Source: Methanosaeta sp. PtaU1.Bin060
GTDB lineage: Archaea; Halobacteriota; Methanosarcinia; Methanotrichales; Methanotrichaceae
DNA: 34,300 nucleotides
Direction: 5' to 3'
Assembly: GCA_002067365.1 (NCBI GenBank)
Contig: MVRK01000063.1
Span: forward strand, 1-34,300
This document shows, one piece after another, positions 1 through 34,300 of the stretch. The notes beneath the pieces were generated by a model. The model saw only the letters and a list, made by a program, of their open reading frames with translations, had not been told where the DNA came from and did not search any database. How positions within the stretch are numbered: the stretch's first letter is position 1; every line of letters begins with the position of its first letter. A program made the position numbers and the translations under genes.

Positions 1-84
1 ACTTGAAAGCCTTAAGCATCGCTGCATTTTATGTTTTTATGGTATAAATAAATTTGTAGCATAATGGAAGGACTCAGCTTTCAT

Positions 85-104
85 CCCCACCGTGAACGGT
101 GGGG
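85..104 (-). mobile_element. IS200/IS605-type terminal hairpin (probable relic right end)
   Basis: A perfect inverted repeat, CCCCACCGT/ACGGTGGGG with a 2-nt centre, is followed by TCTTCTCGC. The right edge of this window has the same arrangement (imperfect GC hairpin then CTTCTAGC) at the 3' end of a tnpB. On the minus strand a 69-codon open frame (283-74) runs through this hairpin, which is common for tnpB tails, but its sequence has no recognisable TnpB motif. No tnpA or tnpB body lies within 600 bases to the right, so a solo relic or non-autonomous derivative is inferred. A chance hairpin or terminator of a gene to the left is the alternative. Confidence 0.35.
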
Positions 105-109
105 TCTTC

Positions 110-579
110 TCGCTCCGTCCTTTCCGATCCGGCTAGATAAACTAATGCCTTTGCAGTTCTACCATATCTGAAACATTCTGCCTGAATGATTAAGGTCTCA
201 AAGGAGATCTGATGTGGTACCTCAACGGCCTCGCGAATGCGAGCAGCCCTAGACATCCCCTCTTTTTTGCGCGACCTTCCCAATGCGGTCGCGGGTGGGA
301 ATTACTGAAAATTCTTGCTAAAATCGGATGGAGGGGGTTCATTTTGACCTCATGTACCCATCACATCACCTGTTTGGGCTTTTCAGTATATCACGTACGC
401 GACCTTCCCAATGCTATTTCATCTCTTTTCCATTCGGGGGCGGAAAATATTCGTCAATGAATTGCAGATCTTTTCGAGGCACAGCACCACCAAAAGAGGG
501 ATCAAGAGCATAGGCTTAGGAAGATTTCCTTTATGAGGCGAAAGAAAAGTCCTTTATCCCCCAAGGATGATGCAACCTC
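110..579. other. Gene-poor stretch with a duplicated 17-bp word
   Basis: No convincing coding region is visible; the short open frames at 212-460 and 328-513 are low in complexity and resemble nothing I know. The word CGCGACCTTCCCAATGC occurs at 270-286 and again at 398-414, 128 bases apart. The first copy is followed by GGTCGCG, so it can fold into a 7-bp stem (270-293) with a 10-nt loop; the second copy lacks the partner. A strong TATA-like run (TATAAATAAA, near 43-52) lies just to the left with no obvious gene behind it. Confidence 0.5.
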
Positions 580-1104
580 ATGATCGAACTGTCGAGCGAC
601 CCCTACGTCCTCAAGCCCAGGAACACGCCGCTCACAGAGGCGGATTTCAGGCTTCACCTCAACATAAGCTGGTGTCGCGGGGTTCTCTTCAATGTCGTGG
701 CCCTGAAGAACTCCATCGCAGTGGTGGAGTACGATGCCCTTCTGTGGTCCGACGACTCTGTGATGTTCATAGAGTACAAGGACTCAGTGGCAGCTTACAA
801 GGACCTCTCCTCCCGCAGGGTGCAGCAGATGAACAGCTTTGCCAAGAACATCGCGCGAGGGCTCGGCTACAAGAACTTCACATTCATTGTGGTTGTGAAA
901 GGCCTGGAGGAGCCCCTGAACAAAGGAGGAGTCGAGGTGCTGCCCCTCTATGCCCTGGGAAGCTACCAGCCGATCTTCACATCCACCATCGCTGAGCTTG
1001 AGTACCTCAACAAGATCATCGCCAAGTACATCCGCTCGGGAAAAGAGGACGTCGTGAAGGAGCTGGAGAAGCTCAAGAAGATCTTCGAGATGGAGCAGCC
1101 ATGA
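580..1104 (+). CDS. Predicted PD-(D/E)XK nuclease-like protein, first gene of the aroK operon
   Basis: This 174-residue soluble protein belongs to no family I can name with certainty. Residues 46-67 read as beta-strand, Asp52, beta-strand, then Glu65-Tyr-Lys67. This D-x12-ExK pattern, flanked by hydrophobic strands and followed by a helix (about 75-92), is the core signature of the PD-(D/E)XK nuclease-like fold, as in NERD-type domains. The C-terminus (about 140-172) is a Lys/Glu-rich helix. The ATG is preceded by AGGATGAT 11 nt upstream. Its stop codon overlaps the start of shikimate kinase (ATGA), so the two are probably translationally coupled. Nuclease activity is only inferred; a non-catalytic restriction-fold protein is equally possible. 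Confidence 0.8.
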   Translation: MIELSSDPYVLKPRNTPLTEADFRLHLNISWCRGVLFNVVALKNSIAVVEYDALLWSDDSVMFIEYKDSVAAYKDLSSRRVQQMNSFAKNIARGLGYKNFTFIVVVKGLEEPLNKGGVEVLPLYALGSYQPIFTSTIAELEYLNKIIAKYIRSGKEDVVKELEKLKKIFEMEQP

Positions 1105-1949
1105 AGGGTTATGCCACAGCCTGCGGGGCCGCCACAGTCCTCAACGCCGTTGCCACGTGGAAGGGTGCAGCCTTCGGGATAGACCTCAAGACCACTGCAG
1201 AGGTGGTGCTTGATGGCACAGGCTGCGTGAAGGGCGATGTTCCGGGCGTTGATACCCGCCTCATCGAGCGCTGTGCTGAGCGGGTCCTGCAGCGCTTTGG
1301 CTGCACCAGCGGTGCCACAGTTCGCACATCAAGCGAGATACCAGTGGCCAGCGGTCTGAAGAGCAGCAGCACGGCAGCCAATGCCGTCGTGCTGGCGACT
1401 CTTGATGCCCTCGACGAGGAGCTGGACCTGATCGAGGCGGCAAAGATCGGCGTGGCGGCGGCAAGGGATGTGAGCGTCACAATCACGGGCGCTCTGGACG
1501 ATGCCCTGGCGTCGATGCTTGGAGGGGCTGTGGTGACGGACAACAAGGAGATGAGGCTTCTGAAGCGTGAGGAGATGCAAAGAGATGTTCTTCTCCTGGT
1601 GCCCGAGAGGAGGATCTTCTCCAAGGACACCGACGTGAAGCGGTCCAGGCTGATAGCACCCCTGGCGGAGATCGTCCTCGACCTCGCCATGAAAGGAGAC
1701 TGGGGAAGGGCGATGACCCTGAACGGCTTCGCCTATTGCGGGGCGCTTGGGCAGCCTGTGGAGCCGCTGCTGAGGGCGCTTGAGGCGGGAGCCGAGGGCG
1801 TGAGCCTTTCAGGCACAGGGCCGTCTTACGCTGCGCTGGTTCGTGCCGAGATGCTCGATGCCCTGGATGCCTCCTGGAGCGAAATTGGTGGAAGGGTGAT
1901 CAGGACGAAAACTAATAACAGAAGCGCATCCAAGGGGAGAGGGATTTGA
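1101..1949 (+). CDS. aroK: Shikimate kinase, archaeal GHMP type
   Basis: It phosphorylates shikimate at the 3-hydroxyl with ATP, step five of chorismate synthesis, in the cytoplasm. The 282-residue length and the Gly/Ser-rich ATP loop at about 81-94 (PVASGLKSSSTAAN) identify the archaeal GHMP-superfamily enzyme, which is unrelated to bacterial P-loop AroK. A second glycine-rich segment (LSGTGPSYAAL, about 245-256) matches GHMP motif 3. The start overlaps the preceding stop as ATGA, with GGAG about 5 nt upstream. The stop TGA shares one base with the chorismate mutase ATG. Chorismate mutase directly downstream fits a chorismate-pathway operon. Confidence 0.95.
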   Translation: MKGYATACGAATVLNAVATWKGAAFGIDLKTTAEVVLDGTGCVKGDVPGVDTRLIERCAERVLQRFGCTSGATVRTSSEIPVASGLKSSSTAANAVVLATLDALDEELDLIEAAKIGVAAARDVSVTITGALDDALASMLGGAVVTDNKEMRLLKREEMQRDVLLLVPERRIFSKDTDVKRSRLIAPLAEIVLDLAMKGDWGRAMTLNGFAYCGALGQPVEPLLRALEAGAEGVSLSGTGPSYAALVRAEMLDALDASWSEIGGRVIRTKTNNRSASKGRGI

Positions 1950-2230
1950 TGGGGCTCGCAGAGCACCGCAGGGAGATTGAGGAGATCGACGAGGAGATCA
2001 TAAGGCTGATCGACCGGCGCATCGATATCACAGAGCTGATCTTCGAGGCCAAGAGAAAGGATGGTCTGCCGATCTGTGATCCTGAGAGGGAGAGACTGGT
2101 TCAGAGGAAGGCCAGGAGACTGGCCGAAGAGCTGGATCTGGATGAGGAAGCCGTCAGCGAGATATTCGGGATTCTCATAAGGATGAGCCTGCAGAAGCAG
2201 CATGAGCTGCAGGATGAAATTCGGGGATAG
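1949..2230 (+). CDS. aroQ: Chorismate mutase, AroQ type
   Basis: It converts chorismate to prephenate for phenylalanine and tyrosine. The 93-residue all-helical protein has the AroQ pattern: N-terminal Arg in [10 protein letters not shown], the RRIDI segment, a Lys before [10 protein letters not shown], and a final helix with Gln/Glu near the C-terminus. I start at ATG 1949, which shares its A with the upstream TGA and has a GGGGAGAGG ribosome site 7-15 nt upstream; a TTG at 1946 would add one residue. It is monofunctional, unlike the PheA or TyrA fusions of many bacteria; prephenate dehydratase is separate at 7508-8326. Confidence 0.93.
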
Positions 2231-2232
2231 CC

Positions 2233-2622
2233 ATGCCAGATATAGCTGTGATATCAGGGTCCAAATCGGACCAGACGATAGTGGACAGGGTTTTGCGCAA
2301 GCTCGACGAGAAGAAGGCAAGCTACGAGCACAGGGTCCTCTCGGCCCACAGAGACCCGGTGGAGCTGGAGAAGTACATCAGGGAGACAGACGCCCTCGTC
2401 TTCATAGCCATTGCCGGACTCTCAGCAGCGCTTCCAGGAGTCATCGCCTCTCGCACAAAGCGCCCGGTCATCGGCGTGCCTGTGAGCTCGAAGTTGGGCG
2501 GCCTCGACGCGCTTCTCTCAATTGTTCAGATGCCCCCGGGGGTTCCCGTGGCCTGCGTCGGCATCGATAACGGCGAAAATGCAGCATTGCTAGCCCTGAA
2601 AATCTTGGAGTCAGGAAGATAG
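2233..2622 (+). CDS. purE: PurE, 5-(carboxyamino)imidazole ribonucleotide mutase
   Basis: It catalyses formation of 4-carboxy-5-aminoimidazole ribonucleotide in purine synthesis. The family motifs are all present in 129 residues: SGSKSD near the N-terminus (phosphate loop), SAHRDP at about 37-42 with the catalytic His, an AGLSAALPG glycine-rich loop, and [14 protein letters not shown]. The SAHRDP and LLSIVQMP segments resemble class I (N5-CAIR mutase) more than class II AIR carboxylase. The protein is shorter than most bacterial PurE (about 160 aa). It starts 3 nt after the chorismate mutase stop and closes the operon. The link to aromatic genes is positional only. Confidence 0.94.
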
Positions 2623-2623
2623 C

Positions 2624-2633
2624 TATTTATACA
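2624..2633 (+). promoter_or_regulatory. Probable TATA box of the universal stress protein gene
   Basis: TATTTATACA begins 45 bases before the ATG at 2669. A start site about 25 bases downstream would give a short leader that keeps the ribosome site AAGGTGGG (about 2655-2662). It overlaps the end of purE, so usp can be transcribed apart from the operon. Confidence 0.5.
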
Positions 2634-2668
2634 TGTCATGGAGATAATCGCTTTAAAGGTGGGATAGG

Positions 2669-3100
2669 ATGTACAAGCGCATTTTGATCGCAACTGATGG
2701 CTCAGATAAATCAAAGATAGCCGCTGAGGAGGGTATAGAGCTGGCCAAGGCTCTCGGCGCACAGGTGGTTGCACTCAATGTCGTGAATGAGGTCGTAATC
2801 GCAAGCGCTGTCAGACAGCTCGGCTCCGATAGGAAGGATGTGGAGACCAAACTCAAGGCCGCCGGCGGAAAGGCTGTAGATGAGATAAAGGCCATGGGGG
2901 CCAAGGCCGGAGTGAGCGTTGATACAATAGTGAGGATAGGTGCTCCCGCAAATGCTGTCATCGACACAGCAGGAGCGGAGAAAGTAGACCTGATCATCAT
3001 GGGAAGCCACGGCGAATCAGGAGTATCAAAGCTGCTGATCGGAAGCGTTGTGCAGAAGGTGCTCTACTGGGCGACTGTCCCTGTTCTGGTAGTGAGATGA
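2669..3100 (+). CDS. Universal stress protein, UspA family
   Basis: A 143-residue single Usp domain with alpha/beta Rossmann-like fold. It opens with the strand YKRILIATDGSDKS and ends with the ATP-binding pattern G-x2-G-x9-G-S (GSHGESGVSKLLIGS) followed by the last strand VPVLVV, so it should belong to the ATP-binding class. The partner is unknown. It has its own TATA box and a GGTGG ribosome site, and is followed after four bases by a small membrane peptide. A second, differently arranged Usp gene lies at 31025-31462. Confidence 0.95.
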   Translation: MYKRILIATDGSDKSKIAAEEGIELAKALGAQVVALNVVNEVVIASAVRQLGSDRKDVETKLKAAGGKAVDEIKAMGAKAGVSVDTIVRIGAPANAVIDTAGAEKVDLIIMGSHGESGVSKLLIGSVVQKVLYWATVPVLVVR

Positions 3101-3104
3101 TAAT

Positions 3105-3218
3105 ATGGAAGAAGCTTTTGTCGTTGGCGATGCGCTGATCTACACCGGCTTTGCCATTGTCTTCGTTGTCGGCGTAGTCCTGGGATTCCTTGTCATCAGC
3201 CTCATTGGCGGAAGCTAG
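3105..3218 (+). CDS. Small single-helix membrane protein (37 aa)
   Basis: An unlisted short gene begins with ATG four bases after the usp stop and ends with TAG at 3216-3218. The 37 residues begin with an acidic head (MEEAFVVGDALIY) followed by about 22 hydrophobic residues ending in GGS, a single membrane span with no positive residue on either side. Evidence that it is real: tight spacing behind usp, no stop over 38 codons, and composition unlike random translation. Function is unknown; it resembles small accessory subunits of membrane complexes or pumps only in general form. It may tether or signal with the upstream Usp, which is inference. Confidence 0.6.
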   Translation: MEEAFVVGDALIYTGFAIVFVVGVVLGFLVISLIGGS

Positions 3219-3281
3219 AGAGGCGCAAAGAGAGACTTCCGGCCTCATCCGAGAAGCTCTCTCTATTCAAGTTCTTTAAGG

Positions 3282-3288
3282 TTTTTTT
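3282..3288 (+). terminator. T7 tract, probable archaeal terminator
   Basis: Seven consecutive T residues follow the usp/small-peptide unit, in an AT-rich gap (3219-3434) between convergent genes. A weak stem (CGGAAG near 3208 with CTTCCG near 3236) precedes it. Archaeal RNA polymerase terminates on T-runs without a strong hairpin. Nothing else coding is seen in this gap. Confidence 0.4.
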
Positions 3289-3434
3289 GAAGGATTTAAA
3301 GAGGACTCTGCCAGGATTTGAAGAGACTCTGCGGGAATTTCTGAAAAATATAATCACGAGAATTAATTTTCGGAATTTAGTTCTAAAAAGTTTAATTTTA
3401 GAGATGACGAGGATGATCAGGGCAGATAGGGAGT

Positions 3435-4496
3435 TCATCGCCCGAAGTATCTCGGTGCTGTCTCCAGGGCTCTCGCCATCAGGTCCGCTGCCTTATCGAT
3501 GTCGCTGAGGCTCAGCACCTCGACAGGCGAGTGGATGTACCTCGCAGCCACGCTGATGACGCCTGTGGGAATGCCAGACCTCGTGAGGTAGATGGCTGTG
3601 GCATCGGTGGTTCCGCCGTCGGATGCCTCAAGCTGCACTGCGATCCCGAACTCCTTGGCAGTGCCGACGAGCCACTCGATCACCTGGGGAGTGGCGATCA
3701 GACCCCGACCAGACGCATCCGCCATGACAACCACTGGCCCCTTGCCCATCTCGGCTGTGGCATCCTTCTTCTCGATGCCAGGATGGTCTCCGGGCACTGT
3801 GACGTCCGAGGCTATTGCGACATCCGGGTTCAGGTCGAAGGCCGTGACCTTTGCGCCCTTCAGCCCCACCTCCTCCTGCACAGTGGCGACGGCGTGAATT
3901 GTGCATAGGCTCTTGGTCCTCTTCAGGGCCTCGATCATCACCACCAGGCCCGCGCGGTTGTCGAAGGCCTTGCCTGTGACTCTATCCCCACGAAGTGCGG
4001 CGAAGGTCCTATTGATAGAGATGGGCGCGCCTGGCTGAATTCCCAAATCCTCGACCTCCTTTTGGCTGCTGCAACCGATGTCTATGAACATGTCCTTCGC
4101 CTCCACCACCTTCTTTCTCTCCTCATCCTTCATGACATGCGGGGGCTTGCAGCCGATGACGCCGACGACTGGCCCAGAGCGGGTGTGGATCAGGACCCTC
4201 TGGTTGAGCAGAGTCTGATCAAACCACCCACCGATGCGAATGAACCTTATGAAGCCCTTCTCGTCCACCTGTTTGACCATCAGGCCGATCTCGTCGGCAT
4301 GCGATGCCAGCATGATCGAGGGCTTCTCGCCATTCCTCGTGGCTATGAGGTTTCCCAGGGCATCCACCCTCACCTCATCCACAAGAGGAGAAATCTCCTC
4401 TTTCACGATCTCCTGAACCGATCCTTCCCATCCTGAGATGCCGTGGGCATTGCTCAGCCGCTCCAACAAGGACTTGATCTCGCTCAATGAAACCAT
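3435..4496 (-). CDS. M42-family metalloaminopeptidase (glutamyl aminopeptidase/TET type)
   Basis: A 353-residue cytoplasmic peptidase of clan MH. The di-metal ligands and catalytic residues stand in family order: His in ASHADEIG (about 64-71), bridging Asp in GKAFDNRAG (about 175-183), the Glu-Glu pair in TVQEEVGLKGA (catalytic base and ligand, about 207-217), Asp in ASDVTVPGDHPG, and the final His in YIHSPVEV (about 323-330). These enzymes form dodecameric TET particles in archaea that trim peptides released by the proteasome. Homologues annotated as endoglucanase (CelM/FrvX) are the same family; peptidase is the better call. It is convergent with the usp unit and about 57 bases downstream of the fused methanopterin gene. 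Confidence 0.95.
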   Translation of the reverse strand: MVSLSEIKSLLERLSNAHGISGWEGSVQEIVKEEISPLVDEVRVDALGNLIATRNGEKPSIMLASHADEIGLMVKQVDEKGFIRFIRIGGWFDQTLLNQRVLIHTRSGPVVGVIGCKPPHVMKDEERKKVVEAKDMFIDIGCSSQKEVEDLGIQPGAPISINRTFAALRGDRVTGKAFDNRAGLVVMIEALKRTKSLCTIHAVATVQEEVGLKGAKVTAFDLNPDVAIASDVTVPGDHPGIEKKDATAEMGKGPVVVMADASGRGLIATPQVIEWLVGTAKEFGIAVQLEASDGGTTDATAIYLTRSGIPTGVISVAARYIHSPVEVLSLSDIDKAADLMARALETAPRYFGR

Positions 4497-4553
4497 CTCT
4501 CGATCTTACTCGCACGATCTTGTTGTGATTGTGAGAATCCTCTCAATCTGATA

Positions 4554-6089
4554 TCATGCCGCCCTGACCCTGGCGCCCTCATTTCTCGACCGCGTTATCA
4601 GGACCTCGCCCCCGACCTCTTCCATGACATCGAGGGCAGCAGCCTCGATCTCCCTTTCCTGGGCGTCTGTGATGGCATAAACCGTCGGCCCAAAGGAGCT
4701 GAGACCTGCACAGGCGGCTCCGGCCTCCCTCATCTCGGCCATCAGCCTATGTACAAGCGGATGCTGCAGCATCACCTCGACCCTCTTGAACCCCAGCTCC
4801 TGGACCCTGTTGACGGCCGAGCCGAACTCATCCAGGTCCTCCTCCACCAGGGATGGAACCATCCTGACCAGGATCTGATAGCAGAGCTCGTGGACGTCCG
4901 CCAGGGGCACGGGGCAGTAATCCTTGAAGATATCCACCTCCATCTGGCCGTGAGCGCCCTTCTGGATATCAGGCACTGCTAGGAGGATCTTCCAGTCCCG
5001 GGGGAAGTCGTGGCGTGCGATCACCGGCGGCGGACGGATGCCCCGCGATGCGGACGAGGGGCGGAAGTCGGCCTTCTCCCTTCCGGGCCCAAATGTATGG
5101 CCTCCGTCGATGATGAATCCGCCAGACTCAAAGGCCGCTGTGCCGATGCCGCTCGTCCCGCCGCGGCTGACGATCCTCGCGATCTCGCGGGGCGTGGCCC
5201 CCAGCCCATAAAGCTCGCAGAGGGCCTTGCCAGCGGCGATGCCCAGCTGCGTTCCTCCTCCGAGGCCCACATGCATCCTATAGCCGCCCCGCACTGTGAT
5301 CTCTGCCCCGCCGAGGCCGAAGGCATCCCTGACGGCCTGGGCCGCCGCCCTCGCGCGATCGCTGCTATCGCCTGAGACGACCAGCTCCTCGCCACTCTTC
5401 GCCTCCAGAAGGATGTTGGGCTCATCGAGGGCGATCCCCACGCCCCCATCCACCCGGCCTGATTGCCCTGTGAGATCTGTGAGTGTCAGGTGAATCCTCG
5501 AAGGCGTCTGGACCAGCACCCTCTTCTCATCCTGGAAGCTGTTGTAGGGAAAGGACTCCTTGATGGCGATGAGAGGCTCACCATGCCGAAAGATCCTGTA
5601 GTTTCGCGAGAGCATCAGCTCCTGCTGAAAGATCTTGAATACCCCAGCCATCTCCCTGTCGGCCTTCGAGAATTCGGTCCTGGTTATGTCGCGCCTGGAT
5701 TCGATCTGATGCTTCTTCAGGATGACTCCAATGGGGATGTCCGCGCGGGTCAGATCGTCTTTAAAGCTGAGGTCAAGCCTCTTCAGGGGCGTGTGCGAGA
5801 CTGCATATATCAGAGTCTCCCCAGTGTCAGCCCTCTTCAGCTTCACGACCCTGTAGTTGACTTCATCCTTCGGCTCTATCTTCAGCTCATCTGCAACGCC
5901 CTCGTCAGCAGGAACAGTCCTCTGCACCAGGGTCTCTATCTCGATCTGGCTACCTGTGACCACCTCAAGAAGGCTTGTGACTGATCCGTCGGTCCCTAAA
6001 AGCATCTTCTGGACAGGGCTCAACCTGCCCACGATGCTCTCAAGCTCGGAGATCTTTGCTGCCACAGGGAAAGCCGAAGAGGAAGGCAT
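4554..6089 (-). CDS. Fused chorismate lyase (DUF98) and beta-ribofuranosylaminobenzene 5'-phosphate synthase
   Basis: A 511-residue two-domain enzyme. Residues about 27-187 are a chorismate lyase-like DUF98 domain (MLLGTDGSVTSLLE, then IGVILKKHQIESRRDI, ending REPLIAIKESFPYNSF-like), the family of MJ0807 that makes 4-hydroxybenzoate from chorismate. Residues about 190-511 are beta-RFAP synthase, a GHMP-fold protein with the Gly-rich loop HVGLGGGTQLGIA at 273-285, which joins 4-hydroxybenzoate to PRPP with loss of CO2 and diphosphate, the first committed step of tetrahydromethanopterin synthesis. Two successive pathway steps thus share one chain. The ATG at 6089 lies about 25 bases from CTTTATTCC, fitting a leaderless message. 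UTRA-type regulators have a fold like DUF98, but no helix-turn-helix is present. Confidence 0.9.
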   Translation of the reverse strand: MPSSSAFPVAAKISELESIVGRLSPVQKMLLGTDGSVTSLLEVVTGSQIEIETLVQRTVPADEGVADELKIEPKDEVNYRVVKLKRADTGETLIYAVSHTPLKRLDLSFKDDLTRADIPIGVILKKHQIESRRDITRTEFSKADREMAGVFKIFQQELMLSRNYRIFRHGEPLIAIKESFPYNSFQDEKRVLVQTPSRIHLTLTDLTGQSGRVDGGVGIALDEPNILLEAKSGEELVVSGDSSDRARAAAQAVRDAFGLGGAEITVRGGYRMHVGLGGGTQLGIAAGKALCELYGLGATPREIARIVSRGGTSGIGTAAFESGGFIIDGGHTFGPGREKADFRPSSASRGIRPPPVIARHDFPRDWKILLAVPDIQKGAHGQMEVDIFKDYCPVPLADVHELCYQILVRMVPSLVEEDLDEFGSAVNRVQELGFKRVEVMLQHPLVHRLMAEMREAGAACAGLSSFGPTVYAITDAQEREIEAAALDVMEEVGGEVLITRSRNEGARVRAA

Positions 6090-6162
6090 TAAAATAAATC
6101 GGATGGTCTGGAATAAAGTTTTTCCCCTTCAAGGGCATTCATGCCGCTCAGGTGTAAAATTG

Positions 6163-7449
6163 GTGTCCACAAGAATTCCAGGATTCTACAAGCTTCCCCC
6201 ATCGGAGAGGCTGAAGGCTGTGGCTGAGCAGTCGGGGATTGGCCAGGAAGATGTATCCCAGATCGAGGCAGGTTTAGATCTGAACCAGGCGGATAAGATG
6301 GTGGAGAATGTGATAGGCGTCTTCCAGGTGCCCCTGGGAATCGCTACGAACTTCATCATCGATGGGCGCGAAGTGCTCATCCCCATGGCCACAGAGGAGC
6401 CCTCAGTCATCGCTGCCGCGAGCAACGCCGGCAAAATGGCGCGAGCAGGCGGCGGCTTTCTGACATCCAGCAGCGGCCCCGTGATGCGCGCGCTGATCCA
6501 GGCAACGGGCGTGCCAGATCCCTTCGGCGCGAGGCTGGAGATCCTGCGCCACAAGGACGAGCTGATGGCAGCCGCAAACGAGCGCGATCCCATGCTCGTC
6601 AAGTTCGGCGGCGGTGTCAGGGACATAGAGGTCCATGTGATCGATACAAGATTGGGGCCGAATGTCGTGGCACACCTCATCGTCGACTGCAGGGATGCCA
6701 TGGGAGCCAATGCTGTGAATACCATGGCCGAGGCGCTCGCCCCGAGGATCGAGGAGCTCACGGGCGGCAAAGTCTACCTGAGGATCATCTCAAACCTGGC
6801 GGACCTTCGGCTCGCCAGGGCGAAAGCCGTCTTCAAGGCAGAGGAGATCGGAGGGCGCGAGGTCGCAGAGGGCATAATCCAGGCGGCTGCCCTCGCTGAA
6901 GTCGATCCTTACCGCGCAGCCACTCACAACAAGGGCATCATGAACGGGGTGACTGCCCTGGTTCTGGCGACGGGGAACGATACGAGAGCAGTGGAGGCAG
7001 GTGCCCACGCCTATGCCTCTGTCGGAGGATGCTACAGGTCGCTGACGCACTACGAGATGAACAGGGATGGAGACCTTGTTGGCACTATCGAGCTGCCTGC
7101 GGCAGTCGGCCTCGTAGGCGGTGCGACGCGCGTTCACCCCGTGGCCAAGGCTGCTGTGAAGATCCTCGGCGTGAAGAGCGCTGACGATCTCTCCCGCATC
7201 ATCGCGGCCGTCGGCCTTGCCCAGAACTTTGCAGCCCTTCGCGCCCTGGCCTCAGAGGGAATCCAGAGGGGCCACATGACGCTTCACGCCAAGAACATCG
7301 CTGTCCAGGCTGGCGCGAAGTGCGACATGATCGAGATCATAGCCGCCAGGATGGCTGCTGAGCGCAGGATCAGCGTGGATCGGGCCCTCGAGCTGATCAA
7401 GGAGCTGGATGAGAAGGGGCCCGGAAAGAAAGGCCAAAAGGACGCCTGA
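6163..7449 (+). CDS. hmgA: HMG-CoA reductase, class II
   Basis: It reduces HMG-CoA to mevalonate for archaeal isoprenoid lipids. Its 428 residues carry class II features: ENVIG at 48-52, PMATEEPSVIAAASN at 74-88 with the catalytic Glu, HNKGIMNG with Lys257, GND with Asp273, and GHMTLHAKN with His371. The Lys-Asp and Lys-His distances (16 and 114) equal those of the Pseudomonas mevalonii enzyme (K267, D283, H381). Class I enzymes, usual in archaea, differ here. I start at GTG 6163, which has GGTG 9-12 nt upstream; the open frame continues upstream but antisense to the neighbouring gene. The C-terminus ends in a short Lys/Gly tail. It is divergent from the methanopterin gene and 58 bases before pheA. 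Confidence 0.95.
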   Translation: MSTRIPGFYKLPPSERLKAVAEQSGIGQEDVSQIEAGLDLNQADKMVENVIGVFQVPLGIATNFIIDGREVLIPMATEEPSVIAAASNAGKMARAGGGFLTSSSGPVMRALIQATGVPDPFGARLEILRHKDELMAAANERDPMLVKFGGGVRDIEVHVIDTRLGPNVVAHLIVDCRDAMGANAVNTMAEALAPRIEELTGGKVYLRIISNLADLRLARAKAVFKAEEIGGREVAEGIIQAAALAEVDPYRAATHNKGIMNGVTALVLATGNDTRAVEAGAHAYASVGGCYRSLTHYEMNRDGDLVGTIELPAAVGLVGGATRVHPVAKAAVKILGVKSADDLSRIIAAVGLAQNFAALRALASEGIQRGHMTLHAKNIAVQAGAKCDMIEIIAARMAAERRISVDRALELIKELDEKGPGKKGQKDA

Positions 7450-7507
7450 GAAAGGGATCTGCTGTGAAGGTCGCCAAGAAAAGCGAGACGGTTGGACGGG
7501 AGCGGCC

Positions 7508-8326
7508 TTGAGGATAGGGGTCCTCGGCCCCGAGGGGTCGTACTCAGAGAAGGCAGCCCTCACCTGGCCGAAGCGACCGCCTGAAGCCACCTTAGTCTAT
7601 CTCAGGGACTTCGAGGAGGTCCTGAAGGAGGTGGAGAAGGGAGATCTGGAGGCGGGAGTCGTTCCCCTGGAGAACAGCCTTGAGGGCGCAGTCACAGTCA
7701 CCATGGACCTTCTCCTGCATCTCTCAGTCGTGATCGTCGGCGAGGTGAACCTCCCCATAAGACACTGCCTCGTAGGCAGGGGCGAGGGAGTGGTCAGGGT
7801 GATACTCTCTCACCCCCAGGCTCTTGCGCAGTGCAGGCAGTATCTCAAGGAGAACTATCCAAAGGCAGAGATCAGGACAACGGGCTCCACAAGCCACGCC
7901 GCGAGGCTCGCCCAGGAGTTCCCCGAGATGGCGGCGATCGCTGGCCCTGAGGCCGCAGCGAGGTACGGCCTGAGGGTTCTGGCGAGGGAGATCCAGGATG
8001 AGAGGGACAACGTCACCCGCTTCATCGTGGCTGGAAAGAGGATCCCTGAGCCGACTGGCAGGGACAAGACGTCGCTCATCATCTACCTGGAGCGTGACAG
8101 GCCCGGTGCGCTCTTCTCCATCCTCCAGGAGTTCGCTATGCGCTTGATCAACCTCACCAGGATAGAGTCGCGGCCTAGCAGACGGGAGCTGGGGGATTAC
8201 TACTTCTACATCGACCTTGAGGGGCATGTATGCGACAGGAATGTGAGCGAGGCGCTTGATGCTGTAAAGGAGAAGGCCGCGATGGTCAAGGTTCTCGGGT
8301 CGTACCCCAGAGCCTCTGCGCCGTAA
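7508..8326 (+). CDS. pheA: Prephenate dehydratase
   Basis: It converts prephenate to phenylpyruvate in phenylalanine synthesis. The first about 180 residues are the PDT domain: IGVLGPEGSYSEKAA at the N-terminus, VPLENSLEG, GSTSHAA, and the catalytic DNVTRF. A C-terminal ACT domain (about 185-270) contains DRPGALFSIL and ESRPSR, the phenylalanine-binding motif, so feedback inhibition by phenylalanine is expected. I choose TTG 7508 because the family sequence starts there and GGAG lies five bases upstream; the open frame extends to 7409 with Lys/Arg-rich sequence overlapping hmgA. Chorismate mutase is separate at 1949-2230. Confidence 0.94.
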   Translation: MRIGVLGPEGSYSEKAALTWPKRPPEATLVYLRDFEEVLKEVEKGDLEAGVVPLENSLEGAVTVTMDLLLHLSVVIVGEVNLPIRHCLVGRGEGVVRVILSHPQALAQCRQYLKENYPKAEIRTTGSTSHAARLAQEFPEMAAIAGPEAAARYGLRVLAREIQDERDNVTRFIVAGKRIPEPTGRDKTSLIIYLERDRPGALFSILQEFAMRLINLTRIESRPSRRELGDYYFYIDLEGHVCDRNVSEALDAVKEKAAMVKVLGSYPRASAP

Positions 8327-8406
8327 AGCCCCATCATTCTTTATTGACCAAAAGGATGAAGACAACCTCGCCCAAAACCAGGGCAAAATACTTCGGTGGC
8401 ACTAGG

Positions 8407-9039
8407 ATGCGCGGTGAGTTGATCCTGATTCTGATGCTGTTGCTGGCCTGTCCAGCATGGGCTGACCACAATGCAGGAAAGGTTGGCCCCTACAACATAT
8501 CCTTCGATATGAACACCACCCCGGATTACAAGGTCGTAGTCGAGATGCCCTCCCAAGGCACGACTGCCGACGGCGTCGCCTTCACCAGGTACAACCTGTC
8601 CATCGAGAAAGATAACTCCGATTACTTCGCGTGGCTGATCCTGACGGAATATGAGAGGCCGATGATCGCCAACATCACCGCCAACGCCGAGATTGTTGCC
8701 ATAGCCCTTCAGGGGGCGGGGGCGGACCAGCCCAAGTTCTACCAGCCCCTGATCGACGGACAGCCGGGGGTTCTGGGAAGCTTCAGGTTCCAGAGCGAGA
8801 CAAAGGGGGTCCAGCTCGGACAGCAGGTGGCGAATCAGGCCAGCCAGCAGGCCCAGATCGTAGTGGCCGCCAGCTACTCGCCCGACGGCAGGGTCATGGA
8901 GGAGGGATCGTATCGCGGCCGTCTGAACTTCCGGATCATCTCCACCTTTCCCTGGGAGGTGACGAGGGATCTGCTCTACACCCTTCACATCGATGTCCCC
9001 GCAGAGCTGCTCAACTCCTCACTCAACTCTTCGACCTGA
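8407..9039 (+). CDS. Secreted protein of unknown function
   Basis: A 210-residue protein starting at ATG 8407 with a clear signal peptide (MRGELILILMLLLACPAWA, cleavage likely after AWA). The mature part is rich in beta-strand-type sequence and carries several N-x-S/T sites (NIS, NLS, NIT, NSS), consistent with an N-glycosylated exported protein. No domain is recognised. A TTG at 8344 would add 21 basic residues in front of the signal peptide and is less likely. It is 80 bases downstream of pheA on the same strand. An exceptional hairpin lies 50 bases after its stop. Confidence 0.75.
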   Translation: MRGELILILMLLLACPAWADHNAGKVGPYNISFDMNTTPDYKVVVEMPSQGTTADGVAFTRYNLSIEKDNSDYFAWLILTEYERPMIANITANAEIVAIALQGAGADQPKFYQPLIDGQPGVLGSFRFQSETKGVQLGQQVANQASQQAQIVVAASYSPDGRVMEEGSYRGRLNFRIISTFPWEVTRDLLYTLHIDVPAELLNSSLNSST

Positions 9040-9088
9040 TGCGAAGTGACGGCGATGCTCGCCCTCGCCCCAGATCCCTTTGATCGTG

Positions 9089-9115
9089 ATTCCGGCGAAG
9101 AGCTCTTGCCGGAAT
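9089..9115. repeat. Strong nested inverted repeat (stem-loop)
   Basis: ATTCCGGC (9089-9096) pairs perfectly with GCCGGAAT (9108-9115), and the loop itself contains the perfect palindrome AAGAGCTCTT (98-107 of that kilobase), so 13 base pairs can form with one bulged G at 9097. No T-run follows, so a simple terminator is not obvious. It lies inside a 34-codon open frame (9055-9159) of doubtful reality. It may be a processing site, a small RNA or a DNA element. Confidence 0.55.
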
Positions 9116-9251
9116 TGGCCGGCTACATCGAATCTGCCGGGACTCATTTGAGGGGCTAAAGGATAAGGCATCATTTCCCAAGCATTATCAGCACCCTTCA
9201 CCTCATAGAGGGTTCATGTAAACATTAGGTGAAATCTACATAAAAATCATC

Positions 9252-9263
9252 CTTTAATATTTA
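9252..9263 (+). promoter_or_regulatory. Probable TATA box of the Tyr-rich secreted protein gene
   Basis: The run CTTTAATATTTA is centred about 30 bases before ATG 9288, predicting a transcript that starts at or just before that codon, between the two candidate starts. Confidence 0.5.
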
Positions 9264-9287
9264 GGCGATGAGTCTATGTTCGGAGGA

Positions 9288-9734
9288 ATGAATATAGCAA
9301 CCAAATTGATGTTCTTCGTCCTGGCGCTTTCGATGCTTATTGCGTCGGGCGCTGCCCAGGACGGCTCTGGATTCGGACACCCGCCCGGCTACATGGGCGA
9401 TGGAAGTGGCGCCCAAAATGCGGGCGACTGGCAGGATGGCAATGGTGGCGACAGACATCCCGGCGGTGAGAATTGGGGCGATCACCGTCATGACGGCCAT
9501 GATTGGCTGGGCGTTGGAGGGCACACTTACTACTGGTCGTACCCCTCATACTATGATTATGGATGGTATCCCCACTATACATACACGTACTATCCGACAT
9601 ACTACTATTACACCACGCCTGTGGCTCATACAACCTACCAATATGCTCCGCTGAATTACAACTGGTTCGATCCATGGTGGACAGCAAACGTCTACGGTGG
9701 ATCCTACACATTCAGCAGCTGGAGCTGGCTGTAG
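9288..9734 (+). CDS. Secreted Tyr/Trp-rich low-complexity protein
   Basis: A 148-residue exported protein of unknown family. A signal peptide (MNIATKLMFFVLALSML, cleavage near GAA/Q) is followed by a Gly/Asp/His/Asn-rich half and then a segment of 60 residues of which 20 are tyrosine, with many Trp and Pro, in YP, YY and WYPHY-like steps. The composition suggests a structural or adhesive envelope protein, perhaps cross-linked or metal-binding through His/Asp. I prefer ATG 9288 because the TATA box predicts transcription starting near 9284; ATG 9276 would add MFGG. A GGAGG stands only one base before 9288, too close for a usual ribosome site. It is followed by a T-rich bidirectional terminator. 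Confidence 0.7.
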   Translation: MNIATKLMFFVLALSMLIASGAAQDGSGFGHPPGYMGDGSGAQNAGDWQDGNGGDRHPGGENWGDHRHDGHDWLGVGGHTYYWSYPSYYDYGWYPHYTYTYYPTYYYYTTPVAHTTYQYAPLNYNWFDPWWTANVYGGSYTFSSWSWL

Positions 9735-9770
9735 GACTGCTCAACGAATGGTAGTCAGGCGCTACAGTTA

Positions 9771-9805
9771 AATTTTTTAAAAAATATGTTTTTTTCTAAT
9801 TTTTG
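9771..9805. terminator. T/A-rich bidirectional terminator region
   Basis: Between convergent stops the sequence is AATTTTTTAAAAAATATG followed by a run of seven T residues and another T-rich group. T-runs exist on both strands, which suits termination of the plus-strand Tyr-rich gene and of the minus-strand gene pair. Confidence 0.5.
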
Positions 9806-9838
9806 AGATTTTGATTTCGAAATATCGGCTTTGAGACC

Positions 9839-10234
9839 TTAGTCAGATTTGAAAAATCGCCAATCTGGCTGCTGCATGGCGTGCCTTATCTTCATCTCCA
9901 TGGCCGAAGACACAGGATAATTTCCGTCCTCATGGCCCACCTGCATCAGATCATCCTCGTCCATGTCAAGGGCGCTGTGATCCAAAACAAATGTCGAGGT
10001 TGCTGCCAGGTCTCCTGCCGTTATGATGGTGATCATGAGCCTCGTCCTCCTCTCGGCTATGTTGATGAAGAAGTAAGAGGCACCCTGCAGCTCCTCTAGC
10101 CTCTGTCCCAGAAGCTGGTAATCCTTAAGGGAGCGCACCTGGGTGAGGGCGAAAGCCTCGTCGAGGCTCAGGTCGAACATCACCCTCTCTGAATCGAAGA
10201 GAACCCTCTCAGGCTGAGCAAAGATGAGAGACAT
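9839..10234 (-). CDS. Hypothetical soluble protein (131 aa)
   Basis: No family is recognised. The body (MSLIFAQPERVLFDSERVMF onward) alternates strands and helices, has no membrane span, and contains an acidic patch DHSALDMDEDDL near residues 88-99. I start at ATG 10234 because GGAGGT precedes it by three bases and the sequence upstream looks non-coding; ATG 10306 or TTG 10309 would lengthen it by 24-25 residues. It lies about 100 bases (27 for the longer form) behind the lipocalin-like gene on the same strand and is probably co-transcribed. It may act with that exported protein, but nothing in the sequence shows how. Confidence 0.6.
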   Translation of the reverse strand: MSLIFAQPERVLFDSERVMFDLSLDEAFALTQVRSLKDYQLLGQRLEELQGASYFFINIAERRTRLMITIITAGDLAATSTFVLDHSALDMDEDDLMQVGHEDGNYPVSSAMEMKIRHAMQQPDWRFFKSD

Positions 10235-10333
10235 GAGACCTCCACAAGCCATCCAAGCGCCATTTCGCAAGACATCCCATTGCGGTCCAAGAGCGCACAT
10301 CCCCATCAAAAAGCAGGAAAAGGATTTTTGAGG

Positions 10334-11902
10334 TCAAAGACTCAGATCCACCTCCTGCCTGTCCTTGCCGAGGTCAGCCAGGATCTCTAAGCTCTTCGAC
10401 CTTCCGGCTTCGTCCCTGACCTCCAGCAGGACTGTGTCGCCCGTCGATATCCAGGGTGCATCGCTCTTTGCCAGATAGTCTGCATAATTGGAGTCGATGC
10501 TGAACCAGCCGTCCGCACTCGTTTCTGCTGTCTTGACACGGCTCGTCCTCTCGTTGGTGGCAGTAACTGTGAAGTTGATGGCCGATGTGTTGATGGCGCT
10601 GGCTGCTATAGCACTGGCGACTCCTGTCGCATTAGCTCCCGCACTATCAGCCACACTCTCGCCCGAGGCTGTTATGTTGGCAGCGATCGCATTTGCTGCA
10701 GTCAGGTCTGAATCTGTGACATTCGAGCCTGTGATGTTTGAGGCTGCGATTTTATTCGATGTCTCATTCGCGCTTTCGCCAGCTGTGACCCTCCCAAAGA
10801 TGGGGTGCAGCCTGTGAGTCGTGTACTCGGAGAAGCCCAGCTCATCGAAACTATAAACCACGGACGCCCGCGTTCTCAGGATTCCCCGGAAGCGGGAGAA
10901 CTGCTCGAAGATCACATAGCTTGGCTCCGGCGGCGGGTAGCTTACCAGCAGTGGCACACTCTTTTCGGCTTTAATGGTCAGATCGAGCTGGTAGTCTCCG
11001 TTCTCTGCCTGCACCCTGTAGCCTTGAGGATAGATTCTAGCAGTCGTCTGGTCGAAGGCAAAATCGGTGTAAGTGAGCTTTATCTGCTCTCCTGTGAACT
11101 TGATGAGGTCTTTACCGTACCTCACTCCGAGCATCGTGTTTCGCTCCTCACCAAGGATGTCGCCAAAAGTCAAGCTGAAGCCCTTGGCAGGGTCGGAAAC
11201 CTCTGCCCAGTTCCACTGGGGGTCGTTGAAGGCCCACCTTCCCCAGTTGTGATCATGGTAGCCCACAGCCGCGATCTCAAGGGTCCTCTCACCAAGGGTG
11301 AGAGTTCCTGTGACGTTGCCAGATGGGATGTAAACCAGCCACTTCATCCAATCCCCTTTGAGATGGCCGACATTGGCCTGAACAGGCGTCGCAAACCAGG
11401 GGGAGATGGCCGCAATGTACTGCAGGTCCCACCGGATGGGCTCTCTTGTGATGACGTCGTTCACCAAGCCCCAGACATTGAAGCTTCTGCCGTCCTGAGA
11501 GGAGATGCCGCTCTGGTCGATGTCCACATTCGGGCCGTTCTTATCTCCTCCGAAACCCCTGCTCTGCTGTATCCCGATAACTGGTGGCTTGCCGTCCTCC
11601 AGGACGACAGCTAGGACCTGAAGCTTCCGAAGCCCCGTCACATTCTCAGGATCGCTGATGAAGTAGCTGACAAGGAACTGAGTCTCATTCGAGATCCCAT
11701 TGAAGTACCACCACTCGTTGTAGATTTTGTCATCGATGCCGCTGTGCATATAGTGGTAGCCATCGTCCTTCAAAGAGGCATCCGCAGCAGCTCCTGTGCC
11801 GGATAGTATAGAAACAGTTACGGCCATCAAGACAGGCATCACCATCATCATCGCCTGAAACAAGCTTATGCAAAAGAGGCCTTGAGCCTTTCTCGTCCTC
11901 AT
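10334..11902 (-). CDS. CrtC/AttH-like lipocalin-domain secreted protein
   Basis: A 522-residue exported protein. After a long hydrophobic N-terminus (about 8-40, ending GTGAAADA) it shows the hydroxyneurosporene synthase/AttH pattern: YNEWWYFNG at 61-69 and YHDHNWGRW near 215-223, the paired beta-barrel motifs of the PF07143/Lipocalin_9 type. Such proteins are thought to bind or hydrate hydrophobic ligands; no carotenoid genes are nearby, so a substrate cannot be named. Residues about 375-450 are an Ala/Asn/Thr/Ser repeat with many N-x-S/T sites, inserted between the barrel and a C-terminal beta domain. A TATA-like TTATATTTT sits near 11966-11975, and GGAGGGAG precedes ATG 11902, so I prefer this to the longer starts at 11962 or 11968. 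Confidence 0.8.
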   Translation of the reverse strand: MRTRKAQGLFCISLFQAMMMVMPVLMAVTVSILSGTGAAADASLKDDGYHYMHSGIDDKIYNEWWYFNGISNETQFLVSYFISDPENVTGLRKLQVLAVVLEDGKPPVIGIQQSRGFGGDKNGPNVDIDQSGISSQDGRSFNVWGLVNDVITREPIRWDLQYIAAISPWFATPVQANVGHLKGDWMKWLVYIPSGNVTGTLTLGERTLEIAAVGYHDHNWGRWAFNDPQWNWAEVSDPAKGFSLTFGDILGEERNTMLGVRYGKDLIKFTGEQIKLTYTDFAFDQTTARIYPQGYRVQAENGDYQLDLTIKAEKSVPLLVSYPPPEPSYVIFEQFSRFRGILRTRASVVYSFDELGFSEYTTHRLHPIFGRVTAGESANETSNKIAASNITGSNVTDSDLTAANAIAANITASGESVADSAGANATGVASAIAASAINTSAINFTVTATNERTSRVKTAETSADGWFSIDSNYADYLAKSDAPWISTGDTVLLEVRDEAGRSKSLEILADLGKDRQEVDLSL

Positions 11903-12065
11903 CCTCGAATTCTCCCTCCAGGCCGCCAGCCAGAGAGAGGCTGACGTCTCTGATTGATGCATTCTCAAAATATAACTATTTTTTCAGACAAAGACAATCC
12001 CTTCAAAGGGCTATCATTTCAATGGCGATCTCCCCATTCAAGAGTGGCACTTCATCTCGGCCTTA

Positions 12066-12518
12066 TCAGGATCGATGCCAAGAAGCCTGCCGCCCTAGCA
12101 GCGCCAGAGCCTCCTCCGGTGTCTCGGCCCTCAAAATGCCAGGGATCGCCCAGCTCCTGAGGCTGACGACCGGCTTTCCCATCTTGAGGGCCAGGGCTAT
12201 CTCCGAGAGGGTTCCGTGCTCTCCGGGCAGGGCGATGACAGCATCGGCGCTCTTCACTATTATCACATTCCTGGCGTGGCCCATGCCTGTGGCGATGGCG
12301 ATGCCCACGCATCCGTTCGCGTCCTCTTTTTCCCCCGGAAGGATGCCCACTGTCAGGCCGCCAGCCTCCTCTGCGCCACAGCAGACTGCCTCCATCACAC
12401 CACCCAGGCCCCCGCAGAGGACGACGTGGCCATCCTCTGCCAGCAGCCTGCCCAGACGGCGCGCCTGAGCGCGAACCTCGGGGCTGCAGTCCCCGCCACC
12501 CACAACTGCTATCTGCAA
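12066..12518 (-). CDS. TIGR00725/SLOG-family nucleotide-binding protein
   Basis: A 150-residue Rossmann-like protein of the LOG/molybdenum-cofactor-carrier-like group. Signature segments are IAVVGGG at the N-terminus, LCGGLGGVMEAV (about 35-46), GHARN (about 80-84) and ALPGEHGTLSEIALAL (about 95-110), the PGGxGT-type loop of the SLOG superfamily. The natural ligand is unknown; lysine decarboxylase annotations for relatives are misleading. I choose TTG 12518: it has a perfect AGGAGGT ribosome site six bases upstream and the family sequence begins there. A TTG at 12557 would add 13 residues. It is transcribed away from lemA from a shared palindromic TATA element. Confidence 0.87.
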   Translation of the reverse strand: MQIAVVGGGDCSPEVRAQARRLGRLLAEDGHVVLCGGLGGVMEAVCCGAEEAGGLTVGILPGEKEDANGCVGIAIATGMGHARNVIIVKSADAVIALPGEHGTLSEIALALKMGKPVVSLRSWAIPGILRAETPEEALALLGRQASWHRS

Positions 12519-12568
12519 AAGAAAACCTCCTGAGCCAGTCGCTCGTTGCAGGGTCAAGATCTTAATAG

Positions 12569-12580
12569 TTAAATATTTAA
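12569..12580. promoter_or_regulatory. Palindromic bidirectional TATA box
   Basis: TTAAATATTTAA is a perfect 12-bp palindrome centred at 12574.5. It is 30 bases before lemA ATG 12605, fitting a nearly leaderless message, and 56 bases before TTG 12518 on the other strand, which leaves room for its AGGAGGT. It is the only strong A/T run in the 86-base gap, so both genes probably use it. Confidence 0.55.
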
Positions 12581-12604
12581 AGATGCTTTATCCTTGCTGA
12601 AATT

Positions 12605-13207
12605 ATGTCCGATTCTCTCATTCTTTTTGCCCTGCTGGCTCTGCTGCTGATCACAGCCATCTACTTCATCACCATCTACAACAGGCTCCAGAGCTTGAAG
12701 AACGGGGCAGAGGCCACCCTTTCTCAGATCAGGGTGGCGATGAAGAAGAGACTGGACATGATCGAGCAGCTTGTCGATTCTGTAAAGAGCTATGCCAAGT
12801 TCGAGAGGGATACCCTAGAGAAGATCACCAGCATGAGGACCAATCTTGTGAGTGCGAGACCCGACGAGCTGGCAAAGATCAACGGCGTCAGCAGAGGGCT
12901 GGTGGGCGATGTTCTGGCTGTCGCTGAGGGCTATCCTCAGCTCAAAACCTCCGAAGCTGTTACTGCTACAATGAACGCCATCAAGGATGTGGAGGACGAG
13001 ATCTCCAGATACAGATACACTTACAATAATATAATCCAGGAGTTCAATACCATGCGGGTCACTGTGCCGTCCAATATGGTCGCATCATTCTCAGGAATGC
13101 ACAAGATGGACTACCTGAACTTCGAGGAGGACGAGCTGAAAAGGCGGGGATATCTGACCACTGAGGGCGAGCTTGAGCCCGGAAGGCCCGAGGTAAAATG
13201 GGATTGA
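12605..13207 (+). CDS. lemA: LemA family protein
   Basis: A 200-residue membrane-anchored protein. One N-terminal span (about 5-24) is followed by the all-helical LemA domain: IYNRLQSLKNGAEATLSQIRVAMKKR, the DMIEQLVDSVKSYAKFE helix, a central helix with YPQLK, and ISRYRYTYNNIIQEFNTM near the C-terminus. Function in archaea is unsettled; LemA genes are often paired with TPM/DUF2207-type membrane proteins, and here a DUF2207 gene lies convergently 125 bases away. The start is leaderless by its distance from the TATA box. Confidence 0.93.
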   Translation: MSDSLILFALLALLLITAIYFITIYNRLQSLKNGAEATLSQIRVAMKKRLDMIEQLVDSVKSYAKFERDTLEKITSMRTNLVSARPDELAKINGVSRGLVGDVLAVAEGYPQLKTSEAVTATMNAIKDVEDEISRYRYTYNNIIQEFNTMRVTVPSNMVASFSGMHKMDYLNFEEDELKRRGYLTTEGELEPGRPEVKWD

Positions 13208-13331
13208 GAAAGATACTGCAACCCTGTTGATAGGGGGTGCCGCAGGCCAGGGCCTTCCCTTGGGACGATGATCACCGGAACCCAGGATATTCTTGTGGCC
13301 TGCCCGTATCAATCTTGAAAAAGAGAAGAGT

Positions 13332-15218
13332 TCACCTTGCGCCTCCACCGCCGCCACCTGATCCGCCACCGCCTCCAAATCCGCCTCCAGATCCACCGCC
13401 ATCTGAACCGCTGGATCTAGGTGCACTCGATGCATAGGCATGATCGAAGTGGGTATGCATGACGCCTACGCTGCCCGCTGCGACGGCTATTGGAATATTG
13501 ATATTCATCTCATCCATCGCCTTCTCTACGTTGTCTCCAACGCCCAGAGCAGTCCCATAGATCAGCCAATCCTTCCAGATGTTTATATCTTCAGGTACGT
13601 ATTTTTTTATCATGGCGAAGTCGGACAGGAAGTTCCTGAAGGCGTCCCATTCCAGCTTTTCCTTGTAGTAGTCCCCCTTCCATCTGCCGAAGAGTGCCGA
13701 AGGGGCGAATGCTGGGACCAAAGACTGAACCAGCAGGATCGCTATCGTCGCTGGTATCGGCTTGCTCAATAAGCCCACGATTAAAGAGCCAAACACAAAG
13801 AGAATGATAGCAATATAATAAAACGTTGTGAACATCGATTTTGCGCTGCCAGGGCGCGAGATGCCCAATGCCCTCAAGCTTCTGCCTGACACAAACATGC
13901 CGGGGATCTCGGGATCTTTATACCTGAACAGGTTGTTCAAGGTATTGCGGATCTCCTTGAGCTTTGAATTATCACTCTCTCTGGATCGGCTCCAAGATTC
14001 GACCATCCCCTCGAAGACACCGGCATCGAAGACCCCATTATAAGAGTATTTTTCAAGGAAGCTCAGTACGGCCTTCACATACTCATCATCCCCAGCCTCA
14101 TCAGCTTTGAGAATTCTTAATCTCGTGCCTGTTGCACTATCGATATCGATTATCTTTCGCTCATACAGATCCAGCAGTGTGGCATAAAATCCATCCCTAT
14201 CGAAATCAAAGCTGTCGCCCTTGAAGACATAGTTCACCAGCCAGGGTTTTCTTTTGCTCGGAAGATAGCTAAGAACACTTGGGACAGTGAACCTCTTCTC
14301 TCTGCCAAAGATGTAGAAGTAAAATGCCAAAGCTAACGGAAAGAGGATGACCAGAGCCCTCAGCACCTTGAGAATAATCAAGTCCAACATAGAGCCCTGG
14401 GCGGAGAGGGTTTTGTTATATATGTCGGAAATATACCTCGGGAAGCCGCCTATGAGATTGGAGACCTCGGGTTTGAGCAGCATCTCCACCTCAATCAGGG
14501 AGTCCTCAGGGCTGTAGCCTGTCATGACCCACGAATCGCCTGCCTTCTCGGCAGCCATGGACATATGAGGGAAGAGCCGAAGAATTAGGTTATCAGGATC
14601 GTGGATGGTTATCGTCGCCTGCCTGTAGAGAAGATGCTTGTCTGCGATCATCAGGTTCCAGTGCCAATATACATCGTCCCTCTCGATGGGCGGATGAATC
14701 CTGAAGATATAGCTTATCTGATACCTGCCCGGGCTCAGGTAATCAGGCTTAAAACATCCCGCCTCGCTGGGCAATGCAAGGGAGCGAATCGCGTTATTGT
14801 TGTCTGTAGAGCCAGTGCCTCCAGAAATGATGCTCACAGATCCGGAGCTGTTCTTCAGGTAGGCGATGGTACCTGAAGGCTGGCTGATATTTATCAGCTC
14901 GACATAAGGCCTATTGAGTTCCCCGAGAGAGAGGGGCAGCTTCCAGTTTCTATACAGCATTCTATATTTATCGCTGTCCACCTGATAAACGAAGCTCTCT
15001 ATGATGGTGCCATTCAGATAAACGTCGGCGCTGTACTCATCAACATATATGCCGTTGCTGAGCATGGCCCCAATCATGCTCCCAACAGAGTTGCCAAAGG
15101 TGCCTGGAACCCCTCCGGTGAGACCGAGCCCTACAGCGCCTATGAGAAAAACAGCAAAAACCGCCAAAGCTGCCTGTTGATTCTCACTCAGGCCCATTTC
15201 CGCTTTATTTAAACGCAT
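13332..15218 (-). CDS. DUF2207 predicted membrane protein
   Basis: A 628-residue membrane protein. The N-terminus has one span (about 16-36), then an extracytoplasmic beta-rich domain with DUF2207 features (residues about 55-265, IYVDEYSADVYLNG onward), a span near 285-305 (ILKVLRALVILFPLALAFYFYIFG), a cytoplasmic region, two further spans near 465-510, and a tail of almost pure Gly/Ser (SDGGGSGGGFGGGGG-like). That GGG tail is typical of the family. I choose ATG 15218 with GGTGG just upstream; TTG 15263 would add 15 residues. It faces lemA, with which DUF2207 genes are commonly associated. Role unknown, probably envelope-related. Confidence 0.88.
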   Translation of the reverse strand: MRLNKAEMGLSENQQAALAVFAVFLIGAVGLGLTGGVPGTFGNSVGSMIGAMLSNGIYVDEYSADVYLNGTIIESFVYQVDSDKYRMLYRNWKLPLSLGELNRPYVELINISQPSGTIAYLKNSSGSVSIISGGTGSTDNNNAIRSLALPSEAGCFKPDYLSPGRYQISYIFRIHPPIERDDVYWHWNLMIADKHLLYRQATITIHDPDNLILRLFPHMSMAAEKAGDSWVMTGYSPEDSLIEVEMLLKPEVSNLIGGFPRYISDIYNKTLSAQGSMLDLIILKVLRALVILFPLALAFYFYIFGREKRFTVPSVLSYLPSKRKPWLVNYVFKGDSFDFDRDGFYATLLDLYERKIIDIDSATGTRLRILKADEAGDDEYVKAVLSFLEKYSYNGVFDAGVFEGMVESWSRSRESDNSKLKEIRNTLNNLFRYKDPEIPGMFVSGRSLRALGISRPGSAKSMFTTFYYIAIILFVFGSLIVGLLSKPIPATIAILLVQSLVPAFAPSALFGRWKGDYYKEKLEWDAFRNFLSDFAMIKKYVPEDINIWKDWLIYGTALGVGDNVEKAMDEMNINIPIAVAAGSVGVMHTHFDHAYASSAPRSSGSDGGGSGGGFGGGGGSGGGGGGAR

Positions 15219-15421
15219 CCATCCACCACGGAATCGAAGTTTTTTTGCCCCCGTCACCTTCAATCTCCCTAAAATAATTGCATCACTATTTAGATATTTC
15301 GTATTACGAGAGATTCATCAATCAAATAGATTAGACATTGAAACATGAGTCGATGCTGTTTGCCGCTAGATCCTCATCATTTGGCGCAAGGTTCTTTATG
15401 CCCGCTAGGGGATAATTCTCT

Positions 15422-18217
15422 GTGAACGCCTTCTGTCAGCTTGATGACAGGATTCGAGCGATGCTAGCGGAGCAGTCGATCCTTGAGCCCACGCTGCCTC
15501 AGGAGAAGGCCATACCCCCAATCCTTGAAGGAAAGAACGTGCTCCTCATAGCACCAACCGGGACAGGCAAGACGGAGGCTGCAGCCCTGCCCATCTTTCA
15601 CAGGATCCTCACAGGCGAGCGCTCAGGCACGAGGGCGATCTACATCACACCGCTTCGAGCCCTGAACAGGGATATGCTGCGGCGGTTTCACGAGTGGGGG
15701 AAGCGGCTCAACATAACAGTGGCAGTGCGCCACGGAGATACGAGCCAGAGCGACCGCAGAAAGCAATCTCTCAGGCCACCGGATCTCCTGATCACCACTC
15801 CAGAGACCCTTCAGGTGATGCTGACCGGCAAGCGCCTGCGCCGGAATCTCGCGAGCGTCAGGGCGGTGGTGGTGGATGAGGTTCACGAGCTGGCATCCTC
15901 CAAACGCGGCAGCCAATTGGCGGTTCTTCTGGAGAGGCTGGCAGAGCTGACTGGCGATTTTCAGAGGGTCGGTCTCTCAGCCACAGTGGGCTCTCCCGTG
16001 GTGGTGGCGAGACTGCTCGTGGGCGCAAAAAGGTCCTTTGAGATCGTCAGGGCGGATGTGCAGAGGTCAAGCGACCTGCATGTGGTCAGCCCTGCCCCCA
16101 CCAGGGCCGACTACGCCCTGGGGCGGCAGCTCGATTGCGATCCCAAGCTCGCTGCGCAGATTCGCTTCATCCGCGAGACTGTGCAGTCAAAAAAATGCCT
16201 CATCTTCGTCAACACCAGACAGGCTGCAGAGGTCCTGGGCTCTCGCTTCCGCCAGCTTGGAGACCCCATAGGGATTCACCACGGCAGCCTCTCTGCAGAG
16301 GCGCGCGTAGAGGCGGAGGAGGATTTCAAGGGCGGCAAGATGCGCGGCCTGATCTGCACATCATCGATGGAGCTAGGAGTCGATATCGGCGATGTGGATC
16401 ACGTCATACAGTACAGCTCTCCAAGAGAGGTCTCGCGGCTGCTGCAGAGGGTGGGCCGCGCAGGCCACAGGATAGGGCGCACAGCATCGGGCACCATCAT
16501 CGCCACCTGTGCAGATGATATCGCCGAGGCCTGCGCCATCGCCCGCCGCTCGATAGAGGCCGAGCTTGAGCCGATAAAGATCCATGAGAAGCCCACGGAC
16601 GTTCTGGCAAACCAGCTCGTGGGCCTTGAGATGGATTTCGGGGAGATCGGCCTTGAGAGGGCTCACCAGATCCTGACCCGCTCCTATCCCTTCAGGGACC
16701 TCACCATCGAGGAGCTGAAGGAGGTGCTCGATCAGATCGCAGAGAACAGGTTGGCCAGGGTCTACGAGGAGAGGCTGCAGAGGACGCGCAAGGCCAGGGA
16801 GTACTACTTCGAGAACCTCTCGATGATCCCCGATGAGAAGAGGTACAATGTCTACGATATAGTGGGCCGCCGCTCTGTGGGAACCCTGGACGAGGCCTTC
16901 GTGGTGAGCTTTGCGGAGCCAGGGGCCACCTTCGTCACGAAGGGAGAGATCTGGCAGATCACAGAGATCGATGAGGGCGAGATCAAGGTCGTCCCCATCC
17001 AGAGGAGCGGCGAGATCCCGAGCTGGACTGGAGAGGAGATCCCCGTCCCCTTCGACGTGGCCCAGGAGGTGGGACGCATCCGCAAGAGGATAAGAGAATG
17101 CCTGGAGGCAGATGGTGAGAAGGCGGCGACTGGCTACCTCACAGACAACTATCCGGTGGACCTGCAGACCGCCCAAGAGCTCGTGGACCTCGTGGCGAAG
17201 CAACTGAAGGAGAACCTGCCTGTCCCCGACGACGCTTGTGTGATCGTTGAGGGAGGCGGGCCCGGCGCCATCATCAACTGCTGCTTCGGCCACAAGACCA
17301 ACGACGCCCTGGGCCGCACCATCACCGCCCTCCTCTCGGCGCGCTTCGGCAGCAGTGTCGCCCTGGAGATAGATCCCTACAGGATTGAGCTTGAGCTGCC
17401 GAAAGCGATGCTCGCAGAGGAGATAGCAAGCATGATCTCAGAGCTTGATCCCGAGCACATCGAGCCGATCCTTGAGATGACACTGAAGAACACGACGCTC
17501 CTGCGCTGGAAGATGGTGCACGTCGCCCGCAAGTTCGGCGCTCTCTCAAGAGACGTGGACTACCAGAGGGTCAGCATGGCGAAGCTCTTGGCGATCTTCG
17601 AGGGAACGCCGATGTACCGCGAGGCTCTGCGGGAGATCTACCACGACCGCCTGGATCTCGGAAAGGCAAAGGATGTTCTTCGGGCGATTCATGAAGGCGA
17701 GATCTCTATCACCACCAGCACTCTCAGCCCGATAGGAACAAGCGGCCGCGGCGGCGGAAGGGATGTCACATCGCCCGAGAATGCCGATGGAGCTGTTCTC
17801 GATCTTTTGAAGAACAGGATCATGAACGACAGGGTGCTTCTATTCTGCGTGAACTGCAAGAGATGGAAGTCCATGCGAGAGGTCGGGCGTGTGCCTGATC
17901 GGCCCGAGTGTCCGCTTTGCGGATCGAAGATGGTGGCCGCCCTCAAGCCCTGGGAGGAGGAGGAGATCAAGATCGTCAGGAAGCCCGAGAAGAAGAAGAC
18001 CGCAGAGGATCGCCGCCGCACGAAGCGGGTCTTCAGGAACGCCAACCTCGTTCTGAGCTACGGGAAGACGGCTGCCATCGCTCTCGCGAGCCGTGGCCTC
18101 GGGCCTGAGACAGCGGCGCGTGTGATAGGAAAGCAGCAGCGGGACGAGACTGAGTTTTACAGGGACATCCTGAAGGCCGAGAGGGAGTACGCCAGGACGA
18201 AGAGGTTCTGGGGATAA
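15422..18217 (+). CDS. lhr: Lhr-type superfamily 2 helicase
   Basis: A 931-residue ATP-dependent 3'-5' nucleic-acid helicase. Motifs in order: Walker A APTGTGKT (44-51), TPLRALN, motif II DEVH (152-155), motif III SAT (186-188), helicase C domain with TSSMELGVDIGDVD and motif VI RVGRAGHRIG, then the Lhr core winged-helix and beta-sheet region. Near residue 800-830 a CxxC...CxxC pair (CVNCKRWK, CPLCGSK) forms a probable zinc ribbon seen in archaeal Lhr. In archaea Lhr proteins act in DNA repair or at stalled forks. The start is GTG, fitting the family N-terminus. It is divergent from the DUF2207 gene and has no obvious operon partner. Confidence 0.95.
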   Translation: MNAFCQLDDRIRAMLAEQSILEPTLPQEKAIPPILEGKNVLLIAPTGTGKTEAAALPIFHRILTGERSGTRAIYITPLRALNRDMLRRFHEWGKRLNITVAVRHGDTSQSDRRKQSLRPPDLLITTPETLQVMLTGKRLRRNLASVRAVVVDEVHELASSKRGSQLAVLLERLAELTGDFQRVGLSATVGSPVVVARLLVGAKRSFEIVRADVQRSSDLHVVSPAPTRADYALGRQLDCDPKLAAQIRFIRETVQSKKCLIFVNTRQAAEVLGSRFRQLGDPIGIHHGSLSAEARVEAEEDFKGGKMRGLICTSSMELGVDIGDVDHVIQYSSPREVSRLLQRVGRAGHRIGRTASGTIIATCADDIAEACAIARRSIEAELEPIKIHEKPTDVLANQLVGLEMDFGEIGLERAHQILTRSYPFRDLTIEELKEVLDQIAENRLARVYEERLQRTRKAREYYFENLSMIPDEKRYNVYDIVGRRSVGTLDEAFVVSFAEPGATFVTKGEIWQITEIDEGEIKVVPIQRSGEIPSWTGEEIPVPFDVAQEVGRIRKRIRECLEADGEKAATGYLTDNYPVDLQTAQELVDLVAKQLKENLPVPDDACVIVEGGGPGAIINCCFGHKTNDALGRTITALLSARFGSSVALEIDPYRIELELPKAMLAEEIASMISELDPEHIEPILEMTLKNTTLLRWKMVHVARKFGALSRDVDYQRVSMAKLLAIFEGTPMYREALREIYHDRLDLGKAKDVLRAIHEGEISITTSTLSPIGTSGRGGGRDVTSPENADGAVLDLLKNRIMNDRVLLFCVNCKRWKSMREVGRVPDRPECPLCGSKMVAALKPWEEEEIKIVRKPEKKKTAEDRRRTKRVFRNANLVLSYGKTAAIALASRGLGPETAARVIGKQQRDETEFYRDILKAEREYARTKRFWG

Positions 18218-18275
18218 GACCGACCCGGATGCAGGGAATTATTGATATATCCCGGCGTAATCTCTCCATGGCACT

Positions 18276-18292
18276 GTGTCTCATGAAGACAC
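18276..18292. promoter_or_regulatory. Inverted repeat near the paaK start site
   Basis: GTGTCT and AGACAC flank a 5-nt centre (CATGA), 28 bases before ATG 18320 and about 30 bases after a TATA-like TTGATATAT (18242-18250). This position, at or just after the expected transcription start, suits an operator or a leader hairpin. No known regulator site is recognised. Confidence 0.4.
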
Positions 18293-18319
18293 TGCACTCA
18301 ATTTCACAGGGAATCAAAA

Positions 18320-19651
18320 ATGACCTACTGGCAACCCGAATTCGAACTCATGAAAAGAGAAGAGCTGGAGGACCTGCAGCTGCGGCGACTCAAGAGCACC
18401 GTTGATAGAGTCTACAAGAATGTTCCCTTCTACCACAGCAGGATGAAGGAGGCTGGAGTATCGCCTGCTGACATAAAGAGCCTTGACGACCTCGCCCGGC
18501 TTCCCACCACCCGCAAGGCGAACCTGAGGGAGAACTACCCCTTCGGCCTCTTCGCAGTTCCGAGGGAGCAGGTCGTCCGGGTGCATGCCTCCTCGGGCAC
18601 GACAGGCAAGCCGACGGTCGTCGGCTACACCAAGAACGACATAGAGACCTGGTCGGATATCATGGCCAGGGATTTCGTGATGGTCGGCGTCCATAAGGGC
18701 GACGTCTTCCAGAATGCTGTGAACTACGGCTTCTTCACGGGCGGCCTCGGGATTCACTACGGCATCGAGCGCATGGGAGCTATGGCGGTTCCCTCGGGCG
18801 TGGGGAACACAGAGCGCCAGCTTGAGATCATGCAGGACTTCGGAACGACTGTTCTGCACTGCACGCCCTCCTACGCCCTCTACCTTGCAGAGACCGCCAA
18901 GGCCAAAGGGTTGGTGGAGAAGCTGAAGCTGCGCATCGGCTGCTTCGGGGCCGAGCCCTGGTCCGACGAGGCTCGGAGGGACCTGGAGGATGCCCTGAAC
19001 ATCAAGGCCTACGACTCCTACGGCCTCTCGGAGATGTTCGGGCCGGGCGTCGCCTTCGAGTGCCAGGAGCAGGACGGCCTGCACATCTGGGAGGACCACT
19101 TCCTTGTCGAGATCCTCGACAGGGACGGGCAGCCCTGCGCGCCGGGAGAGCCAGGCGAGCTGGTCGTCACCTCCCTCACCAAGGAGGCCATGCCGCTGCT
19201 CCGCTATCATACGGGCGATATGAGCTACTTCTTGGACGAGAAGTGCAGCTGTGGCCGCACGAGCAGAAAGCTCCACCGCTTCCTGGGCCGGGCGGACGAC
19301 ATGCTGATTGTGCGCGGCATAAACGTCTTCCCAAGCCAGATAGAGGACGTCCTTGTGAGCCTGCCAGAGATCGGCAACTACTTCCAGGTCATAGTGGACA
19401 GGCCGAAGCACGGCCTGGACGAGCTGACAATTCAGGTGGAGATGAAGGACGAGGCATTCACTGGAGAGCTCTCCGACCTTGCCAGGGTCCAGAGGAGGGT
19501 GGAGGACAAGCTCAAGTCCATCCTGAATGTGCGCAGCAAGATCGAGCTTGTGGAGAAGGGCAGCCTCCCGAGGACAGCCGGAAAATCCAAGAAGATCGTG
19601 GACAAAAGAGATGTCTACGCCAAGGATGAGAAAGCGAAGGCCGGGAGCTGA
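18320..19651 (+). CDS. paaK: Phenylacetate-CoA ligase family protein
   Basis: A 443-residue adenylate-forming CoA ligase of the PaaK group. The AMP-binding loop is SSGTTGKPT at 91-99, followed by the aryl-binding region, SYGLSEMFGPG, YHTGD, and the C-terminal GRADDMLIVRGINVFPSQIE. In methanogens such enzymes activate arylacetates, which indolepyruvate or phenylpyruvate ferredoxin oxidoreductase then converts back to amino acids; no ior genes are in this window, so the substrate is inferred. CxxC-like residues in EKCSCGRT occur in many relatives. A TATA-like box and an inverted repeat lie upstream, and a T-rich terminator (near 19674-19683) follows. Coenzyme F390 synthetase is a close relative and a possible alternative. 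Confidence 0.88.
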   Translation: MTYWQPEFELMKREELEDLQLRRLKSTVDRVYKNVPFYHSRMKEAGVSPADIKSLDDLARLPTTRKANLRENYPFGLFAVPREQVVRVHASSGTTGKPTVVGYTKNDIETWSDIMARDFVMVGVHKGDVFQNAVNYGFFTGGLGIHYGIERMGAMAVPSGVGNTERQLEIMQDFGTTVLHCTPSYALYLAETAKAKGLVEKLKLRIGCFGAEPWSDEARRDLEDALNIKAYDSYGLSEMFGPGVAFECQEQDGLHIWEDHFLVEILDRDGQPCAPGEPGELVVTSLTKEAMPLLRYHTGDMSYFLDEKCSCGRTSRKLHRFLGRADDMLIVRGINVFPSQIEDVLVSLPEIGNYFQVIVDRPKHGLDELTIQVEMKDEAFTGELSDLARVQRRVEDKLKSILNVRSKIELVEKGSLPRTAGKSKKIVDKRDVYAKDEKAKAGS

Positions 19652-19738
19652 AAAAGAAGGCTGCCCGGGTCATTATCTTTTTTCAAAAATCGCCGCCCTC
19701 TTCCCCGAACTTCTGGCCCTGGCCCTCTCAACTTGAAG

Positions 19739-19747
19739 TATTTTATA
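19739..19747 (+). promoter_or_regulatory. TATA box of the DUF1614 gene
   Basis: TATTTTATA is centred 28 bases before ATG 19771 with no ribosome site between, so the message is probably leaderless. Confidence 0.55.
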
Positions 19748-19770
19748 CCTCCAGCCCCATAGACCCATCC

Positions 19771-20478
19771 ATGGAAAATCGGCTGGTCTACAACCCAGTG
19801 GGATTGCTGTTCACCCTCCTGCTGGCATTCCTTCTCTTTGTTGTGGTAGGTTTCCTGTTCCTGGACCTGGCGAGGACAGCCTTCACACTCATCGGCTTCA
19901 CATGGAGCGAGGCTCTCCTGGTCCTTCTGCTCTCGCTCCTGGGCAGCGGAATCAACATACCCATCAAAACCATGAAGTGCAATACGCCGATGGTGTCTGA
20001 GCGCTATGTAAGGGCCTTCGGCATCACCTACAGGATACCTGTGGTGGAGAACAGGGACTGCAGCACCATCCTGGCGGTGAACGTGGGCGGTGCCGTGATT
20101 CCCATAGTGATCTCGGCCCTTCTGCTCTACGAGTTCCCAGCAGCTCTGAAGTATGCCATCGCGGGGATACTCTTCGTGGCTCTGATCACCAACCGCATAG
20201 CGCGACCCATCAAGGGCCTCGGGATTGTGACTCCAGCCCTGCTCCCGCCTCTGGCCGCGGCCCTTGGAGCGATAATCCTTGTCTATTTCCTGAATGCTCC
20301 CCATCAGTTCATATTCCTCATCGCCTACGTCGGCGGAACCCTGGGAACGCTGATAGGAGCCGACGTACTCAACCTGAATAAGATCAAGGATATGGGCGCG
20401 CCGATCGCCAGCATAGGCGGAGCAGGCACCTTCGACGGCGTCTTCCTCTCTGGCCTGATCGCAGTGCTCCTGGTGTGA
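19771..20478 (+). CDS. DUF1614 integral membrane protein
   Basis: A 235-residue protein with about seven hydrophobic spans and the DUF1614 landmarks: GSGINIPI near residue 59-66, the conserved loop CSTILAVNVGGAVIPI, ALITNRIARPIKGLGIVTPALLPPLAAAL, and the C-terminal block YVGGTLGTLIGADVLNL...GAPIASIGGAGTFDGVFLSG. The family is widespread in methanogens and bacteria and its function is unknown; the acidic and glycine-rich loops in membranes suggest transport or intramembrane catalysis, but this is conjecture. It is monocistronic by appearance, with its own leaderless promoter. Confidence 0.93.
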   Translation: MENRLVYNPVGLLFTLLLAFLLFVVVGFLFLDLARTAFTLIGFTWSEALLVLLLSLLGSGINIPIKTMKCNTPMVSERYVRAFGITYRIPVVENRDCSTILAVNVGGAVIPIVISALLLYEFPAALKYAIAGILFVALITNRIARPIKGLGIVTPALLPPLAAALGAIILVYFLNAPHQFIFLIAYVGGTLGTLIGADVLNLNKIKDMGAPIASIGGAGTFDGVFLSGLIAVLLV

Positions 20479-20596
20479 GGATTGATGCGGACGAAGAGGT
20501 TTGCGAAGATAACTTTAAGATCAATCCTGAATAATAAATCTTTGAGACTGCCATGAGAAGAAGGGCCTTGAGATCCATGAGGGATGGAGGAATGCC

Positions 20597-21862
20597 ATGA
20601 GCTTGAGGGGCTTCCTGGACGAGCTGCGAGATGCAGGGAGTATGAAGGAGATAGCGGAGCCGGTCGCTCCTTATCTGGATGTGGCGGCCCGCGCATGGGG
20701 TGAAGGGCCTCTGTATCTCCATGATGTCGACGGCCACGAGTGCTGTCTGAACATCCTTGGCACAAGGGATCTTCTGGCAACTGCCCTGAAGGTCCCAGTC
20801 AAGGAGATGGTCAGATACCTGAGCGGCGTCGGCTGCCAGGGCGACGTCAGGGAGACGGACTCCTCCTCTTTCCAGGAGATCATCACTCTGCCTGACCTGA
20901 CGAGGCTTCCAGTGCTCACCCACTACGAAGGAGATGGCGGACCTTACATCACCTCTGCTGTGGTCGTTGCCAAGTATGGCGAGCGCCTGAACGCCTGCGT
21001 TCACAGGCTCATGGTCATTGGCAAGGACAGGCTCGCAGTCCGGCTCGTCCCAGGAAGACACACCCATCAGCTCTATCAGGCCGCGCTGGCCGAGGGCCGG
21101 GAGCTGCCAGTCGCCATCGCGATAGGTGTGGACCCTCTGGTCCTGATGGCAGCCAGCACGAGGGTTCCTCCCGAGATGGAGTTTCAGTATGCTGCAGCTT
21201 TGAGGCAAGCCCCTGTAGAGCTTGTGCGCCTGGAGAACGGAGTGCCAGTCCCCCACGCCGAGATAGTCCTCGAGGGCTACATCACAAAAGAGCGCACGAG
21301 CGAGGGCCCCTTCGTGGACATAACCGGCACACGCGATCTTGTGAGGCAGGAGCCTGTCATCAGGCTCACGCGGATGATGACCTGCGAGAAGCCCATTTAC
21401 CAAGGGCTGCTGCCCGGTGGAGGCGAGCATAAGATGCTCATGGGAGTGCCCTACGAGCCTCTGATCTACAGAGAAGTCTCGAAGGTCGCCAATGTGAGGA
21501 ATGTGCTCCTGACAGATGGCGGTTGCTGCTATCTGCACGCAGTCGTTCAGATCGAGAAGCAGAGAGACGACGACGCCAGACAAGCCATAGAGGCGGCCTT
21601 CCAGGCGCACGGCTCCCTGAAGCATGCTGTTGTGGTGGACACTGATATAGACATCTACGATCCATTGGAGGTCGAATATGCCATCGCCACGAGGATGCGC
21701 GGGGATGAGGACCTGATAATTCATCCGAACGTGAGAGGCAGCACCCTCGATCCTCGAAGCGTGGACGGCATGACGACGAAGGTCGGCGTGGATGCCACTG
21801 CAAGGCTTGATCGTCTGTGGAAGTTTCAGAGGGTGGTTCCGAGAGCTGCACCCAAGAGATGA
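20597..21862 (+). CDS. UbiD-family decarboxylase, probable anhydromevalonate phosphate decarboxylase
   Basis: A 421-residue prenylated-FMN-dependent decarboxylase. Family segments: SLRGFLDELRDAG at the start, RLMVIGKDRLAVRLVPGRHT, IAIGVDPLVLMAA, the EGPFVDITG loop, and DTDIDIYDPLEVEYAIATRM near residue 350. In archaea a UbiD homologue decarboxylates trans-anhydromevalonate 5-phosphate to isopentenyl phosphate, and HMG-CoA reductase of the same pathway is at 6163-7449; this role is preferred over quinone-type decarboxylation, but the sequence alone does not settle it. No ubiX is in the window. GGAGG lies six bases before the ATG. A 15-codon upstream frame overlaps the start. Confidence 0.88.
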   Translation: MSLRGFLDELRDAGSMKEIAEPVAPYLDVAARAWGEGPLYLHDVDGHECCLNILGTRDLLATALKVPVKEMVRYLSGVGCQGDVRETDSSSFQEIITLPDLTRLPVLTHYEGDGGPYITSAVVVAKYGERLNACVHRLMVIGKDRLAVRLVPGRHTHQLYQAALAEGRELPVAIAIGVDPLVLMAASTRVPPEMEFQYAAALRQAPVELVRLENGVPVPHAEIVLEGYITKERTSEGPFVDITGTRDLVRQEPVIRLTRMMTCEKPIYQGLLPGGGEHKMLMGVPYEPLIYREVSKVANVRNVLLTDGGCCYLHAVVQIEKQRDDDARQAIEAAFQAHGSLKHAVVVDTDIDIYDPLEVEYAIATRMRGDEDLIIHPNVRGSTLDPRSVDGMTTKVGVDATARLDRLWKFQRVVPRAAPKR

Positions 21863-21938
21863 AGCCCTCAAAGGCAGATCAAGGCTATTTCCGAACTCAC
21901 AGGATGCTGTGAGCTCTGCGATCTGAGATGACAACAAT

Positions 21939-22499
21939 ATGGATTATCAGCAGGATACATCAAAAAGAGGGGTTATGGCAGAAGAGAAGGGCGCATGCGA
22001 GATCGGCATAAACAGCACTGTCAGCATCAATGTGTCGAGGCGAGATCTGGTGAAGCTGGGGGATAGGATAGGCTACCTGGACATAAGACTGAAGCACCTG
22101 CAAAAGGCTCAAGCAGATCTGCAGAGGAGCATCTCGGAAGCGACTGAAGAGATTGAGAGGCTGAGGCTGCAATTCTCACAACTCTTCGGAGAACAGATCA
22201 GCGAACTGACTGGCATCGAGGATGTGCAGGCTGATCTATCCATAGAGAGTAGAGAGAGAGCGAAGACCCCTGAGCAGATCACCCTCGCCATGAGCGATAT
22301 GGAGAGAGAGCAGGTGCGCTCGATCCTGGACGCCATCAAGAAGGTGATGGAAGAATCTCAGGGATCCGCCCCCAGGGCCGAGGTGCTGGCCAGGGCCAAG
22401 GCCATCGGGATCGATGAAGAGGAGTTCGAGGATATATTGAGAAGGCTTGGAAAATCAGGCGCTCTTGTCGAGAGCGGGGGGATGCTCAGGCTCGTCTGA
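21939..22499 (+). CDS. Coiled-coil protein with C-terminal winged-helix-like domain
   Basis: A 186-residue protein without a named family. Residues about 35-85 form a long amphipathic coiled coil (GYLDIRLKHLQKAQADLQRS onward), and residues about 120-186 (VRSILDAIKKVMEESQGSAPRAEVLARAKAIGIDEEEFEDILRRLGKSGALV) resemble the winged helix at the C-terminus of archaeal MCM helicases and related small DNA-binding proteins, ending in a short wing strand MLRLV. A nucleic-acid or replication-related role is possible. The start is uncertain: ATG 21939, or ATG 21975 with GGGG just upstream. It follows ubiD by 76 bases on the same strand. Confidence 0.75.
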   Translation: MDYQQDTSKRGVMAEEKGACEIGINSTVSINVSRRDLVKLGDRIGYLDIRLKHLQKAQADLQRSISEATEEIERLRLQFSQLFGEQISELTGIEDVQADLSIESRERAKTPEQITLAMSDMEREQVRSILDAIKKVMEESQGSAPRAEVLARAKAIGIDEEEFEDILRRLGKSGALVESGGMLRLV

Positions 22500-22544
22500 A
22501 GCCCTTTCGCCATCCCCATGTATCCAAAGGATCCATTCTGCTTT

Positions 22545-22640
22545 TCAGATCTCCAAATAGAGGCGGATGCTGTAGACTGTGGCCACCGCCAGCGCCATCG
22601 AGAGGGCGAGGGCGGCCACCCCAAATATCAGCTCACTCAT
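22545..22640 (-). CDS. Small single-helix membrane peptide (31 aa)
   Basis: An unlisted short gene: ATG at 22640, TGA at 22545-22547. The 31 residues start MSELIFGVAALALSMALAVA, one membrane span, then VYSIRLYLEI. Only one base separates its ATG from the stop of the 105-residue gene upstream (TGAGATG), so it is probably translationally coupled to it. The OFA-type transporter lies further upstream on the same strand; small accessory subunits of MFS proteins exist, but I see no specific match. Function unknown. Confidence 0.55.
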   Translation of the reverse strand: MSELIFGVAALALSMALAVATVYSIRLYLEI

Positions 22641-22641
22641 C

Positions 22642-22959
22642 TCAGTCACAGCCTGCCTTCTTCTTGAGATCCTCTTTTCTCAGGCGTCTGTTTGACCCCT
22701 CGCTGATCACATTTATATAATGGTCGATATCCTGTTTCAGATTCCCATAAGGTCCCACTTCGCATGGAAGGTCGGATTCCTTCGCCATTTTCAATAATTT
22801 TAAGATAAATGCTTTATCTAAGAGAAAATCTCCGACATAGTCTCCTTCCTGCAGTATGACATTATCCAAGTACTCGTAAATCTCTATGCAGTTGCGTCTC
22901 TTCAGCACCTCCGCCCAATCTTCTAAAATTTTTTTTTCGTCTTTGCTCAATAAAATCAT
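22642..22959 (-). CDS. Hypothetical small soluble protein (105 aa)
   Basis: Unrecognised. It is highly charged and mostly helical (LSKDEKKILEDWAEVLKRR at the N-terminus, LRKEDLKKKAGCD at the end), with no membrane span. Its codon use is more A/T-rich than that of neighbouring genes, which hints at a different origin or low expression. It precedes a coupled 31-residue membrane peptide. A strong T-tract terminator separates it from the transporter gene 200 bases upstream, so the pair may have its own promoter within 22960-23100, where no clear TATA box was identified. Confidence 0.65.
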   Translation of the reverse strand: MILLSKDEKKILEDWAEVLKRRNCIEIYEYLDNVILQEGDYVGDFLLDKAFILKLLKMAKESDLPCEVGPYGNLKQDIDHYINVISEGSNRRLRKEDLKKKAGCD

Positions 22960-23103
22960 CCCATTAGGATATCAGAACCGCTCAAGCAATAAGCATTTGG
23001 GTGCTATCGAGGGCTATATGATCGACTGGATGTGCATTCAACATAGCAAAAGGCAGATGGAGTCGGCTGCACATGAGATATACGGATCTCCGAGAAATTA
23101 TGA

Positions 23104-23166
23104 TAAAATAAAGAAAAAAATAGTATACAAAAATTTTGGAAGAGATGCACGCCTTCTAGGAAGGCG
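23104..23166 (-). terminator. Stem plus T-tract terminator of the MFS gene
   Basis: On the minus strand a 6-bp stem (CGCCTT/AAGGCG, 23150-23166, loop including the stop codon) is followed by AAAATTTTTG and a run of seven T residues, then another T-rich group to about 23104. This is an intrinsic-like terminator directly after the transporter stop. Confidence 0.5.
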
Positions 23167-24424
23167 CAGCTGGCGGTTTCAGCATAACGAAGGCGATGAT
23201 GATCCCCACTATCGCCAATACAGCCACGATCGGGAAGGCTCCTGCATAGCTGCCGGTGATATCTTTGATGCTAGATGCCAATATGTTTCCGATGATAGCG
23301 CCAAGACCATAGGCGGTAAAGATGAAACCGTAGTTGCATGCATAATCCTTCATTCCGAAATAGGCGCCAGTACAGGATGGCGCAATTGCCAGCCAGCCGC
23401 CGAGGCATGCCCAGAGCAATATGAAGGCGATGGTGTACATCGCTATGCTTGGCACCCCCAGGTATCCCGCCATCATTACAGAGGCGATGAAGATCAGGAC
23501 AAAGGAAAAGAAAGCCGTATTCCTTGCGCCCATCTTATCCACCAATGATCCGAAGATCGGCCTTCCAAAGCCGTTAGCAACCGCAAACGGGATGACCAAG
23601 CTCGTCATCAGGGCCGAAGACGTTACAGGGTCCATGCCCAATTTGCCTGCCACCTCAAGGCCTGCAGGCTTGGCGATGCCAATGGCCATGAGTCCGGCTG
23701 TGGCACCTATGATGTAGCAAAGCCACAGACCCCAGCAGCTTGTTGTCTTAAGCATATCTTTCCTGTAGAAATCGCATGCCGCAGTAGCGCCTGCCTTGGG
23801 CGCAGGAGGTGCCCATTCTGCAGGCTTCCATCCAGCAGGCGGGAACCTCAGCAGCGTGGAAAGCGCGACTATTATGATCAAGAAAGCCACGCCGAAGATC
23901 TTCATCGCCGTGAGTATTCCATAGCTACTGGTCAAACTATCCGCTATCGGCCCGATTAAGGCCGCAGAGAAGCCGAATCCCAACACAGTAAGACCAACAG
24001 CAAGCCCTCGCTTATCAGGGAACCACCTTCCAGATACTGTGATAGGGCAGTTATAGGCAACCCCGACGCCGATGCCGCCGATGCCACCGTATAACACAGC
24101 AAGCATCATAGGCGTAGATGCGAATGATGCAAGGAACCACCCGAGGCCGACAAGGACTCCGCCAACCATGCCGACCTTTCTGGGGCCGTATTGTTCAATA
24201 TATTTGCCTATTAGAGGCATGGTCAGGGCAAAGAACGCCAGAAACACTATAAATGGTATTTGCATATCGACTGCTGTAGGCGTCAAGCCTGTGCTAGTGT
24301 AATATGCCTTTAGCGGCACAGAGATTATGCTGTACGCATAGATAGCTCCCAAACAGAGCATTATGATCAGGCCGTCGATGACGAGGACCCATCTACTTCC
24401 TGATTCTTTTGCTTCTTCAGCCAT
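23156..24424 (-). CDS. OFA-family major facilitator transporter
   Basis: A 422-residue membrane carrier with twelve predicted spans. The oxalate/formate antiporter-like (OFA) group is shown by LCLGAIYAYSIISVPL in span 1, the GKYIEQYGPRKVGMVGG loop between spans 2 and 3 (MFS motif A), GIGVGVAYNCPI in span 4, and FGRPIFGSLVDKMGARN in the second half. Members move small monocarboxylates; in an aceticlastic methanogen acetate or a related acid is an attractive but unproven substrate. The ATG at 24424 has GGGGTG eight bases upstream, and a TATA-like GATATAAATAA near 24487-24497. The MFS fold is certain, the substrate is not. Confidence 0.92.
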   Translation of the reverse strand: MAEEAKESGSRWVLVIDGLIIMLCLGAIYAYSIISVPLKAYYTSTGLTPTAVDMQIPFIVFLAFFALTMPLIGKYIEQYGPRKVGMVGGVLVGLGWFLASFASTPMMLAVLYGGIGGIGVGVAYNCPITVSGRWFPDKRGLAVGLTVLGFGFSAALIGPIADSLTSSYGILTAMKIFGVAFLIIIVALSTLLRFPPAGWKPAEWAPPAPKAGATAACDFYRKDMLKTTSCWGLWLCYIIGATAGLMAIGIAKPAGLEVAGKLGMDPVTSSALMTSLVIPFAVANGFGRPIFGSLVDKMGARNTAFFSFVLIFIASVMMAGYLGVPSIAMYTIAFILLWACLGGWLAIAPSCTGAYFGMKDYACNYGFIFTAYGLGAIIGNILASSIKDITGSYAGAFPIVAVLAIVGIIIAFVMLKPPAAPS

Positions 24425-24833
24425 AAGTTTAACACCCCTTAGATTGAGATCGCTTTTTTCTTATCCGATACAAACAGAAATATAATTATTTATATCTAAA
24501 ATATACACCATTGAATTCAGTTTATTAATCCCTCCTCGTCCCTTTTCGCCCTTGAAGATTTTTCGATGGCTTTTCCTAAATTTCCTATCGCATATATTTA
24601 AATTTAACGCCTAATTATCGCTATTATACATTATAATATTATCATTATCGAAGCGTTCTCAGACTGCGTCGGATTTGCTTAACCGTATCTGCAATACGAT
24701 ATGTAAAAATCTTGAATTATGGCATACCGCGATATCCACTTATCGATGATTAGAGATATATCCATTTGAGAACTATCATTAATGGTAATCTCTTTTAAGG
24801 AGAATGCCAAATACTGCAGAAGGTGATCATAAG
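24425..24833. other. AT-rich divergent intergenic region
   Basis: About 400 bases without a gene between the transporter (minus) and carbonic anhydrase (plus). It is much richer in A/T than the surroundings, with ATAATATTAT and several ATTATCG words between 24600 and 24660. TATA-like runs serve the transporter (24487-24497, minus) and probably the carbonic anhydrase (GAGATATATCC, near 24751-24761, plus, about 75 bases before its start). The centre (24530-24740) is unexplained by either promoter. Confidence 0.5.
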
Positions 24834-25403
24834 ATGCTCAAGGCCAATCCCAGGACGACTTGGAACAGCAGAGAGCAAATGCCGACGGTTTCGGCTACTG
24901 CCTTCGTGGACGAATCGGCAACTCTCATAGGGGACGTCCGCGTGGGCGAAGATGTCTACATAGCTCCAGCAGTCTCTATTCGGGCAGACGAGGCGAGCCC
25001 CATCATCATCGGCAAAGGATGCAACATCCAGGATGGTGTGATCTTTCACGGCCTGAAGGGCAGCTCCATCACCCTCGGAAGCCGGATATCCATCGCCCAC
25101 GGTGCCGTAGTTCACGGCCCCATGAGTATCGGAGACGAGAGCTTTGTCGGCTTCAACAGCGTTGTGCATGCCTCAGCGCTCGGCGAGAGGTGCTTCGTCG
25201 GCCACGGAGCAGTGGTGATTGGGGTGAGGCTGGCGGAAGGAAGATTCGTGCCACATGGTGCTCTGGTGGACACCCAGGAGAAGGCTGATGCCCTAGGAGA
25301 TGTTCCCGGAAGCCTCTCGGGGTTCAACGATGAGGTGGTCGAAGTGAACGAGGAGTTCGCCGAGGGCTACAGCGCACAGAAGAGATGCTGCCTGGGAGTG
25401 TGA
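24834..25403 (+). CDS. Gamma-class carbonic anhydrase, CamH-like
   Basis: It interconverts CO2 and bicarbonate. The 189-residue left-handed beta-helix protein aligns with Cam of Methanosarcina thermophila: zinc ligands His72 (IFHG), His89 (IAHG) and His94 (VHGP), plus Arg50, Asp52, Gln66 and Asp67 at the positions of Cam Arg59, Asp61, Gln75 and Asp76. The acidic loop carrying Cam Glu84 is missing, and there is no signal peptide, so it matches the cytoplasmic CamH subclass. I start at ATG 24834, preceded at six bases by AGGTGAT; ATG 24804 would add ten residues. It is divergent from the transporter, and CO2/bicarbonate handling suits acetate-derived methanogenesis. Confidence 0.9.
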   Translation: MLKANPRTTWNSREQMPTVSATAFVDESATLIGDVRVGEDVYIAPAVSIRADEASPIIIGKGCNIQDGVIFHGLKGSSITLGSRISIAHGAVVHGPMSIGDESFVGFNSVVHASALGERCFVGHGAVVIGVRLAEGRFVPHGALVDTQEKADALGDVPGSLSGFNDEVVEVNEEFAEGYSAQKRCCLGV

Positions 25404-25467
25404 GATCCCGGAATAGCACATTTTTATCTGAAGCCAGACGACCCTGGAAGCTTTCGACTCTTCTTCG

Positions 25468-28400
25468 TCATCCCAGCCTTCGCGGCGCTGCATTCTCATT
25501 CATTCCAGAAGCATTTATGCCCCTTCCGAGAACTACAGGGGATGCGCTGCTGCCTTGAGATGTCTGGGCCTTTGTAGCAGCCGGTTCGCCAGCGAGAAGC
25601 CTGTCTATCTCCTGGTCGATCTCGGAGTTGAGTGTAAAGCTGGTCTCCTTAGTGCCGTCAAAAGAGGCCTCTGGTGCATGATGCCCATCCCTGACCTGCA
25701 CTCCGATCCTGTAGCTGACCGCAGGCAGCCCTTTTGTGGACCAGTTCCAGACATCGGACTCCGACCATCTTGTAGCAGCCTGGCCGTTGAGGAGGAATCT
25801 ATAGAGTATATCATCGCCATCAGGATCAGTGGCGTTGGCCTTCCAGAGAACGCTTGTGCCCTGAGCCTGGGGGCTGGGCTTGTCCGATTCGAGGCTGCTC
25901 ACCAACGGCGGCTGATTCTGGGCCAAAAGGGTGAAAGTCCTCTTCAATGAGCCGTCGCTGCTCTCCTGACCGGAGTGCTTTTCATCCCTGACCTGAACCG
26001 CGATCTCATAGTCTCCTGGAGAGGTCCTATCTGTGTCCCATGTCCATGAACCCGAGTCGGACCAGTCCGTAGCGGCTTCGCCGTTCAGAAGGAATCTGTA
26101 CACCACCCTGTCGCCATCAGGATCTGCGGCCTGGGCAGTCCAGGTGATCCTCGCACTCGCCGGCTGCGGGCTGGCCACATCCGGCACAAGGTCCTTCAGC
26201 ACAGGGCTCAGATTTGGTGGCGAGAGGATGATGGTCCTCTCGAGGGTGCTGTCATAGGACCCTTCGGGTGCATGATTGCCGTCTCGCGCCTGGACACTGA
26301 TCCTGTAGTCGCCTGGCGCTGCTGAGGATGTGTTCCATGTCCATCTGCTGGATGTGGACCAGTCGGTCATCACCCTCCCGTTCAGCAGGAACCTGTAGTC
26401 GATCTTGTCACCGTCAGGATCAGTGGCGTTGGCCTTCCAGATGATCCTCGCGCCAGATGCCAGAGGGCCGGAGCCGTCCGACTGAAGATCATGGAGGACT
26501 GGCAACTGGTTGGGCAATGATATTGTGAAGCTCTTTTCGAGGGTTGCATCAGAAGACCCATCCGGGACGTGCTGGGCGTCTCTCACCTGGACCTTGAGAC
26601 TGTATTCACCAGCAGACAGCCCCGCTGTCTCCCAGTCCCAGCTATCCGAATCGGACCACCTGCTCACAGCCCTGCCGTTGAGGAAGAATCTGTAAAGGAT
26701 CCTGTCGCCATCTGGGTCGGTGGCGTCGGCAGTCCATAAGACGGTGGCTCCCCGGACCTGAGGGCTTTGCCTGTCGGGATTGAGGCTCAAGAGAGCGGGC
26801 GGCTGATTCTGCCTTAAGAGGGAGAACTCTGCAGCGAGAGAGGTGTCGAAGCCTTCTGGGCCCGAGTGCCTCCCATCCCTCGCCTGAACCCTGAGGGTGT
26901 AGTTGCCCGTCGACATCCCGGATGTGTTCCATTCCCAGGAACTCGACCGGCTCCAGTCTGTCGCAGCTCTCTCGTTTTGCAGGAACCTGTAGAAGATCTC
27001 GTCGCCATCGGGATCCGTCGCATTCGCAGTCCAGCGGATGGCTTCTCCAGCGATCTGAGGGCTTGGCAGATCCGGTTTGAGATCCTGAAGAATGGGGGCA
27101 CAGTTGGCGGATGAGAGTGTGAAGGCAGCCTCCCGAAAAGATGCGAAGCTGCTTGCCCGGGCATGTTTGTCGTCCCTTGCCAGAACTCTTATCCTGTACT
27201 CGCCCGGTGCAAGAGCAGATGTGTTCCAAGACCATCTGCCACTGCCTATCCAGTCGGTCATCTCCAGATCGTTTTGCAGGAATTTGTAGACCACATCATC
27301 CCCTTCGGGATCTGTGGCGTTCGCGGTCCAGGTGATCTCTGTTCCCGCGACCTGAGGAGTGCTTTTGTCGGCACTGAGGCTCTGAAGTGAGGGAATCCTG
27401 TTGGGCGAGGAGAGGGTGAAGGAGGCATCCTTATAGCCATCGAAACCCTCTTTCGGTGAATGATGGCCATCCCTTATCAGAGCCCTCACACTGTAATCTC
27501 CTGCTGTCTCGCGGGTGGTGTTCCACTCCCAGGAGCTCGATGTGGACCAGTCCGTGACGGCTTCGCCGTTCAGAAGGAACCTGTAGAGGATCTCATCGCC
27601 GTCAGGGTCTGTGGCGTTGGCCGTCCAGAGGATGCTTGTTCCCGCCTCTTGAGGGCTGGGCACATCAGGCCTCAGATCCAGCAGAACAGGGCTCCGGTCG
27701 GGACCGGGGAGGCCCGCCATAACTGAAGACGAATTGGAACTCATGCTCTCTACAGAAAGATTGGCCTCTTGTGAGAGGCTGCTTTCCTCTGGCACCTCTA
27801 CTGTGCCATTGGTGGCATTGCCAGCCTGCGCCGATGAAGATGCTCCGACCCCAGAGAGCATCGCTTCGGCAGAGGTCATATTAACAGATTCATTCTGCAG
27901 GGCGCTCGTGTTCGTAGGCTGCTCTTCTTTCCCGGACACCACATGGATCGAGGCATTCTCTTCCCTGGAAGGCGTCTGATTTTTCTCCTGAACATCGGCT
28001 CCGCCTGATCCCTGGACAGGGTTACTTTGCCTGGACTTGCGGCTCGAACCCCCTCCGCCTGAGGTCACAGGCGAGACGGAGACAGCGCCACCCCCGCTCA
28101 CCCCGAGGACCACGACTTTGCTCCCCTGATCGGCTGAGTTGGACTCATTCTGCCGGATAGCCTCCCTTGAAGTGCCGTTGATCTGAACCGAGCCGGCATC
28201 GGATGCACCCTGTGTGAGATTCCCTGCAGGATTTTTCTTTGAAGAGTTCTCCCAGAGATGATCCTCCAGATAGGGGGTGGCGAGGTTCTCGTCCTTGAAG
28301 AGCAGGAAGTCGAATCTCTGAGATCCGTCATTTGTATCGGGATGGAAGCTCACAGGGCCCTCCCAGCTCTGGTTGTGGCCAAGGGTTATCTCCTTGCTGA

Positions 28401-29097
28401 AAAGGATGCTGTGGTTGTGGAGAAGCTGCAGGGTATATCTCGCCTGCATGTGCTCCCTGTTCACAATGCTGGCCATGGCGATGCCCTTGCCTTCTTCGGT
28501 CCCCCCTAACCCATCAGGCCACGAGACATGGAACTCTGTGGACCCATTCGCCCCATCGATCGGCCTTTGATGGGCGTTGATGGTGAGGGCGACCCCTGCC
28601 ACTGCCAAGATGATCGTCACCCCGAGGAAGAGGAGAAGAGGATTACGATGGGCACTTACAGCCCTTGTGGAGAGCCGCCTGGCAGACCTGATGCTGCTCC
28701 TTGACCCAAGTCCAGGAGACCTCCTTCTTCGGGGCAGAGAAGACCAGCGGAGATAAGCGATCGCCGTGAGAAATAGCGCAAGGAGCGCCAGAATCGTCGC
28801 AAGGGAAGCCGCCTGCAATCCCCTGGGTGTGAGAGTAAGGACGAGGCTGACAAGTGCCGCCTGAAGTATGGCCAAAAAGAGGCTGATGGCGACCTCGCCG
28901 CGCAAGTTCAGGTCGATTCTGCCAAAGAAAAGGGCGAAGGTCAGGAGGTAGCCGGGGAGAAGAAAGATGATGACGAGGCCAAGAGGGACGCTGAACCATA
29001 ACACAGATTCTGGGAGCACGAGGACGAGAACCAATGTCAGCAGAGCGATCAGCGCAGAGACTATCAAGTTCAGGGGCGGCGGCCCTCTCCGACTCAC
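25468..29097 (-). CDS. DUF1616 membrane-anchored surface protein with seven 99-residue repeats
   Basis: A 1209-residue protein. Residues about 10-125 are the multi-span DUF1616 membrane domain, with one more span near 150-175. Residues about 185-290 are the extracytoplasmic DUF1616 beta domain (SWEGPVSF...FDFLLFKDE). A Ser/Asn/Gly-rich linker with many N-x-S/T sites runs to 467. Residues 468-1160 are seven tandem repeats of exactly 99 residues, each with a W-x-A-(N/D)-A-T-D-P-(D/E)-G-D calcium-type loop, Y-(R/K)-F, W-x-W, G-(D/E/N)-Y and V-R-D-G-(H) landmarks, an Ig-like fold. A short tail follows without a cell-wall anchor. GTG start with GGAGG nine bases upstream. Surface layer, sheath or adhesion are possible roles. 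Confidence 0.92.
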   Translation of the reverse strand: MSRRGPPPLNLIVSALIALLTLVLVLVLPESVLWFSVPLGLVIIFLLPGYLLTFALFFGRIDLNLRGEVAISLFLAILQAALVSLVLTLTPRGLQAASLATILALLALFLTAIAYLRWSSLPRRRRSPGLGSRSSIRSARRLSTRAVSAHRNPLLLFLGVTIILAVAGVALTINAHQRPIDGANGSTEFHVSWPDGLGGTEEGKGIAMASIVNREHMQARYTLQLLHNHSILFSKEITLGHNQSWEGPVSFHPDTNDGSQRFDFLLFKDENLATPYLEDHLWENSSKKNPAGNLTQGASDAGSVQINGTSREAIRQNESNSADQGSKVVVLGVSGGGAVSVSPVTSGGGGSSRKSRQSNPVQGSGGADVQEKNQTPSREENASIHVVSGKEEQPTNTSALQNESVNMTSAEAMLSGVGASSSAQAGNATNGTVEVPEESSLSQEANLSVESMSSNSSSVMAGLPGPDRSPVLLDLRPDVPSPQEAGTSILWTANATDPDGDEILYRFLLNGEAVTDWSTSSSWEWNTTRETAGDYSVRALIRDGHHSPKEGFDGYKDASFTLSSPNRIPSLQSLSADKSTPQVAGTEITWTANATDPEGDDVVYKFLQNDLEMTDWIGSGRWSWNTSALAPGEYRIRVLARDDKHARASSFASFREAAFTLSSANCAPILQDLKPDLPSPQIAGEAIRWTANATDPDGDEIFYRFLQNERAATDWSRSSSWEWNTSGMSTGNYTLRVQARDGRHSGPEGFDTSLAAEFSLLRQNQPPALLSLNPDRQSPQVRGATVLWTADATDPDGDRILYRFFLNGRAVSRWSDSDSWDWETAGLSAGEYSLKVQVRDAQHVPDGSSDATLEKSFTISLPNQLPVLHDLQSDGSGPLASGARIIWKANATDPDGDKIDYRFLLNGRVMTDWSTSSRWTWNTSSAAPGDYRISVQARDGNHAPEGSYDSTLERTIILSPPNLSPVLKDLVPDVASPQPASARITWTAQAADPDGDRVVYRFLLNGEAATDWSDSGSWTWDTDRTSPGDYEIAVQVRDEKHSGQESSDGSLKRTFTLLAQNQPPLVSSLESDKPSPQAQGTSVLWKANATDPDGDDILYRFLLNGQAATRWSESDVWNWSTKGLPAVSYRIGVQVRDGHHAPEASFDGTKETSFTLNSEIDQEIDRLLAGEPAATKAQTSQGSSASPVVLGRGINASGMNENAAPRRLG
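25618..27696 (-). repeat. Seven tandem 297-bp coding repeats
   Basis: The block encodes residues 468-1160 of the surface protein; each unit is 297 bases with no insertion or deletion between copies. Units differ at many positions, so they are not recent identical duplicates, but the constant length implies strong selection on unit size or ongoing conversion. Confidence 0.85.
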
Positions 29098-29368
29098 CTT
29101 CCTCTACCTCCTCCAAATAAAAATCCAAGAACCATATGCTTCCCTACGGATTAAACCTTTTTCCTCGCGGCGGGGACGCAGGATTCGAATATCGATCAAT
29201 GGTTGCAGGCCAGAGAGGCAGTCCGACATGGGTACGAGATTGTCAAGGTGGTCGCTGGCTCTTATGTCTATCAGCCCTTTTTGGCTGATCTGAGGGCCTT
29301 TGTTTGGCGGTCCATTGAGAAAGTGGCTGCGGCTTTCGGCATCAATCAACTATGATGCCTTGTAATTC
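29098..29368. other. Intergenic region with two opposing open frames and a tRNA-3'-like motif
   Basis: Between the surface-protein gene and exonuclease III no known gene is visible. A plus-strand frame (TTG 29203 to TGA 29353-29355, 50 codons) reads VVAGSYVYQPFLADLRAFVW, and an 81-codon minus-strand frame (29349-29104) overlaps it; neither matches a family I know. On the minus strand TTCGAATCCTGCGTCCCCG (near 29171-29189) resembles a tRNA T-loop plus 3' acceptor half, without the 5' half. Confidence 0.4.
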
Positions 29369-30145
29369 TCAATCCCTGTCCAGCTCAATTCCCACGGGGC
29401 AGTGATCAGCGCCCGTGACTTCCCTGAGGATGAACGCCGACTCGACCTTTTTTTTCAGGTTCTCGCTCACGAAGAAATAATCTATCCTCCAGCCCACATT
29501 CCTCTCCCTGGCGCGGGTCTTCAGGTCCCACCAGGAGTACTGGCCCGCCTCCGGGTGAAAGATGCGAAAGGTGTCCACAAATCCGTGCTCCTCCAGCCGG
29601 TCCATCCATGCCCTCTCGACGGGCAGGAAGCCCGAGACCCTCTCGTTTTGCTTTGGCCTTGCGATATCGATCTCATGGTGAGCTGTGTTGAAGTCGCCGC
29701 ATATCACCATCCTTTTGCCCTCTCCCTTGAGACGATCCAGTTCATCCAGGAAGAGATCATAGAACCTCAGCTTGTATCTCAGGCGCTCCTCTGAGGCTTT
29801 TCCGTTGGGAAAATAGACGTCGAAGAGCAGGAGATCACCGTAATCGGCAACAATCGCCCTTTTTTCATCATCAAGGCCGCTGATGCCAAGGCTGTATCCT
29901 ACGGCCTTCGGCTCTTCTTTGGTGAAGAGCCCCACACCACCGTATCCTGCCCTGTCCCCCGAAGTAAAATAAGAATTGTAGCCAGGGATGCTCTTCAGCT
30001 CTGAGGGCACCTGGTCAGCCCTTGACTTGGTCTCCTGGACGCATAGGATATCTGGATTCTCCCTCAGGAGCCAGTCCAGGAAGCCCTTCTTGTATATGGC
30101 CCTCAGGCCGTTCACATTCCAGGAGAGGATTCTCAGGGAGGGCAT
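29369..30145 (-). CDS. xth: Exodeoxyribonuclease III/AP endonuclease
   Basis: It cuts DNA at abasic sites and trims 3' ends in base excision repair. The 258-residue EEP-fold enzyme shows all family motifs: SWNVNGLR at the N-terminus, QETK (Mg-binding Glu), GGVGLFTK, GDFNTAHHEIDIARPK (catalytic Asp and Asn), GWRIDYFFVS, and GADHCPVGI with the catalytic His. I start at ATG 30145 with GGTGG just upstream; GTG 30151 would add two residues. It follows the CBS gene by 22 bases and probably ends the Usp-CBS-Xth operon. Confidence 0.96.
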   Translation of the reverse strand: MPSLRILSWNVNGLRAIYKKGFLDWLLRENPDILCVQETKSRADQVPSELKSIPGYNSYFTSGDRAGYGGVGLFTKEEPKAVGYSLGISGLDDEKRAIVADYGDLLLFDVYFPNGKASEERLRYKLRFYDLFLDELDRLKGEGKRMVICGDFNTAHHEIDIARPKQNERVSGFLPVERAWMDRLEEHGFVDTFRIFHPEAGQYSWWDLKTRARERNVGWRIDYFFVSENLKKKVESAFILREVTGADHCPVGIELDRD

Positions 30146-30167
30146 GCCCACCTTCGGATGACGAGGA

Positions 30168-31028
30168 TTAAGCCGCCTTTTGATCGCTGCGATCGACGAG
30201 AGCCCTCAGGAGGTCCTTGTCCCTGAGAAGTCCTGTCAGCTTCTGGCTGGAGGTTACCACAGGAAGCTGATCGATCCTGTTCTTATGCATTATCGCAGCG
30301 CACTCGCTCACTGTATTGTTCTTCGTGGCTGTGATGGCGGGGATCATGGCCTCCTTCACGAGGATGTCTTTCAGCTCAATTCGCGAGACTGAGTAGTATT
30401 TGTTGATCGTCTGCATGACTCTGTCCCACATCCAGGCATCCTCTCCGGCGTCGGCTGACATATCGGTCTTCTCCACAGTCTCCTCGATAACGCTCGCCTT
30501 GATGAGGTCGCGGTCCGATATCATGCCGACGAGGGTGAGAGCCATGTCAAGGACCGGACAGGCTTCGGCTGCGGCATGCTCCATAATCGCTCCAGCCACA
30601 GGCAGGGGCGTCTCGCTCCACAGCACCAGCATCTCCCTCTCAAAGTAGGGCCCGATGGTCTCCTCGATCCCCATATCAGAAGCTACCTTCACGACGTCAG
30701 CGACTGTGATGATGCCCACAAGATTTTGATCCTCCACCACAGGCAGCCTTCTCTTCCCGTGCTTGAGCATAAGCTTGGAGGCCTCGATCACATCCTCATC
30801 AGGGCTCACTATCACTGGATCCCTGGACATCAGAAGCGCTGTCTGATCCTCCTCCCTATTCCTGAGCAGATCGTTCCTGGTGATCATCCCGACCACCTCG
30901 CCCTTCTTCACCACGGGAAGGCCCGAGACCCTGCGCACCTGAAGGGCCCTGAGAACGTCGTCCCTATTGCCTGGGATGCTGACATAGGCCACATCCCTTA
31001 CCATCACGTCCTTCACAAGAAGGCTCAA
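30168..31028 (-). CDS. Quadruple CBS-domain protein
   Basis: A 286-residue cytoplasmic sensor built of four CBS domains (about 7-55, 66-115, 130-180 and 220-280), forming two Bateman modules without a catalytic partner. Repeats of (L/V)PVV and VGMI/VGII strands with DLL or DLI helices mark each. Such modules bind adenine nucleotides or SAM. It begins with TTG that overlaps the uspA stop (TTGA), so the Usp and CBS proteins are probably made together, which suits a combined energy- or stress-sensing unit. The module between the second and third domains (VLWSETPLPVAGAIMEHAA) is more divergent. Confidence 0.92.
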   Translation of the reverse strand: MSLLVKDVMVRDVAYVSIPGNRDDVLRALQVRRVSGLPVVKKGEVVGMITRNDLLRNREEDQTALLMSRDPVIVSPDEDVIEASKLMLKHGKRRLPVVEDQNLVGIITVADVVKVASDMGIEETIGPYFEREMLVLWSETPLPVAGAIMEHAAAEACPVLDMALTLVGMISDRDLIKASVIEETVEKTDMSADAGEDAWMWDRVMQTINKYYSVSRIELKDILVKEAMIPAITATKNNTVSECAAIMHKNRIDQLPVVTSSQKLTGLLRDKDLLRALVDRSDQKAA

Positions 31029-31462
31029 GCTGCCTCCTTGGGAACCGTCAGGACTGGCACCTTGGAGTTGCGAACGACCTTCTCGGCCACACTCCCGAGG
31101 AGGAACCTGTCGAGGCCGCTGCGTCCCACTGTCCCGATAACTATGATGTTCATGCCGTTCTTGCTGGCGTAGTCTATGATCTCATTGCCGGGATTGCCCT
31201 CCTCCACCACCTTCTCATAGCTCACCCCGGCCTTCTTCGCCATCTTCTCAACGAATTCCACTGCCTCTTTGCCTTCTTTGAGGAGCAGCTCCCGGATGCT
31301 GAAGAGGAGCATGTCATCAGGCAGATGGCTCGTCTTGCTCGTATCCGCCACATAGATGGCAGTCACAGTGCCGCCGGAGAGCCTCGCCAGCTCGATTCCC
31401 ACTCTGGCTGCCCTCTCGCCGTGCTCTGAACCATCGGTTGCGACTAGAATCTTCTCGAACAT
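31025..31462 (-). CDS. Universal stress protein, UspA family
   Basis: A 145-residue Usp domain: MFEKILVATDGSEHGERA at the start and GTVGRSGLDRFLLGSVAEKVV near the end, an ATP-binding G-x2-G-x9-G-S motif. The third residue group of the longer frame (GTG 31471) is possible, but ATG 31462 is about 25-30 bases from the TATA-like GATATAAG (31487-31494), fitting a leaderless message. It is first in an operon with the CBS protein, overlapping it by four bases. It differs markedly from the Usp at 2669-3100. Confidence 0.94.
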   Translation of the reverse strand: MFEKILVATDGSEHGERAARVGIELARLSGGTVTAIYVADTSKTSHLPDDMLLFSIRELLLKEGKEAVEFVEKMAKKAGVSYEKVVEEGNPGNEIIDYASKNGMNIIVIGTVGRSGLDRFLLGSVAEKVVRNSKVPVLTVPKEAA

Positions 31463-31507
31463 ATCAATCACTGCTGATTATTAATAACTTATATCGCTCA
31501 CTGAAAT

Positions 31508-32563
31508 CTAAAATGCCGCTAATACGTCAGACGGCCTCGCTCTGCGCACCACGCTCGACAGGGGGCTCAGCGATCCCCACATATTGTCCGAATTTGCGTC
31601 CAAGACCATCACCCGACCCTCCATCCCCTCGCGGATACACCCGACCCTCTGATCAATTCCCAAGATCTTTGCACCATTTAGCGTGCACATCTTAAATACC
31701 TGTCTATCGTCATGCAGCAGAGCCTTGCTCAAAAGATGCATCTCGTCGAACATATTCGGCGAGTTGAGCATGACGTTATCCGTCCCGACGGCGACTGTGA
31801 TGCCAAGCCTCATCATCCCTCGAAGATCGGGCAGTCCTGCGCCCGTCACCAGGTTGGACCTGGGGCAGACAACGGCAGGGACTCCGGCATCAGCCACGCT
31901 CTTCAGATCCTCGCCCGAGGCTTGGCTCAGGTGCACGAGGAAGTCCGGTTCAAGGGCCAGGGCATCGCAGATGTCCCCAGCCGCCCACTCCCCTGCGTGG
32001 ATGCCGACCTTCTGGCCCCTTTCTCTTGCCAGCCTAACCGCCGCCTCCAGCAGATGAAGGTCGTGATCCCTCGTGCTGCTGATGCCCAGGCCCCAGCAGC
32101 CCTCGTGGATCTCCGTCTTCCCCTCATCAGGTCTTCCAAGGACTCTGGCGATCAGAGGAACATCATTCAGGGCCTTCATGAGCAGATTCACTCCAGATGG
32201 CCCTCCCTCCCGAAAATCAGCAAAGGCACAGGTTCCTGTGGCAGCCATCTCCCGGAGGCTTCTTTTGATGCCCTCCAAAAGATGGCTCTGCTGCGCTTGG
32301 GAGAGCAGTCGATGCTTCAGCCCCCCGGGTCCCACGAGATCGGGAAGAGGCATGAAGGGCGGGTCCTTGAAGGCCGAGTCGCCCAGATGAATGTGCGCGT
32401 TCACGAAACAAGGAGAGACGATCCCATGGAGATCGGCATCAACGTCTCCTTTTCCGATCTCGACGATGATCCCATCCTTGATGCAGAGATATCCCTCCTG
32501 GACTCCGAGATCTTCTCCGACGATCATCGTTCCCGAGAGAAGAACCTCGCGTTTTTCGAGCAT
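31508..32563 (-). CDS. Amidohydrolase-superfamily deaminase-like enzyme
   Basis: A 351-residue TIM-barrel metal hydrolase of the COG0402 (cytosine/adenosine/SAH deaminase) group. Metal ligands: His57 and His59 (NAHIHLG), His189 followed by catalytic Glu192 (HAGE), His211 (LVHLS), and Asp262 (GTDN); CPRSN at 234-238 is the family loop. N- and C-terminal strands form the usual small beta sandwich. Substrate is unknown; S-adenosylhomocysteine or 5'-deoxyadenosine deaminase is one option. It is divergent from the riboflavin-pathway reductase and both starts are equidistant from one TATA element, so a role as a pathway deaminase is a testable idea. ATG 32563 appears leaderless. Confidence 0.88.
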   Translation of the reverse strand: MLEKREVLLSGTMIVGEDLGVQEGYLCIKDGIIVEIGKGDVDADLHGIVSPCFVNAHIHLGDSAFKDPPFMPLPDLVGPGGLKHRLLSQAQQSHLLEGIKRSLREMAATGTCAFADFREGGPSGVNLLMKALNDVPLIARVLGRPDEGKTEIHEGCWGLGISSTRDHDLHLLEAAVRLARERGQKVGIHAGEWAAGDICDALALEPDFLVHLSQASGEDLKSVADAGVPAVVCPRSNLVTGAGLPDLRGMMRLGITVAVGTDNVMLNSPNMFDEMHLLSKALLHDDRQVFKMCTLNGAKILGIDQRVGCIREGMEGRVMVLDANSDNMWGSLSPLSSVVRRARPSDVLAAF

Positions 32564-32582
32564 CTAGTGAAATTGCAGAGGG

Positions 32583-32592
32583 TATCTATTTA
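32583..32592. promoter_or_regulatory. Shared bidirectional TATA element
   Basis: TATCTATTTA (TAAATAGATA on the other strand) is centred 25 bases from ATG 32563 (minus) and 30 bases from ATG 32617 (plus). Neither gene has a ribosome site, so both messages are probably leaderless or nearly so. It is the only TATA-like run in the 53-base gap. Confidence 0.5.
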
Positions 32593-32616
32593 GCTTCTCT
32601 TGCCATGTCATAAACG

Positions 32617-33294
32617 ATGAGTCTCTTTAAAAGGCCCTTCGTCTTCATCAACTCGGCCATGAGCGCCGACGGCAAGATCAGCTCCGTGGAGAGAAAACAG
32701 GTGCATATCTCTGGGAAGGCAGATCTCTCCAGGGTCGACGCCCTGAGGGCAAAGAGCGACGCCGTCATGGTGGGCGTCGGGACTGTGCTGGCTGATGATC
32801 CCGGCCTGAGGGTCAAATCCGAGCCCCTGCGCAATGCGAGGATCAAAGCCGGAAAACCTGAAAATCCCCTTCGAGTCGTGGCGGACAGCCTTGCGCGAAC
32901 GCCGCCCACTTCAAAGGTGCTGGGTCAGGGGTCTCTCATCGCCATCTCGGCCGCTGCTCCAGAGGATCGGGTGGCCAGCCTCTCTCAGAGGACTGAGACT
33001 TTGTTGTGCGGCGAAAAAACGGTGGACCTGCCAGAATTGCTGGCGACGCTTCACGATAAAGGTGTCCGCCGGCTGATGGTGGAGGGCGGGGCAACCCTCA
33101 ACTGCTCTCTGATCAAGGCGGGCCTTGTGGACGAGATATACGTATATGTCGGAGCTCTGCTGATCGGGGGAAAGGATGCGCCCACCCTCGTGGACGGGGT
33201 GGGCTTCACATCGGGCTTCCCCAGGCTCAAGCTGATCTCTCTTGAGCCCCTCGAGAGTGGCGTTCTGATGAGATGGGCAGTCGCCGGGGCTTGA
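32617..33294 (+). CDS. arfC: 2,5-diamino-6-(ribosylamino)-pyrimidinone 5'-phosphate reductase
   Basis: It reduces the ribose of the riboflavin/F420 precursor to the ribityl form, using NADPH, in the cytoplasm. The 225-residue RibD C-terminal-type (dihydrofolate-reductase fold) protein opens PFVFINSAMSADGKIS, has VGVGTVLADDP near 48-58, RVVADS, and the substrate loop LMVEGGATLNCSLIKAGLVDEI near 153-174, ending with the ESGVLMRW strand. In archaea reduction precedes deamination, and the deaminase is a separate enzyme; a deaminase-like protein is divergently transcribed here. It ends before a hairpin between convergent genes. Confidence 0.93.
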   Translation: MSLFKRPFVFINSAMSADGKISSVERKQVHISGKADLSRVDALRAKSDAVMVGVGTVLADDPGLRVKSEPLRNARIKAGKPENPLRVVADSLARTPPTSKVLGQGSLIAISAAAPEDRVASLSQRTETLLCGEKTVDLPELLATLHDKGVRRLMVEGGATLNCSLIKAGLVDEIYVYVGALLIGGKDAPTLVDGVGFTSGFPRLKLISLEPLESGVLMRWAVAGA

Positions 33295-33307
33295 GAAGAC
33301 TGCCACG

Positions 33308-33327
33308 CCCAAGGGTCCCCACTTGGG
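33308..33327. terminator. Hairpin between convergent genes
   Basis: CCCAAG and CTTGGG pair across an 8-nt loop 14 bases after the arfC stop and before the DUF169 stop. It is followed by a pyrimidine-rich tract (TCCTTTCCTC). A terminator or protective 3' stem is likely but no long T-run follows. Confidence 0.35.
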
Positions 33328-33345
33328 GGCTCCTTTCCTCACTCT

Positions 33346-34080
33346 CTAGCTCTTTGCCTCCTTCTTGACAGCCTCGTGCCAGCCCCTTAAGAAGGCATCC
33401 CAATCCAAATAGTGCTCTTTCAGGACTTTGCAGATATCCTCCATCATCTTGAAGGGGATTCCCACAACAACGCTCTGATCATCCAGGCCTGCGTTACGCG
33501 CCGATCCGTCGCAGCCCAGAGATATGTTCACCTCTCCCTTCAGATAGGGTGATGATGTGGCATCGACGCAGAAGGACTGGATTCCAGCTGTGTTGAAGGT
33601 GGACCTGCCTCCCTCCTTGTACATGACGGCCTGCACAATCCTGCGGGCCTGGAGAGCATTTCCCACGAATATGACAACATCCGGGTTGACCTCAATCTTG
33701 TCCAGAGGCGCGACATATGTGGCCACTATGCTGCCCGGGTCAAGACGCGGCATGCTCCCGACGATGCTGGCCCCGATCTCCTTCGTCTCGCACTTATGCA
33801 GCTTGTCGAAATACAGGGACCCTGTGGCGATGTTCTCAGGGCACTGCATCAGCCCGAGGCCCGAGGCCCCGCCCTTGCATTCATGGTAATCGGCATGCGC
33901 CAAAAAGCTCTCGCCCTCAAGCCTTGCGTTCTGGATCATCTGGCAGTACCGGAAGGGCCTCTCAAGCGATTCGAGATCCTTGGGAATCTCAGCCTCGCTC
34001 TTGAACAAAGCTACTCCAACGATATTGTCCTTGATTCCGAGGGACCCCTTCATGATGTTCGACATCTCTTCGAGATTCAT
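33346..34080 (-). CDS. DUF169 family protein
   Basis: A 244-residue cytoplasmic protein of the DUF169 family, abundant in methanogens and anaerobes. Conserved features are the start NLEEMSNIMKGSLGI, RYCQMIQNAR (Cys46), HECKGGASGLGL (Cys68), MQCPE (Cys80) and a fourth Cys at 97, with GCDGSAR near the C-terminal third. The Cys-rich N-terminal half suggests metal or cofactor binding; no activity is established for the family that I can name. I start at ATG 34080, with GGTG about eight bases upstream; the frame extends to 34116 with unrelated residues. A 13-bp tandem repeat lies 67 bases upstream. Confidence 0.87.
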   Translation of the reverse strand: MNLEEMSNIMKGSLGIKDNIVGVALFKSEAEIPKDLESLERPFRYCQMIQNARLEGESFLAHADYHECKGGASGLGLMQCPENIATGSLYFDKLHKCETKEIGASIVGSMPRLDPGSIVATYVAPLDKIEVNPDVVIFVGNALQARRIVQAVMYKEGGRSTFNTAGIQSFCVDATSSPYLKGEVNISLGCDGSARNAGLDDQSVVVGIPFKMMEDICKVLKEHYLDWDAFLRGWHEAVKKEAKS

Positions 34081-34146
34081 CGCAGTACACCATGGAGGGA
34101 TCTGTCGAGATCGCATTTCTCATTTGCGCTCATCATGAGCAGGGCA

Positions 34147-34198
34147 GATATCAAGGGTGGATATCAAAGGTGGATATCAAAGGTGGATATCAAAGGTG
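34147..34198. repeat. 13-bp tandem repeat, four copies
   Basis: Four head-to-tail copies of GATATCAAAGGTG (the first has GGG for AAG's final A, that is CAAGGGTG), each containing the palindrome GATATC. They lie between the DUF169 start and an IS605-type 3' end. They may be an array of operator sites, or slipped-strand expansion next to the mobile element. Confidence 0.8.
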
Positions 34199-34230
34199 GA
34201 GGGCAGGTACAGGCAGATGAAATCCGTGAA

Positions 34231-34256
34231 CACTCCCCGCCCTAAAGAGCGGAGCT
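34231..34256 (-). mobile_element. IS200/IS605 right-end hairpin of the adjoining tnpB element
   Basis: ACTCCCCGC...GCGGAG followed by CTTCTAGC forms an imperfect hairpin overlapping the tnpB stop codon on the minus strand, the usual arrangement at the right end of these elements. In TnpB systems this segment is the 3' part of the omega (guide) RNA, whose guide would be taken from the flank, here towards 34230 and lower. Confidence 0.5.
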
Positions 34257-34300
34257 TCTAGCGTTTTGCAGAGATTGTGTTCCCAATCTCAATATGTTTA
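34242..34300 (-). CDS. tnpB: TnpB-family protein, C-terminal end (partial)
   Basis: The minus-strand frame entering from the window's right edge reads NILRLGTQSLQNARSSAL and stops at TAG 34242-34244. NILRLG followed by SL is the typical end of archaeal IS200/IS605 TnpB proteins after the last RuvC aspartate (N-A-S-x-N-I-L-R-x-G). Only 18 codons are inside the window, so intactness cannot be judged. TnpB is an RNA-guided nuclease that supports element retention. The frame overlaps the right-end hairpin. Confidence 0.65.
   Translation of the reverse strand, partial: NILRLGTQSLQNARSSAL

Follow-up and report, generated by a model that had tools for sequence, protein, structure and literature searches.

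An exported tyrosine-rich protein family of the Methanotrichaceae with a conserved promoter block and a possible non-AUG start codon

The tyrosine-rich gene and its partner

The window, a stretch of 34,300 nucleotides from Methanosaeta sp. PtaU1.Bin060, carries at positions 9288–9734 an open reading frame of 148 codons with a predicted mature chain of 125 amino acids. This gene, its partner gene and the sequence elements mapped on and around the two lie on the forward strand. Its product opens with a predicted signal peptide (MNIATKLMFFVLALSMLIASGAA, 9288–9356), probably cleaved by a type I enzyme after GAA and ahead of QD, whose hydrophobic core and positive n-region are kept in homologues. 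It is followed by a Gly/Asp/His/Asn-rich segment (9357–9500) of variable length, about 20–69 amino acids among homologues, and by an aromatic C-terminal segment that starts with DWL (9501–9731) and contains 20 Tyr and no Cys, Lys, Arg or Glu. Altogether the mature chain comprises 21 Tyr, 10 Trp, 9 Pro and 3 Phe; Gly accounts for 18 of the 55 residues of its first half, together with Asp and His, and Tyr makes up more than one quarter of the C-terminal part. The earlier note had described a signal peptide, a Gly/His/Asp-rich half and 20 tyrosines within 60 residues of an aromatic C-terminal segment, all of which are found in this frame, the densest 60-residue span being residues 81–140. Its claim of an unusual composition likewise holds: across 400 kb from the complete genome of a relative, 12 Tyr per 60 residues were not reached by any frame on either strand, which argues against ordinary composition as the source of this density.

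Across the family, the aligned proteins share one order of elements, i. e. a signal peptide with an n-region Lys, a polar spacer, DWL[NS]P, a Tyr/Pro/Thr/Ser region, the signature DPW[WY]xANxYG and a tail. The window protein has the complete feature set of this family (family A), including a DPWWTANVYG signature at 9669–9698, and lacks part of the family tail TYYYSSSWSWS...GGFFF. From DWL to the end, full-length homologues measure 77–98 amino acids, commonly 84–88; across homologues, this segment is 36–42% aromatic, nearly devoid of charged residues and without a conserved Cys. AlphaFold2 with 20 sequences returned no usable model (pLDDT 50, pTM 0.13, no secondary structure), and the chain may lack order by itself or gain it solely within an assembly. 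T-runs past the stop codon (9773–9795), a possible archaeal terminator, are absent from most homologues.

Directly upstream lies a partner gene (8404–9039) that encodes an exported protein of unknown family. Its AlphaFold2 model is a mostly β-strand domain (pLDDT 82); the fold search with this model gave no significant PDB match (best E 0.065), and no Pfam family was found. In every homologous locus with sufficient contig, spanning four genera, an ortholog of the partner is found directly upstream on the same strand, while the remaining neighbourhood of the tyrosine-rich gene changes between loci. One genome (G005) has the partner alone, and another (G039) lacks both genes. The two genes at 9839–10309 and 10334–11968 stand beside the tyrosine-rich gene in three further genomes (G003, G021, G047) as well; the latter encodes an exported 544-residue protein that contains an Ala/Asn-rich insert and matches CrtC-lipocalin below the threshold. 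Elsewhere in the window (12605–15263), a gene for a LemA-family protein adjoins one for a DUF2207 membrane protein with a Gly/Ser-rich tail end.

Distribution in the Methanotrichaceae

The tyrosine-rich gene is real and conserved. Homologues were detected in 26 of 50 Methanotrichaceae genomes with a single-sequence search and in 29 of 50, from five of eleven genera, with a family profile; a class-wide search of 238 genomes gave none in the 188 genomes outside the family. Where relatives belong to named genomes, these are metagenome-assembled genomes of Methanothrix, Methanosaeta and Methanotrichaceae, in agreement with a Methanothrix-like organism. A scan of genome contigs with the single protein gave no match, and the same scan with an alignment as query retrieved 20 loci. 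Viral contigs yielded no relative, and neither the single sequence nor the family profile found a Pfam, NCBIfam or PDB relative or a catalytic family. The earlier note would have been refuted by a frame that is not conserved or by homologues without a signal peptide. The frame is kept across at least four genera, and all full-length homologues possess a signal peptide-like N-terminus, so that neither refutation applies. A median dN/dS of 0.23 (76 pairs) indicates that the protein is under purifying selection. Five of the eleven genera (g3, g5, g6, g7 and g11) gave no relative of family A or of the C-type described below, genus g9 has short diverged relatives only, which are without the promoter block, and G039, a nearly complete genome of the same genus as the window, lacks the gene. 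Hence, the gene is not essential to a sheath.

Promoter block and start region

A conserved promoter/operator block (9208–9261) precedes the gene. In relatives it spans 55 bp, 25 of whose 55 columns are invariant in 21 homologues from four genera, and in its own genome it is the only site within three mismatches of the 22-nt core pattern. The block includes an imperfect 26-bp palindrome ATGTAAACATTAGGTGAAATCTACAT (9216–9241), the likely site of a putative dimeric regulator, and a TATA box TTTAATA (9253–9259) located 41 nt before the ATA codon discussed below (41–45 nt in the family). With the usual archaeal geometry, this spacing predicts a transcription start about 12 nt ahead of the ATH codon (ATA, ATC or ATT), at the Shine-Dalgarno sequence. 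The dyad symmetry of the palindrome pairs 83% of cells, compared to 15–54% when slid. A reading as an RNA hairpin was rejected in favour of a DNA operator, since the palindrome sits ahead of the TATA box and shows no more covariation than shuffles do. Positions 9000–9900 had no Rfam match and thus contain no known riboswitch or leader RNA. A scan for sigma-70-type promoters found none, as expected in an archaeon.

Searched with a profile of the block (R1), nearly every genome that carries the gene with an intact upstream region gave its best score at the tyrosine-rich gene. Weaker matches precede other exported, aromatic-rich genes: B-type proteins (YFDPWWxANIYGPxRTTYYW) in G026, G035 and G022, a Tyr-rich protein in G001, a C-type protein (DWLSP, then YYYP runs) in G028, members of another exported family, marked by the motif WPWWxGGYT, in G002, G006 and G046, and an exported protein in G024 whose likeness to SIMPL was read from its sequence. 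Weak matches at unrelated places (G017:C90:49015 and G030:C17) are probably due to chance. A second profile (R2), built partly from the weaker R1 sites, picked up one further B-type site, in G017 (E 8e-8) and outside its building set, as well as weak, correctly placed sites before C-type genes of the window's own genome (G000:C115, E 0.07) and of G018 (E 0.44), both likewise outside that set. What suggests a shared promoter class is that genes of one kind turn up repeatedly behind separate sites, the weak E-values being no argument by themselves.

Several of these proteins deserve mention in their own right. The C-type gene of the own genome (G000:C115:42541–42941, L135) encodes a second exported Tyr-rich protein (HDWLSTGSYWHPYYNYRYYYYPYYSYYYPYYY); the promoter profile matches weakly upstream of it, and its conserved start column reads ATG. 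Genus g8, another genus of the Methanotrichaceae, contains a set of C-type Tyr-rich DWLSP proteins (L262, L264, L265, L267, L268, L270 and L272–L274), whose genes are sometimes neighbours, as in G013, where one of the two copies has ATG at the start column and its neighbour ATT. The WPWWxGGYT family is represented by L118, L119 and L126 (WFYGPxPGxYKVWYxIxGVYxSNYxWYYVxxDWPWWxGGYT), all of them preceded by related promoter sites. Its domain has relatives in 44 of the 50 Methanotrichaceae genomes, and L118 apparently starts with ATC, 7 nt after GGAGG.

In the tyrosine-rich family itself, the Shine-Dalgarno sequence GGAGG (9282–9286 in the window) is the same in every homologue whose start region is intact. 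All 25 of these, L073 included, have an in-frame ATH codon after it (ATC in 14, ATT in eight, ATA in three, ATG in none), at a spacing of 7 nt, or 8 nt in three homologues. The codons past it show coding-type substitution (Ile ATA/ATC/ATT, Lys AAA/AAG). In the window, the proposed start codon is ATA (9294–9296), 7 nt after GGAGG, with ATG 9288 and ATG 9276 as alternatives; the former lies 1 nt from GGAGG. By comparison with the relatives, ATA 9294 is the more likely start over ATG 9288, and the mature protein is identical with either.

Initiation could instead take place at an upstream in-frame ATG or GTG, or at a downstream ATG, so that the ATH codon would merely be a conserved isoleucine. 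Such upstream codons (ATG, GTG or TTG) do exist in 12 of the 25 homologues, and most have an ATG or TTG 15–30 nt downstream. However, 11 of the 25, related sequences rather than independent cases, carry TAA or TGA in frame immediately ahead of the ATH codon, which makes an upstream start impossible, a canonical upstream start is absent from 13, and by the TATA spacing most upstream ATGs would fall outside the mRNA. Downstream codons, in turn, are in nearly all cases at least 22 nt from GGAGG, and their use would drop the n-region Lys. In L026, downstream candidates are lacking as well: no ATG, GTG or TTG occurs within 36 nt after the ATH codon, and starting still later would cost the protein most of its signal peptide; here and in L011 the n-region Lys is lost and a Lys is found at the second codon instead. 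Furthermore, paralogues have ATG in the column of the ATH codon: the B-type paralogue L122 carries ATG at the same distance from GGAGG, as does the C-type gene of the own genome (C115) in the same start column, where the C-type genes of G018, G023 and G037 have ATT. Initiation at a canonical codon is thus regarded as unlikely, and the DNA points to a conserved non-AUG start in the tyrosine-rich family. AUH starts do not look like a genome-wide habit in a 400-kb sample of G016, in which seven ATH cases, most of them implausible as starts, were seen among 151 GGAGG sites.

A known gene with an AUU start is the bacterial infC. As in infC-type genes, a strong Shine-Dalgarno sequence is combined with AUU or a sister codon at normal distance, and the arrangement is conserved across species; unlike infC, the present case is archaeal, concerns surface proteins that are exported, not an initiation factor, and is read from the DNA only. 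The leader of Pyrococcus abyssi aEF1A (AUUUGGAGGUGAUUUAAAUG) provides a Shine-Dalgarno/start layout for comparison, which the tyrosine-rich start region matches in spacing, AUC standing where aEF1A has AUG (PMC6237735). In archaea, aIF1 helps to discriminate against non-canonical start codons (PMC6237735). Speculatively, a non-AUG start behind a strong Shine-Dalgarno sequence, if real, may cap or regulate translation, with aIF1 as a possible means of tuning the output.

Possible roles at the cell surface

The role that best explains the tyrosine-rich protein is that of a low-charge, aromatic-rich matrix protein which is secreted into the Methanothrix envelope and not anchored there, a reading to which we assign a probability of about one half. 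Production would be set by a dedicated promoter of the class that also precedes other exported aromatic-rich proteins, with translation probably beginning at AUC, AUU or AUA behind the strong Shine-Dalgarno sequence. The chain would be exported by the general secretory route, lose its signal peptide and come to lie outside the membrane without an anchor. There, the Tyr/Trp/Pro segment (TYTYTYPTYYYT, DPWWxANVYG, SWSW) could associate with itself or pack against the envelope via β-strand and aromatic contacts, while the Gly/Asp/His segment may act as a flexible hydrophilic spacer. The mature protein would most likely coat, glue or fill the envelope, be it the sheath, the septal plug or the space between, and the exported partner encoded upstream is probably an assembly or anchoring factor.

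Eukaryotic eggshell, mussel-glue and silk-like proteins are Tyr/Trp/Gly-rich materials with structural or adhesive function. Like the tyrosine-rich protein, they are secreted chains of low complexity in which Tyr and Gly predominate, yet there is no sequence relation, the Pfam profile Chorion_3 giving an insignificant E of 0.26. In a strict anaerobe, tyrosines are unlikely to be cross-linked by oxidation. Conceivably, the same Tyr/Trp/Pro/Gly composition, which recalls adhesive and eggshell-type proteins, could suit an adhesin, or a glue on the surface, by which the cells aggregate with their partners; the protein would then not be a structural component of the envelope itself. This option cannot be separated from a matrix protein by sequence, but it comes without a recognizable binding domain and is considered a rather small prospect. 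It is slightly more doubtful that the protein binds metals or ligands at the surface, with Zn, Cu, Fe or Ni held by the His/Asp-rich segment while the aromatic one serves as the anchor to the envelope. Most homologues do have a variable His/Asp-rich segment (GHDGHDG, HHHDH); however, with its roughly 20–69 amino acids it has no fixed His spacing, it shrinks to six residues in the B-type paralogue L027, and neither a conserved Cys nor a metal motif is present.

The earlier note had also raised charge transport through packed aromatics. In such a reading, stacked tyrosines in a β assembly would carry charge to or from partners during direct interspecies electron transfer (DIET). In line with this, the Tyr/Trp density is very high, with alternating TYTYTY stretches, aromatic conduction has been proposed for the sheath protein MspA with its 10.7% aromatic residues, and hole hopping via tyrosines in amyloid crystals is cited in the same work (PMC10470525). 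Against it, a redox cofactor motif and a predicted ordered structure are both missing, and M. thermoacetophila performs DIET (PMC10470525), yet genus g9, to which its probable genome G046 belongs, shows only short diverged relatives without the promoter block. No sequence feature argues specifically for conduction, which is possible in principle and overall highly improbable.

Returning to the envelope matrix protein, an association with the sheath or plug is possible. It is made plausible by the restriction of the family to a group with universal sheath proteins, the SH proteins being present throughout the order that includes the Methanotrichaceae (PMC11576556). Like the SH proteins and MspA of Methanothrix/Methanospirillum, the tyrosine-rich protein is exported in Methanotrichaceae and has a raised aromatic content; no bacterial relatives of SH proteins have been reported (PMC10470525, PMC11576556). 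SH proteins possess a folded amyloid-like core of two six-stranded antiparallel β-sheets together with cap domains, and MspA has a mass of 60.9 kDa (PMC6242892). In contrast, the tyrosine-rich protein has a mature chain of 125 amino acids, about 40% of it polar spacer, which would leave little room for such a core, and a C-terminal part that is 36–42% aromatic across its family. AlphaFold2 predicted no two-sheet core, although at a low confidence that makes this weak evidence of absence. The structural or adhesive envelope role put forward in the earlier note stands as the best guess for a family seen only in Methanotrichaceae, while the link it drew to the proteinaceous sheath has to accommodate that the described sheath proteins, SH and MspA, are of a different kind.

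Taken together, the tyrosine-rich protein is probably an undescribed building material of the cell surface in the Methanothrix group. On a broader and somewhat more tentative level, three or more kinds of secreted aromatic-rich proteins that share one promoter class, and of which several would depend strictly on AUU, AUC or AUA as start codon, may constitute an undescribed envelope programme of the Methanotrichaceae. This conserved, apparently co-regulated set offers specific candidates for a part in the envelope matrix, in adhesion or in conduction. For annotation, gene callers limited to ATG, GTG and TTG would put the start in the wrong place or cut the signal peptide short. The AUH codon in every homologue and the frequent stops directly before it provide a natural test system for archaeal non-AUG initiation; if true, near-cognate initiation would be a conserved, gene-specific control in an archaeon. 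Likewise, if the proposed role is true, the tyrosine-rich proteins would represent a new biological material of a sheathed cell, possibly a filament built as a tyrosine ladder.
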